From contig NZ_JAMBLT010000001.1 of assembly GCF_023336895.1 (NCBI RefSeq), positions 248,001 to 312,000 of the forward strand: a DNA stretch of 64,000 nucleotides, given 5' to 3'. Below, one piece after another: positions 1 to 64,000 of the stretch; within the stretch, counting starts at the first letter, position 1, and every line of letters starts with the position of its first letter. The notes under the pieces were generated by a model. That model ran no database searches and was not told the origin of the DNA. It was given only the letters and a program-made list of their open reading frames with translations. The stretch is from Parasutterella secunda. Its GTDB lineage: Bacteria; Pseudomonadota; Gammaproteobacteria; Burkholderiales; Burkholderiaceae_F. Position numbers and translations under genes: made by a program.

Positions 1-522
1 CGCAAAGGGGATAGAAAGTTTTGACAGGTCTGTCACTGAACTGACGTGCCGCGTTATGGATCGTAAAAAGATTTCCAAGTGTTGAGCCGGAACAACAGAG
101 TCCGGGAAAAGTACTCCTTTTTTTGATAACCCTATTTCTTGTGTGCCCAATCCTTTGAAGTCGTCTTGCCTGCGACGCCAGTTAATCTCATCACGATCCG
201 GGCGCAGGGCAAACATTTCTTTCCAATCCACTCCCAAAATAATGTCTTGCATTTGCTCCACGGAATAGCCCGAGGCATAACCGCCGCCCACCATGGCCCC
301 CATGCTTGTACCGGCCACAATATCAATTTTTACACCAAGTCGTTCTAATTCACGGATAACCCCAACGTGTGAAAAGCCCCGCGCGCCGCCCCCTGAAAGA
401 ACCAGTGCGACTTTGGGCCTGGTAAGCATTGAAGAGTCTGCTTGTACGGTTTCGGCTGAGACGACCGAGCAAAGCATAAGGCTTAACGCAAGCAGTAAGG
501 ACTGAAAAACTCGACGAAACAT
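1..522 (-). CDS. Patatin-like phospholipase, N-terminal part (runs off the window)
   Basis: The reverse strand encodes an open frame of at least 174 residues that continues past base 1. It starts with a signal-peptide-like segment (MFRRVFQSLLLALSLMLC, then ...SVVSAE), so the product is probably exported. About 20 residues later come the patatin hallmarks: the oxyanion loop GGGARG and the nucleophile elbow GTSMG (G-x-S-x-G), followed by a glycine-rich GGGYASGYS stretch. Family members hydrolyse acyl esters of phospholipids with a Ser-Asp dyad. The Asp part lies outside the window. Larger proteins of this family carry a C-terminal surface-antigen/BamA-like domain, which cannot be judged here. 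The gene is divergent from galE with a short shared upstream region. Confidence 0.85.
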   Translation of the reverse strand, partial: MFRRVFQSLLLALSLMLCSVVSAETVQADSSMLTRPKVALVLSGGGARGFSHVGVIRELERLGVKIDIVAGTSMGAMVGGGYASGYSVEQMQDIILGVDWKEMFALRPDRDEINWRRRQDDFKGLGTQEIGLSKKGVLFPDSVVPAQHLEIFLRSITRHVSSVTDLSKLSIPFA

Positions 523-612
523 GAACGGATTCCTTTTTAGTCCATCTTAATGTTAATTCGGCACTATTGCAGTATCATTTTCGGTATTTCGACGACTGTA
601 GGAATTTTAAAA

Positions 613-1611
613 ATGCGTATTTTGCTCACGGGCGGAGCCGGATTTATCGGTTCACACACGGCAGTAGAAATGACCAAAAGCGGCCATGAGGTGGTCATTT
701 ATGACAATTTCTGCAATAGCGACGCCTCCGTCTTAGAGCGGCTTGAAGAAATATTGGGTAAGCCTGTTACCTTTGAGGAAGGCGACATCCGTGACTACAG
801 CCGTATGCATGAAGTGCTCAAAAAACACCAAATTGAAGCGGTTGTGCACTTCGCCGGTCTGAAAGCGGTCGGTGAGTCCGTGGAAAAACCGTTAGAGTAC
901 TACGACAACAATATCACCGGGACAATTACGCTTTTACGTGCCATGAAAGATCTCGGCATCAAACGCATTATTTTCTCATCAAGTGCCACAGTTTATGGTA
1001 CGCCCCAATATTTGCCGCTTGACGAAAATCATCCGTTATCAGTCACCAATCCGTACGGACGCACGAAACTTCAGGTCGAAGAAATTCTGTCAGATCTCTG
1101 TGTGAGCGACCCTGAATGGTCCGCCGTTTGCTTAAGATACTTCAACCCGATCGGTGCGCATGAAAGCGGTTTAATCGGCGAAAATCCAAGAGGCATTCCT
1201 AATAATCTCTTACCTTATGTTGCCCGCGTAGCCGCCGGTCAACTGGAAGCGGTCCGCGTTTTTGGCAATGATTACGATACGCCGGACGGCACGGGCGTAC
1301 GCGATTACATCCATGTTGTAGACTTGGCCAAGGGACATGTAAACGCCGCGCAATACAGCATGACTCACAAAGGATGGATCGCCATTAATTTAGGAACAGG
1401 TGTCGGCTACTCTGTTCTCGATATCATTCATGCCTACGAAAAAGCCTGTGGCAAACCCATTCCCTATAAGATCGTTGAGCGTCGTGCAGGCGATGTCGGC
1501 AGCAATTGGGCCAACCCTAAACGTGCATTGGAATTACTGGGTTGGAAAGCACAATATGGGCTAGAGGAGATGTGCCGTCACTCTTGGGCTTTCCAGAAAA
1601 ATTGTCACTAA
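613..1611 (+). CDS. galE: UDP-glucose 4-epimerase
   Basis: A short-chain dehydrogenase-type sugar epimerase of 332 residues that interconverts UDP-glucose and UDP-galactose in the cytoplasm, feeding LPS or capsule sugars. The Rossmann motif GGAGFIGS (residues 7-14) binds NAD. The active site is visible as SSSATVYG (122-129) and the Y148-x3-K152 pair in NPYGRTK. Length fits the family. The frame is open from base 550, but the ATG at 613 puts the beta-strand MRILLTGGAG at the N-terminus as in all relatives and has an AGGA at 599-602, so the longer start is rejected. The last four bases overlap the convergent rfbD-like gene. Confidence 0.95.
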   Translation: MRILLTGGAGFIGSHTAVEMTKSGHEVVIYDNFCNSDASVLERLEEILGKPVTFEEGDIRDYSRMHEVLKKHQIEAVVHFAGLKAVGESVEKPLEYYDNNITGTITLLRAMKDLGIKRIIFSSSATVYGTPQYLPLDENHPLSVTNPYGRTKLQVEEILSDLCVSDPEWSAVCLRYFNPIGAHESGLIGENPRGIPNNLLPYVARVAAGQLEAVRVFGNDYDTPDGTGVRDYIHVVDLAKGHVNAAQYSMTHKGWIAINLGTGVGYSVLDIIHAYEKACGKPIPYKIVERRAGDVGSNWANPKRALELLGWKAQYGLEEMCRHSWAFQKNCH

Positions 1612-2498
1612 ATTTCTTGGCAATAATGCTTTAATGTCGCACCTAACGCCTCCTGCCAGGGGCGAGGTGCTATTGACAGCTGCGAGCAAAGTTTTTGCGT
1701 ATCAAGTCGGCAATTAAGAGGTCTCGGTTCCGACGACAAATAATCAGCGGTTTTTGCGCGAACAATATTTTTATTCGAAGCCCAACTTATGCCAGCTTCC
1801 TTGAGAACACGAAGAATGTATTGTGCGCACTCATAACGGGAACAAAAACCTTGATTGGCGAAATGATAAATGCCGTGAAGAGGTGTGCCGTTTTTGTCCT
1901 TACTCAGTAAAAGGTTAATGACTTCTGCCACATCTCTTGCGCTAGTGGGCGATCCCCATTGATCCGTCACGACAGAAACTTCCGATTGTTCCTGCAACCT
2001 TTTACAAAAACTCGAAACAAAATTGAGGTGACCAGGAGCGTGAAGCCAGGAAAGTCTGAGAATTAACGCTTGGAAATCGTGTTTTAAAACCAGATCCTCT
2101 CCTTCGGCCTTTGTTTTCCCATACGCGTTAACCGGATTCTTCTGATCGGATTCTTTCCAGGCTTTTTCTCCGTTTCCGTTAAAGACATAATCCGTACTTA
2201 AATGCACGAAATACGCGCCCAACTCCGAAGCGGCTTGAGCCATCAATGCCGGCGCTTCAGCGTTGACGGTCTGAGCCTCACAAAGATAGCGGGAAGCCTT
2301 ATCAACGGCCGTAAAAGCCGCTGCATTGATAATAGCCTCGGGTTGCTCACACAAGAGATATCGATAAACTGCCTCGGGATAAAGCAAATCACCACCGAAT
2401 TGTTGTTTCTGCGGACAAACCCAGTCGAAGTCATCTCTAAAAAGTTCTAGAAGAGAACTTCCTACTTGTCCGCCTGCGCCAAACAAAACAACCTTCAA
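1608..2498 (-). CDS. rfbD: dTDP-4-dehydrorhamnose reductase (RmlD-type sugar reductase)
   Basis: A 296-residue NAD(P)-dependent reductase of the RmlD/RfbD family, which makes dTDP-L-rhamnose in the last step of the rhamnose pathway for O-antigen or other surface glycans. Visible motifs are the nucleotide-binding FGAGGQVGSS (residues 6-15), the STDYVF strand (101-106) and the catalytic Y126-x3-K130 in AYGKTK. The ATG overlaps the uvrA stop by four bases, so it is probably translated from the uvrA transcript. rmlA, rmlB and rmlC are not in the window, so the exact sugar substrate is inferred from family. A related reductase of another deoxysugar is the main alternative. Confidence 0.88.
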   Translation of the reverse strand: MKVVLFGAGGQVGSSLLELFRDDFDWVCPQKQQFGGDLLYPEAVYRYLLCEQPEAIINAAAFTAVDKASRYLCEAQTVNAEAPALMAQAASELGAYFVHLSTDYVFNGNGEKAWKESDQKNPVNAYGKTKAEGEDLVLKHDFQALILRLSWLHAPGHLNFVSSFCKRLQEQSEVSVVTDQWGSPTSARDVAEVINLLLSKDKNGTPLHGIYHFANQGFCSRYECAQYILRVLKEAGISWASNKNIVRAKTADYLSSEPRPLNCRLDTQKLCSQLSIAPRPWQEALGATLKHYCQEI

Positions 2499-5341
2499 TT
2501 TTTCTTTCCCTTAATCGCGTCCAGATGCTTTTTCAGATAAATCCCCGTAACGCTCTTTTTATTTTTCATAATTTGTGCGGGCGTTCCGCAGGCCACGATT
2601 TCACCGCCATCCTGTCCTCCGTCAGGCCCCATATCCACAACCCAATCGGCCGAGGCAATGACATCCAAATTATGCTCAATGATTACAACGGTGTTGCCGG
2701 CATCACGCAGTTTTTTCACAACCTCAACCAGCATTTTGACATCCTCAAAATGAAGGCCTGTTGTAGGTTCATCCAAAATGTAAAGCGTTTGGGAAGTGTC
2801 CTTCCTCGACAATTCCAGAGCAAGCTTCATTCGCTGCGCTTCGCCGCCTGAAAGTGTCAAAGCGCTTTGACCTAATTTGACGTAGCCCAACCCCACATCC
2901 ACCAAAGTATCCAACTTACGCGATATGATCGGATGCGTGGCAAAAATCTTTCTAGCTTCCTCTACGGTTAGGTTTAATACCTCCGCAATATTGAGTCCTT
3001 TATAGAGCACCTCCAGCGTTTCACGATTGTATCGTTGACCATGGCAATGTTCACATGGCACATACATATCCGGCAAAAAGTTCATCTCGACCTTAATAAA
3101 GCCTTCACCCTGGCAAGCCTCACACCTTCCCCCCTTCACGTTAAAGCTAAAGCGGCCGGCGTCATAACCACGTTCTCTAGCAGTGGGGGTTTGAGCAAAA
3201 AGATCTCTGATCGGCGTAAATAGACCCGTGTAGGTGGCGGGATTGGAACGCGGAGAACGACCGATCGGGCTTTGGTCCACACTGATAACCTTATCGAATA
3301 GCTCGCTTCCTTCTATGCGCTCAAAAGGTTCAGGCGACGCACTGGCTCGATAAAGTTTTTGCGCCAAAGCACGATAAAGCGTGTCATTGATCAAGGTTGA
3401 TTTACCAGACCCCGAGACTCCGCTTACAACCGTAATTAAACCCACCGGGATTTCCAAATCCACATTTTTCAGGTTATGCCCCTTGGCTCCTATCAGTCTT
3501 AAAGCCTCTCCGGATCTGCGTTTAGGCTTACCTGAAGGCAGCATATTTTTCTCGCCGCTCAAATAAAGACCGGTCAGGGAATTCGGATTATGGGTAATTT
3601 GTTGAGGTGTCCCAAAGGCGACAACTCTGCCGCCGTCTTCCCCGGCTCTCGGGCCCATATCGACAACAAAATCCGCCGCCCGAATCGTATCCTCATCGTG
3701 CTCAACCACAATGACGGAATTACCCAAATCACGAAGGCGCTTTAACGTTTCTATCAGTCGGTCGTTGTCTCGTTGATGCAGCCCGATAGACGGTTCATCC
3801 AAAACATACATCACCCCGGTCAGACCCGAGCCGATTTGACTGGCTAGACGAATTCGCTGGGCCTCTCCGCCCGACAAAGTATCTGCCCGACGATCAAGAG
3901 TCAAATAGCCTAATCCGACATCTGTTAAAAAAGTCAATCGCTGCTCAATTGCCGCAACCAACTTTTTCCCAACCTCTGCCTTACTTCCTTCAATCTTGAG
4001 TCCTCTGAAGTACTCATGAGCTTGAGAAAGAGGCATGGCTGTGATTTCATAGATGGCCTTTTTATGGTTCCCGTGTCCGATGAAAACGTGTCTGGCCGCC
4101 TCTTTTAACCGCGTTCCTTTACAGGCATCACAGACTTTGAGTTCTCGATAGCGATTTAACTCCTCCCGAACCGCCTCATTTTGAGTTTCGGCATAGCGAC
4201 GGTTCAAAATAGCGATCACCCCTTCAAAGATCTCTTTTTTATAGGTAACAGTTCCGGCCCGTCGATAAGGCATCTCAATTGTTTTGTCACCTAAACCCCA
4301 TAACACAGCTTCCTGATCACTTCGTTTGAGCTGATTCCAAGGCGTCTCCGCATCAAAACCAACCGCTTTGGCTACGGCTTCTATCAAATCAAAGTTGTAT
4401 AGGTTTCGCCTATCCCAACCGTGAATAGCACCTGAACTTAAAGACAACTCCGGATGACAGACAACGCTTTTTTCTGTAAAAACCATGCTCTCGCCCATGC
4501 CGTTACACACAGGACAAGCTCCCATAGGGTTATTAAATGAAAAAAGTCTTGGTTCGAGTTCTTCGATGCTATAACCACATTCTGGACAGCAGTAGTGACT
4601 TGAAAAAGGCTGTCGTTCACCGGTGTCCATATCCTCGATGACCACACGGCCATCGGCCAACCTTAATGCCGTCTCCAGGCTTTCTGCTAAGCGCTGCGAA
4701 GCATTAGGGCGAATTTTTAATCGATCCACGATGACATCTACGTCATGCCTTTCCCTCGGATCAAGTTGTGGCAATGTCTCCACCTCATAGCGGACGCCAT
4801 CGACTTTAAATCGAATAAAGCCCTGAGTCTGCATATCTTGGAAAAAGCGATCAAAGTCTAATTTTTTCTGACGTACGACCGGCGCCAAAACCATGATTTT
4901 GCTTTCTGCAGGACCTTGCAAAATACGGTCAACCATTGAAGATACAGGCGTCACCTCCAAAGGCAAGCCATGGATTGGGCAGTAGGGAGTCCCGGCTCGA
5001 GCAAACAATAGGCGAAGATAATCCATGATCTCGGTGATGGTGCCAACCGTTGAACGCGGATTACCGTTAACCGCTTTTTGTTCAATGGCAATGGCCGGGG
5101 AAAGTCCTTCAATCAAATCGACATCCGGTCTTTCCATCAGATCAAGAAATTGACGTGCATAGGCTGACAAGCTTTCCACATAGCGACGCTGGCCCTCTGC
5201 ATACAAGGTATCGAAAGCCAAAGAACTTTTCCCCGACCCCGACAAACCCGTGATAACCACCAACTGATCACGCGGAATATCCAGATCAATATTCTTTAGG
5301 TTGTGAGTGCGAGCCCCACGAATGTGAATGTCGCCGTGCAT
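2495..5341 (-). CDS. uvrA: Excinuclease ABC subunit A
   Basis: A 948-residue DNA damage-recognition ATPase of nucleotide excision repair that loads UvrB on lesions. Two ABC modules are complete: Walker A GLSGSGKSS near residue 33 and GVSGSGKST in the second half. There are signature LSGGEAQR sequences in both halves and zinc-finger cysteine clusters (CCPECG...CPVCNGMG, CEACQGEG, CEHCHGQR). Length is that of typical UvrA. In many betaproteobacteria uvrA lies next to and divergent from ssb. Here about 5.5 kb of accessory genes separate them. The promoter call upstream supports its own transcription. Confidence 0.98.
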   Translation of the reverse strand: MHGDIHIRGARTHNLKNIDLDIPRDQLVVITGLSGSGKSSLAFDTLYAEGQRRYVESLSAYARQFLDLMERPDVDLIEGLSPAIAIEQKAVNGNPRSTVGTITEIMDYLRLLFARAGTPYCPIHGLPLEVTPVSSMVDRILQGPAESKIMVLAPVVRQKKLDFDRFFQDMQTQGFIRFKVDGVRYEVETLPQLDPRERHDVDVIVDRLKIRPNASQRLAESLETALRLADGRVVIEDMDTGERQPFSSHYCCPECGYSIEELEPRLFSFNNPMGACPVCNGMGESMVFTEKSVVCHPELSLSSGAIHGWDRRNLYNFDLIEAVAKAVGFDAETPWNQLKRSDQEAVLWGLGDKTIEMPYRRAGTVTYKKEIFEGVIAILNRRYAETQNEAVREELNRYRELKVCDACKGTRLKEAARHVFIGHGNHKKAIYEITAMPLSQAHEYFRGLKIEGSKAEVGKKLVAAIEQRLTFLTDVGLGYLTLDRRADTLSGGEAQRIRLASQIGSGLTGVMYVLDEPSIGLHQRDNDRLIETLKRLRDLGNSVIVVEHDEDTIRAADFVVDMGPRAGEDGGRVVAFGTPQQITHNPNSLTGLYLSGEKNMLPSGKPKRRSGEALRLIGAKGHNLKNVDLEIPVGLITVVSGVSGSGKSTLINDTLYRALAQKLYRASASPEPFERIEGSELFDKVISVDQSPIGRSPRSNPATYTGLFTPIRDLFAQTPTARERGYDAGRFSFNVKGGRCEACQGEGFIKVEMNFLPDMYVPCEHCHGQRYNRETLEVLYKGLNIAEVLNLTVEEARKIFATHPIISRKLDTLVDVGLGYVKLGQSALTLSGGEAQRMKLALELSRKDTSQTLYILDEPTTGLHFEDVKMLVEVVKKLRDAGNTVVIIEHNLDVIASADWVVDMGPDGGQDGGEIVACGTPAQIMKNKKSVTGIYLKKHLDAIKGKKN

Positions 5342-5356
5342 ACTGTGTCGCCTTCA

Positions 5357-5370
5357 AAAAGTTAACTTTT
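5357..5370. promoter_or_regulatory. Perfect 14-bp palindrome in the uvrA leader
   Basis: AAAAGTTAACTTTT is a perfect palindrome between the proposed uvrA -10 box and the ATG at 5341. Its position just downstream of the predicted transcription start would suit an operator for a dimeric repressor. It does not match the LexA consensus (CTGT-N8-ACAG). With only A/T and a GTTAAC core it could also be chance. Confidence 0.35.
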
Positions 5371-5371
5371 G

Positions 5372-5401
5372 ATTTTAGCGTCTTAAGCCCAATACAAACA
5401 A
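5372..5401 (-). promoter_or_regulatory. Probable sigma-70 promoter of uvrA
   Basis: On the reverse strand TTGTTT (complement of 5396-5401) is followed by an 18-base spacer and TAAAAT (complement of 5372-5377), about 30 bases before the uvrA ATG. It lies downstream of the yfcC-type gene terminator, so uvrA appears to be transcribed independently. Confidence 0.5.
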
Positions 5402-5420
5402 AATTATTTTTGCTGCATAA

Positions 5421-5463
5421 AAAGACCCTCAATACCTCCGGTAATTAGGGAAGGTATTGAGGG
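5421..5463 (-). terminator. Intrinsic terminator after the YfcC-type carrier gene
   Basis: Arms 5426-5437 and 5452-5463 form a perfect 12-bp stem (CCCTCAATACCT with AGGTATTGAGGG). Read on the reverse strand the stem is followed by CTTTTTATG, a short U-tract. It closes the esterase/carrier operon before uvrA. Confidence 0.85.
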
Positions 5464-5501
5464 CAACCGCTTGAAGTTATTCTGTTATTTGTTAAGAGCC
5501 T

Positions 5502-6902
5502 TTAGCTCCAGCCAGTCGATTGAAGAATGGTGAGAGCCACAATAGCAATAATGAATGTAATGCCTGTGTACGGTAAAACATAACGCCACCATTGACGCAA
5601 ATCCACTCCACTCATGGACAATGCGGCAGCCAAGACGGCGGAGACCGGCGTCACAAAGTTTGTCAAACCGTCACCCAATTGGAAGGCCAGACACATCACC
5701 TGACGGGTAATACCCAAAACGTCCGCGACAGGCACAAAGAGCGGGATAAGCATCGGTACCTTGGCAGGACCGGACGGAATTAACAGATTAATTGCCGTAG
5801 TAAAGAGGAACATACCGGAAGCGGTAAACGCATCACCTAACCCGCCGATAGCCGTAACAGCAGCGTAGGCAATCGTGTGCAAAATTTTGCCGTCCGTGAG
5901 CACAATCCCGACCACTTTGGCAAAACCGATCATCAAGCAAATACCACCCATGGCCGAAGCGCCTTTTAAGAAAGTAACGGCCAATTCGTTCGGATTGGTT
6001 CTGTTGACAATACCCACCACGATTACTGCCACCATGGCAAAAGCGATCAAATTGGGGAAGCCCCATGCGTAGGCTGCAGCACCATAAGCATAGAAAGCAA
6101 ACGGCACCAACATGCACAGGGCCGTCACGATGTCTTTTGTACCCAAAACCGGAACACTCTTATTGAGTTCATCGTTGCCATCAGGCTCTTCAACACAACC
6201 CAAAATACTGCGAGAGGGATCTTTGCTGATCTTTAAGCAGTAACGAGTCGTGTAAATCACACAAAGAAGCGTCAAAGCTGCCCAAACAACTAAACGGGCA
6301 CCCAAACCTGAAATAGGAGCAAGGCCTGCGGTCTCTTGAGCCATCAAAATAATGGCAACCGTCGGACCTGCGGCTTGACCCGTGATATAAGACAAATAAA
6401 AGATAGACAAAGCAGCGATTTTGTCCAAACGAAGCTTCTTCACCAAAAGCAAGCCCACCAGCACAAATGTAACCAATGAATCCTGACCGGCCAAGGCCCC
6501 GATCGCCGACATCAAAACAACGATTGCCGGTACCAAAACCGTAATGCTTTTGTCTTGAAGTTTATAGACCGAGTAATTGATCACGTTGTTAATAGCACCG
6601 GATTCAATCACCACGTAAATCAAACCGCCCATAATGAAGAGCAGTGCAAAAATCACACCCTGAGAGGCTACGCCGTTGGTTACTTCAACCAAAGCACGCC
6701 AGGGACTGATTGGTGAATTTTCCACCCAGTGGAAAGAATTTGGTACCACCAATCCCGTTTGCGGATCAATTTCATAAAGGCCAGCAGGCAGGATGTAGGT
6801 CAAACCGCAGCAAAATAGAATGATCAATAAAATCAAAACTAAAACGTGCGGGATGCTGAATCTGAACACCTTGTCAGAGAAACTTTCTTTTTGTTTTGTC
6901 AT
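5502..6902 (-). CDS. YfcC/DcuC-family carboxylate or amino-acid carrier
   Basis: A 466-residue integral membrane protein with about 12 hydrophobic segments. It has the N-terminal pattern of the YfcC family (FSIPHVLVLILLIILFCCGLTYILPAG, here split: FSIPHVLVLILLI then the ILPAG turn), the AGQDS and SYITGQAAGPTVA segments, and the late IPSGPAKVPMLIPLF region. Relatives are inner-membrane carriers of the C4-dicarboxylate/short-chain acid or basic amino-acid type; the substrate cannot be read from sequence. It follows the carboxylesterase gene by 14 bases on the same strand, so uptake of an esterase substrate or product is a reasonable inference. It ends at a strong terminator. Confidence 0.82.
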   Translation of the reverse strand: MTKQKESFSDKVFRFSIPHVLVLILLIILFCCGLTYILPAGLYEIDPQTGLVVPNSFHWVENSPISPWRALVEVTNGVASQGVIFALLFIMGGLIYVVIESGAINNVINYSVYKLQDKSITVLVPAIVVLMSAIGALAGQDSLVTFVLVGLLLVKKLRLDKIAALSIFYLSYITGQAAGPTVAIILMAQETAGLAPISGLGARLVVWAALTLLCVIYTTRYCLKISKDPSRSILGCVEEPDGNDELNKSVPVLGTKDIVTALCMLVPFAFYAYGAAAYAWGFPNLIAFAMVAVIVVGIVNRTNPNELAVTFLKGASAMGGICLMIGFAKVVGIVLTDGKILHTIAYAAVTAIGGLGDAFTASGMFLFTTAINLLIPSGPAKVPMLIPLFVPVADVLGITRQVMCLAFQLGDGLTNFVTPVSAVLAAALSMSGVDLRQWWRYVLPYTGITFIIAIVALTILQSTGWS

Positions 6903-6916
6903 TTCCTAGCCCCTTT

Positions 6917-8284
6917 TTAAGCTTGCTCAAAAACGACTTCTGATACACCGTTTTCTTTGTTATCGATGATCTTGTGCACGGGATGCTTGCGGCTAAATTG
7001 CGGCCAGCACTGTTCATCAAATTCACCATCTTTGAAGAATTTGATCCACAACGTCTGCATCGTTTTTTGCAAACGAAGCATTTCTTCTTGAGTGGCCCCG
7101 GATAACATCGCAGCTTTTTCCCACGCTTTTAGCGTTCCGAAAACAAACGGCAATTCAATGGTATGGCAAGAGTCGTACACCGAATCGGGCGCCTTCCACA
7201 TGAAACGGTATTTCCAAGTCGGGCAACCAGCCTCTTGAGTACGGGCTGCAAATTCCTGAGCGGGCCAGTCATAACGAGCTAACTGCATCGCCGCACTCTT
7301 TTTTTCACTTTCCGGATCACGAGCCAATGTAAAAGCATGCACTTCATCGGCAGTCGTTCCGATCACAATCTTGAGCTTTTTGCGAGCAGCGCCTTTAACA
7401 GCGGCGTCTATCGTTGCCTGGGTTGTGTGCCATTCATCTTTGACAGGACGGAAAATCATGCCGGCATACTTCGCTCCGCAGTCCTGTTTAAAGCAAGCGT
7501 CCGTGGCTGCCAATATTTCATCAACAGACTTTGAACGAATTTTTTCACCCAACTGATGATCGGTTGCGCTCAAACCCAAATGTTTAAAAATGGATTCTGA
7601 AACGGTAATGGCGTCCTGCATGGTGTGATTGCCACGACCGATGGACGGACTTTCCAAAATAGCTTTCTGGAACAAACCATCGGCTTCTTCAAGCCCCATC
7701 ATATGAACAATGGCATTGCCACCGGCGGATTGACCAAACACGGTTACGTTGTCTGGATCACCGCCGAAGGCATGAATGTTTTTCTGAACCCAACGCAAGG
7801 CCTCAATTTGATCCATGATGGACAGGTTGTCGGTGTTTAAGGCCGGATGAACCAAAAAGCCTAATGCCCCAATACGGAAGTTCACCCCCACAACGACCAT
7901 ATGACCTTGTCGAGCCAATTCCGAGCCGTCATACCAATCAATGTTTCCTGCTCCACTCACGTTGGCGCCGCCGTGAAACCAAACGGCTACCGGCAATTTT
8001 TCGTTGACGTTCGGCGTTGAAATTTCCAGAGTCAAACAATCCTCGTCGTAGCGGCGATTAAGCGGCCCCATCGGACCTTCCAGATCAGACGGTCCTTGAG
8101 GAGCGATCGGTGTTTCTTTGGTGCAATCCAAAACACCATCCCAGGCTTCGGCAGCTTGAGCTGGCTTGAAACGACCTTCACCAGTTGTCGGTTTGCAGTA
8201 GGGGACGCCTCTGAACTTGAACACACCATTGCATTCAAATCCACGAACCAATCCGGTTTGCGTCATCACTTCAGGACAAGACAT
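6917..8284 (-). CDS. Type-B carboxylesterase / lipase-family hydrolase
   Basis: A 455-residue alpha/beta-hydrolase of the carboxylesterase type B (para-nitrobenzyl esterase) family. Seen: the GVFKFRGVPY N-terminal strand, the EDCLTLEIS motif (81-89), oxyanion HGG (104-106), nucleophile S186 in GQSAGG, an acidic TADEVHAF segment and a late His in SCHTIELPFVFG. There is no signal peptide, so it probably acts in the cytoplasm. It is shorter than the usual 490-550 residues but all catalytic elements seem present. The start is secure: an AGGAGG lies 6 bases upstream of the ATG. Divergent from the GntR-family regulator and upstream of the carrier, so the pair is likely a regulated catabolic unit. 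Confidence 0.9.
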   Translation of the reverse strand: MSCPEVMTQTGLVRGFECNGVFKFRGVPYCKPTTGEGRFKPAQAAEAWDGVLDCTKETPIAPQGPSDLEGPMGPLNRRYDEDCLTLEISTPNVNEKLPVAVWFHGGANVSGAGNIDWYDGSELARQGHMVVVGVNFRIGALGFLVHPALNTDNLSIMDQIEALRWVQKNIHAFGGDPDNVTVFGQSAGGNAIVHMMGLEEADGLFQKAILESPSIGRGNHTMQDAITVSESIFKHLGLSATDHQLGEKIRSKSVDEILAATDACFKQDCGAKYAGMIFRPVKDEWHTTQATIDAAVKGAARKKLKIVIGTTADEVHAFTLARDPESEKKSAAMQLARYDWPAQEFAARTQEAGCPTWKYRFMWKAPDSVYDSCHTIELPFVFGTLKAWEKAAMLSGATQEEMLRLQKTMQTLWIKFFKDGEFDEQCWPQFSRKHPVHKIIDNKENGVSEVVFEQA

Positions 8285-8357
8285 AAGAGCCTCCTGTTTA
8301 TTTGTTCACTTGTTCGCTAAGTAATCTACTACTTTTTCTGTTTAACTGTGTATTGGG

Positions 8358-8371
8358 ACTATCCCGATAGT
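8358..8371. promoter_or_regulatory. Inverted repeat in the esterase/regulator divergent promoter
   Basis: ACTATC-CC-GATAGT has perfect 6-bp arms around a CC centre, 73 bases before the esterase ATG and 98 before the regulator ATG. It is one of two palindromes in this 184-base shared region and is a candidate operator or hairpin. Confidence 0.4.
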
Positions 8372-8390
8372 GATTTCCTTTTCAAAACAG

Positions 8391-8402
8391 ACGGTTAACC
8401 GT
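8391..8402. promoter_or_regulatory. Perfect 12-bp palindrome, candidate operator of the FadR-type regulator
   Basis: ACGGTTAACCGT is perfectly self-complementary and lies centrally between the divergent esterase and GntR-family genes. Regulators of this family bind short palindromes as dimers and often control their own divergent promoter, so this is the best operator candidate here. Confidence 0.5.
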
Positions 8403-8468
8403 ACAATTTCCCACTTAACGATCATCTGGGGTTATTGGTGACCTTTTCAGATCCATTGAGATAAAGAC

Positions 8469-9206
8469 ATGGCTAGAAGTTTAAAAATCAAAAAAGTCTC
8501 GGCAGCAGATTTAGTTTGCTCAAAAATCAAAGAGTTAGTAACAAACGGAACATGGGTTGCCGATCAAAAAATTCCATCAGAAAGTGAATTAGCCGATACT
8601 TTTGGAGTCAACCGTCTGACTGTGCGCATCGCTCTTCAGCGACTCAATGCATTAGGAATTTTGAATACGCGCGTAGGCGATGGCACCTATGTCAAAACAT
8701 TCGACTTTTCCACGCATATTGAGGAAATCTCAGACTTTTACGTCAATGATAAGGTTTTGCATGATACGCAAGAGTATCGTTGGGTAATTGAATCTGCGGC
8801 GATTAAATTAGCCTTTGAACGTCCCAATGAGAGACTTTTAAAAAAATTAGCTCAGTGTTGTAAAGATTTTGAAGATGAAGTCGCCCGATACTATACCCTG
8901 ACAAACTCCGAAGACAAAAAGGAATCTCTTGGCAAAACCGTTGATATAGGATTGGATTTCCACTCTATTTTGTGTGAACTGTCAGACAACGAATTGTTGC
9001 GACTCGCTTTCAGTATTTGTAAAGCGCCCATCCGCCAACATATGTTAGTGAACGCTATGAAGCGCATTGATGATCCGGCAGGTAACAAATCGATCGTTTG
9101 GGTAAAAACTTATTGGAATGTTTATGAAGCTATTAAAAGCGGAGACATAGACGCTTGTTTTGACAATCTCAAACGTTTAATTTCAACTCCTACTCCTAAG
9201 TCCTAA
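8469..9206 (+). CDS. GntR-family (FadR/FCD-type) transcriptional regulator
   Basis: A 245-residue DNA-binding protein. The N-terminal 75 residues are a winged helix with the GntR pattern IPSESELADTFGVNRLTVRIALQRLNALGIL. The C-terminal about 150 residues are helical, as in the FCD effector domain, with metal-ligand-like residues (HDTQEYRWVIE, DFHSILCE). FCD regulators sense small carboxylates such as lactate, glycolate or gluconate. Flanked by a divergent esterase/carrier pair and a convergent LarA-type gene, it probably controls this module. The effector is unknown. Confidence 0.88.
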   Translation: MARSLKIKKVSAADLVCSKIKELVTNGTWVADQKIPSESELADTFGVNRLTVRIALQRLNALGILNTRVGDGTYVKTFDFSTHIEEISDFYVNDKVLHDTQEYRWVIESAAIKLAFERPNERLLKKLAQCCKDFEDEVARYYTLTNSEDKKESLGKTVDIGLDFHSILCELSDNELLRLAFSICKAPIRQHMLVNAMKRIDDPAGNKSIVWVKTYWNVYEAIKSGDIDACFDNLKRLISTPTPKS

Positions 9207-9231
9207 AAGCCCGGCAAATAAGCCAGGCTTT
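9206..9231. terminator. Hairpin between convergent regulator and larA genes
   Basis: AAAGCC-C-GGC and GCC-A-GGCTTT pair into a 9-bp stem with one C/A mismatch and a six-base loop, starting at the regulator stop codon. T-tracts are short on both strands, so it is a modest bidirectional terminator. Confidence 0.5.
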
Positions 9232-9250
9232 CGGACTGCTGTATTCAAGA

Positions 9251-10528
9251 TTAGGCCACTCTCGGCACCGTCAGTGAACCTTCGGGCATCAAAATCGTTG
9301 CAGGATGGTCGCCCAATTTTTGTTTGGCAATAGCAATAGCCTCATCAACACACTCTGTCGTAGCGGCAAAGTGCATGGATTTTGCCAGGTCCTTATCGAG
9401 CTTAGTCACCAAAACAAAGTCCGCTTTGGACTGAGGACGAGTAATAGCAAAGGCTTTGTTTGCACCAATTTGGAAGTTATCTTCCAACTCTTTACGAATA
9501 GCTTCAGGCGTCTTTAAGCGCTTAAACGTTTCTTCCAACTTAGCAGAGCCTGAACCTTCAATGCATTCGGCAAGTAAAATCACCACCCCGCCTTCTCGCA
9601 CTGCACACATGGCATTGTCCATCGTTTTTTGCATCTGATAGACATTGATATCTTTCGGGTAGCCGCCGCAGGAGGCAATCACAAGATCGGCTTCCTTGGG
9701 GATCACGCAACCATACACTTCATCCACAAAGCTGCAGGCCACCTTATGAGCCTTAATGTAATCGCCTGCAAACATCTTCAAGAATTCATGCTTTGCGTTC
9801 AAAACGGCATTAAAAAGGAACAATGAACGACCTTTAGCAAAAAGCGCCACGCCTTCCATTTGGTCTTCGTAGCAAGGATTACCCTCCATGATGCCTAAAC
9901 CCGCATGAGGATCCAACATCCAGCTGTGATTTTTGCGAACTGTTTCCATGGCGGCGCAACCCGGCAAAATAGCCTTTCTGCCACCACCATAACCTGAGAA
10001 GTAGTGGTGGACAATGGTGCCTGTCAAAATAACGTGGTCAACATCACACAAGAGCTTATTGATCCAAACCGGCGTACCACGGCTCGTATCGCCAAAGTAC
10101 TCGAAATCGTCCGCATTGGTGGCGACACTGTTATACATCTTGATGCGGGAGGCGACTTCTTTTCCAACCTGCTCAACCATTTCTTCATGCGTCATCACAC
10201 GGTGCGTTCCCAAAGAAAAAACGATCCGCATATTTTCATCGGGCACACCCAAACGATTCATTTCATTGACAAACACCGGCATGAAGTCGTAACTGTTGGC
10301 AACACGTGTCGGGTCATTGCAAATAAAAGCAACCGTATCACCCGGCTTAACAATTTCAGACAAAGCAGGCGAGCCAATCGGATGATTGATCGCATCCAAA
10401 ATACCTTGTTCAATGTTTTGCATCGGAGGGAAATCTTCGGTACGAACGACCTTCAAAATGTCGTTTTCTTCGTAGTCAAACGTTTTCGTACCGTGACCAT
10501 AGGCAAAAGTAAATTGTTTGGAAGCCAT
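9251..10528 (-). CDS. larA: LarA-family nickel-pincer-dependent racemase/epimerase
   Basis: A 425-residue LarA-family (DUF2088) enzyme. LarA of Lactobacillus racemises D/L-lactate with a nickel-pincer nucleotide attached to a lysine; relatives act on other alpha-hydroxy acids. Visible: SLGTHRVMT with the catalytic-type His, and the hallmark HHYFSGYGGGRKAILPG holding the second His and the cofactor lysine in GRK. The cofactor-making genes larB, larC and larE are not in the window and must be elsewhere if the enzyme is active. The frame is open to 10558, but the ATG at 10526-10528 has AAAGGA seven bases upstream and gives the family N-terminus. Substrate unknown. Confidence 0.88.
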   Translation of the reverse strand: MASKQFTFAYGHGTKTFDYEENDILKVVRTEDFPPMQNIEQGILDAINHPIGSPALSEIVKPGDTVAFICNDPTRVANSYDFMPVFVNEMNRLGVPDENMRIVFSLGTHRVMTHEEMVEQVGKEVASRIKMYNSVATNADDFEYFGDTSRGTPVWINKLLCDVDHVILTGTIVHHYFSGYGGGRKAILPGCAAMETVRKNHSWMLDPHAGLGIMEGNPCYEDQMEGVALFAKGRSLFLFNAVLNAKHEFLKMFAGDYIKAHKVACSFVDEVYGCVIPKEADLVIASCGGYPKDINVYQMQKTMDNAMCAVREGGVVILLAECIEGSGSAKLEETFKRLKTPEAIRKELEDNFQIGANKAFAITRPQSKADFVLVTKLDKDLAKSMHFAATTECVDEAIAIAKQKLGDHPATILMPEGSLTVPRVA

Positions 10529-10845
10529 AGGAAGTCCTTTAGAGTCTTTTTGAAACAATTGTTTATTTTAACTTGTGTTTAGTTCTCGTTACGTTTAAAG
10601 CGAGAAATTAATTTCGCAAAGATAGGTAATATTTTTGATCTACTGTCATATAAAGCCAAGAAAATCCTTTATGACGGTATGGACATTTTTTCAAACTTTC
10701 TACACAATTAGCGCTTAGCGTATTTTTGAATATGCTCACCAAACGTCTCGAATGCGAACGGGTGAGTTTTCTCACTTTGAAGCCTTTGGGTGTGTTTATC
10801 AAATACCGTTTTAACGGTGTTGTTATTTTTTGGAAGTGAAAGAAA
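10529..10845. other. Divergent larA/ssb intergenic region
   Basis: These 317 bases between the divergent larA and ssb starts hold no convincing gene. They contain the palindrome 10553-10564 near larA, a small hairpin GTGAG-TTTT-CTCAC (10762-10775), and ACCGTT-TT-AACGGT (10805-10818) followed by a T-rich run just before the ssb ribosome-binding site. No promoter could be assigned with confidence. Confidence 0.5.
10553..10564. promoter_or_regulatory. Perfect 12-bp palindrome upstream of larA
   Basis: AAACAATTGTTT is perfectly self-complementary and ends 25 bases before the larA ATG, next to a TAAAAT -10-like element on the reverse strand. It is a candidate repressor site, but its sequence differs from the palindrome at 8391-8402. 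Confidence 0.4.
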
Positions 10846-11349
10846 ATGGCTTCGGTAAATAAAGTCATCATTATTGGTAACTTGGGTCGTGATCCGGATA
10901 CGCGCTACACCGCTGAAGGCGGTACCGCCATTACGACAATTACGGTTGCAACCTCTCGCCGCTACAAAGATTCCAACGGTCAACCTCAGGAAGAAACAGA
11001 ATGGCACCGCGTTGTGTTTTTCGGCCGTCAAGCCGAAATCGCCGCCGAGTATCTCCGCAAAGGTCGCCCGGTTTATATTGAAGGTCGTCTGCGTACTCGT
11101 AAATGGCAAGGTCCGGACGGACAAGATCGTTATTCAACGGAAATCATCGCTGAAACGATGCAGATGTTGGGTAGCCGTGAACGCAGTGAAGGCACTGGCG
11201 CAGGTGGTTTTGAATCTGCTCCCCGCCGTCCCGCTCCTGTTCACACCGAACACGCTCCGGCTTCGACCTATCAACAGCCGCGCCAACCGGAACCCGTGCC
11301 CGCTCCAGTGAACGGTTTGGATAATCTTGACGAAGACATTCCGTTCTAA
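10846..11349 (+). CDS. ssb: Single-stranded DNA-binding protein
   Basis: A 167-residue SSB that coats single-stranded DNA in replication, recombination and repair. The N-terminal OB fold ([20 protein letters not shown] ... GRLRTRKWQ, about residues 1-110) is followed by a flexible Pro/Glu/Ala-rich linker and the acidic tip DEDIPF that recruits partner proteins. Length is normal. It ends at a strong terminator and is monocistronic. Confidence 0.97.
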
Positions 11350-11372
11350 TTTCTGAACTCAGTATCAGACAC

Positions 11373-11405
11373 ACGCCCGCTCGAATCATAAGCGGGCGTT
11401 TTTAT
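11373..11405 (+). terminator. Intrinsic terminator after ssb
   Basis: ACGCCCGCT (11373-11381) pairs perfectly with AGCGGGCGT (11391-11399), followed by a run of T bases. Confidence 0.93.
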
Positions 11406-11586
11406 TTCCGCTTGATTCAAAGGCAACAAAACTTAGCCTAAGAATAGCGCTATACTCCTAGAGCTATCTTATTGTTTAAAAAGAAGTTATAAAAAATCTG
11501 ACTGACTGGCTGGATTTTTTATTTCATTCTGGAGTAAGATGGCGGGTTAATTGTGTATTTAACCCCCTAACGGGTAGAGTGTACAA

Positions 11587-11682
11587 ATGAGTTTATTCCC
11601 CTTGCATTACCGAAATCGAATCGGCCGAGCCTTACGTCTGGCTCGAGGGGAAAATGTTTCCGAAACGGCAATCCTTTTTTAA
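11587..11682 (+). CDS. Putative 31-residue leader peptide of a pyr-type attenuator
   Basis: An ATG at 11587 opens a 31-codon frame beginning MSLFPLHYRNRIGRALRL and ending in ...TAILF with TAA at 11680-11682. The stop codon lies in the loop and first right-arm bases of the following terminator hairpin, so a ribosome close behind RNA polymerase would cover the left arm. This is the arrangement of pyrL before E. coli pyrBI. The peptide has five arginines and no known domain. A hairpin within it (CGAGCC 11626-11631 with GGCTCG 11640-11645) could pause polymerase. The ribosome-binding site is weak (GGGTAGAG), which lowers confidence. Confidence 0.55.
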   Translation: MSLFPLHYRNRIGRALRLARGENVSETAILF

Positions 11683-11698
11683 GGATTGCCGTTTTTTT
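11665..11698 (+). terminator. Attenuator terminator before the amidohydrolase gene
   Basis: ACGGCAATCCTT (11665-11676) and AAGGATTGCCGT (11681-11692) form a perfect 12-bp stem with a four-T loop, followed by seven T bases (11692-11698). It lies upstream of the gene at 11736 rather than at an operon end. The T-run at 11675-11680 inside it would be sensitive to UTP supply. Confidence 0.88.
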
Positions 11699-11735
11699 AG
11701 ATATGTTTGTTTGAACCGCTAAAGAGAGAAGAGCA

Positions 11736-12749
11736 ATGACCGTAATTCCAAATACTGTCCGCGCCATGCTGGAGCCGATGATTAAAGCCAACGGTGGTTG
11801 GGTTAACACCCACGCTCACGCCGACCGTTCCTTCACGCTAAGTCCTGAAATTATGGAAATGCGCCGCACCTGCACTCTGCAGCAAAAATGGGACGCTCTG
11901 GACCGCCTGAAAAGAGAATCAACGGTAGATGATTTCTACACGCGCTTTTGCACAATGTTTGAATTAATGATCAGCCAAGGCGTTACCGCCTTGTGCACCT
12001 TTGTCGACATCGATCCGCAAAGTGAAGACCGTGCCATCATTGCCGGCATCAAAGCTCGTGAACACTACAAAGATCAGTTGACTGTTAAATTTGCCAACCA
12101 AACACTCAAAGGCGTGATTGATCCTGAAGCCCGTAAATGGTTCGATATCGGTGCTGATTTGGTTGACATCATCGGCGCTTTGCCCAAACGTGACGAACGT
12201 GATTTTGGCAAAGCCGATGAGGCCTGGAACATCATCATGGGCACCGCCAAAGAAAAAGGCAAGATGGTTCATGCCCACGTCGACCAATTCAACCAAGCTG
12301 TTGAATATGAAACGGAACAAATGTGCATGAAGACCATGGAATTTGGTCTGCAAGGACGAGTGGTTGGTGTGCACGGCATCTCTATTGCCGCTCACTCCAA
12401 GAAGTATCGCGACCGCCTCTACCAACTGATGCGCGAAGCTGGCGTCATGATGATTGCTTGTCCGACCGCCTGGATTGACACCCCGCGTACGGAAGCAATC
12501 GGACCGATGCACAATTCCATGACTCCGGTTGATGAATTGGTACCTGCAGGCGTTCGTGTGGCTATCGGTGTGGATAATGTGGCCGATGCTATGGTTCCGT
12601 GGAGCGGCGGTGACATGTGGCATGAATTGACCTTAATGGCCACCGGCTGCCGCTATGACAACTTTGAAGACTTGGTTGAAATTGCTACTCGCAACGGTCG
12701 CATGGCCTTGGGTCTCGAACCGTATGAACCGTTGCCCATCAAGAAATAA
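11736..12749 (+). CDS. Cytosine-deaminase-like metal-dependent amidohydrolase
   Basis: A 337-residue member of the amidohydrolase superfamily closest in motif order to cytosine deaminase (CodA). Metal ligands are visible as H26-x-H28 (THAHAD), H181 in HAHVDQ, H213 in VGVHGIS and D280 in GVDNVAD. In E. coli CodA the third motif is HCDE with a catalytic Glu; here it reads HVDQ with Q184 at that place, so the substrate or proton relay may differ. CodA is about 425 residues, so this is a short version. It is followed by a phosphoribosyltransferase gene 18 bases later and preceded by an attenuator, pointing to pyrimidine-base salvage. Confidence 0.8.
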   Translation: MTVIPNTVRAMLEPMIKANGGWVNTHAHADRSFTLSPEIMEMRRTCTLQQKWDALDRLKRESTVDDFYTRFCTMFELMISQGVTALCTFVDIDPQSEDRAIIAGIKAREHYKDQLTVKFANQTLKGVIDPEARKWFDIGADLVDIIGALPKRDERDFGKADEAWNIIMGTAKEKGKMVHAHVDQFNQAVEYETEQMCMKTMEFGLQGRVVGVHGISIAAHSKKYRDRLYQLMREAGVMMIACPTAWIDTPRTEAIGPMHNSMTPVDELVPAGVRVAIGVDNVADAMVPWSGGDMWHELTLMATGCRYDNFEDLVEIATRNGRMALGLEPYEPLPIKK

Positions 12750-12767
12750 TGAGAGGAGAAAGAACAA

Positions 12768-13439
12768 ATGCCGTCTAAACTTGCTGAAAACATTTTGATT
12801 GAGAATCTGCTCTCATTGAACGCTGTGGCTTTCTTAACTGAAGAACCTCTGCGTTTGAAGTCTGGCTTGGTCACGCCGATTTACGTTGATAACCGCAAGC
12901 TGATCACCCATCCGGATGCTTGGCATGATGTCATTGAAACCATGGCTTCGCTGATTGACAAGTGGGGCTTGGAGTATGACGTGATCGCCGGCGTGGAAGC
13001 CGGTGGTCTTACGCATAGCGCCGCTCTTGCCTATCGTTTGAACGTTCCGACGATTTACGTTCGCCAACGCGCCAAAACTTATGGTGATTTGGACCGTATC
13101 GAAGGCGGCAGCGTAAAGGGCAAACGTGTTTTGATCATTGAAGATCATATTTCTACCGGTCTATCTTGCTTGGATGCCATTAAGACGTTGCGTGAAGAAG
13201 GTGCGATCGTCACCGATTGCGTAAGCATCACCAATTTCGACATGACTGAAACCGCTGAACTCTTTAAGGAAGCTGGCGTCAAGGTTTTCCGCATGATTGA
13301 GTTCAAACGCATTGTTGAAAAAGCCGTCGAAATGGGCATGATCAACGAAGAGCAAAAGGCGACCATCATGGAATGGCTCAAGACGCCGTGGACATGGGCT
13401 GCTCGCCGTGGCTTAATTGCCACCACACGCGAAAATTAA
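12768..13439 (+). CDS. Orotate-phosphoribosyltransferase-like protein
   Basis: A 223-residue type I phosphoribosyltransferase. The PRPP loop is VLIIEDHISTG and the N-terminal PIYVDNRKLITHPD resembles the orotate PRTase strand DNRxL. The mobile catalytic loop reads YVRQRAKTYG, where classical PyrE has R-K-x-x-K-x-H-G; so one lysine is Gln and the His is Tyr, while the other lysine stays. This suggests a divergent PyrE or a PRTase with another base. It is co-transcribed with the deaminase-like gene (18-base gap, AGAGGAG-type site upstream) and ends at a strong terminator. PyrE proper could be elsewhere. Confidence 0.8.
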   Translation: MPSKLAENILIENLLSLNAVAFLTEEPLRLKSGLVTPIYVDNRKLITHPDAWHDVIETMASLIDKWGLEYDVIAGVEAGGLTHSAALAYRLNVPTIYVRQRAKTYGDLDRIEGGSVKGKRVLIIEDHISTGLSCLDAIKTLREEGAIVTDCVSITNFDMTETAELFKEAGVKVFRMIEFKRIVEKAVEMGMINEEQKATIMEWLKTPWTWAARRGLIATTREN

Positions 13440-13463
13440 TTTGCCATTCAATTGGTTCTTTGG

Positions 13464-13492
13464 GAGGGAAATCCGAGGATTTCCCTCTTTTT
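13464..13492 (+). terminator. Intrinsic terminator after the PRTase gene
   Basis: GAGGGAAATCC (13464-13474) pairs with GGATTTCCCTC (13477-13487) and is followed by five T bases. It also borders the end of the convergent solute-binding-protein gene at 13491. Confidence 0.9.
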
Positions 13493-14417
13493 ATTTGAAG
13501 ATTAAGGTATTGATATCAACGGAACGATTCATCATTTTCTGTTCCAATAAAAACCGTTGACTGTTCTGTAATGCATCAATGTCTTTCTGTGTAAGGTCGG
13601 AGTAAAAATGTGACCACTCAAATAACTTGGCAGCATCTTCTTCACTGAGCTGCAACTCTTTTGCTCCCAGGGCAATCGCTTGCGGCTTATTGGTCAATGC
13701 CCATTGAAGAGCTTCGCGATTGACTTTGGCCACTCGTCTGACAACGTCGGGATATTCTTTTGCAAAATCACCTCTTGCTGCCAGCACTAAATTGGTTTCA
13801 ATTAATCCTTTTGCTTTAACGAGCGCATGAAAACCTGCCTTTTCCGCAGCCAAAATCCCACCCGCGGCTAATAAAGCCGCGTCGGCCCGTCCGCCCAACA
13901 ATGTTGTCAAACTGGCAGGCAAATTCATTGATACCCATTTGACATCCTTCATTTCGATGCCCGAACTTTTCAATGCTGCGCTTAAAAGATGATGCAAGAC
14001 TGTGCCTTTCGGACCGACTATCTGTCGCCCCTTCAGATCAACAATGTTTTTAATCTCAGGCTTTGCCACAATCGCAAACGTATCATCCGGGTGTGCCACA
14101 CCATCAACAATGACAATACGATTGCCTGCAGAATTAGCAATCAGCAATGTACTGGTATTCATGGCTGCGACCATGTCAATCTCACCGGCAGCCATTCCCC
14201 GAACCTGATTCAGCCCGGCCTTAATGGGTATCCAGTTGATTTTGATACCTTCTTTTGCGAACTCTTTTTCCAATAGCCCCTGATTTTTCATAACAATATT
14301 TTGTATGTTAAACGGAGCCTTTACGTAAGTGATATTGAGCTGTTGGGGCCATGTCTGACATTGGGCAACCAACGAAAACAGCCCTAAAAACAATATCGAA
14401 AATAATTTCTTCATCAT
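13491..14417 (-). CDS. ABC-type solute-binding protein (NMT1/SsuA-like)
   Basis: A 308-residue exported protein: signal peptide MMKKLFSILFLGLFSLVAQC followed by the periplasmic two-lobe fold of nitrate/sulfonate/taurine-type binding proteins (NITYVKAPFNIQNIV; GLNQVRGMAAGEIDMVAA; DLKGRQIVGPKGTVLHHLL). Members deliver small sulfonates, nitrate or thiamine-precursor pyrimidines to an ABC importer. No importer permease or ATPase of that class is near. Instead the ATG overlaps the stop of the MacB-like permease by four bases, so it is translated with an exporter. Ligand unknown. Confidence 0.82.
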   Translation of the reverse strand: MMKKLFSILFLGLFSLVAQCQTWPQQLNITYVKAPFNIQNIVMKNQGLLEKEFAKEGIKINWIPIKAGLNQVRGMAAGEIDMVAAMNTSTLLIANSAGNRIVIVDGVAHPDDTFAIVAKPEIKNIVDLKGRQIVGPKGTVLHHLLSAALKSSGIEMKDVKWVSMNLPASLTTLLGGRADAALLAAGGILAAEKAGFHALVKAKGLIETNLVLAARGDFAKEYPDVVRRVAKVNREALQWALTNKPQAIALGAKELQLSEEDAAKLFEWSHFYSDLTQKDIDALQNSQRFLLEQKMMNRSVDINTLIFK

Positions 14418-15619
14418 TCGTGTCTCACCGCTTCGATCGGATCCAACTGGGCGGCCCGGCGTGCAGGGAAATAACCGAAAATGACACCGGTCAGCGCCGC
14501 AAATAAGAACGCAATCATATTGATGCTCGGATCAAAAATGAAGGGCACTCCCATGGTTGCCGCCAAGGCAAAAGAACCGATAAAAGCAATCGCGACACCT
14601 AAAACACCGCCCATAGCTCCTAATACGACCGCTTCAATCAAAAATTGCATCAAAACTTCTCTTTCCAATGCACCGATTGCCAAACGAACACCGATTTCTC
14701 GCGTTCTTTCCGTCACACTGACAAGCATGATATTCATAATTCCAATACCGCCGACAACCAAACTAACCGCGGCCACTGCTCCTAAAAGCATCGTCATGAT
14801 TTCTGTCGTACTGGAAACTCTCCGAGCAATTTCTTCTGTATCCAAAATCATAAAGTTGTCATCATCGGCATCGGATAAAGAGCGCCTTTCCCTCATTAAA
14901 AGACGAATACTTTCTGTCACCAACGCTCGATCAATCTGTGAATCAACCGACACTAAAATAGCTGAAACTCTTGTGTTTCCGGAGACTCTCCGTTGAAAGG
15001 TTTGAATCGGCATGACCACCAAGTCATCTTGGTCACCACCGATGGCCGCCTGTCCTTTGCTTTCCAAAACACCCACGACACGGCAAGAAAACTGACCGGT
15101 ACGCAGCATTTGTCCCACGGCATTAGACGATCCGAAAATTTCCTTTTCAATCGTTGTCCCAATTACACACACAGCAGCCCCTGACTGCTCTTCCTGCGGC
15201 TCAAAATAGCGCCCTTGTCTAATTTGCCGATTATCCAAAATGAAATATTGGTTGGAACTGCCGATAACCTGTGTACTCCAGTTGCGCCCTTGGGCCACAA
15301 CAGTCATGGATTGCTGTCTTTGAGGCGCAACTGCCTTAACTCCTGCGATTTGATTAGCAATTGCATCGACATCTTCAAGTTTAAAAGACGGAGCACCCGT
15401 AGAACCGCCAGGCCCCATACGCTGTCCGGGACGAATCATCAGTTGGTTACTACCCAAGCTTTCAATCTGCTCACGAACGGCCTGCGTTGCACCGTTTCCG
15501 ACCGTCACCATTGTGATCACGGCCGCCACACCGATAACGATACCGAGGACCGTCAGCAACGAACGCATGGGATTGCGCCATATTTGACGTAAAGCCAATA
15601 TAAAAGCATTCCCCCACAT
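14414..15619 (-). CDS. MacB-like ABC exporter permease (split type)
   Basis: A 401-residue membrane protein equal to the C-terminal half of MacB. It has one N-terminal membrane segment (LLTVLGIVIGVAAVITMVTV), a large periplasmic domain and three C-terminal membrane segments with the FtsX/MacB-type VTERTREIGVRLAIGA coupling motif. MacB proteins are mechanotransmitters that push substrates such as macrolides or peptides through an outer-membrane duct. In E. coli ATPase and permease are one chain; here they are separate genes two bases apart. Part of an operon with adaptor and outer-membrane factor. Confidence 0.9.
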   Translation of the reverse strand: MWGNAFILALRQIWRNPMRSLLTVLGIVIGVAAVITMVTVGNGATQAVREQIESLGSNQLMIRPGQRMGPGGSTGAPSFKLEDVDAIANQIAGVKAVAPQRQQSMTVVAQGRNWSTQVIGSSNQYFILDNRQIRQGRYFEPQEEQSGAAVCVIGTTIEKEIFGSSNAVGQMLRTGQFSCRVVGVLESKGQAAIGGDQDDLVVMPIQTFQRRVSGNTRVSAILVSVDSQIDRALVTESIRLLMRERRSLSDADDDNFMILDTEEIARRVSSTTEIMTMLLGAVAAVSLVVGGIGIMNIMLVSVTERTREIGVRLAIGALEREVLMQFLIEAVVLGAMGGVLGVAIAFIGSFALAATMGVPFIFDPSINMIAFLFAALTGVIFGYFPARRAAQLDPIEAVRHE

Positions 15620-15621
15620 AC

Positions 15622-16317
15622 CTAAACTCCCTGATCACTTTCTATGCGACCGTCTCTGAAATGAACAATCCTCTTGGCAAACGTCGCCATCTCCGGTTCA
15701 TGAGTTACAAGCGAAACCGTAATTCCATCTTGCTCATTGAGGTCTTTGAGCAATTGCATAATTTCAATACTTCGTTTGGTATCCAGACTACCTGTCGGCT
15801 CATCGGCTAAGAGCAGCAACGGCTTACTCACAATTGCCCGAGCAATGGCCACACGTTGTTGTTGGCCGCCTGACAATTCCGCAGGCGTGTGGTGTTCCCA
15901 TCGCAAAAGCCCCACCCGGTCCAAAGCCTGCCTGGCCAATTTATGGCGTTCTTCACGAGGCACTCCTCGATACAGAAGTGGCAACTCGACATTCTCCAGT
16001 GCGGTTGTTCGCGCCAAAAGATTAAATCCCTGAAAAATAAAGCCCAAATATTTCCGGCGCAACAAAGCTCTTTCGTCGTGACTCATTTTTTCGACCGGAG
16101 CCCCTTTAAACAAGTAACGACCGGAAGTTGGCGTATCAAGCGCTCCCACAATATTCATGCAGGTTGACTTCCCCGATCCCGAGGGCCCCATCACCGCAAC
16201 AAAATCACCTTCTTCAATGACGAAATCAATCCCCTGCAAGGCGAAAAAGGCAGCTTCGCCTTGTCCGTAGCGCTTATGAATATCAATGAGCTGAACCAAT
16301 GGGATCTTTTCAGACAT
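15622..16317 (-). CDS. MacB-like ABC exporter ATPase subunit
   Basis: A 231-residue ATPase of the LolD/MacB/FtsE group with Walker [11 protein letters not shown]-loop FQGFNLL, signature LSGGQQQR, Walker [10 protein letters not shown] and switch His in VTHEPE. It energises the adjacent permease. The frame extends to a GTG at 16323, but the ATG at 16317 has AAGGAG at a good distance and is preferred. Confidence 0.92.
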
Positions 16318-16329
16318 GCTCACTCCTTG

Positions 16330-17601
16330 CTAGTTGGCCCGAAGCTGGCTCGTAATGACCAAGTCACCCGCTTTCAAATCGCCCGAAACCACTTCTGTGC
16401 GCGTTCCGTCCGATGCACCGGTAATAATGTCAACCTCTTGAGCGCTGCCGTCACGCAAAACCCACACGGTGTTTTTCCTTTGTGTGGTCACGCCTCCGAC
16501 TTCTTTCGAGACTTTGTTGGATGAACGGGGTGGCCCCATCATGAGGCTGCTGACCGCGCTTGAACCCTTAGCCGATACGCTGGGAGCAAATCGCAATGCT
16601 GTATTAGGAACCAGCAGAGCGTTATCGCGCTTTTCCGTCACAATTCTTGCTGTTGCCGTCATCCCCGGGCGTAAAAGCAACTCCTCATTGCTCACTTTTA
16701 AATAAGCGGTGTAGGTCACCACATTTGTTTCCGACTCCGTGGGACCATAAGCCACTTTAGTCAAGGTTGCCGGGAAATTTTTGTTGGGATATGCACTGAC
16801 CGTGAACGTTGCTTTCTGACCTGGCTGCACAACACTGACATCGGCCTCGTCTACATCAATTTCAAGTTCTAATGTTCTTAGGTCACTCGCCAATGTTAAA
16901 AGCTCAACAGCTTGTAAAGAAGCCGCCACCGCGTATCCCGGTTCTACGGAACGAGCTAAAACCACACCGTCAATAGGTGAAGAAATGTAGGCTTTCGTTA
17001 AATCCGTCTGAGCGGTTTCCAATTCAGCCTGAGCTGTTTGAATTTGAGCGCCGGCAGTATCCAGTGAAGCTTGTGCGCGAGCGACAACGGCTGCCTGTTC
17101 ATCCAATTCGGTTTGAGCCGGTGTTTTTCCGCCCGAAAGTTTTCTCACATTAAGAAGTCTTTTGTATTTAGCGTTCGCCTCATTGAGCGTTGCCTCAGCT
17201 TCTTTCTGCGCTGCTTGTGCACTGGCCAAGGCCGCTTTTGCTTTTTCAACCGAAGCCTTTAATTTGGCTGTATCAAGTTCAATTAGCACCTGACCGTGCT
17301 TAATAGGATCGTTTACATCAACTAAAACATTCTCAACAATCCCGGACAGTTCTGAGCCAATCGTCACTTTTTGTTCAGCTTCAAGCGTCCCGTTAGCCGT
17401 CACCTCAACCTGCAGTACGCCTTGAGTAACCGCTTCAGTTAAATACTGCGGTCCCGCGTCTTTGCTGCCCATCCACCAGGAAAAAGCCGCAACCACTGCC
17501 ACACAGGCGGCCCCCAGTGCCCAAGTTTTTCTTTTCGAACGCCCCTGAGCATCATCGCCGCCTAGTAAGGATTTGATCTTTTCTTTGTCGTTACTCATCA
17601 T
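16330..17601 (-). CDS. MacA-like periplasmic adaptor protein
   Basis: A 423-residue membrane-fusion protein anchored by one N-terminal segment (ALGAACVAVVAAFSWWMG). The order is that of MacA: beta-barrel/lipoyl start (GTLEAEQKVTIGSELSGIVENVLVDVNDPI), a long alpha-hairpin coiled coil rich in Ala/Glu/Gln (about residues 110-200), the second lipoyl half (SPIDGVVLARSVEPGYAVA) and a membrane-proximal domain. It bridges the inner-membrane ABC pump and the outer-membrane factor. Its ATG overlaps the stop of the outer-membrane factor gene (ATGA). Confidence 0.93.
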   Translation of the reverse strand: MMSNDKEKIKSLLGGDDAQGRSKRKTWALGAACVAVVAAFSWWMGSKDAGPQYLTEAVTQGVLQVEVTANGTLEAEQKVTIGSELSGIVENVLVDVNDPIKHGQVLIELDTAKLKASVEKAKAALASAQAAQKEAEATLNEANAKYKRLLNVRKLSGGKTPAQTELDEQAAVVARAQASLDTAGAQIQTAQAELETAQTDLTKAYISSPIDGVVLARSVEPGYAVAASLQAVELLTLASDLRTLELEIDVDEADVSVVQPGQKATFTVSAYPNKNFPATLTKVAYGPTESETNVVTYTAYLKVSNEELLLRPGMTATARIVTEKRDNALLVPNTALRFAPSVSAKGSSAVSSLMMGPPRSSNKVSKEVGGVTTQRKNTVWVLRDGSAQEVDIITGASDGTRTEVVSGDLKAGDLVITSQLRAN

Positions 17602-19007
17602 TTTTCCTCATTGTTCGGGTCAGTCGGAACCCATCCGCCACCCAGCGCCCGATATAAATCAATATGAGCAATTGCCCAATCCGCTTGGTTACTAGCCTCA
17701 TTATCTTGAGCCGTTAGCCAAGATCGTTGCGTTGTCAGAACCGTTTGATAATCTTCCAAACCGCTTGAATATTGCTGCAAAGCCAATTGGGCGGCCAATT
17801 GAGAACTCTCCGTTGCCGTTTTAAGGGACATTTTTTTAGCCGCACTGGAGCGAATACCGGATAATGCGTTTTCCGTTTCTTCTAAAGCAGCAACCAAAGT
17901 TTGCGTGTATTGAGCCTGCGCACGGTCAAGATTGGCTTTCTGGGTCTCGGTACCGGCCACAACATCGCCCCAATTCAAAAAAGGCATCGACAAAGCTCCA
18001 ACCAAGGCACCGATTCCGGTACCACTTGCTCCCAACGCCCCAACCGTTGCCGCTGCGGTACCTATTGAACCGGAAAGTGACAAAGTCGGAAAGTAATCGG
18101 CTTGTGCAACACGAACATTTTCCATCGCAGCTCTCACCGTTTCACGCGCTGCCAACACATCAGGTCTTAACGAAATCACATCTGCAGGAATAGAAACCGC
18201 AATCTTTCCCGGAGGGGTCGGAATATCTGCTGAAGGCAAATTTTGAATTTCGCTCAACGGCAAAACGGTCAATCTTGATAAGGCGGTCTCATACTGCAAA
18301 ATGTTATGCATATTCGTGGCGATACTGGCCTTGGCATTTTCAAATTGGGCGTTCGCCTGTTCGTAGTCCGTAGCTGATACAAGTCCGGCCTGATAACGCC
18401 ATTGAGTTAAATTCTTCGCCTCTTCATAAGATTTGACACTTTGTCTGGCGATTGCCAAGCGACTTTGAGCCAGGCGCAAATTGACATAGGTGAGCGCCAC
18501 TTCACTTGTCATTGCACTTTTTGTGTCTTCCAGGGATAACTCAGAAGCTAAGGCACTAGCCTGAGCCGCTCGTCTTGAAGAAACATCCTTACCGCCAAAA
18601 CTAAAAGACCATGCCGCAGCGGCATCCGCACCAAAACTTTCCGTAGAGGTGTTATTTCGACGGTTTCGAGCGCCATCAGCCCCCAACGTTGCTGTCGGGA
18701 AGAGTTGAGAAGTCGCTGCCGTCAGACTAGCCATCGCCGAGCGTAAGTTCGCCTGGGCTTGAGCAATATCAGTATTGTTTTTAAGCGTCGCTTCCACCAA
18801 CATATTTAATGACGGATCTTTCCAAGATGACCACCATTGCGCAGGAGGCACCCTGAGCGACTTTGCCTCTGCCGTCCCCTCTCCGTAACTCCATATTGAG
18901 GCCAATAGACGACTTTGTTCTTCAGTCAACTGCACAGGCTGAACGGCGCAACCAGCCAGTCCGACAACACATGACACCGTTAATGCAAGAGTGAGAATTT
19001 TTTTCAC
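17598..19007 (-). CDS. NodT-type outer-membrane efflux lipoprotein
   Basis: A 469-residue TolC-superfamily protein. It begins with a lipoprotein signal peptide and lipobox LAGC, then two repeats of the outer-membrane efflux fold with long amphipathic helices (for example SLEDTKSAMTSEVALTYVNLR) and the ISLRPDVLAARE segment typical of the NodT/OprM group. It forms the exit duct for the adaptor/ABC pump encoded next. It is the first gene of the reverse-strand operon and faces the divergent orphan regulator. Confidence 0.93.
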   Translation of the reverse strand: MKKILTLALTVSCVVGLAGCAVQPVQLTEEQSRLLASIWSYGEGTAEAKSLRVPPAQWWSSWKDPSLNMLVEATLKNNTDIAQAQANLRSAMASLTAATSQLFPTATLGADGARNRRNNTSTESFGADAAAAWSFSFGGKDVSSRRAAQASALASELSLEDTKSAMTSEVALTYVNLRLAQSRLAIARQSVKSYEEAKNLTQWRYQAGLVSATDYEQANAQFENAKASIATNMHNILQYETALSRLTVLPLSEIQNLPSADIPTPPGKIAVSIPADVISLRPDVLAARETVRAAMENVRVAQADYFPTLSLSGSIGTAAATVGALGASGTGIGALVGALSMPFLNWGDVVAGTETQKANLDRAQAQYTQTLVAALEETENALSGIRSSAAKKMSLKTATESSQLAAQLALQQYSSGLEDYQTVLTTQRSWLTAQDNEASNQADWAIAHIDLYRALGGGWVPTDPNNEEK

Positions 19008-19202
19008 ATTCTTTCCCCTTTTTACCTTAATTCAAAGTGTGCCATAAAAAGTTGTAACAATCTCCCGAAGCGAGTAATTTTTTGCAAGCTGTCTGCAGGT
19101 AAGGCAATCGTCTTAGTGGCAAATCGCACTTGGGGCAAACTTAATACTCGAATATCATTATTATTACGGTCTTATTTATTAAAGTGTGTTTGTACTATCT
19201 CA

Positions 19203-19889
19203 ATGCCTTTAAATCTTCTTTTATCGTTACATGACGAGGTATTCGAAGCGCTGATCGCAGACTTCTTAGTTTTTTGTAACTATGAAGTCCGGGCGGCATA
19301 CAGTCAGCAAGATGCGCTCAACTACTGCCAAAACGACAATTTCGACATGGCCGTTATTGATATCAAAGAAGAAAAGGATGCTCAGTTTGTTGAATACTTA
19401 TTAGCCATTAAACCCGAATTGGATATTCTCGCCTTAATTCACGAGGGCGTTTCGAACGATGTAATTAAATCACTTCGTTTGCCTCAGGAACAGCTTTTAT
19501 CGCTTCCAGCCCCCCTGGTTTCTATTTTAGAAGCCATCAAGGTCGCCAATGAGTCCAGGCAAAATGAAAAATTAAAATCTCTCACCCCTGTCACCATCGG
19601 ATCGCTTTGCATTGACAAACAAAATGCTACCGCTAGTGTTCACGGCGTTCCATTAACCTTAACTGTCACGGAATTCACCCTTTTGGATCTTTTGGCCGAC
19701 AACCTGAATGCCCCGGTGAGTAAAGATGAAATTTACCCCAAAGTTTTAGGGCGTCCTCGCGGACAATTTGACAGAGCCATTGATGTCCACATTTCCAGTG
19801 TCCGCCACAAACTGCATCAATTACACTGCGACGACATTTGCATTGAAAGTGTAAGGGGCGTCGGCTACCGTCTCTGCAAGCAAGATTAA
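19203..19889 (+). CDS. Orphan OmpR/CpxR-type response regulator with degenerate receiver
   Basis: A 228-residue regulator. The C-terminal winged helix (about 130-228) is clear and CpxR-like: LTVTEFTLLDLLADN, GRPRGQFDRAIDVHISSVRHKL, IESVRGVGYRL. The N-terminal domain has receiver-like length, but the acidic pocket is reduced to one HDE, the likely acceptor Asp sits in AVIDIKEE, and the conserved Thr and Lys are not where expected (LALIHEG, LSLPAP). It may work without classical phosphorylation. No histidine kinase lies near. It is divergent from the efflux operon, its likely target. Start at 19203 gives a normal receiver start; the open frame from 19116 adds an unlikely tail. Confidence 0.8.
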   Translation: MPLNLLLSLHDEVFEALIADFLVFCNYEVRAAYSQQDALNYCQNDNFDMAVIDIKEEKDAQFVEYLLAIKPELDILALIHEGVSNDVIKSLRLPQEQLLSLPAPLVSILEAIKVANESRQNEKLKSLTPVTIGSLCIDKQNATASVHGVPLTLTVTEFTLLDLLADNLNAPVSKDEIYPKVLGRPRGQFDRAIDVHISSVRHKLHQLHCDDICIESVRGVGYRLCKQD

Positions 19890-19907
19890 TTGTTGCTCTT
19901 TTCCCCT

Positions 19908-19924
19908 AAAAAGCGACTTTTTTT
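19908..19924 (+). terminator. Weak A/T hairpin with T-run after the response regulator gene
   Basis: AAAAAG-CGA-CTTTTT forms a short stem followed by two more T bases. It is AT-rich with a three-base loop, so termination would be modest. Confidence 0.4.
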
Positions 19925-20045
19925 GATAAATCAGTATTTTTTCGCGATTTTTGTCAAATTCTTTCTCATTCTTTTAACGACTGTAGAAGAAAAGGCGCAA
20001 AATAGAACCATTGACATTTCCATTTAGTCATTAAAGGGGATCATT

Positions 20046-22097
20046 ATGAGTCAATATCCAGTTGAGAATATCCGTACTGTAGCTTTGGTGGGCCACGGCT
20101 CCACCGGTAAGACAACCTTGATGGAAGCTCTGCTTTATCGCAACGGTGTCATTAAAGAAGTAGGAACTGTTGAAAAAGGCAACACCGTTGGTGACTTTGA
20201 TCCGATGGAAAAAGAAGTCAAACACTCGTTGCGTACAACTGTGGCTCACCTGAATGCTCAAAAAGACGATGGCACGCCTGTTCGTATTTTCTTGTTGGAT
20301 ACCCCGGGGTACCCCGATTGTGTAGGTCAGGCATTGGGTGCACTGGATGCCGTAAAAACCGTCTGTGTGGTTGTTGATGCCACAAAAGGCATTGAACTGA
20401 TGACCAGACGCATGATGCACTGGGCCAAAGAACGCAACCTCTGCCGCATGATTGTTGTCAATAAGATTGATCAGCCTGACGTGGACTTGGCTAAGCTTGT
20501 TCTTGACCTTCGTGAAGCATTCGGAAACGAAGTGCTGCCGCTTAACTTGCCGAACAAAGATTGTTCTCACGTTATTGACTGCTTTGACAATGACAAGGGT
20601 GAAGCCAATTTTGCTTCTGTTGAACGTGTGCACCAAGCTTTCGTCGAACGTGTTGTGGAAATGGACGACGAGACGATGGAACGCTACCTGGAAGAGGGGG
20701 CCGTTGATCCCAAGAGTTTGCACGCTCCGTTGACCAAAGCTTTGCGTTTGGGTCACATCATCCCGGTTTGCTTTACCTCGGCTAAAAACTTAATTGGTAT
20801 GCGTGACTTGATTAAGGTTTTTGTCCGTCATTTGCCCAATCCGACAGAAGCTAATGCTCCACTCTTTTACAAGGCCGACGGCTCAGAATACATGACATTC
20901 CCGGATGCCAACCGCCCGGTATTGGCCCATGTGTTCAAGGTCGTCAACGACCCCTACATTGGCAAGATCGGTCTATTCCGTCTGCATCAAGGCCGCATCA
21001 CGAAAGACTCCACACTCTTTGTGGACGACGGAAAGAAAGCTTTCAAAATTACTCGTCCGATCATGCTTCAAGGTAAAGAAGGCCTCGAAGTCGATGAAAT
21101 GAATCCCGGCTACATCGGTGCCGTTGCTAAGGTTGACGATATTGTTTACGGAAGCATTCTTCATGACAGCTCCATTGAAGGCGGCATTTACATGAAGAAA
21201 TTGAACTTCCCGAAACCGATGTTTGGCTTAGCCGTCAGCCCCGCTAAACGCGGTGACGAAAGCCGTATGTCGGAAGTGCTTGAAAAGATGGTTAGCGAAG
21301 ATCCTACCTTGGCGGTTGAACATGACGTTGTCATGAATGAAACCGTTTTAAGAGGTCTGAGTGAACAACATCTTCGCATTGTCCTCAAACGCATGGCTTC
21401 TCAGTTCAAGCTTGAAGTTCAAACACGCACTCCTCGCGTTCCTTATCGTGAAACAATCGCGGCTCCCGCTGAAGGCCACGCTCGCCATAAGAAACAAACG
21501 GGCGGTGCCGGCCAATTTGGTGAAGTGTTCCTTCGTGTTGAACCGCTTCCTCGCGGCGCTGGTTTCAAGTTTGTCGATCAGGTTAAGGGCGGTGCCATTC
21601 CGTACAACTTCATTCCTGCTGTTGAAAAAGGTGTTCAAGAAGTTTTGGATTCCGGCTACGTGGCGGGCTACCCCATCCATGACGTTCGTGTCACGGTTTA
21701 CGATGGTAAGTATCACCCCGTAGACAGTAAGGAAGTCGCATTCGTCGCTGCCGGCAGAAAAGCAATGTTGGATGCTTTGGCCAATGCGAAACCCACTTTG
21801 CTTGAGCCGATTGTCAGAATCGAAATTGAAGCACCGGATTCCTGCATGGGCGACATCGCCGGCGACTTGGCAAGCCGCCGCGGACAAGTCAGCGGAACCG
21901 AAAACCTGACCGGTGGCATGATGCTCATCACCGGACGGGTGCCGCTCACCGGTCTTGATGGATACGCTAATCGCCTGAACGCCTTAACACAAGGTGCGGG
22001 CACCTATTCGATTGAATTGTTGGCATACGAACCAGTTCCTGCCGCAGTTCAAGCTGAATTGGCCAGTAAGTATCAACGCAAGGCCGAAGAAGATTAA
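20046..22097 (+). CDS. Elongation-factor-G-like GTPase (EF-G paralogue)
   Basis: A 683-residue translational GTPase with all five EF-G domains. The G1 loop is GHGSTGKTT (classical EF-G has GHIDAGKTT), G3 is DTPGYPD instead of DTPGHVD, G4 is NKID, and a SAK G5 follows. The C-terminal domains IV and V are present (GGAGQFGEVFLRVEP, the domain IV VAGYPIHDVRVTVYDG, and late RRGQVSGTE). The P-loop and switch II differences mark it as the EF-G-like/FusA2 class, whose cellular role is not settled; the housekeeping fusA should lie elsewhere with the str operon. A good site AAAGGGG precedes the ATG. Monocistronic. Confidence 0.9.
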   Translation: MSQYPVENIRTVALVGHGSTGKTTLMEALLYRNGVIKEVGTVEKGNTVGDFDPMEKEVKHSLRTTVAHLNAQKDDGTPVRIFLLDTPGYPDCVGQALGALDAVKTVCVVVDATKGIELMTRRMMHWAKERNLCRMIVVNKIDQPDVDLAKLVLDLREAFGNEVLPLNLPNKDCSHVIDCFDNDKGEANFASVERVHQAFVERVVEMDDETMERYLEEGAVDPKSLHAPLTKALRLGHIIPVCFTSAKNLIGMRDLIKVFVRHLPNPTEANAPLFYKADGSEYMTFPDANRPVLAHVFKVVNDPYIGKIGLFRLHQGRITKDSTLFVDDGKKAFKITRPIMLQGKEGLEVDEMNPGYIGAVAKVDDIVYGSILHDSSIEGGIYMKKLNFPKPMFGLAVSPAKRGDESRMSEVLEKMVSEDPTLAVEHDVVMNETVLRGLSEQHLRIVLKRMASQFKLEVQTRTPRVPYRETIAAPAEGHARHKKQTGGAGQFGEVFLRVEPLPRGAGFKFVDQVKGGAIPYNFIPAVEKGVQEVLDSGYVAGYPIHDVRVTVYDGKYHPVDSKEVAFVAAGRKAMLDALANAKPTLLEPIVRIEIEAPDSCMGDIAGDLASRRGQVSGTENLTGGMMLITGRVPLTGLDGYANRLNALTQGAGTYSIELLAYEPVPAAVQAELASKYQRKAEED

Positions 22098-22116
22098 TAC
22101 TGACGTCTGAGCTTTG

Positions 22117-22155
22117 CAGTCGGTCGAATTCTCAAACATTCGACCGACTGTTTTT
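22117..22155 (+). terminator. Intrinsic terminator after the EF-G-like gene
   Basis: CAGTCGGTCGAAT (22117-22129) pairs perfectly with ATTCGACCGACTG (22138-22150), followed by five T bases. Confidence 0.93.
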
Positions 22156-22245
22156 GCCTTAAGCTCACAAAAGCCGAAGCTTTCATATTAGAATACTTCG
22201 GTTGATTATTTGGGAAATCATTCCCTTCATATATTGGGAGCATTT

Positions 22246-24045
22246 ATGCGTACCGAATATACCGGTCTCATTAATGAAAAATTCATCGGTCAAACGGTGA
22301 CCCTCTACGGTTGGGCTCACCGTCGTCGTGACCACGGCGGAGTCATTTTTATCGACTTGCGTGACCGCGAAGGTCTTTTGCAAGTGGTTTGTGACCCTGA
22401 TACCCCTGAAGTTTTCAAAACGGCAGAAGCCGTTCGCAATGAATATTGCTTGAAGGTGGTTGGTCTCGTGCGTGCCCGTCCCGAAGGCACCCACAACCCT
22501 GATTTGATTTCCGGCGGTGTCGAAGTACTTTGCCGTGAATTAACCATCCTCAATAAGTCCGAAACGCCTCCGTTCCATTTGGACGATGAAAATCTTTCCG
22601 AAACGACTCGCTTGACTTACCGCGTTTTGGATCTTCGTCGTTTGCAAATGCAACGCAATTTAAAATTGCGCTACAAGGTTGCTTTGGCTATTCGCAATCA
22701 CTTGGACAAACAAGGTTTCATTGATATTGAAACCCCGATGCTGACACGCAGCACTCCGGAAGGCGCTCGCGACTACTTGGTTCCGAGCCGTGTCCATGAC
22801 GGCCATTTCTACGCCCTGCCTCAATCGCCGCAATTGTTCAAACAATTGTTGATGGTGGCCGGCTTTGACCGTTACTACCAAATTGTGAAGTGCTTCCGTG
22901 ATGAAGACCTTCGTGCAGACCGTCAACCTGAATTTACGCAGGTTGATATTGAAACATCGTTCCTGACGCAACAAGAAATTCGCGACATCATGGAAAACAT
23001 GATTCGTGACGTTTTCAAAGAAACGATCAACGTTGACCTCCCTGATCCGTATCCGGTGATGTCTTGGCACGAAGCAATGACTCGCTTTGGTTCCGACAAG
23101 CCCGATTTACGTATTAAGGGTATTGAATTGCGTGAAATCACCGAACAGGCAAAGACGTCTGAATTTAAGGTGTTCCGTTCCGCCACCGAGTTGCCCGACG
23201 GCAAGGTTGTGGCCATGAACGTGCCTCACGCTGCCAGCATGCCGCGCTCTGAAATCGACTCCTACACGGAATTTGTGAAGATCTACGGCGCAAAGGGCTT
23301 GGCTTACATCAAGGTTAACGAAAAGGAAAAGGGCCGTGAAGGCTTGCAAAGCCCGATCGTGAAGAACCTCTCCGATGAACTTCTTGCTCATATCCTTGAA
23401 GTAACGGGCGCTCAAAACGGCGACGTCATCTTCTTCGGTGCCGACCGTGCCAAGATCGTCTATGACTCTTTGGGTGCCTTGCGCTTGAAGATCGGTCACA
23501 GCGAATTCGGTAAAGCGAATGGTTTGTATGAAGAAGGTTGGAAGGCCCTCTGGGTGGTCGATTTCCCGATGTTTGAATACGATGATGAAGAACATCGCTG
23601 GGTTGCTTGCCACCATCCGTTTACGATGCCTCACCCCGACCATGTTGACATGTTGAGTACTGATCCCGGCAAGTGCTTGGCTCAGGCCTATGACATGGTG
23701 CTCAATGGCTGGGAAATCGGTGGCGGTTCCATCCGTATCCACCGCGCAGACATTCAAAGCAAAGTTTTTGCCGCTTTGAATATTGGCCCGGAAGAAGCCC
23801 GTGCGAAGTTCGGCTTCTTGCTTGATAACCTGCAATACGGAGCTCCTCCTCATGGCGGTATCGCCTTCGGTCTTGACCGTATCGTGACGATTATGGCTGG
23901 TGCTCCTTCCATTCGTGACGTGATTGCATTCCCGAAGACTCAGCGTGCTCAATGCTTGCTGACGAATGCTCCGGCCCCTGTGGATGAAAAACAATTGCGT
24001 GAATTGCACATTCGTTTGCGCAACCCGCAACCGGCCAAGGACTAA
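22246..24045 (+). CDS. aspS: Aspartyl-tRNA synthetase
   Basis: A 599-residue class II synthetase that charges tRNA-Asp. The N-terminal OB domain binds the anticodon ([30 protein letters not shown], shown here as two parts [15 protein letters not shown] and [12 protein letters not shown]). Motif 2 is the [14 protein letters not shown] loop, the bacterial GAD insertion lies mid-protein and motif 3 is [10 protein letters not shown] near the end. The start at 22246 has GGGAG five bases upstream and begins MRTEYTG as expected; the open frame from 22210 is an artefact. Whether it also charges tRNA-Asn depends on whether asnS is present elsewhere. Confidence 0.97.
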
Positions 24046-24067
24046 TTGAAATAGTTAGCCCATAATC

Positions 24068-24108
24068 AATAACGGGAACCACTCTTTTTGAGGGTTCCCG
24101 TTATTTTT
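24068..24108 (+). terminator. Intrinsic terminator after aspS
   Basis: AATAACGGGAACC (24068-24080) pairs with GGTTCCCGTTATT (24093-24105), followed by T bases. On the other strand it also ends the lipoprotein gene with an A/T-rich flank. Confidence 0.9.
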
Positions 24109-24122
24109 CTCTTCAAATTAAA

Positions 24123-24632
24123 TTAAAGACTAAACAACCATCCGCCGTCATGATCCCAGGGATCTTGTGTGACAGCGGTCTCTGTGACCACTCCATTTAA
24201 ATCAAACTGCACCCAAAAAGCCATATCCATACCGCCGATGTCATTGAATCGATACATGAATGCTGTTTGGTCTTGGAGTTTGAATTCATACTCCTGAGCA
24301 CAATGTCCAAACATCTGGTATACGTCCGCTTTGGTGTGCTTACCGGGGATCACTAATTTGAAATGATCCTCGTTCATGGTTTTCTCTTTGCCTACGTAAT
24401 TCCCATTTTTATCAAAGCGCATCCAATAGACTTCCTGTCCGAAAGGCTGCATGGAATACACCAAAATAAAGCTGCCATCAGGCTGAGTCATCTTTGAGTC
24501 CGGCATTCCCAGTTCGGTTAACACCGCGTTTTCCGGCGTACCGACATCAATCAAATCAGGGTGAGCGCACCCCGCTAAAATCAGCGCAGACATTGAAAGC
24601 GCGCAAATTTTAATTGTCTTCAATATTTTCAT
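24123..24632 (-). CDS. Small outer-membrane-type lipoprotein with BamE/SmpA-like repeats
   Basis: A 169-residue lipoprotein: signal peptide and lipobox LAGC, cysteine at residue 22. The mature part has two similar halves, each with a short turn leading to a YWMRFD / AFWVQFD strand (VGTPENAVLTELGMPDSK ... YSMQPFGQEVYWMRFDKNG; and GKHTKADVYQMFGHCAQEY ... MAFWVQFDLNG). This resembles the BamE/SmpA beta-lactamase-inhibitor-like fold. The function is not known; the fold assignment is by pattern. Single gene with its own upstream region. Confidence 0.7.
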   Translation of the reverse strand: MKILKTIKICALSMSALILAGCAHPDLIDVGTPENAVLTELGMPDSKMTQPDGSFILVYSMQPFGQEVYWMRFDKNGNYVGKEKTMNEDHFKLVIPGKHTKADVYQMFGHCAQEYEFKLQDQTAFMYRFNDIGGMDMAFWVQFDLNGVVTETAVTQDPWDHDGGWLFSL

Positions 24633-24771
24633 AAAAATTGCTCCTTGTCCTCTGTCTTGATTGTATGCCTATTCAGACCAACAGATAGAGATACTCGACA
24701 GGCTTTTTTGCTCACCGTATTTGGAGACCTTGAATTACAATACAAACATCTTGCTTAATAGGTAAACAGAT

Positions 24772-25959
24772 ATGTCCGTTGTTCGTTTGGCGCTCGTCTC
24801 GACGATGTCGATTCAGTCAATCGCCACAGCCAGTACAGTAACTCTATCGGCTATTGCTCCACTGGTAGCCGCAGCCATTGGAATGCCCAGTTCCTTCATC
24901 GGCACATACGTCTGTTTTATTTATATCGGTGCAGCCTTTGCCGCTGTAGCCGGCGGGACAATGGTCACCCGTTATGGGGGCATCCATGTTTCTCAAGGTT
25001 GTCTGATTCTGGCAGCCATTGGGCTTATGCTTAGCGCCGTAGCGAATTTCTGGTGTATTTGTTTGGGCGGGCTTTTACTTGGACTCAGTTACGGCCCCAT
25101 CACCCCGGCTTCGAGTGACATCTTGGCGCATACAGTGCCCAAAGAACGGATGGGCTTTGTTTTCTCCCTCAAACAAACTGCCGTTCCTCTAGGTAGCGCT
25201 TTGGCCGGTTTTATTGTCCCAAGCGTTGCGCTTTGGGCTAATAACTGGCAGGCTGGCCCTCACGTAATGGCTATTTTTGCGCTTTCCGTCGCTTTACTTG
25301 TTTTGTATCACCGAAGCAGTTTAGATGATCACTTTGATCCACGATCACGCTTTAGTATTCACACTGTGTTAAACGCTTTGCGGCTGGTCACTTCCCAGGC
25401 CGGATTGCGCCGTATGTGTATCGTTTCCTTCGTTTATAACGGCACACAAATGTGTGTATTCAGCTACCTCGTCTCTTTCATGGTTGAAGATATTTCAATT
25501 CCGATTGTTTTAGCGGGGATGGCTTTGAGTGCCGCCAGCATCGGCGGAATGTGCGGACGTCTTTTTTGGGGAATTTTTGCTGACTGGATTCATTCGCCGA
25601 GATTAACCCTATCGCTGTTGGGCTTCTTAATGGCTGCCATGCTTGTCAGCGTAGGCTTTTTTAGCCCCCAAACAGCCACCATTTTGCTCTTAGCTGTATG
25701 TTTTTGCTTGGGTGGCTCAGCCATCGGCTGGAATGGAGTCTACTTAGCTCATGTCGCCAGAATCGCTCCGGAAGGCAAAGCTGGAGTAGCCACCGGCGGC
25801 ACGCTCTTTTTCACCTTTGCCGGCGCTATTTTTTTGCCACTCATTTTTGGCGTTATTCACAATACGTTCGGCCAATACTTTGAAAGCTTTTACGCTACCG
25901 CCGCATTATGCGCTTTGATTGCTCTTTGGCTATTGATCAGTAAAACACCAGAAAACTAA
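24772..25959 (+). CDS. Major facilitator superfamily transporter
   Basis: A 395-residue inner-membrane carrier with 12 hydrophobic segments in two halves. The MFS loop 2-3 region is GGTMVTRYGGIHVSQ, and a similar GRLFWGIFADWIHSPRLTLS lies in the second half. Other MFS-like parts are YGPITPASSDILAHTVP and VSFMVEDISIPIVLAG. The family moves sugars, organic acids, drugs or cyanate; no substrate signature was recognised. Its stop overlaps the end of the convergent small gene by four bases. Confidence 0.87.
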   Translation: MSVVRLALVSTMSIQSIATASTVTLSAIAPLVAAAIGMPSSFIGTYVCFIYIGAAFAAVAGGTMVTRYGGIHVSQGCLILAAIGLMLSAVANFWCICLGGLLLGLSYGPITPASSDILAHTVPKERMGFVFSLKQTAVPLGSALAGFIVPSVALWANNWQAGPHVMAIFALSVALLVLYHRSSLDDHFDPRSRFSIHTVLNALRLVTSQAGLRRMCIVSFVYNGTQMCVFSYLVSFMVEDISIPIVLAGMALSAASIGGMCGRLFWGIFADWIHSPRLTLSLLGFLMAAMLVSVGFFSPQTATILLLAVCFCLGGSAIGWNGVYLAHVARIAPEGKAGVATGGTLFFTFAGAIFLPLIFGVIHNTFGQYFESFYATAALCALIALWLLISKTPEN

Positions 25960-26192
25960 GGATTATGCTGACATTCTTTGATGTCAGACTGAATTTCATC
26001 AATGAGAGCATGAAAACTCTCTCGCACCTGCTTTTCGGAGCATCCGAGCACGAGAGCGTCCTCCAATGCATCTTTAATCATTGAGCGCAACTCTTCATAG
26101 TTTTCATTCAAAACCATGACTTTTTCTGTACAGGAAACCGGACTGCCATCCGGCTTTTCCCAACGGGGAATAGCGTTTTTACTGTTGTCCAT
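25956..26192 (-). CDS. Small conserved-looking protein of unknown function
   Basis: A 78-residue, acidic, mostly helical protein with no signal peptide or membrane segment. It begins MDNSKNAIPRWEKPDGSPVS and has a helical core NENYEELRSMIKDALEDALVLG. No domain was recognised. Its ATG lies inside the last codons of the aldolase gene (14-base overlap), so it would be translated from the mtnA/aldolase transcript. The coding look (no rare stop-rich region, regular amphipathic helices) supports a real gene but the ribosome-binding site is weak. Confidence 0.65.
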   Translation of the reverse strand: MDNSKNAIPRWEKPDGSPVSCTEKVMVLNENYEELRSMIKDALEDALVLGCSEKQVRESFHALIDEIQSDIKECQHNP

Positions 26193-26844
26193 ACTTTTTA
26201 AATCGCTCCATTACTTCTTGCATTTGAGCTTCAGACAACAACTTAGGTTCTCCGAGTTGACGAGTCAGTGTATACATGTGTGCTAAATTTTCAACTTCAT
26301 GAGCAAGCTTTAACGCAGCGCTCAAACTACCGCCTACGGCCAACACCCCATGGTGAGACAAAAGACAGGCATTTTCTTTTTCAAGAGCCTCTGCCGCGAT
26401 TTTTGCTAACTCTTCTGAGCCGAATAAGGCGTAGGGCGCGCATTTTATGCTATTGCCTCCGGCAACAGCCACCATGTAATGAAACGCCGGGATGCAAAGA
26501 TCTTGGCAGGCAAGAGCCGTGGCATACACCGAATGAGTGTGCACAATGGCACTGACATCTTGACGGTGACGATAAACTTCTGCGTGCATTAGCCACTCAC
26601 TTGAGGCTTTTCTTTGCTTAGCGAATTCTTCGTGCGGCAGACCATCCAGGGCTACAAAAACGATGTCCTGAGCAACAAGATCTTCATAGGCGATGCCTGT
26701 CGGTGTTATCCAAAAACCTTCTAATTCCCCAACTCGAGCACGCACGGAAACATTCCCGCTTTTATTAACATTAATGCCCAATGCATTCATGCTACGAGCG
26801 GTTTTAATAACAAGCTCTCTTAAATCTTTTTCCTGATGCACCAT
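26179..26844 (-). CDS. Class II aldolase (FucA/AraD-type), probable 5-deoxypentulose-phosphate aldolase
   Basis: A 221-residue zinc-dependent aldolase/adducin-family enzyme. Visible: the phosphate-site KSGNVSVRAR, catalytic Glu region SSEWLMHAEVYR, zinc ligands in VHTHSVYAT and the third His in SHHGVLAVG. With mtnA directly upstream (stop and start overlap as TAATG) the best reading is the DHAP shunt, where MtnA-type isomerase makes a 5-deoxyribulose or methylthioribulose 1-phosphate that this aldolase splits into DHAP and an aldehyde. A methylthioribulose-1-phosphate dehydratase (MtnB) of the same superfamily is the alternative. The kinase or phosphorylase is not in the window. Confidence 0.82.
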   Translation of the reverse strand: MVHQEKDLRELVIKTARSMNALGINVNKSGNVSVRARVGELEGFWITPTGIAYEDLVAQDIVFVALDGLPHEEFAKQRKASSEWLMHAEVYRHRQDVSAIVHTHSVYATALACQDLCIPAFHYMVAVAGGNSIKCAPYALFGSEELAKIAAEALEKENACLLSHHGVLAVGGSLSAALKLAHEVENLAHMYTLTRQLGEPKLLSEAQMQEVMERFKKYGQQ

Positions 26845-27941
26845 TACCCCCTAGCGTGAGCCCTTGCCCCTTCTGGGAATAGTCTTGTTAAAAACTCCGG
26901 TGCACATACGCCTCTTTCCGTGATAATTCCTGTCACCAATTTGGCAGGGGTTACATCAAAAGCCGGATTTTCAACATTGGTTTGCTCACTGATGATCCTG
27001 ACGTCACATGCATGGCCTTTTTTATCCAAGCCGCGAACAATCCGCAGCTCGTCTCCCGCTCGATTTTCTATTTTTATGCTGTGCTTGCCGTCTTGAATAG
27101 ACCAATCGATCGTTGACGACGGAGCCGCCACATAAAAGGGAACGTCCATATCTTTAGCTGCGAGCGCTTTTAGATAAGTTCCAACTTTGTTGGCCACGTC
27201 GCCAATAGCCGTAATTCGATCAGCCCCAACAATAACCGCATCGACTTCACGATGCTGCATCAGATGGCCTCCGGCATTATCCGCAATCACGGTGTGGGGG
27301 ATACCGACACCAGCCAATTCCCAAGCGGTCAACAATCCCTGTTCGCGAGGACGGGTTTCGTCAACCCAAACATGAAGCGGAATCCCCTGTTCAAACGCAA
27401 TGTACACGGCAGACAATGCGGTTCCGTAATCAACAGTTGCTAACCAACCGGCATTACAATGGGTAAGAATATTGACCGGTTCACGCTTACGGGCGTAGAT
27501 CTCCGCAATGACCTTCGCACCGTGAGTTCCGATGGCTCGATTAGTCAGAACATCGGCTTGAGTCATTTCCTTGGCCAGTTTATAGACCGCCGGCAAACGA
27601 TCCTTTTGCGGCAGTGAAATGACGCGTTTGACCACATGATCAACTGCCCATTGAAGGTTAACCGCGGTCGGGCGAGTCGCAATCAACTCACTTCTGACTT
27701 CATGAATAAAATCATCGCTCGCGTTATCGCGTATAGCCAACACAAGAGCCCAAACAGCGGCAATACCGATTAAGGGCGCGCCTCTTACTTTCATAGTCGC
27801 GATGGCATCTCGCACTTGTTGCCAATCATCAAGTCTTTCCTTCTTAAACTCGAAGGGCAACTTAGTTTGATCAATAATTCCTACGGCTTGACCATGTTCA
27901 ATTGACCAAATCGTACGGGTGGGGATGCCGTTGACTTTCAT
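26844..27941 (-). CDS. mtnA: S-methyl-5-thioribose-1-phosphate isomerase
   Basis: A 365-residue eIF2B-related isomerase that converts methylthioribose 1-phosphate (or 5-deoxyribose 1-phosphate) to the ribulose form. Motifs: MKVRGAPLIGIAA, THCNAGWLAT with the catalytic Cys, ADNAGGHLM, and VGADRITAIGDVANKVGT with the catalytic Asp. Length and order are those of MtnA. It leads a reverse-strand operon with the class II aldolase. Other methionine-salvage genes (mtnK, mtnC, mtnD) are absent here, which favours the DHAP shunt over full methionine salvage. Confidence 0.93.
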   Translation of the reverse strand: MKVNGIPTRTIWSIEHGQAVGIIDQTKLPFEFKKERLDDWQQVRDAIATMKVRGAPLIGIAAVWALVLAIRDNASDDFIHEVRSELIATRPTAVNLQWAVDHVVKRVISLPQKDRLPAVYKLAKEMTQADVLTNRAIGTHGAKVIAEIYARKREPVNILTHCNAGWLATVDYGTALSAVYIAFEQGIPLHVWVDETRPREQGLLTAWELAGVGIPHTVIADNAGGHLMQHREVDAVIVGADRITAIGDVANKVGTYLKALAAKDMDVPFYVAAPSSTIDWSIQDGKHSIKIENRAGDELRIVRGLDKKGHACDVRIISEQTNVENPAFDVTPAKLVTGIITERGVCAPEFLTRLFPEGARAHARG

Positions 27942-27984
27942 ATAAGACGTCCTGAAACTAGCTCTTAGTGAAAAAAAAGCTTCT

Positions 27985-28005
27985 TTCCCCTGTCAGACAA
28001 GGGAA
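27985..28005. promoter_or_regulatory. Nearly perfect 21-bp palindrome between mtnA and the acetyltransferase
   Basis: The site reads TTCCC-C-TGTC-A-GACA-A-GGGAA: both 5-bp outer arms and both 4-bp inner arms are complementary and only one symmetric pair (C/A) and the centre base fail. It lies 44 bases from the mtnA start and 150 from the divergent acetyltransferase gene. The GTC-A-GAC core recalls operators of FadR-type regulators. It is the strongest operator-like palindrome in the window. Confidence 0.6.
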
Positions 28006-28154
28006 TTGAAGGATATCTTCTAATTTTAGCAAAGCCTCTCTTATCACTTTGAGTAAAGTAGCTGATAGATGCAATATTTTCTTACGGAAAAATAGGGAGT
28101 TAGAGCTTTTTTGAGTAAAATTGAGGGGTTAATTTTTGCTCGAAAGATTCTCTA

Positions 28155-30833
28155 ATGGATACGTCCCATCAATTACGTGCAGCTTTGGCTCCTGAGAGTA
28201 TCGCCGTTATCGGCGCCAGTGATCGTGAAGCCTCTCGCGGAGCGCCGCTATGGAAAAACCTAATCAGTGCCGGTTTTAGCGGAAGAATTTATCCTGTTAA
28301 CCCCAAATACCGTTATTTAGGGGATATTCCTTGCTATCCAAGTATCAAAGCCATTGAAGACCACATTGATCTGGCTATTTTGGCCGTTCCCACAAAAACC
28401 ATTGAGAGCGTTCTGGAAGATATCGCCTCTCATGGCACTCATTGGATAGCTCTTGCCCCCAGTGATGCTTCCGTCACATCTGATTCGAATTGGCAAGCCA
28501 AAATTGTCAATAAGGCTCACGCTTTAGGGCTTCGCTTAATCGGAACCGACTGTCTGGGCATTATGCGCCCCAGCATGAATTTAAATGCTAGTTATTGGTC
28601 AGAGCTTCCGTTAGCCGGAAATGTCGGTTTTGCCGCTCAATCTGGCGTTATCGGCACTTCCCTTTTGGCAACTAAACGAATTCGAGATATTGGTTTCTCC
28701 ACGCTAATTAACACCGGCGATGAAATTGATGTTTCAATGAGTGAGGTCGTTGATTTTCTTGCTCAAGATAAAGAAACCGGTGTTATCGTTTTGCACATTG
28801 AAGGTATCCGAAATCCCAGAGAATTCTTCTCGGCTGTTCGAGAAGCGGCCAAACACAAACCGGTCATTGTCCTTCGGGGCGGGAAAAGCCTTCAAGCCTC
28901 GCAACTTCTGGCTAGCAGAATGGGAGTGCCCGCCGGCGACGACAAGGTTTTTAATGCCCTGTTGGAACGAGCCGGCGCCATTCGAGTCTACGGTCTCGAA
29001 GAAATGCTTTCTGCAATTGAAATTTTTGGTCAAAAACGCCTCCCCCGCAGCAATCGCGTAGGCATCATCAGTAACGGTAGCGGATTCGGTGTTCTCGCCG
29101 CTGATGCCGCCTCAGAGTGTGACGTGAAAATTGCCACTCTGAGTCGTACAACAACGGAAAAGTTACACAAGATTTTCGACAATCCGCTTCCGATGACTAA
29201 TCCCGTCGACTTATGGGCTGACGCGGATCCCAGACGAATAAAGCTTGCCGTCGATGCTTTAAATAAAGATGAGAATGTTGACGCCATCATCATTGTGACG
29301 GCTCCGACATTTGCTGCGCCACTTGAGCGAGTTTGCGATGCCATCGCTTACGCAACAGATGCCAGCTATAAACCCATCATCACCGCTTGGATTGGAGAGT
29401 CTCAAACCATTGCGGCCAAAAAACGGCTGAAAGACCATCCTATTACAGTTTTAAAAAGCCCTGAGAGTGCAATAAAAGCGTTTTCGTGGATGGCTCATTA
29501 CGCCCAGTCACGACGTTATCTTGCAGCCACAATCGCCTCTGAAAGCGACCCATTGCCTGCAGATGAAAGGGCTATCCGAAACATACTGGAAGAAAATAAG
29601 AGTAACGAGTGTTACAGCTTAAATGAGTTGCAAACAAAGAAGCTATTGGCTTGTCTGGGCTTAACAGCTGCCACCGGTATTCTTGTGCAATCTCCAATTG
29701 AAGCGGTTAATGCTGCTAAAAATTTAGGCTTTCCTGTTGTTATCAAAGCCATTGCCAAGGGCGTAATACACAAAAGTAATGTCGGCGGAGTCGCGCTGGA
29801 CCTCAAAACTGAAGAGGATGTTTTGAAAGCGAGCCAAAGCATTTTGGAAAGCGTTAAAAATAGGGCCCCTTACGCTCAATTAGAGGGACTTTATATCCAG
29901 CGTTACATCCGTCAACCTCATGGACGGGAAGTCAAAATTACCGTTCATACAGATTCTCGCTTCGGACCTGTTATCAGCTTTGGCGCTGGCGGCCATATGG
30001 GAGACATCTACAAGGACGATGTCTGTGAACTGCTTCCACTGACCAAGCCATTGGCTGCCGCACTCATCGAGAAGCCGACCGTAAGCACTTACCTCGGTGA
30101 TTTCCGAGGTATGCCTGCTGCCAATAAAGAAGCTCTGGCTCAAATTTTGATGAGAATTTCCAAGCTCGTCACCGATTTCCCGCTTATCCGTGATCTAACG
30201 ATTGATCCGCTTTTAGTCGATGAAGGTGGCTGTATTGTGTTAGACGCTCATATTGGCATATCTCCCAATAACTTAGACAAAGACGCATTGGCCTCCCACT
30301 TGACTTTAGCGCCGGAGCCATCTATCGATTCTGCTTGGCGAGACATCAAGGGCGGACAAGTATCACTTCGCAGTATCCATGCTCAAGACTACGACTCTCT
30401 TCGTGACTTCTTGAAGCGACTTTCGCCTCAAACAACTTACTTGCGACTGCACATCTCTTCCAATGAGTTGGCTAGAGAAAAACTGATTGAACTCACAAAT
30501 ATTGATTACAACAGAGAAGTAGCGATTGTTGCGTGTGACACCGAAGAGCCTGATCTCATTCATGGCGTTGCTCGTTTTAAGCGTATGCCTGGAACATCAT
30601 TTGCAGAGTTCGGTGTAGTTGTTGAAGATGAATGGCAGCGGCGCGGTTTGGCCTCATTACTCATGAAAGAGCTTATCGAACAAGCAAAAATTATGAAACT
30701 TACTGTCCTCATCGGTTATGTTTTACGCGGCAATGACGGGATGTTCGCATTAATGGATTCGCTCGGATTTGTCCGCCATGAGGATGAAACTCTTGACGAT
30801 GCTTTCGTTGTCTACACGCTGAATTTAGAGTGA
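28155..30833 (+). CDS. Pat/YfiQ-type protein lysine acetyltransferase (acyl-CoA synthetase ADP-forming fused to GNAT)
   Basis: An 892-residue protein with four parts in the order of bacterial Pat/Pka: a CoA-binding Rossmann domain (IAVIGASDREASRGA), a succinyl-CoA-ligase-like domain (GNVGFAAQSGVIGTSLL, IISNGSGFGVLAADA), an ATP-grasp-like domain (FPVVIKAIAKGVIHKSNVGG) and a C-terminal GNAT domain (AEFGVVVEDEWQRRGLASLL, acetyl-CoA loop RRGLAS). Such enzymes acetylate lysines in acetyl-CoA synthetase and other metabolic proteins. The large part is thought to be regulatory. The length matches E. coli YfiQ (886). It heads a probable operon with an enoyl-CoA hydratase 6 bases downstream. Confidence 0.9.
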   Translation: MDTSHQLRAALAPESIAVIGASDREASRGAPLWKNLISAGFSGRIYPVNPKYRYLGDIPCYPSIKAIEDHIDLAILAVPTKTIESVLEDIASHGTHWIALAPSDASVTSDSNWQAKIVNKAHALGLRLIGTDCLGIMRPSMNLNASYWSELPLAGNVGFAAQSGVIGTSLLATKRIRDIGFSTLINTGDEIDVSMSEVVDFLAQDKETGVIVLHIEGIRNPREFFSAVREAAKHKPVIVLRGGKSLQASQLLASRMGVPAGDDKVFNALLERAGAIRVYGLEEMLSAIEIFGQKRLPRSNRVGIISNGSGFGVLAADAASECDVKIATLSRTTTEKLHKIFDNPLPMTNPVDLWADADPRRIKLAVDALNKDENVDAIIIVTAPTFAAPLERVCDAIAYATDASYKPIITAWIGESQTIAAKKRLKDHPITVLKSPESAIKAFSWMAHYAQSRRYLAATIASESDPLPADERAIRNILEENKSNECYSLNELQTKKLLACLGLTAATGILVQSPIEAVNAAKNLGFPVVIKAIAKGVIHKSNVGGVALDLKTEEDVLKASQSILESVKNRAPYAQLEGLYIQRYIRQPHGREVKITVHTDSRFGPVISFGAGGHMGDIYKDDVCELLPLTKPLAAALIEKPTVSTYLGDFRGMPAANKEALAQILMRISKLVTDFPLIRDLTIDPLLVDEGGCIVLDAHIGISPNNLDKDALASHLTLAPEPSIDSAWRDIKGGQVSLRSIHAQDYDSLRDFLKRLSPQTTYLRLHISSNELAREKLIELTNIDYNREVAIVACDTEEPDLIHGVARFKRMPGTSFAEFGVVVEDEWQRRGLASLLMKELIEQAKIMKLTVLIGYVLRGNDGMFALMDSLGFVRHEDETLDDAFVVYTLNLE

Positions 30834-30839
30834 GAAAAT

Positions 30840-31607
30840 ATGTCTGATTTAACTGTCAGTGTACAAAACGGTATTTGTCATTTAGTGATTTCTCGCCCGG
30901 CTAAACGCAACACAATTGATGCGGCAACATGTTTGAGTTGGGTAAAAGTTTTGGCACAAGCCCAAAAAGATGATGCTGTTCGCTGTGTGATCATAAGCGG
31001 CGAGGAGACTGTCTTTTGCGCCGGTGCAGATCTTCAAGAATCATTACACAGAGATGAAAAGATTCAACAGGCCTACGATGCACTCATTGAATCGATGATC
31101 GCCTTTGATAAACCGATTTTGGCTGCCGTCCAAGGCCCTGCTGTTGGACTAGGCGTAGCCATTCTTTGCTTCTGTGACATGGTTTACTGCGGAGAAAAAA
31201 GCCTTTTTTCAGTCCCCTTTACTGCATTAGGCCTGACACCGGAATTCGGACTGACATTTAGCCTTTGTGAAAAAGCAGGCTTTAAGAAGGCAATGGAAAA
31301 ATTATTGCTTAGTGAACCAATTTCTGCCTTTGAAGCGTTGCAAATGGGAATTGTCACCTCAGTCTTTAAGGATGAGGATGTATTAAAAGAGACGCTTGCT
31401 CGTGCCGCTCGTTTAACCGTACTGCCTCCGGGAAGTCTTAGAGCTACCAAAGCCCTAATGAGAAAACATCAAGGGATCGCTATTCGTGAAGCATTAAATG
31501 CAGAGCACGATGCATTGACCCAAAGGCTTCAAAGCGATGAAGTCAAAGAAGCGTGTCGAGCCTTTGAAGAAGGCCGTAAACCCGACTTCAGCGTCAGCTC
31601 CCACTAG
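30840..31607 (+). CDS. Enoyl-CoA hydratase/isomerase family protein
   Basis: A 255-residue crotonase-fold enzyme. Seen: NGICHLVISRPAKRNTID, the oxyanion segment SGEETVFCAGADLQE and the second oxyanion strand AAVQGPAVGLGVAILCFCDMVY. The positions of the two catalytic glutamates of true hydratases are not both kept (GLTPEFGL holds one), so it may act as an isomerase or on another acyl-CoA. It follows the acetyltransferase by 6 bases and precedes an ABC ATPase. Confidence 0.87.
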   Translation: MSDLTVSVQNGICHLVISRPAKRNTIDAATCLSWVKVLAQAQKDDAVRCVIISGEETVFCAGADLQESLHRDEKIQQAYDALIESMIAFDKPILAAVQGPAVGLGVAILCFCDMVYCGEKSLFSVPFTALGLTPEFGLTFSLCEKAGFKKAMEKLLLSEPISAFEALQMGIVTSVFKDEDVLKETLARAARLTVLPPGSLRATKALMRKHQGIAIREALNAEHDALTQRLQSDEVKEACRAFEEGRKPDFSVSSH

Positions 31608-31618
31608 GAGAATAAATA

Positions 31619-32356
31619 ATGGCAATGATTGAAATTCAACATGTCAGCAAATGGTACGGCGAAAACTTCCAAGTCCTTAAGGATTGCACCGCCAGTGTTG
31701 AAAAAGGCGAAGTGGTCGTTGTCTGCGGTCCGTCCGGCTCCGGGAAATCAACGCTGATTAAGACCGTAAACGGACTAGAGCCTTTTCAGGAAGGCAGAAT
31801 CATTGTCAATGGCATTGATGTCGGCAATCCCAAAACAAATTTGCCGAAATTGCGACAACATATCGGGATGGTTTTCCAACATTTTGAACTTTTCCCCCAC
31901 CTCTCCATCATCGACAACCTGACTTTAGCGCAAATGAAAGTGCTAGGTAGAAGCAGGGATGAAGCAACAGAAAGGGGGTTAGGTCTCCTAGAACGCGTCC
32001 ATTTATCTCAACAAGCCTTGAAATTCCCCGGTCAACTCTCAGGCGGTCAGCAGCAACGTGTCGCCATCGCCCGAGCGTTGGCAATGGATCCCGTCTGCAT
32101 GTTGTTTGATGAGCCAACCTCTGCACTTGATCCTGAAATGATTAACGAGGTACTCGATGTCATGGTGGAACTCGCTCAAGACGGCATGACAATGATGGTT
32201 GTTACTCATGAAATGGGATTTGCCAGACGCGTTGCTGACAGAGTCTTATTTATGGAAAGCGGTGAGATTCTGGAAAATGCCCCGACACAAGAATTCTTCA
32301 CTCAACCTAAGAGTGAAAGAGCCGTACAATTTCTATCAAAAATTCTCAATCACTAA
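31619..32356 (+). CDS. Polar amino-acid-type ABC transporter ATPase (GlnQ-like), solitary
   Basis: A 245-residue ATPase of the GlnQ/HisP/GltL class: Walker [11 protein letters not shown]-loop FQHFELFPHLS, signature LSGGQQQR, Walker B MLFDEPTSALDPEM and switch His in VVTHEMGFA. These proteins energise amino-acid uptake with a permease and a binding protein, none of which is adjacent. The AGGAG site 8 bases upstream sets the start. It must partner with a permease encoded elsewhere or is a remnant of a former operon. Confidence 0.92.
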   Translation: MAMIEIQHVSKWYGENFQVLKDCTASVEKGEVVVVCGPSGSGKSTLIKTVNGLEPFQEGRIIVNGIDVGNPKTNLPKLRQHIGMVFQHFELFPHLSIIDNLTLAQMKVLGRSRDEATERGLGLLERVHLSQQALKFPGQLSGGQQQRVAIARALAMDPVCMLFDEPTSALDPEMINEVLDVMVELAQDGMTMMVVTHEMGFARRVADRVLFMESGEILENAPTQEFFTQPKSERAVQFLSKILNH

Positions 32357-32413
32357 GAAAAAAATAATGAATACGCTGAGTTATGATTGGGAAAGTAGAA
32401 GGATCTTTTAATA

Positions 32414-33400
32414 ATGATTGAGCACGCTCACACAAATAATTCCACCTTAGCACTAGCCAGAACGGTTTTAAGCAGAGAAGCCGAAGCTCTGACTAACCTC
32501 GCCGATCGTTTAGGCGATACTTTTTTAAAAGCCGTGCAATGTCTTTTAAATTGTAAAGGGCGTGTTGTTGTATCCGGCGTTGGCAAAAGTGGCCATATCG
32601 GTTGCAAACTGGCTGCGACGTTAGCCTCTACTGGGACACCTGCCTTTTTCGTTCATGCGGGTGAGGCTGCCCACGGTGATCTTGGAATGATCACGAAAGA
32701 CGATGTCGTCATCGCCATTTCCAACTCTGGGACGACTAATGAACTTTTAACCATTGTTCCGGTTATCAAGCGCGAGGGAACTCCCCTGATTGCCATGACA
32801 AGCGCGCCAGATAGTGCACTGGCTAAATATGCTGATATTCACTTAGATGTCGGTGTCAGACAAGAGGCTTGTCCTCTTGGTCTGGCTCCGACCACCAGTA
32901 CAACGGCAACACTTGCGTTGGGAGATGCTTTGGCAGTTGCCTGCCTTCAAGCCAAGGGATTCACCTCGAATGACTTTGCGCGTTCGCACCCCGGTGGTGC
33001 CTTAGGTCGCCGATTACTGATTCATGTTTCCGATGTCATGAGAACCGGCGAAAAGGTACCCAGCGTACTCAATACGGTGTCTGTTTTGGATGCTGTGCGC
33101 GAAATTACGCTCAAGCGCATCGGCATGACTGCCATCGTCGACAAAGACAATTGTGTTCAAGGTATCTTTACCGAAGGCGATTTGAGACGACTGATTGAGC
33201 GAATGGGCGACATTCGCCAAGTCTGCATCGCCGATGTTATGACTCCCAGTCCCAAAACGATTGCGAAGACTGCGTTGGCCGCTGAGGCTGCCCACATTCT
33301 TGATCGTTCTCTTTGTAATCAATTGCTGGTCGTTGATGAAGCAAACCACCTCATCGGTGCATTGCATATTCACGATCTTATGACAGCCAAAGTACTATGA
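32414..33400 (+). CDS. kdsD: D-arabinose-5-phosphate isomerase
   Basis: A 328-residue KpsF/GutQ/KdsD enzyme that converts ribulose 5-phosphate to arabinose 5-phosphate, first step of Kdo synthesis for lipid A-core LPS. A SIS domain comes first (VVSGVGKSGHIGCKLAATLAS; the SNSGTTNE phosphate loop; SHPGGALGRRL) and two CBS domains follow from about residue 205 (VSDVMRTGEKVP, IADVMTPSPKTI). It opens the LPS-transport gene block and overlaps kdsC by four bases. Confidence 0.95.
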   Translation: MIEHAHTNNSTLALARTVLSREAEALTNLADRLGDTFLKAVQCLLNCKGRVVVSGVGKSGHIGCKLAATLASTGTPAFFVHAGEAAHGDLGMITKDDVVIAISNSGTTNELLTIVPVIKREGTPLIAMTSAPDSALAKYADIHLDVGVRQEACPLGLAPTTSTTATLALGDALAVACLQAKGFTSNDFARSHPGGALGRRLLIHVSDVMRTGEKVPSVLNTVSVLDAVREITLKRIGMTAIVDKDNCVQGIFTEGDLRRLIERMGDIRQVCIADVMTPSPKTIAKTALAAEAAHILDRSLCNQLLVVDEANHLIGALHIHDLMTAKVL

Positions 33401-33948
33401 CACTCACAGAAAAAGCTAGAAAAATTAAGTTACTGATTTGCGATGTCGATGGTGTTTTAACTGACGGTAAAATTTACATCGGTAACGAAGGCGAGTTGTT
33501 CAAGGCTTTCGATGTTAAGGATGGCCTCGGCATCAAGATGCTGTTGGCTAATGGCATTGATGTTGCGATCCTAACGGCCAGAAGCTCTGAAATTCTCAAA
33601 CGTCGCACGCATGAATTGGGCATCACCAATGTCCTTCAGGGACAGCGCGACAAGGTAAAGGGACTTGGAGAACTTCTCACTGCCACGGGGTTGTCGCCCG
33701 AAGAAATCGCTTACATTGGCGACGATTTGCCTGATTACGCCGTTATCCAAAAGGTAGGCTTAGCCGCTTGCCCAAGCAACGCCGTTGAAGAAATTGTTCA
33801 ATTGGCCGATTTTAAGAGCCAATACAGTGGAGGAGCCGGTGCTGTTAGAGAATTGGCAGAGTTCATTTTGAAGACTCAAGGAAAATGGGAAAGTACTTTG
33901 GAAAAAATGTTCCTACACCCTGATCCTAACGACAAGCATCGCTACTAA
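33397..33948 (+). CDS. kdsC: 3-deoxy-D-manno-octulosonate-8-phosphate phosphatase
   Basis: A 183-residue HAD-type phosphatase that releases Kdo from Kdo-8-phosphate. The nucleophile motif is LLICDVDGVLTDG (Asp-x-Asp), motif II is ILTARSSE, and the acidic motif IV is YIGDDLPDY. Length fits tetrameric KdsC without cap domain. Coupled to kdsD by ATGA overlap. Confidence 0.95.
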   Translation: MTLTEKARKIKLLICDVDGVLTDGKIYIGNEGELFKAFDVKDGLGIKMLLANGIDVAILTARSSEILKRRTHELGITNVLQGQRDKVKGLGELLTATGLSPEEIAYIGDDLPDYAVIQKVGLAACPSNAVEEIVQLADFKSQYSGGAGAVRELAEFILKTQGKWESTLEKMFLHPDPNDKHRY

Positions 33949-33960
33949 TTGAGAGAAAGA

Positions 33961-34548
33961 ATGCGAGAAAGACTGACTGCCATTATCGCCATTATTTTGT
34001 TGCTGCTTCTCATTGCGGCCAGCTACTGGTACGCCATGCAGGCCTCTTTTAGCAAATTGCGATACATCCCGAGTGAAGAATCTCCAGATTTCATCGCTTC
34101 TGAAGCAACTATTGTTACGTTTGATGAAAACGGCGTTGCCAAAAATCGCTTACAGGCTGAAGAATTTCGGCATTTTTCCAATGATTCCATCACTATGGTT
34201 AAACCCCAGGCTACAACCGTCTCTCCTGATGAACCGATTACACACGCCCAAGCTTTAAAGGGACATAGCAGTGATGCAGGAGAAACTTTTGTGTTTGAGG
34301 GTGATGTCGTTGCCTCAAGAGCGGCCAGTGGTCAAACTGCCGCTACTCGCCTTGAAACCCAAAGCATGACGGTATACACAGACACTAATCGCTACGAAAC
34401 GGATGACAAGGTCGATATATTCAGCGGCAACGACAGAACTCATGGTACGGGGATGGTTTTTGACAATATGTCCCGAACTGTTGAACTGAAAAGCCGAGTT
34501 ACTACGGTGATAGAACCACAGGGAAGCTCAAAGAACTTGCTTCCTTAA
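33961..34548 (+). CDS. lptC: LPS export protein LptC
   Basis: A 195-residue bitopic protein: one N-terminal membrane helix (LTAIIAIILLLLLIAASYWYA) and a periplasmic beta-jellyroll (NGVAKNRLQAEEFRHF, ITHAQALKGHSSDAGETFVFEG). LptC passes LPS from the LptB2FG extractor to LptA. Position between kdsC and lptA supports the call more than its weakly conserved sequence. The ATG at 33961 with a GAGAGAAAG upstream is preferred; an in-frame TTG at 33949 directly after the kdsC stop is possible. Confidence 0.9.
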   Translation: MRERLTAIIAIILLLLLIAASYWYAMQASFSKLRYIPSEESPDFIASEATIVTFDENGVAKNRLQAEEFRHFSNDSITMVKPQATTVSPDEPITHAQALKGHSSDAGETFVFEGDVVASRAASGQTAATRLETQSMTVYTDTNRYETDDKVDIFSGNDRTHGTGMVFDNMSRTVELKSRVTTVIEPQGSSKNLLP

Positions 34549-34565
34549 ACACCCCAGGATTTGAG

Positions 34566-35084
34566 ATGAAATTTTTAACTGTTTTTGCTCTGCTTTTAGC
34601 TTTAGTCGTTCCGACCGTGCAGGCCGAAAGCCGTGATAGAGAAAAACCCATTGAGATTCAAGCTGATCACTTTTTTGGCGATGAATTGAAACAGGTCGCC
34701 ACTTATACCGGTTCAGTTAAAGTTGATCAGGGGACTATGCGTTTAACCGGACAAAAATTAGTGCTTCAGGAAACCGCTCAAGGCTACAAAAAAGGAACAC
34801 TCACCGGAGAATTAGCAACTTTTCGCCAAAAACGAGATCCCAAAACAAAGGGAATTGAGGAATGGGTCTCTGGCAAGGCTGAGCAAATCGTTTATGAGGA
34901 ACGTACCGGCATTATTACCCTTACAGGCAAGGCACTGGTTGAACGATCCGAAAACGGAGTCGTTAAGGATCGTGCAAGGGGGAATAAAATTGTCTACGAT
35001 ACAATCCGCTCACGTACAATTATCCAAGGTAGCGAAGGCGGGCGAGCCAGTACCGTTATAGCTCCACGCAGCAGTACTCGCTAA
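34566..35084 (+). CDS. lptA: LPS transport periplasmic protein LptA
   Basis: A 172-residue periplasmic protein with signal peptide (MKFLTVFALLLALVVPTVQA) and an OstA-type jellyroll: PIEIQADHFFGDELKQVATY, GSVKVDQGTMRLTGQKL and RARGNKIVYD. It polymerises into the bridge that carries LPS across the periplasm between LptC and LptD. 17 bases after lptC. Confidence 0.93.
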   Translation: MKFLTVFALLLALVVPTVQAESRDREKPIEIQADHFFGDELKQVATYTGSVKVDQGTMRLTGQKLVLQETAQGYKKGTLTGELATFRQKRDPKTKGIEEWVSGKAEQIVYEERTGIITLTGKALVERSENGVVKDRARGNKIVYDTIRSRTIIQGSEGGRASTVIAPRSSTR

Positions 35085-35120
35085 TGCTCAGTCGTACATT
35101 TACCAAAAAGGATTCCGATA

Positions 35121-35954
35121 GTGCCAACCAATGAAGAAAAACTAAGCTCCGTCCAGCCGACGCAAGATGAGGTCGCTTCTGATAATCAAGAAAAAACAGA
35201 AGTAGAGGCTCCAGTCAATACGCTGAAAGCTATTGGTCTGAAAAAAAGATACGGCAGTCGTTGGGTCGTGCAAGACGTGTCGCTCGAAGTTAAAAGCGGA
35301 GAAGTCGTCGGTCTGTTAGGTCCAAACGGGGCCGGCAAGACCACAACTTTTAACATGGTCGTTGGCTTGGTTGTCTCCGATGGAGGCTCTATTGAGCTTA
35401 ATGGTCAATCTATCGCCCACTTGCCTATCTATAAACGCTCTCGTCTTGGTGTTTCCTATCTACCGCAAGAGGCTTCCGTTTTCCGTCGTATGACAGTGGA
35501 AGAAAACATCCGCGCCATTTTGGAACTTCAACAAGACGAGAACGGGAAAAGCTATTCAAAGGCTGAAATTGATAAAAAACTTGACGACTTGCTTGACGAG
35601 TTGCAAATAACACGGTTGAGAACCAATACGGCCATGAGTTTGTCTGGCGGTGAACGTCGCCGAACCGAAATTGCCCGAGCACTGGCTGCGGAACCTAAGT
35701 TTATTTTGTTGGACGAACCTTTTGCCGGTGTTGACCCAATTGCTGTTATTGAAATTCAGCGGATTATTCGCTTCTTAAAAAACAGGGGTATCGGTGTTTT
35801 AATTACCGACCACAACGTCCGAGAAACGCTCGGCATTTGTGATCATGCCTACATCATCTGCGATGGCGGCGTCTTGGCTAGCGGTCATCCGAAAGACATC
35901 GTTCAAAATGAAGACGTACGTAGAGCTTACTTAGGTGAAGCTTTCCGTATGTAG
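35121..35954 (+). CDS. lptB: LPS export ABC ATPase LptB
   Basis: A 277-residue ATPase that powers LPS extraction with LptF and LptG. Walker [10 protein letters not shown], the [19 protein letters not shown] region typical of LptB, signature LSGGERRR, Walker [16 protein letters not shown] and switch His ITDHNVRE. The start is a GTG with AAGGA eight bases upstream; there is no in-frame ATG before the ABC core. The result is an acidic N-terminal tail of about 35 residues beyond the usual 241. Confidence 0.95.
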
Positions 35955-35962
35955 TGCGAACT

Positions 35963-36568
35963 ATGAATCAGATATATCAATATCTTTCATCTTCAAACGT
36001 TATTTTTTTCAATTCAATGCAACGCGCGACAAAAAAACGCGTGTTCGAAGAGGCTTGCTTGGCTTTTCAAATGTCAGGCGTTCCACACACACAGGTCTTT
36101 GAAGCACTTTACGCTCGGGAACGTTTAGGCAATAATGCTTTGGGAGCTGGAGTAGCACTGCCTCACTGTGAAATTGAAGGACTGAAGCAACCCATCATCA
36201 CCATTGTCCTTCTTCAACGCCCGATTCACGTTGACCCAACACCGTATGACACCAAACCGGTTGATATCTTCTTTTTCCTCATCGTCCCAAAGACAGACAA
36301 TGACGATGAGTACTTGCCGCTTTTGCGCGAGTGCATTGCCATGATGGAAGATAAAACGTTGTGTGCAAAAATCCGTAAAGCAGAAAACGCCGTTGAGGTC
36401 TGTGCTTGTATCATGGATTGGGTTGCCCCCACTGTTTTAGCCCGAGAAAGTAAAGAAGACGCCCTTGAAAACGAGTGGGATATCCTTAACGAAGAAGTCA
36501 AAGCCCAACTCAAGCAAGAACAAGGCGTTACCTCCTTGACCGTGGCCGCTGTTGAAAACAATAGTTAA
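35963..36568 (+). CDS. ptsN: PTS IIA-like nitrogen-regulatory protein PtsN
   Basis: A PtsN/EIIA-Ntr-type phosphoprotein of 201 residues. The phosphoryl-accepting His is in GVALPHCEIEGL, and RERLGNNALG and VDIFFFLIVP are also typical. The last about 45 residues are an acidic tail not seen in standard 150-160-residue PtsN. It regulates potassium and nitrogen/carbon balance through its phosphorylation state. It sits directly after lptB; in most proteobacteria rpoN and hpf come between. Starts: ATG at 35963 (used) or GTG at 35954 overlapping the lptB stop; neither has a clear binding site. Confidence 0.88.
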   Translation: MNQIYQYLSSSNVIFFNSMQRATKKRVFEEACLAFQMSGVPHTQVFEALYARERLGNNALGAGVALPHCEIEGLKQPIITIVLLQRPIHVDPTPYDTKPVDIFFFLIVPKTDNDDEYLPLLRECIAMMEDKTLCAKIRKAENAVEVCACIMDWVAPTVLARESKEDALENEWDILNEEVKAQLKQEQGVTSLTVAAVENNS

Positions 36569-36611
36569 GCTTTCCGCTACAATAGTCTGACTTTGTGTGG
36601 GGGGGACTTGT

Positions 36612-37508
36612 ATGAAGCTTATTATTGTCACCGGTCTTTCGGGCTCAGGAAAATCTGTCGCCATCCGACAGTTGGAAGATTCCGGCTACTACTGCATTGA
36701 CAATCTCCCTCTGTCTTTTCTTATCCCGGTTGCTAAAGCCCTGCAACAAACTCAGGACTATGTTGCTTTTGCTGTTGATGCAAGAAGTGACTTCGAGGGT
36801 TACGCCCCCGAAAAACTCATTGAGGAACTTAACGCACAAAAAGATTGGGATGTGCGTGTTTTATTTCTGACTGCCTCCACTCAGGAACTGATTCAACGCT
36901 TCTCTGAAACCCGACGCCGACATCCGTTAACGTTGCGCTTTAGCGCCGGTAATGAAAAGGTCACGCTCTCGGAAGTCATCACGAGAGAACGCGAGTTACT
37001 CGAGCCTTATAGTGTGCAAGCACACGTTCTGGATACAACTCACTTGCAAAGCAACACTCTGCGCACTTGGGTGAAAGACTTCGCCGATGCCCCTCATGCC
37101 GATCTCAGTTTGACGTTTGAATCGTTCGGTTATAAACACGGCATTCCCACAGCGGCAGATTTAGTTTTTGACGTTCGTAATCTCCCCAATCCTTACTACG
37201 ATCCTCAACTGCGGCCACTGACGGGACAAGATGAAGCCATCGTTGAATTTATGCAAAAGCAGCCGATGGTCACTGAAATGGTTAAAGACATTGAGTTCTT
37301 CATCGAAAAGTGGTTGCCCAGCTACCAAGCAACAAACCGGCACTACTTAACCGTGGCTATTGGTTGTACGGGCGGTCAGCATCGTTCTGTCTATGTCGCG
37401 GAAACTCTAGCTAAATATTTTGCACAGAAACTTCCCTCTGTCGCCATCCGTCACCGCATCATCGGTCAAGCGAAAAAACCGGTAAAAGGTCTTAGTCAGA
37501 CTCTCTAG
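36612..37508 (+). CDS. rapZ: RNase adapter protein RapZ (nucleotide-binding)
   Basis: A 298-residue P-loop protein: Walker A TGLSGSGKSVA and the characteristic SFGYKHGIPTAADLVFDVR, NPYYDPQLRPLTG and IGCTGGQHRSVY segments. In E. coli RapZ presents the sRNA GlmZ to RNase E and so tunes glucosamine-6-phosphate synthase; in other bacteria it acts as a regulator of cell-envelope precursor supply. The ATG at 36612 has a GGGGGG run before it. A longer GTG frame (36597) is rejected. Its 3' end overlaps the convergent mutY by 17 bases. Confidence 0.94.
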   Translation: MKLIIVTGLSGSGKSVAIRQLEDSGYYCIDNLPLSFLIPVAKALQQTQDYVAFAVDARSDFEGYAPEKLIEELNAQKDWDVRVLFLTASTQELIQRFSETRRRHPLTLRFSAGNEKVTLSEVITRERELLEPYSVQAHVLDTTHLQSNTLRTWVKDFADAPHADLSLTFESFGYKHGIPTAADLVFDVRNLPNPYYDPQLRPLTGQDEAIVEFMQKQPMVTEMVKDIEFFIEKWLPSYQATNRHYLTVAIGCTGGQHRSVYVAETLAKYFAQKLPSVAIRHRIIGQAKKPVKGLSQTL

Positions 37509-38541
37509 CGAAAAAACGCTCTAATAGACCTCTGATAGGAGCGGGAAGCCCAATGTCGGGCAACTCTGCGACTTTTGCCCATCGCTCGTCGTTTTTCACT
37601 GTATCAGGGTTTTTGATATGAATTGCCCAAGGATGCAAGACGAGACGGTAGTGAGAAAAGTCGTGATGAAAACTTTCTAACCTTCGAATATTTTTAATCA
37701 TGAAGCCTTGAGCAGAAAGCGCCTCCGAAATGTCTTCCTCCGACATTTCGCCTTCTCGTTCAGGCAAACTAAAAAGTCCCCGCCAAACACCCCGGGCCGA
37801 TCGTTTTTGCAGCAAACAACCGTCCTCATGCCAAAGAAGGAAAAAAGTCCTCTCTTTTTCCAAACGATTAAGCTTTTTTCTGGGAGCTGGAATATCCCCT
37901 TGTTTGCCATTCAGTAAAGCTTGACAAGTTTCTCGAAATGGGCAAATGACACACTTAGGGGTTCTTGTACAAACTGTGGCGCCTAAATCCATTAGCCCTT
38001 GTATATAGGCTTCAATATCGTTTTGAGGTAACAGATTTTCAGCCAAATCCCACAGCTTTTTAGTTGTTTCACCATTGTCAACAGGGGCGTCAAGACAAAA
38101 ATAACGCATCAGAACCCTTTTGACATTCCCATCCAAAATAGTTTCCTTAGCCCCAAAGCTAAAAGCTACTATGGCCGCAGCTGTACTGCGGCCAACTCCT
38201 GGAAGGGACTCCCATTCAAGGCGAGTTGTGGGAAAGACACCCTTGTGATCATAGACAATGATTTTTGCGCTTTTATGTAAATTTCTCGCTCGTGAGTAGT
38301 AACCCAATCCCGACCAATATTGCATGACTTCATCTTCAGAAGCCTCTGCTAAGGATTGGACGGTCGGGAAACGTTTCATAAAGCGATCATAGTATTCAAT
38401 GACCGTAGAAACTTGAGTTTGTTGCAACATGATTTCGGAAATCCACCGTGCGTAAGGGTGTGCGTATTGCCAAGGCAAATGATGCCTACCATGGACTTTT
38501 TGCCAATCAATAAGTGTTTGAGAAAATTGTTCCGAGATCAT
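37492..38541 (-). CDS. mutY: A/G-specific adenine DNA glycosylase
   Basis: A 349-residue base-excision repair enzyme that removes A mispaired with 8-oxoguanine. The HhH motif is LPGVGRSTAAAI, the catalytic Asp is in ILDGNVKRVL, and the [4Fe-4S] cluster cysteines have the canonical spacing in CTRTPKCVICPFRETC (C-x6-C-x2-C-x5-C). The C-terminal part is the Nudix-like 8-oxoG recognition domain (GVWRGLFSLPE, FHHDFSHYRL). Divergent from the TPR gene with 51 bases between starts. Confidence 0.96.
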   Translation of the reverse strand: MISEQFSQTLIDWQKVHGRHHLPWQYAHPYARWISEIMLQQTQVSTVIEYYDRFMKRFPTVQSLAEASEDEVMQYWSGLGYYSRARNLHKSAKIIVYDHKGVFPTTRLEWESLPGVGRSTAAAIVAFSFGAKETILDGNVKRVLMRYFCLDAPVDNGETTKKLWDLAENLLPQNDIEAYIQGLMDLGATVCTRTPKCVICPFRETCQALLNGKQGDIPAPRKKLNRLEKERTFFLLWHEDGCLLQKRSARGVWRGLFSLPEREGEMSEEDISEALSAQGFMIKNIRRLESFHHDFSHYRLVLHPWAIHIKNPDTVKNDERWAKVAELPDIGLPAPIRGLLERFFARESD

Positions 38542-38592
38542 GGATTTTTAGGAAAACAGTACAATAGCGAAATCCTTGCTGATTATAAAGAC

Positions 38593-40314
38593 ATGCCTCT
38601 TAATCTATTTACTTTTAAGCGAGCCCTTTGCACCGCGTTAAGTCTGACTTGCTTGGTGAGTTCATCCTGGGCTAAAGAGACGCTTCCGAATGTTGAACTA
38701 ACCGGGGGACTTCTTTTCCAAATCATTGCTTCAGAATTTGCTCTGCAGCGCAATGACCCTGCCACGGCATTTCAAACTTATATGCAAACCGCCCGAACAA
38801 CAAAAGACCCTCGTTTGGCGAAACGCGCCTTTGAAATAGCAGACGGTGCTCACGCCTTTGAACAGGCTTCAGAAGCGGCACAACTTTGGGAGAAACTCTC
38901 TCCGTCAAATGAGGATGCTCAATTGGCTAATACGCTGACTCAAATCCGCCAGGGCGATTTGTCTGAAAAGCGGCAGCAGAGCGCAAAGGATCTCATTTTA
39001 AGTGCGAAAAACCAGCAAGAACGCCTAAAACGGTTTCAAGCGATTGCTCTCCAAGCTCAGTTCAGCTCAGCCCAACCTCAACAGATACTGACCTTTTTGC
39101 GTCCTTTGGCAAGTTTGTGCAAAGACCAGAAAGAGGCAGCATTGACACTAGCCAAGCTATATCGCCGAACAGGCAATGCGGAACTCGGAGAACATTTTGC
39201 AAAAATTGCTTGGCAACAACTTCCCGATAGTACGGTTGCACTTTTGGAATACGCCGATACGCTCATCGCAAAAGAACCGCTTAAAGCGGTCAGTACTCTT
39301 GAAAATTTCGTCAAACGTCACCCAAAAGACTACGATGCTCAACTGGGTTTGGCTAAAGCTTATGCACGTACACAGAATAAAAACGGCGTAAAAAAACAAA
39401 TCCAAATTTTGGATCCTTTCTCACAGAAGATGCCTAATTTGGCTTTTACTCTAGCCAGTATTTGCGATACTGTCGGACTATTGGATGAAACTAAGCGATA
39501 TTTAATGACCTTTGAGCGTCTGGCCAAAGAGCAAAAAGTTTCTCTTGAAAGACTTCCCAGAACCTATTTATCTCTTGGGATGATTGACTATAAACAACGT
39601 CATTTCTCCGCTGCTGCGGACTGGTTTAGTCAAGTGGATCAGTCCAGTGAATTCTTTCCGCAATCTCGTTTATTTTTAGCCCAAGCTCTCGCCGCGGAAA
39701 AACATTTTGATGAAGCAATCGAAGTTCTGGATAAAACAAAAGTTAATGATCGACTGAAAACAGAGTTCCTCCATAAACGTGCTCAGATACTTTACGAAGC
39801 CGATCGACTGCCGCAAGCTTATGAAGCAATGAAAAAGGCTTTGTCCACTGACAAAGATAATGCTACGTTACTTTTCCAGTGCGCCGTTATTGCCAATGAG
39901 ATTAAACGCATTGATGAAGCTGAGAAATATTTACAAAACGCGATTGAACTCTATCCTGATAATGCCAATTTCTACAATACGCTGGGTTACCTTTGGGTAG
40001 AAAACGGCGTCAAGCTGGATCAAGCCAAGCTGCTCATTGAAAAAGCTATTCAACAAGAACCTGAGAACCCCGCCTTCTTAGATTCCATGGGTTGGCTTTA
40101 TTTCAAACAGGGAAGTCTCAAGCAAGCTCAAAATTATTTAGAAAAAGCAGCAAAATTGTCTAATGACAAAGAAATACTGCTGCACCTTGCTGAGGTTTAC
40201 CAAGCTCAAGGGGAAACACCCAAAGCGATGGATATCCTTCGACCCATGCTCAAAGAGAATGCGGAAGATCAGGAGATTAACTCATTGATGGATCGGTTAC
40301 ATCTGCGTTTTTAG
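38593..40314 (+). CDS. Exported tetratricopeptide-repeat protein
   Basis: A 573-residue protein starting with a signal peptide (FKRALCTALSLTCLVSSSWA) and then almost entirely helical TPR-like repeats; the clearest are near the C-terminus (YNTLGYLWVENGVKLDQAKLL; FLDSMGWLYFKQGSLKQAQNY, both 34-residue units with the small-Gly-Tyr pattern). Similar proteins lie upstream of lolB in many betaproteobacteria and probably act in the periplasm or at the outer membrane, but the task is unknown. The open frame from 38356 runs antisense to mutY; the ATG at 38593 with the signal peptide is chosen. Confidence 0.88.
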   Translation: MPLNLFTFKRALCTALSLTCLVSSSWAKETLPNVELTGGLLFQIIASEFALQRNDPATAFQTYMQTARTTKDPRLAKRAFEIADGAHAFEQASEAAQLWEKLSPSNEDAQLANTLTQIRQGDLSEKRQQSAKDLILSAKNQQERLKRFQAIALQAQFSSAQPQQILTFLRPLASLCKDQKEAALTLAKLYRRTGNAELGEHFAKIAWQQLPDSTVALLEYADTLIAKEPLKAVSTLENFVKRHPKDYDAQLGLAKAYARTQNKNGVKKQIQILDPFSQKMPNLAFTLASICDTVGLLDETKRYLMTFERLAKEQKVSLERLPRTYLSLGMIDYKQRHFSAAADWFSQVDQSSEFFPQSRLFLAQALAAEKHFDEAIEVLDKTKVNDRLKTEFLHKRAQILYEADRLPQAYEAMKKALSTDKDNATLLFQCAVIANEIKRIDEAEKYLQNAIELYPDNANFYNTLGYLWVENGVKLDQAKLLIEKAIQQEPENPAFLDSMGWLYFKQGSLKQAQNYLEKAAKLSNDKEILLHLAEVYQAQGETPKAMDILRPMLKENAEDQEINSLMDRLHLRF

Positions 40315-40321
40315 GTAAAAA

Positions 40322-40888
40322 ATGACTTTTAAACTTATCGCCACCGGCATTGCAAGCATCTTGTTGACAGGGTGTGTCGCCCTGTCTACTCCCGAACTTG
40401 AGCAATCTTGGCAAGGTCGATTTTCATTGATTGCACGTTCTGCCTCTCAGCAGGAAAATCACAGCGGCCGTTTTACATTAACGCAAGCTAACACTGATTT
40501 AACTATTTTGGATTTAAAAAGTGCTTTAGGGAACACTTTGGCGAGAATCACGCGAACTCCCACAGAAGTATCTTTGGAGACGTTAGGCAATCCGACCGTG
40601 TACGCCAACGACGCCGAGTCGCTTTTACTAAAGAGCCTCGGGTTCAGCGTACCAGTTGATGGACTAAATTATTGGATCGACGGTAAAGTTATTCCCAACC
40701 AGACGGCATCCACCATCCCCAGTGCTCCCCCTTATAATCAAGTCAAACAAAGCGGTTGGTTGATCACCTATGAAAATTACGATGAGTCGGGCTTACCCAA
40801 ACGTATAAGATTGACGAGAGAAGCAACCTCTTTTGCCCCTAGCATTTCTGTTCTTCTTGTTGTCTCGAGCCGAGATCATGATTCTTAA
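40322..40888 (+). CDS. lolB: Outer-membrane lipoprotein insertion protein LolB
   Basis: A 188-residue lipoprotein with lipobox LTGC (Cys 18), and the LolB pattern: SWQGRFSLIA, SGRFTL, LDLKSALGNTLARI and the late hydrophobic NYWIDGK segment, followed by SGWLITYENY. It receives lipoproteins from LolA and places them in the outer membrane. The gene order TPR-lolB-ispE is the common betaproteobacterial one. Seven bases after the TPR gene, overlapping ispE by 11. Confidence 0.92.
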   Translation: MTFKLIATGIASILLTGCVALSTPELEQSWQGRFSLIARSASQQENHSGRFTLTQANTDLTILDLKSALGNTLARITRTPTEVSLETLGNPTVYANDAESLLLKSLGFSVPVDGLNYWIDGKVIPNQTASTIPSAPPYNQVKQSGWLITYENYDESGLPKRIRLTREATSFAPSISVLLVVSSRDHDS

Positions 40889-41723
40889 TTTGCTTGCTCC
40901 AGCTAAATTGAATCTTTTTTTGCATATCGTTGGTCGTCGACAAAACGGTTACCACGAGTTGCAATCTGTTTTTGTTTTGGTAGACCTTTGTGACACCATC
41001 AGCTTATCCGCTCGCAATGACCCTGAAGTCGTTCGTACTGGTGATATTGTCGGAGATCCATCAAAAGATTTATGTGTTCGAGCGGCTAAATTACTGCAAC
41101 AATATACTGGCTCTTCTTTTGGAGCAACGATTAACGTTGTCAAACGCATTCCTTCCGGTGCAGGTATGGGAGGTGGTTCTTCTGATGCAGCCACGACACT
41201 GATGGGATTGAATCATCTATGGAATTTGCATTTAACAAAAGATGAACTGATGCGTTTAGGGCTTCAATTGGGAGCTGATGTTCCATTTTTTCTTTTGGGA
41301 ACAAATGCATGGGTTGAAGGTATTGGCGAAAAATTAATCCCCATTTCCATCCCATCCATTCCTTTTGCCATCATTTGGCCCGGAGTCAATCAAGCAACAG
41401 GAGAAATTTTTTCACATCCGGACTTGACAAGAAATACGAAATACGTCACAATGTCGATCCTCGACGCCGCTCAGCAATCTGGTGAGTGGATGAGATTGGG
41501 ACACAACGATCTAGAACCGATCGTAAAAATTGTGAATCCCGAGGTAAATAAGTTGCTAACGGATTTACCTCAATTCCGCCTAACAGGCTCTGGCTCTGCA
41601 GTTTTTGCCGTGATGCAAAAAGATGAGGCGGAAAGGGTGTTTGAAAATTTACCGTCCAGATGGAAACATTTTTCGGTAAAAAGTCTTACAATACACCCGA
41701 CGTTGTCAGCATTATCATGCTGA
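40878..41723 (+). CDS. ispE: 4-diphosphocytidyl-2-C-methyl-D-erythritol kinase
   Basis: A 281-residue GHMP kinase of the MEP isoprenoid pathway. The N-terminal APAKLNLFLHIVGRRQNGYH, the ATP loop PSGAGMGGGSSDAAT, the GADVPFFL motif and the C-terminal LTGSGSAVFA motif are all there. The ATG at 40878 gives the family N-terminus; the longer frame from 40833 lies inside lolB. The pair of lolB and ispE is probably co-translated. Confidence 0.96.
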   Translation: MILNLLAPAKLNLFLHIVGRRQNGYHELQSVFVLVDLCDTISLSARNDPEVVRTGDIVGDPSKDLCVRAAKLLQQYTGSSFGATINVVKRIPSGAGMGGGSSDAATTLMGLNHLWNLHLTKDELMRLGLQLGADVPFFLLGTNAWVEGIGEKLIPISIPSIPFAIIWPGVNQATGEIFSHPDLTRNTKYVTMSILDAAQQSGEWMRLGHNDLEPIVKIVNPEVNKLLTDLPQFRLTGSGSAVFAVMQKDEAERVFENLPSRWKHFSVKSLTIHPTLSALSC

Positions 41724-41735
41724 ACCAAAATTTGT

Positions 41736-41813
41736 AGGGGAGTCGCCAAGCTGGCCTAAGGCACCGGATTTTGATTCCGGCATTCGAAGGTTCGAATCCT
41801 TCCTCCCCTGCCA
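41736..41813 (+). tRNA. tRNA-Gln (anticodon UUG)
   Basis: Seven-base acceptor arms AGGGGAG (41736-41742) and CTCCCCT (41803-41809) pair perfectly and are followed by G and an encoded CCA. The anticodon stem is CCGGA (41764-41768) with TCCGG (41776-41780), loop TTTTGAT with anticodon TTG at 41771-41773. The T arm GAAGG-TTCGAAT-CCTTC is canonical. Its place between ispE and prs is the conserved site in beta- and gammaproteobacteria. Confidence 0.97.
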
Positions 41814-41818
41814 ACTTT

Positions 41819-41859
41819 CGGGAGCAAGCATTGTTGTGCTAGCTCCCGTTTGTTTTTTT
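41819..41859 (+). terminator. Intrinsic terminator after tRNA-Gln
   Basis: CGGGAGC (41819-41825) pairs with GCTCCCG (41842-41848), with an inner AGCA/TGCT extension, followed by TTTG and a run of seven T bases. It separates the tRNA from the prs promoter region. Confidence 0.88.
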
Positions 41860-41930
41860 ACGAAGCGGTTTTTAAGCCGCCAAATACTAACCGAAGAGTT
41901 CTCTCTTCCTAACTTTCGGCGAGTCATATC

Positions 41931-42893
41931 ATGGTCCCAATGGTTCCGGACAATCTCATGGTTTTTACGGGCAATGCCAATCCCAAACTTGCCCATGCAG
42001 TCGCAGAACATCTCAATATTCCCCTTGGTGAAGCTGTTGTCAGTCATTTCTCTGACGGTGAAGTCATGGTGGAAATTGACGAAAAGGTCCGCGGTCGCGA
42101 TGTCTTCATCTTGCAAAGCACCTGCTCTCCCACCAATGACAATTTGATGGAATTGATGATTATGGTTGATGCGTTGCGTCGAGCTTCTGCACGCCGTATC
42201 ACTGCTGTGATGCCTTATTACGGCTACGCACGTCAAGATCGTCGCCCGCGCTCGGTTCGAGTGGCCATCTCCGCCAAAGTGGTTGCCAATATGCTCCAAT
42301 CCGTTGGTGTCGACCGTGTTTTGACGATGGATTTGCACGCTGACCAAATTCAAGGCTTCTTCGATGTTCCGGTTGATAATATTTACGCAACGCCTATCTT
42401 GTTGCGTGAACTTCAAAGCCGTAACTATGAAAACCCTGTCGTGGTCTCCCCCGATGTCGGCGGCGTTGTTCGCGCTCGTGCCATGGCGAAGTCCCTCAAC
42501 ACGGACATGGTCATCATTGATAAGCGCCGTCCACGTCCCAACGTGGCAGAAGTGATGAACCTCATCGGTGAAGTGGCTGGCCGCACTTGCATCATTACCG
42601 ACGATATCGTCGATACCGCCGGAACACTTTGCAATGCTGCTAAGGCACTGAAAGAACGCGGCGCAATCAAAGTTTGTGCATACATTACCCACCCGGTTCT
42701 TTCCGGCCCGGCTATTGAACGCATTACGAATTCCGACTTGGATGAGTTGGTTGTCACGGATACGATTCCGTTACGTGAGGATGCCCTTAAGTGTCCGAAG
42801 ATCACTCAAGTCTCTGTAGCTAATATTTTCGGTGAAACGATCTCTCGCATTGCTCGTGAAGACTCTGTGAGCGCTTTGTTCGAAAATTGCTAA
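41931..42893 (+). CDS. prs: Ribose-phosphate pyrophosphokinase
   Basis: A 320-residue PRPP synthetase, source of PRPP for purine, pyrimidine, His and Trp synthesis. Motifs: [19 protein letters not shown], the ATP flexible loop [10 protein letters not shown] followed by PRS, the cation site [11 protein letters not shown] and the PRPP loop [12 protein letters not shown]. Length normal. In-frame ATGs at 41940 and 41958 are possible alternative starts. It has its own leader after the tRNA terminator and a strong terminator behind. Confidence 0.96.
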
Positions 42894-42902
42894 TGTGAAT
42901 TT

Positions 42903-42933
42903 AAGGCGAGTCGGAAAAACGACTCGCCTTTTT
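42903..42933 (+). terminator. Intrinsic terminator after prs
   Basis: AAGGCGAGTCG (42903-42913) pairs perfectly with CGACTCGCCTT (42920-42930), loop GAAAAA, followed by T bases. Confidence 0.93.
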
Positions 42934-42960
42934 GTGCAAAATCTGTACAATTGCACACTC

Positions 42961-42984
42961 GATTGTTTTTTAGCAATCTTTTTT
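42961..42984 (+). terminator. Weak hairpin with T-run in the rplY leader
   Basis: GATTG (42961-42965) pairs with CAATC (42974-42978), followed by six T bases. It follows an extended -10-like TGTACAAT and precedes rplY by about 50 bases. The stem is short, so an attenuation role is only a possibility. Confidence 0.3.
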
Positions 42985-43034
42985 GTTCCTAGTGGATGGT
43001 CGCGTCCCGGGAATTTTAATTTTGGAGAAATCTT

Positions 43035-43679
43035 ATGAAAATCATCGCCACCACGCGTCAAGCGCAAGGTACGGGTGCGAGCCGCCGTCTGCGCCGCGCC
43101 GACAAGTTGCCCGGTATTGTTTACGGCGGCAACGTTGCGGCCACGCCGATCGAGCTCGAACACAATCCTATTTTCTACGCCTTGCGCAAGGAAAAGTTCC
43201 ACACCTCGATTTTGACGATGGAATTGGATGGTAAGGATCAGCTCGTTGTTTTGCGCGCTTTCCAAATGCATCCGTACAAGCCGCAAGTCATGCACATTGA
43301 CTTCCAACGTGTCAATGCTGATGAACCGGTGACCATGAGCGTGCCGTTGCACTTCTTCGGTGCTGAAAACAGCCCGGCCGTTAAGATCAGCAAGGGTCTC
43401 ATCAACCACGCTCGCAGCTCTATCGAAGTCAGCTGCTTGCCGAAGGACTTGCCGGAATTCATTTCTGTTGACTTGTCTGGTTTGACCGCTCAAACGACGA
43501 TGCGCGTCTCTGACATCGCATTGCCGGAAGGTGTTTCCGCTGTGGTTCACGGCAATGAAGACCCGGTTGTTGTGTCTGTCGTTGCTCAAGTCGAAGAAGA
43601 AGAAGATACGACTGCTGATGCTGCCGCTGCTGACGCCGCTGCTCCTGCTGCTGCGCCCGCCGCTTCTGAAGCAAAATAA
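43035..43679 (+). CDS. rplY: 50S ribosomal protein L25 (Ctc/TL5 long form)
   Basis: A 214-residue long-form L25 that binds 5S rRNA. The N-terminal L25 domain (TTRQAQGTGASRRLRRADKL then GIVYGG, about 1-95) is followed by the beta-rich TL5 C-terminal domain (VPLHFFGAENSPAVKISKG). The Ala/Asp/Glu-rich tail of about 30 residues is low complexity. The GGAGAAA site is good. Typically lies between prs and pth, as here. Highly biased codon use and the strong terminator fit a highly expressed gene. Confidence 0.95.
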   Translation: MKIIATTRQAQGTGASRRLRRADKLPGIVYGGNVAATPIELEHNPIFYALRKEKFHTSILTMELDGKDQLVVLRAFQMHPYKPQVMHIDFQRVNADEPVTMSVPLHFFGAENSPAVKISKGLINHARSSIEVSCLPKDLPEFISVDLSGLTAQTTMRVSDIALPEGVSAVVHGNEDPVVVSVVAQVEEEEDTTADAAAADAAAPAAAPAASEAK

Positions 43680-43695
43680 TTTTCGACTAGACTCG

Positions 43696-43723
43696 AAAAA
43701 AGGGCGCCTCGGCGCCCTTTTTT
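43696..43723 (+). terminator. Intrinsic terminator after rplY
   Basis: AAAAAAGGGCGCC (43696-43708) pairs with GGCGCCCTTTTTT (43711-43723), two-base tip TC. Works on both strands by symmetry. Confidence 0.93.
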
Positions 43724-43784
43724 ATAACCGAGCTCGATACAAAAATATAGAATTGCTCCCATCTTTAATATGGATATCTGATAT

Positions 43785-44414
43785 ATGCCTGCGATTCGAT
43801 TAATTGTTGGTCTGGGAAATCCCGGTATTGACTACGCCGACACCCGTCACAATGCGGGCTTTTGGTTCTTGGATCAACTTGCCCAAAGAGAAAAAGTTTT
43901 TTTTCATGAAGAGAAAAAATTTCAAGGCGAAGTCGCTCGGGTTCGTTTAGCTGGGCAGGATATTTGGCTTTTAAAGCCCACAACTTTCATGAATCGCTCA
44001 GGACAAGCCGTCGTTGCTCTGGCCCTTTACTACAAGATACTTCCGGAAGAAATTCTTGTTGTCCATGACGAGCTTGATTTGATGCCCGGGTGCATGAAAT
44101 TGAAAAAAGGCGGCGGAAACGCCGGTCATAATGGCCTAAAAGATATTACTGAAAAACTTTCCACACCGAACTTTTGGAGACTCCGTTTAGGTACCGGCCA
44201 CCCGAGATCTTTAGGAATGGCGCAACCCGTCGCTGATTTTGTTCTGCATGCTCCAAGTTCTGAGCATAAAGAGATGATTCAAGAGTGTATTGCTGCTGCT
44301 CTTAAAACAACCAATGACATTGCCTGTGGTGATATGGCTCGAGTTCAGCGTTCATTGGCGAAATACGGTTCTCCTAAGCCAAAAACAAATCCCGAAAAGA
44401 ATGAGGAACAATAA
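43785..44414 (+). CDS. pth: Peptidyl-tRNA hydrolase
   Basis: A 209-residue Pth that frees tRNA from dropped-off peptides. Seen: [20 protein letters not shown] with the catalytic His in [27 protein letters not shown] and [13 protein letters not shown]. The last about 20 residues are a charged tail. It probably shares a transcript with the DUF523 gene that starts right after its stop. Confidence 0.96.
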
Positions 44415-44909
44415 TTGGACAAGTGCCCTCCGATCATCCTCGTTAGTGCCTGTCTTTTGGGACAAAAAGTTCGCTTTGATGGACAAAGTCGACCGGCCGA
44501 TCTTGGTTGTTTAATCAATAAAGGCTGTCTTCTCTTACCTATCTGTCCTGAATGCGCGGGCGGCTTACCCATCCCGCGCCGCCCTTGTGAAATTGAGTTT
44601 TCAGGTAATGCTAAAGGGGTCTTAGATAAACAGTCGCGCGTTTTAAGTGTTAACGGTCGCGATTGTTCCGATCAATACCGCAAAGGAGCTCTGCATTGTT
44701 TAAAGACAGCCCAAAGCATTAATGCTTCTTTTGCGCTATTAAAAGAAAAAAGTCCGGCCTGTGGGGTTTGTTTTATTCATTCCGGAAATTTTGACGGACA
44801 AATTAGAGAGGGTCGGGGAGTTTTAGCTGAATTGCTCTACCAATCAGGAATAAAAATTTTCAGCGAAAACCAAATTCACCAATTAATGCTTGCCATTGAA
44901 AAATCTTGA
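44415..44909 (+). CDS. DUF523-family cysteine-rich protein
   Basis: A 164-residue protein of the DUF523 family (ILVSACLLGQKVRFDG; LLPICPECAGGLPIPR; LLKEKSPACGV; an RGVLAELL helix). Conserved cysteines suggest a metal or redox site; no function is established. The start is a TTG adjoining the pth stop with GAGGA nine bases upstream; no in-frame ATG precedes the conserved core. Translational coupling to pth is likely. Confidence 0.83.
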   Translation: MDKCPPIILVSACLLGQKVRFDGQSRPADLGCLINKGCLLLPICPECAGGLPIPRRPCEIEFSGNAKGVLDKQSRVLSVNGRDCSDQYRKGALHCLKTAQSINASFALLKEKSPACGVCFIHSGNFDGQIREGRGVLAELLYQSGIKIFSENQIHQLMLAIEKS

Positions 44910-44986
44910 TTTTCGCCTCAATGACTCTCTCGTAGTATCACATGTCAATGCTAAAATGCACGCATTAACTTTTTGGAAATAAAATC

Positions 44987-46081
44987 ATGGGATTGAAATG
45001 TGGAATCGTCGGTTTGCCCAATGTTGGCAAATCCACCATCTTTAACGCTTTAACTAAAGCGGGCATCGCAGCAGAAAACTATCCTTTCTGCACGATTGAA
45101 CCCAATGTCGGCATTGTTGAAGTTCCCGATAACCGACTCCAACAGCTAGCCGATATCGTACATCCTGCCCGAATTGTTCCTGCTGTTGTCGAATTTGTAG
45201 ACATTGCCGGTCTTGTTGCCGGCGCCAGTAAGGGTGAAGGCTTAGGCAATCAGTTTTTAGCCAACATTCGTGAGTGCGATGCCATTGCCCATATCGTTCG
45301 CTGTTTCAATGACGACAACATCGTTCATGTCGCCGGTCACGTCAACCCCACGGAAGATATTGAAGTTATTAATACGGAATTAGCTCTGGCGGACTTGGCA
45401 ACGGTTGAGAAGATGCTTAATAAATACTCTAAGCAAGCTCGCCAAGGCGGAGACAAAGAGGCTTTGAAATTGGTTACGGTCTTGGAAAAAATCCAACCCG
45501 TGCTCAACGAAGGCAAGCCGGCTCGTCAGGTATCGTTGACGCCTGAGGAAAAGGCCATTATTAAGCCTCTTTGCCTTTTGACTGTTAAGCCAACCATGTA
45601 CGTAGCCAACGTGGATGACAGCGGCTTTGACAATAATCCCTTGCTCGATGCCGTCAAAGCATTTGCTGCTAAAGAAAATGCTCCCGTTGTGGCTTTATGC
45701 GCAAAAATTGAAAGCGAAATCGCAGAATTAGACGAAGAGGATAAAGCCCTCTTCTTGGAAGACATGGGAATGCATGAAGCAGGTTTGGATCGCGTCATTA
45801 GAGCCGGCTATGACCTGCTTGGTCTGCAAACATACTTTACGGCCGGCCCTAAAGAGGTTCGTGCCTGGACGATTCATAAGGGAGACACTGCTCCTCAAGC
45901 CGCCGGTGTGATTCATACTGATTTTGAACGTGGATTCATTCGCGCTCAGACTATTTCATTTGATGATTACATTTCTCATCATGGTGAAAAAGGTGCTCAA
46001 GAAGCCGGGAAAATGCGAGCTGAAGGAAAGGATTACATCGTTCAAGACGGCGATGTCATGAATTTCCTCTTTAATGTTTAA
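44987..46081 (+). CDS. ychF: Redox-regulated ATPase/GTPase YchF
   Basis: A 364-residue Obg-family P-loop protein that prefers ATP and binds ribosomes. G1 is [10 protein letters not shown]3 is DIAGLV, the G4 position holds NVDD (NxxE/D rather than NKxD, the mark of YchF), and the C-terminal TGS domain is [17 protein letters not shown] ... AQTISFDDY. Position after pth is conserved in proteobacteria. Confidence 0.96.
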
Positions 46082-46149
46082 AATAAAAAGAGGGATCGTT
46101 ACGATCTAACCGATAGACATTTAGGTACATTTTTATTAGACCTTAAATT

Positions 46150-46524
46150 ATGGCAACTGTTCTTGCGAAACGTCGTCGAGAATTTGGTGAACGGTTAAGA
46201 ACCGAACGGGAACGTTTGGGCTATACCGAATTGCAAATTGCCCAGCTGCTTGGCGTACCCTTGGAAATGTACCAAAAGTATGAGTTGGGGCAAGAAGATC
46301 CGGGAATTTTCAGGATGCCCCGACTCAACGACTGTGGTTTCGATATTCTCTTCATTATCACTAGTGAGCGCCACAATCCCGTTGAGGAAGAAAGTGAGCT
46401 GCTGGCCCGTTTCAGAGAACTCTCCAACCGTGGAAGAGATTCTATTTTCATGACGCTTGACGCTCTCGAGCGTCTTGCTCCTAACTTGCGTCAAACCATT
46501 CGAAATAAGTGGCGCAATAAATAG
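46150..46524 (+). CDS. XRE-type helix-turn-helix protein
   Basis: A 124-residue protein with an N-terminal Cro/C1-type HTH (GERLRTERERLGYTELQIAQ then LLGVPLEMYQKYELG, about residues 12-60) and a helical C-terminus with ESELLARFRELSNRGRDSIF, the pattern of XRE regulators that dimerise through their tail. Not phage-associated here. Target unknown; it is 75 bases upstream of the AsmA-like gene on the same strand. Confidence 0.82.
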   Translation: MATVLAKRRREFGERLRTERERLGYTELQIAQLLGVPLEMYQKYELGQEDPGIFRMPRLNDCGFDILFIITSERHNPVEEESELLARFRELSNRGRDSIFMTLDALERLAPNLRQTIRNKWRNK

Positions 46525-46599
46525 TGCTCTTTTGGCTCTGCAACGGATCGCATTTCGTGCTATGTTTGGCAAAGTGGTTCTGTGTTCTGGACAAATCCC

Positions 46600-48846
46600 A
46601 TGCGTATTATCCGCAAAATTCTCTGGGTGATCTGCATATTGGCGCTGTTGGCAATTGGCAGCGTCGTTGCCCTGTATTTCCTGGTTACCCCTGCATCCGT
46701 TCAAGATCGTTTGCAATCGTCCTTAAATCAGATGGGCTTTGTCATGCGCGCAAACGAACTTCCGACCGTTAGGGTTTTACCAACGATATCGGTTGAGCTG
46801 CCCAGCGCGCAACTATTTGACTCCCAAAACAAACTGATTGCCATTTACCGTTCTGCTCACTTTAACGTAAGCCCTGTTTGGCTTATTTTCGGCCAAATCC
46901 ATATTGAGAAGATCTTGGTTGACGGATTTTCGTTGCAAGAAACGGAATGCCCGTCATTGCCTGAATGGTTGAAAAATAATTCAACAACCGACACTGCTCT
47001 TATTGATGGTTTGACGGTTGAATCTATTGAATTCAACGACTCCGACATTCACCTGAAGCATGACGGAAGGCTGTTCAATCTTCAAAATTTAAGAGCAGTT
47101 ATCTCTGGCCCTGCTCCGCAGATGCATGCGCCGGTTGCACTCAGCACACAGATTCAGATATTGCCTGAAAATCTCCTCCTGGATGTACAGGCAGGCTTTT
47201 CTTTGGACCTGAATTTAGCTTCTGGCAAAGTCGCTATTGAAAATCTTTCCGTTCAAACCAGCGGAACCCAACAAGGCAAATCTTTCCAAGCGCAATTGGA
47301 TTCACCTCTGACCCAATTGTCCGCTGAGGCCATTTACACAAAAACCGCAAAAGTACAAATAACCGGTGATCAATCCCTTGGCGACGTCTCTTTGTCCGTG
47401 GCTGAATTACACATCAGCCAAGACAGTTGGCAAGCTCCTGACTTCCATATTCAATACAACAAGGGAGCAGGAGATCAGACTTTGAAAGTTGATTTGCGTT
47501 CACCCATCATTTTTGACACAGCAACAACTTTCACTACTGCCGATCATATCCAAGGATCAATTTCCTTGCCTGAACAAGCAGAGAGCATTCCCGTCTCCGG
47601 CAATGTGAAAATTGATTGGAATAAAGAAAAAATTCATAGTGAAATCTTTGCCAGACTTCACGGAGCGCCTATGACATTTCGAGGCGAGAGTGCTGGCTTT
47701 GATTTCCCTGACATCAAAGGAGACCTTGTCTTTGGCCGACTGGAATTAAGTGATTTATCTGTTTTCAGATCACTACAAAGAGCTCAAGCAACTTTACCAG
47801 CAACGTTACTGCCCCAGCAGTCGGAAGTTCAAACAAGTGCGTCTAACGAAGCGAACGTTGAAGCGCAACCGTCAAAACTTTCTTCCTCCGGCAGCCAAGA
47901 AGATACCTCCGTTGAAACAACGGTTGAGACTGACACGTCTCGTGTCTCTCAGGCGGATGGAGATCAGAGTGAAGTAACCAAAGAACACTCTCACGAAGGC
48001 TCAAATGAAGTCTCTTCAGTAGCTACTTCGGAAATTAGCGATCATGAAACCGCGGACATTGATTCATCTTTACCCTTTGACTTTTTGAACCACTTTGACT
48101 TCAACGGTTCGATAGTGATTGGTGAGTTATCGACTGGACCGGTTAAATTAGTGCAGCTGAAATCGAATATGCAGATTCAGAAGGGTGTTTTAAAACTCCC
48201 CAAAGCCAAAGCTCTAACATACGATGGTAAGACCGAATTAGATGTTCAGTTGAATGCCCAAGGCCACTGGAATGTAGTTTATCGAGGCGAAAGCATTAAC
48301 CTGTCCTCTCTTCTCAATGATGCAAGCGGCAATAGTAAGGTGGGAGGAATATTGAACCTCCAGGCCAATTTGTATGGCGGAGGCTTTACGCAGCAAGCTT
48401 TAAATGGGCAAATCGGTTTTTCTGCGTCACAGGCCAAACTTTTTGGATTTAATCTCGAAGACGCGACAGTTGCCTTAAAGCAATACAAGGAACCCGAGCA
48501 AAAAAATGATCTTTTTACAGAAACAGAACATTTTGGCGGTGTTGTGACAATACACGATGGTCGGGCGGTTATTGACAATTTAGGGGTTAATTTCGGATCT
48601 TCACGCGCCCGGGGACAAGCTCAAGTTGATTTAAACAACCATTCGCTAACTGGACAATTAACGGGCAGAAGCAATGGGCTGGATTTGATTATTAATTTGG
48701 CCGGCCAATGGCAATCTCCAATTGCGGTGTTAGATACCGAGCAAATCCGCAAGGCGAATAATCTTGTTGCCAAACCGCAACCGAAGGAAGAAAAGAAACC
48801 GTCCGGCTGGGACAAATTGAAAGATTTCTTCAGAAATCGTTTCTAA
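46600..48846 (+). CDS. AsmA-family inner-membrane protein
   Basis: A 748-residue protein with one N-terminal membrane helix (LWVICILALLAIGSVVALYFLV) and a long periplasmic AsmA-type body (ISVELPSAQLFDSQNKLIAI; late GQIGFSASQAKLFGFNLEDA and GQAQVDLNNHSLTGQLTG). AsmA-like proteins form beta-rich bridges for phospholipid traffic to the outer membrane. About residues 405-490 are a Ser/Glu/Thr-rich stretch with no order, inserted between the two halves. The ATG at 46600 is preferred over a GTG at 46582. Confidence 0.85.
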   Translation: MRIIRKILWVICILALLAIGSVVALYFLVTPASVQDRLQSSLNQMGFVMRANELPTVRVLPTISVELPSAQLFDSQNKLIAIYRSAHFNVSPVWLIFGQIHIEKILVDGFSLQETECPSLPEWLKNNSTTDTALIDGLTVESIEFNDSDIHLKHDGRLFNLQNLRAVISGPAPQMHAPVALSTQIQILPENLLLDVQAGFSLDLNLASGKVAIENLSVQTSGTQQGKSFQAQLDSPLTQLSAEAIYTKTAKVQITGDQSLGDVSLSVAELHISQDSWQAPDFHIQYNKGAGDQTLKVDLRSPIIFDTATTFTTADHIQGSISLPEQAESIPVSGNVKIDWNKEKIHSEIFARLHGAPMTFRGESAGFDFPDIKGDLVFGRLELSDLSVFRSLQRAQATLPATLLPQQSEVQTSASNEANVEAQPSKLSSSGSQEDTSVETTVETDTSRVSQADGDQSEVTKEHSHEGSNEVSSVATSEISDHETADIDSSLPFDFLNHFDFNGSIVIGELSTGPVKLVQLKSNMQIQKGVLKLPKAKALTYDGKTELDVQLNAQGHWNVVYRGESINLSSLLNDASGNSKVGGILNLQANLYGGGFTQQALNGQIGFSASQAKLFGFNLEDATVALKQYKEPEQKNDLFTETEHFGGVVTIHDGRAVIDNLGVNFGSSRARGQAQVDLNNHSLTGQLTGRSNGLDLIINLAGQWQSPIAVLDTEQIRKANNLVAKPQPKEEKKPSGWDKLKDFFRNRF

Positions 48847-48851
48847 TAACG

Positions 48852-48884
48852 AGAAGGAGTGGCCAAACCACTCCTTCTGCTTTT
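48852..48884 (+). terminator. Intrinsic terminator between convergent AsmA-like and ftsY genes
   Basis: AGAAGGAGTGG (48852-48862) pairs with CCACTCCTTCT (48868-48878), then GCTTTT. The T-tract is on the forward strand; on the reverse strand it overlaps the ftsY end. Confidence 0.85.
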
Positions 48885-49809
48885 AACCAATAAGAGCTTT
48901 GGCAAACTCTTGCGCGTCAAACGGTTGCAAATCCTCGATGGACTCGCCGACACCAATAAAATAAATAGGGATGGGGTTATCGGCGCGCATGCGGCTGATA
49001 GCCACCAAAACACCTCCCTTGGCCGTCCCGTCTAATTTAGTAATGATCAATCCGGTTAGCGGAACCGCCTCATCAAAAGCTTTCACCTGGGCCAAAGCAT
49101 TTTGACCATTCGTTCCATCGATGACCAGAATCACTTCATGAGGAGCACCCTCCAATGATTTATTTTGCGAACGAGCAATTCGCTTGAGTTCCTCCATGAG
49201 TCGAGTCTGCGTTGTCAAGCGACCTGCCGTATCAACAATGACAACATCGCTTCCTCGGGCCTTGCCTGCACTGACAGCATCAAAAGCTACAGCCGCCGGA
49301 TCACCGCCTGTCTGGGAAATAACTTCTACACGATTTCTTTCTCCCCAAACAGCCAATTGTTCGCGAGCAGCAGCGCGGAAAGTATCGCCTGCTGCCAACA
49401 AAACACTTTTACCCTGCGAAGAAAGCCATTTACTGATTTTCCCAATGGATGTTGTCTTACCTGCGCCGTTTACCCCAACCATCATCATCACAAGTGGCTT
49501 GGTTCTATCTAGGTTAATTCGACCTTGCGCTGGTGTTAAAAGAGCAACAATTTCCTCTCTTAGGGCCTCACGAACTTCTTCCTGTGTTTTCAGCCCTTTC
49601 AGTTGAATAGTATCTCTTAACTTTCCCAGTAACTCCGATACCGTTGAAACGCCCATATCGGCAGAAATCAAAGCGAATTCGAGTTCCTCTAAAAAATCCT
49701 CATCGACCTTACCACCGGTAAAAAGTCCGATAATATTGACTCGAGTTCGATGTAAACCGTTTTTTAACCGATCTAACCATCCCGCTTTTTTATTTTCAGT
49801 CGTTATCAT
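48883..49809 (-). CDS. ftsY: Signal recognition particle receptor FtsY
   Basis: A 308-residue SRP-type GTPase that docks ribosome-nascent chains to SecYEG. The N domain is about residues 10-95; G1 is GVNGAGKTT, then LAAGDTFRAAAREQL, the DTAGRL loop, and TKLDGTAKGG. The acidic A domain found at the N-terminus of E. coli FtsY is missing: the protein starts almost directly at the membrane-targeting helix (WLDRLKNGLHRTR). Divergent from rsmD with 6 bases between the start codons, so promoters must overlap the genes. Confidence 0.95.
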   Translation of the reverse strand: MITTENKKAGWLDRLKNGLHRTRVNIIGLFTGGKVDEDFLEELEFALISADMGVSTVSELLGKLRDTIQLKGLKTQEEVREALREEIVALLTPAQGRINLDRTKPLVMMMVGVNGAGKTTSIGKISKWLSSQGKSVLLAAGDTFRAAAREQLAVWGERNRVEVISQTGGDPAAVAFDAVSAGKARGSDVVIVDTAGRLTTQTRLMEELKRIARSQNKSLEGAPHEVILVIDGTNGQNALAQVKAFDEAVPLTGLIITKLDGTAKGGVLVAISRMRADNPIPIYFIGVGESIEDLQPFDAQEFAKALIG

Positions 49810-49815
49810 TAGCGT

Positions 49816-50445
49816 ATGCGTCCATTAAAGAAACAAAATCAATCACAAAGCGTAAGTTTACCAAGAGCGCGCGCAGCAGGTACTGTCAGAATTATCTCTG
49901 GCAAGTGGCGTCGTACGCCTTTAGCTGTCGCGGACTTTGACGGCTTACGTCCGACAGGTGATCGGATTCGGGAAACACTTTTTAATTGGCTCAACTACCT
50001 TCTCGGTGATTATTCTGAAATTGAAGGTCTGGATATGTTTGCCGGATCCGGCGCTCTGGGTTTTGAATTAGCCAGCCGAGGAGCGCGCAGCGTTACTTTG
50101 CTCGAGAAAAATCGTCGTGTTTATGAAAAGCTCTGTCTTTCACGAACCAAATTACGGGCAGAAGACATTCTGGATATTCGTTGCGCAGACGCTCTGGCCG
50201 ATGTTCGCTCCCTTAATGAAAAATACGACATTATTTTTATCGACCCCCCATTTGCACTGAATTTACACGAAAAGGCCATTAAATTAGCGCTTTCGATTCT
50301 TAAAGAGAACGGTTTCATTTACATCGAGTCACCAAAAGAATGGGATACCCAAATTTTGGCTGACTTAAAATTAGCAGTTGTAAGAGAGTCTGAGACCGGA
50401 GCGGTGGCCTTTCGACTGGTTAGTCCTACACAGGAAGAAAAATGA
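49816..50445 (+). CDS. rsmD: 16S rRNA (guanine(966)-N(2))-methyltransferase
   Basis: A 209-residue SAM-dependent methyltransferase that modifies G966 of 16S rRNA. Motifs: VRIISGKWRRTPL, RPTGDRIRETLFNWL, the SAM loop DMFAGSGALGFE and the catalytic FIDPPFAL (DPPF). Coupled to coaD by a 4-base overlap, a common order. Confidence 0.95.
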   Translation: MRPLKKQNQSQSVSLPRARAAGTVRIISGKWRRTPLAVADFDGLRPTGDRIRETLFNWLNYLLGDYSEIEGLDMFAGSGALGFELASRGARSVTLLEKNRRVYEKLCLSRTKLRAEDILDIRCADALADVRSLNEKYDIIFIDPPFALNLHEKAIKLALSILKENGFIYIESPKEWDTQILADLKLAVVRESETGAVAFRLVSPTQEEK

Positions 50446-50930
50446 CAATTGCCATTTATGCAGGTACGTTTGATCCCTTTACCCTCGGACACGAAGATGT
50501 ACTTGATCGTGCCCGTCAAATCTTCGATGAAGTCATTGTGGCAGTCGCTGCTGATACCGGAAGAAACACCTTCTTTTCTTTTGAGGAAAGAGTCGATTTA
50601 GCCCGCCGATCTTTAGCGGGTATCAAAGGTGTCAGAGTTGTTGGATTTGAAGGCTTGTTGAGCGAATTTGTTAAGGCAACCGGTGCTTCTGTCCTTATCC
50701 GGGGTGTTCGAAACGGAAGCGATTTCGATTACGAGACGCGCATGGCCTGTGTCAATCATGCCTTAAACAGTAATGTTCAAACAATATTTTTCCCACCTAT
50801 TAACGGCACTCAGTCTATTTCCGGCTCATTAGTCAGAGAAATTCATCGTCTAGGCGGCGATGTTTCTGCTTTTGTCAGTCCCATTGTTTCGCAAGCACTG
50901 GAAGCCAAGCGTTCAGGAGCCCAAGAATGA
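50442..50930 (+). CDS. coaD: Phosphopantetheine adenylyltransferase
   Basis: A 162-residue nucleotidyltransferase, penultimate step of CoA synthesis. Nucleotide site YAGTFDPFTLGHEDVL with the T/HxGH motif, RGVRNGSDFDYE and the C-terminal TQSISGSLVREI. Normal length. Overlaps rsmD and ppx by four bases each, so the three are one translation unit. Confidence 0.97.
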   Translation: MTIAIYAGTFDPFTLGHEDVLDRARQIFDEVIVAVAADTGRNTFFSFEERVDLARRSLAGIKGVRVVGFEGLLSEFVKATGASVLIRGVRNGSDFDYETRMACVNHALNSNVQTIFFPPINGTQSISGSLVREIHRLGGDVSAFVSPIVSQALEAKRSGAQE

Positions 50931-52399
50931 GTATCCGTCTGGCAGCCATAGATTTAGGATCCAACAGTTTTCGCTTGGAAATCGGTCGGGTTGAAGGTAA
51001 CGAGATTATCTGCGAACACTACAGTAAAGAAGGCGTTCGGTTAGCTGCCGGACTCGATAGCAACGGTTATCTAACTGAAGAAATTCAGCAAAAAGCGCTT
51101 GATACCTTAGCTCGTTTTCGAGAAAAAATTAAAGACTTCAGACCAGAACACGTGCGAGCCGTAGGCACTCAAACGATCAGAATTGCCCAAAATAACAAAG
51201 CGTTCCTACTGCGCGCTCAAGACGTACTGGGTTTCCCCATTGAAATATTGCCCGGACAAGAAGAAGCCCGACTGGTTTTTGAAGGCTGTGCCCATCGCTT
51301 GCCTCTTTCTGATAAAAAACGTCTGGTCATTGATATCGGCGGGGGTTCAACAGAGCTTGTTACGGGATCGGGACTTCATGCTGACCGTTGTGAATCGTTT
51401 CACGTTGGCTGCGTCAATTTATCTCTACAGTATTTCCCGCATGGAATAATTACGCGTGAAGGCTATGAAGCGGCAAAATTAGCCGCAATGGCAGAATTTC
51501 AAGAAGGTCGTGAACGATTTAATTCAACCCTATGGGATGAAGCCTACGGTTCGTCCGGATCTATGGAAGCAATCTGCAGTCTCGCCAAATCTTTTGGTAT
51601 GGACTCTTACACGATTTCTCAGGAAAGACTTTGTGAAATTCGTGACGCAATGATTGCCAAGGGACACGTTGATAAACTGGATTTTCCAGATCTGCATCGT
51701 TCAAGAAAAGAAGTGATCACCGGAGGACTTGCGGTTCTTCATGCCGCCTGCGATGCTCTCAACATTAAGAGCATAAAATTCTCGGCAGGCGCCTTGCGGG
51801 TCGGATTGCTTTATGAACAGCTTTCTCGCCTGAATGGTAACGATTTAAGAGAATCCAGCGCTTGGGAACTATTACGTTACAGCGCTGTTTCCGAAGCGCA
51901 GGCCAAACGAGTCGATCTGCTTGCCCAAAAGCTTCTTCAACGCCTTTTCCCCGATGCCGCGGAGGACACAAAAAAACGCCTTCATTGGGCTGCACTATTA
52001 CATGAAACAGGCAATCTCATTAGCCACAACCGTTTTCACAGACTAGGTGCCTACCTGATTGAACATTTTGATCTGCAGGGCTTTTCCATCAATGATCGTC
52101 ATTGGGTTTCGCAGTTGGTTCTAGGCCACAGAGGCAGACTCTACAAAATTGAGTCTCAACTAGACAATGAGGCGTGGGCGAAATCACTGCTGGCACTGCG
52201 TTTAGCAAGCATCATTGCACATAAACGCGAGGATATTGAACTGCCTGATTTCTCATTGACTCAAGAAGGTAAGCGTCACTGGCGCTTATCATTTAGAGAT
52301 TCAAGTTGGCTCAATAAACATCCTCTAACACATTTTCTCCTACAAAGAGAAGTTGATGCTTGGAAAGCCGTACAATATCAGTTTGACTTTGAGAAATAA
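50927..52399 (+). CDS. ppx: Exopolyphosphatase (Ppx/GppA family)
   Basis: A 490-residue actin-fold phosphatase. Phosphate 1 loop AIDLGSNSFRLEIGR, the EEARLVFEG catalytic segment, phosphate 2 loop VIDIGGGSTELV and a C-terminal HD-like part (HWAALLHETGNLISHNRFHR). It degrades polyphosphate and/or pppGpp; the two activities cannot be told apart by sequence alone. Coupled to coaD. Confidence 0.93.
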   Translation: MSIRLAAIDLGSNSFRLEIGRVEGNEIICEHYSKEGVRLAAGLDSNGYLTEEIQQKALDTLARFREKIKDFRPEHVRAVGTQTIRIAQNNKAFLLRAQDVLGFPIEILPGQEEARLVFEGCAHRLPLSDKKRLVIDIGGGSTELVTGSGLHADRCESFHVGCVNLSLQYFPHGIITREGYEAAKLAAMAEFQEGRERFNSTLWDEAYGSSGSMEAICSLAKSFGMDSYTISQERLCEIRDAMIAKGHVDKLDFPDLHRSRKEVITGGLAVLHAACDALNIKSIKFSAGALRVGLLYEQLSRLNGNDLRESSAWELLRYSAVSEAQAKRVDLLAQKLLQRLFPDAAEDTKKRLHWAALLHETGNLISHNRFHRLGAYLIEHFDLQGFSINDRHWVSQLVLGHRGRLYKIESQLDNEAWAKSLLALRLASIIAHKREDIELPDFSLTQEGKRHWRLSFRDSSWLNKHPLTHFLLQREVDAWKAVQYQFDFEK

Positions 52400-52407
52400 T
52401 TTTATTG

Positions 52408-53103
52408 ATGTTTGACACTTCCCTACCTGCCCAAATTCAAGAAGAACCGTTGGTTCAGTTATCACATGTATTTGTGGAATTTGACCAATTGCAAGTACTT
52501 CGCGATGTATCGGTAGATATCTACCGAGGGGAGTTTGTTGTCCTGCACGGAGATACAGGATGTGGGAAGTCAACCGTTTTGCGGCTAATCGCCGGCTTGT
52601 TGAATCCGACTCGTGGTGCGGTCAGGGTGGCCGGGGAAGATGTTCAAGAGTTTTCTACCCTTCAACGTCGTTGGCTTCGAAGAGCGATCGGACTGATGCT
52701 CCAAAATTCGCCTTTACTGGAAGACAGAACCATTTTGGAAAACGTAATGCTGCCCGCTTTGGCCGCCGATGCCAGTACTGATCAAGCTAGACAACAAGCA
52801 TTAGCAGCCCTTTCTCGCTGCCACATGTCCGACTGGGCTCAAAACTATCCGATCGATTTATCTTCCGGTCAAAGACAACAAGTCAGTCTTGCGCGAGCCG
52901 TGGTTAACCAGCCTGTTTTGATTTTGGCTGACGAACCGGCGGCACATTTGGATGCCAATAATGCTCAAACGGTTATCAATCTTCTGGGGGAATTTGCCAG
53001 CGCTGGGGTGACCGTTATTGTAGCCTCCCACCTTCTTTTGGCTCCACGTGACATTGCCTACAGGGAAGTCAAATTTGCCTCTCAACACGGAGGAATGCCA
53101 TGA
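52408..53103 (+). CDS. ftsE: Cell-division ATPase FtsE
   Basis: A 231-residue ATPase with Walker A GDTGCGKST, signature LSSGQRQQVSLAR, Walker B LILADEPAAHLD and switch His in VASHLLL. The signature reads LSSGQ, with Ser for the usual Gly. FtsE drives FtsX to activate septal amidases through EnvC-type partners. ATG at 52408 used; an in-frame TTG lies one codon earlier. Overlaps ftsX by four bases. Confidence 0.93.
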   Translation: MFDTSLPAQIQEEPLVQLSHVFVEFDQLQVLRDVSVDIYRGEFVVLHGDTGCGKSTVLRLIAGLLNPTRGAVRVAGEDVQEFSTLQRRWLRRAIGLMLQNSPLLEDRTILENVMLPALAADASTDQARQQALAALSRCHMSDWAQNYPIDLSSGQRQQVSLARAVVNQPVLILADEPAAHLDANNAQTVINLLGEFASAGVTVIVASHLLLAPRDIAYREVKFASQHGGMP

Positions 53104-54011
53104 GTTTTGCTTCTTCTCGTGTTTGGGCCTTACAGCAAGTTTTTCGAGGCATTAAAAATGCTAAGGGTGTTTTTTTCCTAGCGTTGATGCTCGCCAGTTT
53201 GTCTTTGACAATCCCCGTTTTTGTTGCAAGTGTTCTCTATAGCCTTTCTGAACCTATCAGGGCAATTCCTGTGGCGCCGGAAATTACGGTCTTTACGTAT
53301 CAAGACCTCAACAAAGCGCAAATGGATAATCTGCGGGAGCGAATCGGCAGGCACGAACACGTAATGAAAATTACGACGATTCCGAAAGACGAAGCTTTTA
53401 AATCTCTTAATGAAAACTTAGGTATCAAGCAAACTTCTCAAGATAAGGCTGCCAATCCGCTGCCTGACTTGATTATTGTGACACTTGATGCACAAATGCC
53501 TGCGGCCGACATAGAGCGAACAGCAAAAAATATTGAAAAGTTAAAGGGCGTCAGCCTTGTCGCCTATGACAGCACGTGGTTAACAAAATTGGATGCAATT
53601 TCTCACGCAATCAGTAACTTAGGCTGGATATTTGTTGTTATCACTCTATCGCTGATTGTCTGTGTTATTGCCGCTAGTGTCAGGCTGGCTGCCGACACCC
53701 AAAAAACGGAACTCAATATGCTTTATCTTTTTGGGGCGACTCCGTCTTTTTCCATTCGACCTTATGCATGGCGAGGTTTTCTGACGATGGGTCTGGCGGC
53801 TGTGATTGCCATTGCCTTATCGTCCTTTGCTACCGGCTACCTTAATGAAGCTCTTTTGGCCGTTGGTGAACAATATGGCACTCAAATAGCCATTTCTCCG
53901 TTACCTTGGCAATTTAATGCGGGCTTTATCGTTTTTTGCGCCCTGCTTGGCGGATTAATCGCGAGTATTATTACCCAACGCGCAATTGCAAAAATTGAGC
54001 GCTTCGACTGA
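53100..54011 (+). CDS. ftsX: Cell-division permease FtsX
   Basis: A 303-residue inner-membrane protein with four helices: one at residues about 22-42, a periplasmic extracellular domain (about 60-170) and three at the C-terminus (LGWIFVVITLSLIVCVIAAS, FLTMGLAAVIAIALSS, FNAGFIVFCALLGGLIASI). The RLAADTQKTELNMLYLFGA coupling loop is typical. It likely passes the FtsE signal to the EnvC-like protein encoded at 60020. Confidence 0.94.
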   Translation: MSFASSRVWALQQVFRGIKNAKGVFFLALMLASLSLTIPVFVASVLYSLSEPIRAIPVAPEITVFTYQDLNKAQMDNLRERIGRHEHVMKITTIPKDEAFKSLNENLGIKQTSQDKAANPLPDLIIVTLDAQMPAADIERTAKNIEKLKGVSLVAYDSTWLTKLDAISHAISNLGWIFVVITLSLIVCVIAASVRLAADTQKTELNMLYLFGATPSFSIRPYAWRGFLTMGLAAVIAIALSSFATGYLNEALLAVGEQYGTQIAISPLPWQFNAGFIVFCALLGGLIASIITQRAIAKIERFD

Positions 54012-54043
54012 TACAAGTCCTCCTCATCTTTTTAGGCATCTAC

Positions 54044-54976
54044 ATGGCTGATATCAAAAAAGCTTCCTCCGGCGCTAATGCCCTTGTTCCTTATCAGAGC
54101 AAGGTCCCTAGTGTCATCCCTAGTTTAGGGAACTTAGATGCCTATATTCAGGCAGCTAATCGCTTCCCGATTCTGTCGTATGAACAAGAACGGGATCTGG
54201 TGGAACGTTTACACAAAAATAATGACATGAATGCCGGCCGTGCTTTGGTTATGGCCCACCTGAGACTGGTCATTGCTATTGCTCGTTCCTACCTTGGATA
54301 CGGAATTCCACACGCTGATCTGATTCAGGAGGGCAACATCGGTTTATTGAAAGCCATTAAGCATTATGACCCTACTCACGGCGCCCGCTTAATGACATTT
54401 GCAGAGTATTGGATCCGCTCTGAAATCCAAGACTACATTGTGAAAAATTGGCGTCAAGTGAAATTGGCCACAACCAAATCACAAAGGAAATTGTTTTTCA
54501 ATCTCCGCTCCATGCGGGGAGAAAATGCGCTCACCTATTCACAGGCAGACAAAATCGCTCAAGAATTGGACGTTAAGCCATCCGAAGTTCTCGAGATGGA
54601 GCAAAGGATGTATGGTAATGAAACGCCCATTGATTTGCCTGCAGACGATACCGATGATGAAGATCACAGCAGCGCTCCGATCCAATGGTTGTCTTCAACA
54701 GCCGATGAACCTACCACCATCCTTGAGCAAAAAGACGAAGAGCGAATGCAGCAAGAAGGCATCCGCCAAGCGCTGGCTAGCCTTGATGAACGCAGCCGCC
54801 ATGTGATTATGGCTCGCTGGCTCAATGTCGATGAAAATGGCAATAACACTCCCAAAACATTGCAGGAACTTGCTCAAGAGCTGGGAGTGTCAGCTGAACG
54901 GGTTCGACAAATAGAAAAAAATGCTTTAACGAAAATGAGGAAAGCGCTAACTGCGCCGTCAGATGAGTATGTTTAG
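54044..54976 (+). CDS. rpoH: RNA polymerase sigma-32 factor
   Basis: A 310-residue heat-shock sigma factor. Region 2 is seen as NRFPILSYEQERDLVERLH, VMAHLRLVIAIARSYLGYG, LIQEGNIGLLKAIKHYDP and the -10 binding WIRSEIQDYIVKNWRQVK. The RpoH box QRKLFFNLR is present, and region 4 ends with ELGVSAERVRQIEKNALTKMR. An acidic insert DLPADDTDDEDHSSAP lies before region 4. ftsE-ftsX-rpoH is a widespread order. Control of translation by mRNA structure, known in E. coli, was not assessed. Confidence 0.96.
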   Translation: MADIKKASSGANALVPYQSKVPSVIPSLGNLDAYIQAANRFPILSYEQERDLVERLHKNNDMNAGRALVMAHLRLVIAIARSYLGYGIPHADLIQEGNIGLLKAIKHYDPTHGARLMTFAEYWIRSEIQDYIVKNWRQVKLATTKSQRKLFFNLRSMRGENALTYSQADKIAQELDVKPSEVLEMEQRMYGNETPIDLPADDTDDEDHSSAPIQWLSSTADEPTTILEQKDEERMQQEGIRQALASLDERSRHVIMARWLNVDENGNNTPKTLQELAQELGVSAERVRQIEKNALTKMRKALTAPSDEYV

Positions 54977-55439
54977 AATTGTTCTCGTTGCTCCAGAAAT
55001 TCCGCCTAACACCGGTAATATCATCCGTTTATCCGCCAACACGGGCTGTGAACTACACCTCGTTGAACCTCTCGGATTTACATTAGAAGACAAACATATG
55101 ATCCGAGCTGGGCTGGATTATCACGAATATGCAACAGTAAAAGTGCATAAAAGTTTTGATGCGTTTTTAGAAAGCGAGCATCCCGATCGCAGCCGCATGT
55201 TTGCCATGACCACAAAGGGTTCTCATCCTTTTGCGGACTCTCACTTCTTGCCCGGAGATTGGTTTGTCTTTGGCAGCGAAGGACACGGGCTTCCCGATAA
55301 CATTCGAAACAGTTTCCCTGAACAACAACGCATTCGCTTGCCGATGCGTCCTCACAATCGGTCGTTGAATCTCTCCAACACCGTTGCCATTACCGTATAT
55401 GAAGCTTGGAGACAGAATAACTACGAAGGCGGCTTATAG
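54963..55439 (+). CDS. trmL: tRNA (cytidine(34)-2'-O)-methyltransferase
   Basis: A 158-residue SPOUT methyltransferase. LVAPEIPPNTGNIIRLSANTG, FGSEGHGLPDNI and LPMRPHNRSLNLSNTVAI mark the TrmL trefoil knot. It methylates the wobble base of certain leucine tRNAs. The start overlaps the rpoH end by 14 bases (a second ATG at 54969 is possible). Confidence 0.94.
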   Translation: MSMFRIVLVAPEIPPNTGNIIRLSANTGCELHLVEPLGFTLEDKHMIRAGLDYHEYATVKVHKSFDAFLESEHPDRSRMFAMTTKGSHPFADSHFLPGDWFVFGSEGHGLPDNIRNSFPEQQRIRLPMRPHNRSLNLSNTVAITVYEAWRQNNYEGGL

Positions 55440-55444
55440 CCGCC
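55428..55444 (+). terminator. Short hairpin at the end of trmL
   Basis: GGCGGCT-TAT-AGCCGCC is a perfect 7-bp stem overlapping the trmL stop, between convergent genes. No T-tract follows on either strand, so it may only slow polymerase or protect the 3' end. Confidence 0.35.
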
Positions 55445-55454
55445 CTCAAAGAAT

Positions 55455-56153
55455 TTAACCGTTATTCGCCTTTTTCTGATTTAGGCTCTCAAGTAAATAG
55501 CGGTCCATGTGCCGCTCTGCTGCGAAAACAGCAGCCTGTACGCGAGAGCTGAAATCAAACCGTCTCATAATACGCTGTAAATGAGCTTTGACAGTGCTTT
55601 CAGACATGTTCAGCAAATTAGCCATCTCTCGGTTACTGGCTCCCTGAGCCAAACAACCTAAAATCTGGCGTTCACGTTCAGTGAGACTTTTTACCGTTTC
55701 CGGACGAACCTCGGGCATTAATGAAAGATGTTTAGCTCTGATTCCATTGACAAATTTACTGGTCATCTCCGGAGACATCACGCTTTCGCCAGCCACGACT
55801 TGACGCACGCCATTAACCAAATACTCTGCATCAATGTTTTTGACTAGATAACCTCTGGCTCCAAGTACAAATGCTTCTTTCAAATCCTCGGCATCTTCAC
55901 TGACTGTCAACATAACGACCGGAAGTTCGCGATTAGCGGCCAACATCTGAGCGAGTGCCTCGGTCCCGTTCATCACGGGCATATCCAAGTCCAAAAGCAC
56001 CAGATCCGGTTTCAGCTGCTCGGCTAACTTCACCCCTTCCAATCCGTCTGAAGCCTCACCCACAATTTCGAAATCTGCCTGCCTGCTCAACAGTGCCTTC
56101 AAACCAGACCGAAATAAAGTGTGGTCATCTACTAATAAAATCCGAATACTCAT
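55455..56153 (-). CDS. NarL-type response regulator
   Basis: A 232-residue regulator. Receiver domain (1-120): acidic LLVDDHTLFR, phospho-acceptor Asp in VLLDLDMPVMNG, Thr in VMLTVSED and Lys in GYLVKNID. A LuxR-type HTH (SLTERERQILGCLAQGASNREM, shown in two parts SLTERERQILG and QGASNREMANLLNMSESTVKAHLQ) follows. Its start shares one base with the stop of the sensor kinase gene, so they form a two-component unit. NarX/NarL relatives respond to nitrate, but the signal here is not proven. Confidence 0.92.
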   Translation of the reverse strand: MSIRILLVDDHTLFRSGLKALLSRQADFEIVGEASDGLEGVKLAEQLKPDLVLLDLDMPVMNGTEALAQMLAANRELPVVMLTVSEDAEDLKEAFVLGARGYLVKNIDAEYLVNGVRQVVAGESVMSPEMTSKFVNGIRAKHLSLMPEVRPETVKSLTERERQILGCLAQGASNREMANLLNMSESTVKAHLQRIMRRFDFSSRVQAAVFAAERHMDRYLLESLNQKKANNG

Positions 56154-58060
56154 CAGCGTCCCTCTTTGGGCAAAATCAATTTCACAGTAGTGCCTTGGTC
56201 AATTTCAGATTCAATTTCAATCTGAGCGTTTACTTTCTGAGCACGTTCTCGCATGATAGACAATCCGACGTGGCTTTGCTTTCGTTCGGACAACAATTGT
56301 GGATCAATTCCGATGCCATCATCCATCACCGTCATTTCAAAACGACTGTCATCATTGCGAATGTTAACCATGACCGTACGCGCCCGAGCATGCTTTCTAA
56401 CATTGGATAGGGCTTCTTGCAAAATAAAGATGACTTGCAACTTTTGGGTTGAAGACAATGTCATTCCGTCATCCTGAATATTTAAATGCGTTTTCACATT
56501 CGTCTGTCGCTCAAAACGTTGCAACACACTTTGAACAAGTTCACCCAATTCCTCTTTATAAACACGTGTTCGGAAATTAAGAAGCAGCTCCCTTACATCG
56601 TCGTAGCACTCTTGAACGCCGGCTTTAATTTGTTTAATGCCATCATCAATTTGCTCGGAGTTCTGATCCTTCAATGCCCCTTCCAACATCTGCACTTGAA
56701 GATTAACAAAAGACAAGGTCTGTGCAATGGAGTCGTGTAAATTCTGCGCCAATATATTGCGTTCCTGAGCAACCGCCATTTGTTGGTCCAAAGCCGCCAA
56801 GCGCATATTTTCAATAGCGGCCCCAAAGTGACGACCCAAGTTTTCAAGAAGCATATCTAGTGCTCTGTCTTCGGAAAGTTTGTCACGATAAAAGAGGGCA
56901 AAAATACCGATATTTTTTTGCCGATAGCGAATGTGATAAACCACCTTCAATATGAAACGATTATGGGAGGCGTCCAGGTTGACAGACTGATCAGGCTCTT
57001 CAATTCTGACCGGATAAGGACTGGCAAATATTTGCTGGCAGAATTGTTCAGAGATTTTTTCACATTCCTTAGTTCCGCTCTCACTAAGGCCCTTTTTCAA
57101 GACGCTTTCCAATTGGTTGCGGTTTTCGTTCCAAAAACAAACTTGCGCTGCCGGAGCCCCAGTTAAAGTTAAAACACGGGCAATAAAAGACTCCAACATC
57201 TCTTCAACGGAATGTTGTTCACCCAAAAACGCCGTTAAACCATATAGAGCGGTTAAGTGGGCATTTTTTTCTGCTAAAGAAGCGGTTTTTTCTTCAACTC
57301 TACTTTCCAAATTGAAGTAAATATCATCCAAGTGGGTAGCCAATTCATTAAAACCTGCAGAAATTTCAGAAAATTCCTGAGTTCCTTCCGCATGCACCCT
57401 TGTCTTCCAGTCACCCGCTTTCAAGCGCTCGATTCCAGCCTGTAGTTGATTCAGCGGCCTTAGTACAGAAGCAAACAAAAACCACATCACAACGATGACA
57501 CTCAGAATCGACAAACCTCCCAAGGCAACCTGTGTATAGCGCAATACGACGATATTACGGTTGACTTCTGCATCGGTTAAGTTTTGCCACTCATCAAGTT
57601 CACTGTTTAGAGAATCGAGGCCTGCCAATATTTCCTGTCTGCTGCTGGTTCCTACACTATGAGTCTCATTCCACTTTAAAAGTAAAGGTTTGACACTCTG
57701 GCGCCATGTTTCGTCGATTCTGCTCAAAATTTTGTCAATTCGCTCATCACGAGCCATCACACGGTAGGTAGATCCGTCATCCAAAATAGCCAAATTTAGC
57801 GTCTGGTCAACACGCCAAACAACCCCTTGGATATCGACAGTTAAATTCTTCGAATGTACCGTGGTCAGGTCGTAGCCAACTTGGTATAACTCCGCACGAA
57901 TATCACCTGCTCGGCGCATAACTTCCGTTGTGATTTCCATTTGTTTAGACAAAAAAAGCGTATAAACAACCGAGGCGATGAGCAAAATCACCCAAAGCAG
58001 CGCCAATCTCAACAGACGGCTGGAAAGTTGCGGAGCTTCTGTAACGTTTTTCATTGTCAT
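56153..58060 (-). CDS. NarX-like sensor histidine kinase
   Basis: A 635-residue membrane kinase: helix 1 (about 15-37), a periplasmic helical sensor with the type IV pilus/NarX-like N-terminal pattern (EVMRRAGDIRAELYQVGYDL), helix 2 (about 175-200), HAMP (RPLNQLQAGIERLKAGDWKT), a GAF-like domain (about 285-420), HisKA_3 with the phosphorylated His in AQNLHDSIAQTLSF, and an ATPase domain (EALSNVRKHARA, VMDDGIGI). The NarX cysteine cluster was not found. The gene starts at the end of the secB terminator, so its expression depends on read-through or on a promoter inside that hairpin. An in-frame second ATG at 58054 exists. Confidence 0.9.
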   Translation of the reverse strand: MTMKNVTEAPQLSSRLLRLALLWVILLIASVVYTLFLSKQMEITTEVMRRAGDIRAELYQVGYDLTTVHSKNLTVDIQGVVWRVDQTLNLAILDDGSTYRVMARDERIDKILSRIDETWRQSVKPLLLKWNETHSVGTSSRQEILAGLDSLNSELDEWQNLTDAEVNRNIVVLRYTQVALGGLSILSVIVVMWFLFASVLRPLNQLQAGIERLKAGDWKTRVHAEGTQEFSEISAGFNELATHLDDIYFNLESRVEEKTASLAEKNAHLTALYGLTAFLGEQHSVEEMLESFIARVLTLTGAPAAQVCFWNENRNQLESVLKKGLSESGTKECEKISEQFCQQIFASPYPVRIEEPDQSVNLDASHNRFILKVVYHIRYRQKNIGIFALFYRDKLSEDRALDMLLENLGRHFGAAIENMRLAALDQQMAVAQERNILAQNLHDSIAQTLSFVNLQVQMLEGALKDQNSEQIDDGIKQIKAGVQECYDDVRELLLNFRTRVYKEELGELVQSVLQRFERQTNVKTHLNIQDDGMTLSSTQKLQVIFILQEALSNVRKHARARTVMVNIRNDDSRFEMTVMDDGIGIDPQLLSERKQSHVGLSIMRERAQKVNAQIEIESEIDQGTTVKLILPKEGR

Positions 58061-58065
58061 AAAAC

Positions 58066-58114
58066 AAAAAAGGGGAAAAGCTTCTCAGCACCTTTGCTGA
58101 TGTCTTCTCCCCTT
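58066..58114 (-). terminator. Intrinsic terminator after secB
   Basis: On the reverse strand AAGGGGAGAAG (complement of 58104-58114) pairs with CTTTTCCCCTT (complement of 58070-58080), one mismatch, with an inner CAGCA/TGCTG helix. A run TTTTTTGTTTT follows and merges into the ATG of the sensor kinase. Confidence 0.82.
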
Positions 58115-58136
58115 CAACGGTCTGTATGAATCCGAA

Positions 58137-58649
58137 TTAGTTTTGTTGTTCAGCCTTTGCTTGATCGGCAGCGACTGCTGCTTGAGCCAAACGTTGTTGA
58201 TACAACATTTCAAAATTCATTTCCGGCAAGTTAACCGGAGCCATTGTCGTACGGGTAATCAAGTCAGCAACATTGGCACGCAAATACGGGTAAACAATGG
58301 TCGGGCAAATAACATTACCGATGTGAGCCATTTGTTCATCCGTAAAGCCGCGAATTTGGAAAATACCGGCTTGTTTGACTTCGGCAATCAACATGACATT
58401 TTCTGCAGCCTTGATCGTCACTGTGGCACGAACCGTTACTTCACGATGCGCATCATCAAGCTTCTTTAAACTAACTTCAAACTGCATGTCAACCGTCGGT
58501 TGTTGTTGAAGAGGAGTCACAAAAACTTCCGGAGCATGCGGCATTTCCAAAGAAGCATCCTTCATGTAGCAGCGTTCAAGTTGGAACGCATTAGCAGAAG
58601 CGTCTTGTTGTTGATCTTGCTGGGCAACACTGTTGTTTTCTTCAGCCAT
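58137..58649 (-). CDS. secB: Protein-export chaperone SecB
   Basis: A 170-residue tetrameric chaperone that keeps preproteins unfolded for SecA. Motifs: FQLERCYMKDASLEMPHAP, VDMQFEVSLKK, EVKQAGIFQIRGF and CPTIVYPYLRANVADLITR, with FEMLYQQRL at the end. A Gln/Ala-rich tail follows. In many relatives grxC precedes it; here the rhodanese-fold gene is directly upstream. Confidence 0.97.
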   Translation of the reverse strand: MAEENNSVAQQDQQQDASANAFQLERCYMKDASLEMPHAPEVFVTPLQQQPTVDMQFEVSLKKLDDAHREVTVRATVTIKAAENVMLIAEVKQAGIFQIRGFTDEQMAHIGNVICPTIVYPYLRANVADLITRTTMAPVNLPEMNFEMLYQQRLAQAAVAADQAKAEQQN

Positions 58650-58685
58650 TTTTAAATCCTTTCGGTGTTTCAGTTAAATTGATCT

Positions 58686-59090
58686 CTAGCGGGTAAAGGG
58701 CAACTTGGCGTCTACCCAACCTTTAATACCGCCTTCAAGGACAAAAACATCTTTATAGCCCTTGGCACGCAAAATCTTTGCTGCCTTTTGGCTCGACGAT
58801 GTCACGGTATCGACCACGATGACCGGTCGATCATTCGGAACTTCATTGATGCGCCCTTCAAAACCTTCCATAGGGATGCTCTTTGAATTGGCAATGGCTC
58901 CACGCTTAAAATCTTTCGTGGCACGCACATCCAACACGAAGGCGTTCTTCTTGTTAATGTAGTCGATAGCCTCTTCGTTGCTAAGACTGGGACCCATGCT
59001 ACGCTTACGAATAACGGGTTCGAGCAAAAAGGCGCCGGATACCAAAATCACGGCCACCAACACAATATTGTCAAGTAAAAATTCAAACAC
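58686..59090 (-). CDS. Membrane-anchored rhodanese-fold protein lacking cysteine
   Basis: A 134-residue protein: one N-terminal membrane helix (about 5-24) and a rhodanese domain (FVLDVRATKDFKRGAI; SIPMEGF; EGGIKGWVDAKLP). The active-site loop, usually C-x5-R-S after VVV, reads IVVDTVTSSS at residues 91-100, and the whole protein holds no cysteine. It therefore cannot act as a sulfurtransferase and may be a binding or scaffold module. It is 36 bases upstream of secB in a common order. Confidence 0.88.
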   Translation of the reverse strand: MFEFLLDNIVLVAVILVSGAFLLEPVIRKRSMGPSLSNEEAIDYINKKNAFVLDVRATKDFKRGAIANSKSIPMEGFEGRINEVPNDRPVIVVDTVTSSSQKAAKILRAKGYKDVFVLEGGIKGWVDAKLPFTR

Positions 59091-59273
59091 GATGTTCTCG
59101 CTACTGATCAGTCAAAGAAAAAGCGGTCGGTCACAAAAAGCCCAATCGCATCTTGATTTGGGATAGTACAACAAATTACAACTTTTTGTGCATTGGCGAT
59201 TCTCCGAATTGGCCTTTTCTTTTAAAATTGTGGGGTTAACTTCCCATTTCTCATTTTTATAGAGATTGATCCT

Positions 59274-60023
59274 ATGTTTAAGCTCGTACTGATGCGACAC
59301 GGCGAAAGCCAGTGGAATTTGGAAAACCGTTTTACGGGTTGGACCGACGTTGACCTGACAGAAAAAGGACGCGAAGAGGCCCGCAAAGCCGGAGAATTGT
59401 TAAAAGCCGAAGGCTATGATTTTGATATCGCCTATACAAGCGTGTTACGTCGTGCCATCCGTACGTTATGGATCGCTTTGGATGCCATGGATCGTATGTA
59501 TCTGCCGGTTAAAAACTCATGGCGCTTAAACGAAAGACATTACGGTGCACTTCAAGGCCTAAATAAAGCTGAAACGGCTGCCAAATACGGCGATGATCAA
59601 GTTTTGATCTGGCGTCGCGCGTACGCTATTCCGCCCAATCCCCTTTCTCCCGATGATGAACGTTGGGCAGGCAGAGATCCCCGTTACGCAAGTTTGAAGC
59701 CGGAAGAAATCCCGGCTACTGAATGTCTAAAAGATACCGTTGCCCGTGTTATTCCGTATTGGAAGGAAGAAATTGAACCGACGATTCGTTCAGGAAAGCG
59801 CGTACTGATCGCTGCTCACGGCAATTCTCTTCGCGCTTTGATCAAGTACATTGACAATATCAGCGATGAGGATATCGTTCACTTGAATATTCCGACTGCT
59901 CGACCGATCGTCTACGAGTTCGACGACAATATGAAACCTATCCGTCACTACTATCTCGGTAATCAGGCGGAAATTGAAGCCGCAATGGCAGCTGTTGCGG
60001 CTCAAGGTAAAGCGAAGAAGTGA
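59274..60023 (+). CDS. gpmA: 2,3-bisphosphoglycerate-dependent phosphoglycerate mutase
   Basis: A 249-residue glycolytic mutase. The phosphorylated His is in [26 protein letters not shown], the second active-site region [15 protein letters not shown] and late [13 protein letters not shown] are the dPGM signature. Normal length, divergent from the rhodanese gene, and translationally coupled to the EnvC-like gene by GTGA overlap. Confidence 0.96.
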
Positions 60024-61441
60024 GATTGATTGCGCGTCCTTTAGGCGTATTTTTAAAAGCGCTCGGTCTAGCGAGCGCTTTGCTCTGTCTGAGCGTTTCC
60101 CCGCTAAGTCAATACTGCGGGGTGGGAGAGGTGTATGCTCAAACGACTCAGAAAAAAACTAACGCCAAGAAAACGACGCGCTCTTCCGCTAAAACCACTA
60201 CAAAACGTACAGTTGCTCAAAAAAACAACTCAAAAACAGCCACTAAAAAAACGGCTGCCAAAAGTACAGACGAAGTCAGTGAAAAACGCCGCAATGAACT
60301 GCAAAGTCAACAGAAGTCTTTGCAAGAGCAACTCGGTTCCTTAAAGAAACAGTTGTCCCAAGCTGAAGCCAGTCAAAATGAGGCAAGTGATGCCTTAGCT
60401 GCCAGTGAAGAGGCCATTTCAAAAGCCAATCGCCGTCTTCGTGAATTAAGCACTGAACGTACACGAGTTGAAAAACGGCTAAAAGAATTGCGAGAACAAG
60501 AGCTATCTGTGAGCGGACAATTGACTAGCGCAGAAAAGCAAAGTCGAGCGATTGCCCGTGCCCAATTTCTGAATTCCCGGCGTCAGTCTTGGCAAACATT
60601 AATTGCCGGAAATAATCCCCATGAAGTAGCCCGAGACGCCGCTTCCCTTCAGTATTTTGCTCGTGCTCAGCAACAGGCCGTCAATCAACTGTCCAAACAA
60701 CAGGCCGGTATTCACTCAGTCTCCGAGGAAACGCAAAGCAAACGCAAAGAGCTCGCGAACATTGAAGCCAATGAAAAAAAAGGCCGTGAGCAACTGATGC
60801 GAGAACAACAAACTCGTAAACAGACTTTGGAGAAACTGAAAAAACAAATTTCCGAGCAACGAGCCTCCATTGATAAGTTGGAGCGAGATCAGCAACGATT
60901 AGGACAATTGGTTGCCAATATTGACAAAGTGCTGGCCCAACGCAAAGCAGAAGCAGAACGCAGGGCTCAGCAGGCTCGCAAGAAACAACCGGCCAGCGGA
61001 AAAGTATCCGTTGGAGGAAAGACTCCTTCCGGCGTATTTGCTAAACAAAAAGGCAAATTGTTAATGCCGGCGTTGGGTAAAATCACAGGACGCTATGGAC
61101 AAGCTCGAGCGAATGTTTCCGGTAAGAGCACAACGTGGAGAGGTTTGATGATTCAAGCTCGCCAAGGCAGTGACGTTTTGGCTTGTGCGAATGGTCAGGT
61201 TGTGTTCTCTGATTGGCTTCGTGGTTTCGGCAATTTGATTATTGTTGACCACGGTGACGGTTATCTCTCCATTTACGCAAATAACGAATCCCTTTACAAG
61301 AGTGTTGGCGATAAGGTCACGCGCGGCGAAACGATTGCCTCCGTCGGCAACACTGGCGGAGAAGAGCGCCCAGGCCTATATTTTGAACTTCGCAGAAACG
61401 GACAACCCTTCAATCCCCTGCCGTGGATTGGTAAAGATTAA
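60020..61441 (+). CDS. EnvC-like murein hydrolase activator (degenerate LytM/M23 domain)
   Basis: A 473-residue exported protein. A signal peptide comes first, then a Lys/Thr/Ala-rich stretch, long coiled coils (about 95-310) and a C-terminal LytM domain from about 345 ([19 protein letters not shown]). Zinc ligands of active M23 peptidases are missing: the first H-x-x-x-D reads [12 protein letters not shown] and the last HxH reads LYFELR. This is the pattern of EnvC, which activates septal amidases and binds FtsX; ftsEX is at 52.4-54 kb. The start is a GTG overlapping the gpmA stop. Confidence 0.88.
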
Positions 61442-61450
61442 AAGAAAAAC

Positions 61451-62926
61451 ATGACAATATTTTCATCTCCCTTACGTAAAAAAGTAATTGCAGCTTCTTT
61501 GGCGCTTTGTTTTACTCCTGCTCTTTTGGCAGCTGAAACAAACGCTCAAAACGCTAAAGCTCCTTTACCTTTACAGGAAATTCGTCAATTTACCGATGTC
61601 TATGCGGCTGTAAAAGCTTTTTATGTCGATGAAAAGCAGACCGGTGACCGCCAGTTATTGGAAAATGCATTGGCTGGTATGCTCTCAGGGCTTGATCCTC
61701 ACTCTGCTTATTTGGACAAAGAAGCGTTTGAGGAAATGAAAGAGGGAACCGAAGGTGAATTCGGCGGACTTGGCCTTGAAGTCACGATGGATGCTTCTGG
61801 TGTCTTGGTCATCGCTCCTATCGATGACACACCTGCCGCCCGGGCAGGAATTCGAGCCGGTGACATTATTGTCAAGATTGATGAACAGGCGACCCGAGCG
61901 ATGACGCTTTCTGAAAACGTCAAACTCATGCGCGGTAAACCCAAAACAAAAATTAAACTCGTCATTGCTCGAAAAGGAGTGGATAAGCCGCTGAACTTCA
62001 CCATCACGCGTGACATTATTAAAGTCCAGTCGGTGAAAATGAAGGAACTAAAGGATGGCATCGCCTACATCCGTATCTCACAATTCCAAGAACATACGGC
62101 CGATGACCTTGCTAAATACCTTATTGATCTGAATAAAAAGAATCATCTTAAGGGGTTGGTTTTAGACCTAAGAAATGACCCCGGTGGCTTACTTAATGCC
62201 GCTGTCGGTGTTGTATCAACTTTTATTGATAAAGATAAAGTTGTCGTTAGCACAAAAGGACGCACAGCCGAAGCAAACCGAAGCTTCCTCACCAGACCGT
62301 CAGACTACCTTAATTTCGATCAAAGCCCCTCTAGTGACTGGGTTGCAAAAGTCCCCAAGGAAGCCAAGACCGTACCCATGGTGGTCCTGATTAACGCGGC
62401 CAGCGCCAGTGCCAGCGAAATCGTCTCGGGCGCCTTGCAAGATCATAAGCGTGCCAAAATTATTGGCCAACAGTCTTTCGGCAAGGGTAGCGTTCAAACT
62501 GTTTTACCTTTAAGACCCTTGGATGGAGGCGAAGCCACAACGGGCATCAAACTGACAACATCGCGTTACTACACCCCTAACGGTCGGTCAATTCAAGCTA
62601 AGGGTATTACTCCCGATATTGAAATCGCTGATACCGCCGAAGGCAATTACGCGACTTTCAATATTCGAGAAGCTGATCTTGCACATCACCTAAAGAGTGA
62701 AGAAGAGAAAAAAGCTTTCCAGAAAAAACAGAAAGAAGAAAGTGAAAAACAACTCGATGACGCCAAGCAACCGGAATTACGCTATTTCTTTGGTGATGAT
62801 AAGGACTTCCAATTGCAGCAGGCTGTCAAGATTCTCAAAGGAGAAAAATACATTACCGGTTTTGAGAAAAAGCCAGAGGTAACGAAAGAAAATCCAAAAA
62901 AAACGGAGGGACAAACTAAAAAGTAA
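61451..62926 (+). CDS. Carboxyl-terminal processing protease (CtpA/Prc, S41)
   Basis: A 491-residue periplasmic protease: signal peptide (VIAASLALCFTPALLA), a helical start, PDZ domain (EGEFGGLGLEVTMDASG, DTPAARAGIRAGDIIVKID, about 95-185) and S41 core (GIAYIRISQF, LRNDPGGLL). Catalytic Ser is in ASASASEIVSGALQ and Lys in GQQSFGKGSVQT. The Lys/Glu-rich tail is low complexity. Members trim the C-terminus of envelope proteins and peptidoglycan hydrolases. The position after the EnvC-like gene fits control of murein growth. Confidence 0.94.
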   Translation: MTIFSSPLRKKVIAASLALCFTPALLAAETNAQNAKAPLPLQEIRQFTDVYAAVKAFYVDEKQTGDRQLLENALAGMLSGLDPHSAYLDKEAFEEMKEGTEGEFGGLGLEVTMDASGVLVIAPIDDTPAARAGIRAGDIIVKIDEQATRAMTLSENVKLMRGKPKTKIKLVIARKGVDKPLNFTITRDIIKVQSVKMKELKDGIAYIRISQFQEHTADDLAKYLIDLNKKNHLKGLVLDLRNDPGGLLNAAVGVVSTFIDKDKVVVSTKGRTAEANRSFLTRPSDYLNFDQSPSSDWVAKVPKEAKTVPMVVLINAASASASEIVSGALQDHKRAKIIGQQSFGKGSVQTVLPLRPLDGGEATTGIKLTTSRYYTPNGRSIQAKGITPDIEIADTAEGNYATFNIREADLAHHLKSEEEKKAFQKKQKEESEKQLDDAKQPELRYFFGDDKDFQLQQAVKILKGEKYITGFEKKPEVTKENPKKTEGQTKK

Positions 62927-62954
62927 CCGGCAATAAAAGAGGAAAAAGAACAAC

Positions 62955-64000
62955 ATGCAACAAGTACTCATTCATGTCATTCCGATTTTTTTCGCCTTAT
63001 ATATGTACGTGAGCTTGTTTCACAAGACTCGCCTGCATTGGGCAATTCGCGGAGTTTTGCTCTTTTTAATTCTTATTTCCTGCCAATATCCCGCGTTTTG
63101 TCGTTCTTTTTTTGTCGGCTATGATGACCGAGTTCCCCATTTAGGGATCGTTTTGTATTGTTGGTTATTTTCGACCCAGTTACTACTGGTTTTGGCTGCT
63201 TTTGCCAAAGACTTTGTGGGACTCATTTACCGTTTAGTCCGCAAAACTAAACTTCCCCACCCAACAACAACGGCGGTGAGTTTACTGAGCATAGCCATGT
63301 TAATCGCCGCATTTGGCAGTTACAGCGCCCTGTCTCAACCGCCGATTTACCGTTTAGACGTTCCGATTAAAAATCTGCCTGATTCGCTGGACGGTTTTAC
63401 GATTGCTCAATTATCCGACACTCACGCCAGTCCCCTGCTTGACCGAAGCCGGCTGGTTAAGGTTGTTGAAAGAACAAATGCTTTGAAACCGGATATGGTT
63501 GCTGTCACCGGTGACATTGTTGACGGTAAAACAGAAGCAAGACTGCAAGACGTTTCACCGCTTAAAGAACTTCACGCCCCATATGGTGTTTTCGCAGTTG
63601 AAGGCAACCATGAACACTATGTGGATTATGACGCCTGGATGGCCACTTATCCCACATTAAATATGACTGTACTGCATAACAGTCACCGAATTCTTGACGT
63701 TAATGGAGCCAAACTTGCCATTGTCGGTATTACCGACCCCATGGCCGCCCGCTATCACCGTGAGTATCCGGATATTAAAAAAGCCATGAGTGGGATACCC
63801 GAAGGAACCGTCTCCATTTTGCTGTCTCATCAAGTTAAATACAGCCGAGATTACGCCAAATACCCAATTGCACTGCAATTGGCCGGTCATACGCATGGCG
63901 GACAAATTTTCGGCATGCACTGGCTTGCTCAAATTATTAATAAAGGTTTTGTAAAAGATAAATATCAGATCGGCGATATGCTCCTTTATGTCAACCGCGG
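62955..64000 (+). CDS. Membrane-bound metallophosphoesterase, N-terminal part (runs off the window)
   Basis: An open frame from ATG 62955 with AGAGGA upstream continues past base 64000 (348 codons visible). The first about 135 residues hold four hydrophobic segments (for example VLIHVIPIFFALYMYVSLF, LLMLAA-like STQLLLVLAAFAKD, VSLLSIAMLIAAFGSY). The calcineurin-type phosphoesterase domain follows: IAQLSDTHAS, VAVTGDIVDG, VEGNHEHY and LAGHTHGGQIFG give the D-x-H, GD, GNHE and GHTH metal motifs. Relatives such as YkuE/YaeI dephosphorylate lipids or sugars; the substrate is not known. Confidence 0.87.
   Translation, partial: MQQVLIHVIPIFFALYMYVSLFHKTRLHWAIRGVLLFLILISCQYPAFCRSFFVGYDDRVPHLGIVLYCWLFSTQLLLVLAAFAKDFVGLIYRLVRKTKLPHPTTTAVSLLSIAMLIAAFGSYSALSQPPIYRLDVPIKNLPDSLDGFTIAQLSDTHASPLLDRSRLVKVVERTNALKPDMVAVTGDIVDGKTEARLQDVSPLKELHAPYGVFAVEGNHEHYVDYDAWMATYPTLNMTVLHNSHRILDVNGAKLAIVGITDPMAARYHREYPDIKKAMSGIPEGTVSILLSHQVKYSRDYAKYPIALQLAGHTHGGQIFGMHWLAQIINKGFVKDKYQIGDMLLYVNR

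Follow-up and report, generated by a model that had tools for sequence, protein, structure and literature searches.

A putative pyrBI/pyrE-type transcription attenuator preceding an amidohydrolase–orotate-phosphoribosyltransferase-like operon in Parasutterella secunda and relatives

Ribosome-coupled attenuation in response to UTP is known chiefly from enteric bacteria. In the pyrE attenuator of Escherichia coli, the leader is a gene, rph, whose translated frame ends near a ribosome-coupled terminator. In the E. coli pyrBI operon, UTP-dependent pausing of RNA polymerase in the leader and a closely following ribosome together suppress the terminator (PMC4824070, PMC5021804), and UTP-dependent reiterative initiation operates in addition (PMC6245113). 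Here we describe a leader region of Parasutterella secunda, contained in a 64,000-nucleotide stretch of its genome (the window), for which a sequence-only reading had proposed an attenuator of this kind in front of a deaminase/phosphoribosyltransferase gene pair. The layout of the region and its comparison with relatives supported that reading, which we refined with respect to the position of the U-tract and the identities of the downstream genes. We put the probability that a pyrBI/pyrE-type, translation-coupled transcription attenuator controls this amidohydrolase–OPRT operon at about 0.76.

Layout of the leader region

All features described here lie on the forward strand. The upstream gene, ssb, has its own terminator near 11385–11404, and the operon would therefore be served by a separate promoter, probably around the −10-like hexamer TAAGAT (11535–11540). 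In a four-genome alignment this hexamer lies within the block TAAGATGGCGGGTTAATTGTGTATTT, which is kept among close relatives (with TATGAT in the relative G008); it is likely the −10 element of the promoter, with a start site near 11547.

A leader peptide ORF of 31 codons (11587–11682; MSLFPLHYRNRIGRALRLARGENVSETAILF) with a coding signature extends from an ATG at 11587 to a TAA at 11680–11682. Between the inferred promoter and the first structural gene is an intrinsic terminator (11665–11698), the putative attenuator, with a 12-bp stem formed by the arms ACGGCAATCCTT (11665–11676) and AAGGATTGCCGT (11681–11692), or 13 bp with the A-T pair 11664/11693 included, a TTTT loop (11677–11680), and a run of seven T residues (11692–11698). 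The TAA stop codon begins with the last base of the loop and ends with the opening two bases of the 3′ arm. Further upstream, a putative RNA polymerase pause hairpin, CGAGCC/GGCTCG (11626–11645), comprises a 6-bp stem with arms at 11626–11631 and 11640–11645 and an 8-nt loop. This hairpin is enclosed, together with most of the leader, by an outer stem TTCCCCT/AGGGGAA predicted by RNAfold (11596–11652; arms 11596–11602 and 11646–11652; z of −1.9). The U-tract TTTCC (11657–11661) is located 11 nt past the pause hairpin and 5′ of the terminator. The ORF, the terminator, its T-tail and the upstream hairpin were all found where the sequence-only reading had located them. The T-run at 11675–11680, to which that reading had attributed pausing, proved to be the terminator loop itself; the relevant U-tract is TTTCC.

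From this arrangement we infer a response to UTP, pausing, coupling, translation of the leader, and the product of the operon. Polymerase would make the pause hairpin and stall in the U-tract behind it. With UTP plentiful, it would leave quickly and outrun the leader ribosome, so that the terminator would form and the operon would be off. With UTP scarce, the wait would be longer and the leader ribosome would close up on the polymerase; given that the stop codon lies in the loop, the ribosome would then cover the 5′ arm or the loop of the terminator and block the hairpin. The resulting readthrough into the operon would feed UMP synthesis.

Recurrence and constraint among relatives

A plain constitutive terminator, or a damper of transcription, with an incidental ORF would be the simplest account of the window taken by itself: dinucleotide shuffling of this leader gave a suitably long ORF extending to the terminator in 46% of cases. 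The ORF of a single leader thus proves nothing, and relatives were needed. Loci were collected by whole-genome search (19 with a close homologue) and from genome contigs (80 with names), and a terminator above threshold was present 5′ of the amidohydrolase gene in 54 of them. Of these 54 loci, 44 have a leader ORF with its stop within the terminator, at its foot or past it, compared with 19.4 expected (sd 3.3), with the proviso that the loci share ancestry and that independent cases are fewer. The arrangement was detected in 9/9 loci of the genus holding Parasutterella secunda and Candidatus Aphodousia (hereafter, the genus), 11/11 of termite-gut Burkholderiales, 8/10 of other Sutterellaceae, and 16/24 of Pasteurellaceae; at least some of the Pasteurellaceae scored as negative (for example, L102) have a shorter leader ORF and a T-run directly at the terminator. 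In distant relatives the peptide sequence is lost and the layout is kept, with a leader ORF, a hairpin, approximately 7–12 nt, a U-tract, and a terminator overlapped by the ORF. Judged from sequence, this layout is found in variant forms across two bacterial classes.

The frame itself was assessed in an alignment of the window's genome (G000) with G003, G004 and G008, the leaders of which are 78–85% identical to that of the window. No indel occurs between codon 1 and the stop, and the stop always lies in the terminator loop. With the terminator excluded, conservative substitutions marked the leader frame alone (z of 5.5, versus −0.1 and 1.9 in the other frames). The start codon is not fixed: of two in-frame candidates two codons apart, G003 has GTG and G000 has ATG, the upstream GTG of the relatives reading GTA there, and either may serve in G004 and G008. 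The leader alignment proposed as a check of the earlier reading therefore bore out the frame, the position of the stop in the loop, and the conservative changes in close relatives, but not a fixed start codon. In the termite-gut and Pasteurellaceae sets, which offer few sequences and carry overlapping RNA constraints, the coding test did not single out the leader frame.

The stem of the pause hairpin is kept in the close relatives with one mismatch, in G008, and its loop is hypervariable without indels. Other members of the genus have stems of differing sequence at comparable places (for instance, CTCCC with GGGGAG or TTCTCTC with GGGAGAA), and in all members most of the leader folds into a stem that ends just 5′ of the U-tract. 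The U-tract ranges from TTTT to TTTTTTT in relatives within the genus, and that of the window, with three T residues against four to seven in the others, is among the weakest, a point against the attenuator reading. Across 23 leaders, 13 had a run of at least four T residues within 20 nt 5′ of the terminator, compared with 6.3 expected. In a hairpin scan with the closing pair enforced and the spacer counted up to the opening T of the last U-tract, mean hairpin energy showed a broad minimum at spacers of 7–12 nt and was almost gone beyond 16 nt. The best hairpin at 8–13 nt averaged −6.8 kcal/mol in 15 representative leaders, versus −3.1 kcal/mol in shuffles, and energies as low were obtained in 0 of 4000 resamplings of these representatives. 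Examples of the spacing are CGAGCC..GGCTCG-11 nt-TTT in the window, GGGCTT..AAGCCC-11 nt-TTTTC in Parasutterella excrementihominis, and GGCTTCG..CGAAGCC-10 nt-TTTCC in Mesosutterella porci.

The existence of relatives that live without the element also fits a plain terminator. The excess of ORFs reaching the terminator across the 54 loci, the coding signature in one frame, and a hairpin/U-tract geometry that is kept despite sequence divergence nevertheless make such a terminator an unlikely explanation; nor is one needed at this position for ssb, given that this gene already ends at a terminator of its own.

A second alternative is amino acid attenuation of the trp/his type, in which slow translation of control codons, arginine being frequent here, would free an antiterminator. 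Arginine codons account for 5 of the 31 codons in the window's leader and for 7 of 27 in one termite-gut leader, and most of the leader is spanned by a stem. Arginine is, however, present at only 1.24 times the expectation from base composition, no amino acid is strongly enriched, and the codons differ between genera. The 5′ arm of the terminator pairs with the leader no better than with shuffles (mean percentile of 0.54), and the genes downstream are probably concerned with pyrimidines, not arginine. We therefore regard this alternative as improbable. A ligand-binding riboswitch or a protein-binding RNA attenuator (PyrR-like, for example), as a structured leader and terminator preceding nucleotide genes might suggest, is very improbable, given that no Rfam family matched above its gathering score in the window and 15 scanned loci, that the nucleotide sequence outside the terminator shows little conservation even among members of the genus, unlike that of an aptamer, and that coding-type constraint acts on the leader frame. 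Several features that favor a pyrBI/pyrE-type attenuator can be read from the sequences themselves: how the parts are laid out, how often that arrangement recurs, the frame shared by close relatives, the spacing between hairpin and U-tract, and the lack of an antiterminator and of control codons.

Control by attenuation is common but not obligatory. Sutterella showed no comparable leader and terminator, and in Duodenibacillus the amidohydrolase/OPRT-like pair lies behind another gene and has no terminator, indicating that such control is dispensable. In many Sutterella species (10 loci), a hairpin TCAATTTAGCCGC..GCGGC-TTTTC takes the place of the leader shortly 5′ of the amidohydrolase gene. 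In several Haemophilus the terminator has been lost and the frame is often broken, with a hairpin at the old leader start surviving; loss of the frame with retention of the hairpin, the pattern named earlier as counting against an attenuator, is thus absent in the close relatives and present in some Haemophilus. A palindrome, ATGTTATTAA..GAATTTTTYATAACAT, is situated at the leader start in Pasteurellaceae (20 loci), even in Haemophilus lacking frame and terminator, and may serve a separate function.

Two further variations were observed at the start of the leader. In Parasutterella, Mesosutterella, Dakarella and further relatives (eight loci), the leader ATG is located approximately 7–9 nt past a −10-like hexamer with no evident Shine-Dalgarno sequence, a spacing that suggests leaderless leader peptides in these sister genera. 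In termite-gut Burkholderiales, a second hairpin, CCAGCGC..GCTGG-TTTTTTTT, with six to eight T residues, is present upstream of the leader ATG (10 loci); it starts a few nucleotides past a TATAAT box, at the 5′ end of the transcript, and at some of these loci the leader frame extends upstream into it without a stop. Compensatory pairs were also sought in the termite-gut outer stem, in which 95% of cells were paired; no two-sided change, and hence no covariation, was found.

Downstream genes and pyrimidine context

The first gene behind the terminator (11736–12749) encodes a 337-residue amidohydrolase of PRK06886 (NF005365; 467 bits, with a cut-off of 340), an uncharacterised NCBIfam family with relatives among cytosine deaminase and AtzC structures. 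The protein has HxDQ in place of the HxDE of E. coli-type cytosine deaminases, with Gln substituted for the catalytic Glu, and this residue (Q184) is invariant in 13 homologues. Assignment as a classical E. coli-type cytosine deaminase was rejected, given that the catalytic Glu is absent and that cytosine deaminase NCBIfam models scored far under cut-off. The second gene (12768–13439) encodes a divergent, 223-residue orotate-phosphoribosyltransferase-like protein scoring 102.5 bits against TIGR00336 (cut-off of 106.8), and a second, canonical pyrE is present elsewhere in the genome (C1:373650; 197.9 bits). The gene pair originally read as cytosine-deaminase-like and OPRT-like is therefore retained in its second member, albeit a divergent one, and revised in its first. 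In termite-gut relatives the gene order is amidohydrolase, PyrD-like, OPRT-like, PyrF. No paper dealing with either PRK06886 or the present attenuator turned up in the literature library searched.

In a common set of 37 searched genomes, the PRK06886 amidohydrolase was present in 13. PyrC of either class was present in none of the 13 carriers versus 22 of the 24 non-carriers, and PyrB above cut-off in none of the carriers versus 19 of the non-carriers; as the carrier genomes are related, these counts are not independent. Carriers reached through the loci (13 Pasteurellaceae, five Sutterellaceae and six termite-gut genomes, some of which overlap with the first set) likewise included none with PyrC or PyrB above cut-off (0/24). 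In both sets, and in two proteobacterial classes, the amidohydrolase was thus found only in genomes lacking recognisable PyrB and PyrC. A PyrB-like protein scoring 181–186 bits (cut-off of 237) is present in two carriers, the window's genome and another member of the genus; in the former, the aspartate-carbamoyltransferase-like copy lies at G000:C10:25136-26083 (L146; 186 bits). PyrD is kept in most genomes, and upp in many.

The most likely role of the operon is to supply UMP synthesis where the first steps of the pathway are absent. This pyrimidine context also counts in favor of the pyrBI/pyrE-type reading of the leader. The restriction of the amidohydrolase to genomes without the first pyrimidine enzymes provides a concrete hypothesis as to how the gap is filled. 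We tentatively propose, with somewhat less than even confidence, that PRK06886 opens an unrecognised route to UMP that needs neither aspartate transcarbamoylase nor dihydroorotase and feeds PyrD, PyrE and PyrF in host-associated bacteria that have lost the first steps, accompanied by pyrBI-like attenuators in two classes and, in some genera, by a leaderless leader peptide. Attenuators of this type could help to assign uncharacterised genes to pyrimidine metabolism, and the one described here points to an amidohydrolase of this sort, found only where the first dedicated enzymes of the pathway are missing.

Comparison with known attenuators

No similar leader was seen at the canonical pyrE, pyrD, the PyrB-like gene or upp of the same genome. 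The trp/his-type attenuators share with the present leader a leader peptide, a pause hairpin and a terminator, and differ from it in that no run of control codons and no antiterminator are found here. The pyrE attenuator of E. coli resembles it in having a ribosome-coupled terminator that precedes an OPRT gene, whereas the leader is the full gene rph in that case and a dedicated ORF of 31 codons in the present one.

The anatomy also resembles that of pyrL, the leader of E. coli pyrBI. In both, a leader ORF overlaps an intrinsic terminator, which precedes a pyrimidine operon in E. coli and a probable one here, and a pause-type hairpin, located approximately 7–10 nt 5′ of a U-tract (TTTTTC) in pyrL, is followed by the terminator; pyrL showed the same spacing behavior in the same hairpin-energy calculation. 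The pyrL ORF continues past the terminator and ends shortly before pyrB, whereas the ORF described here stops in the terminator loop, and the U-tract is separated from the terminator by approximately 20 nt in pyrL and nearly abuts it here. A T-run like that of reiterative initiation at pyrBI was not seen near the inferred start site. If the anatomy of UTP attenuation is indeed present in Sutterellaceae, termite-gut Burkholderiales and Pasteurellaceae, such control would extend beyond pyrBI and pyrE. The mechanism itself is well established in E. coli; the unusual part here is the target operon, which encodes an amidohydrolase and an OPRT-like protein in place of the aspartate transcarbamoylase of pyrBI.
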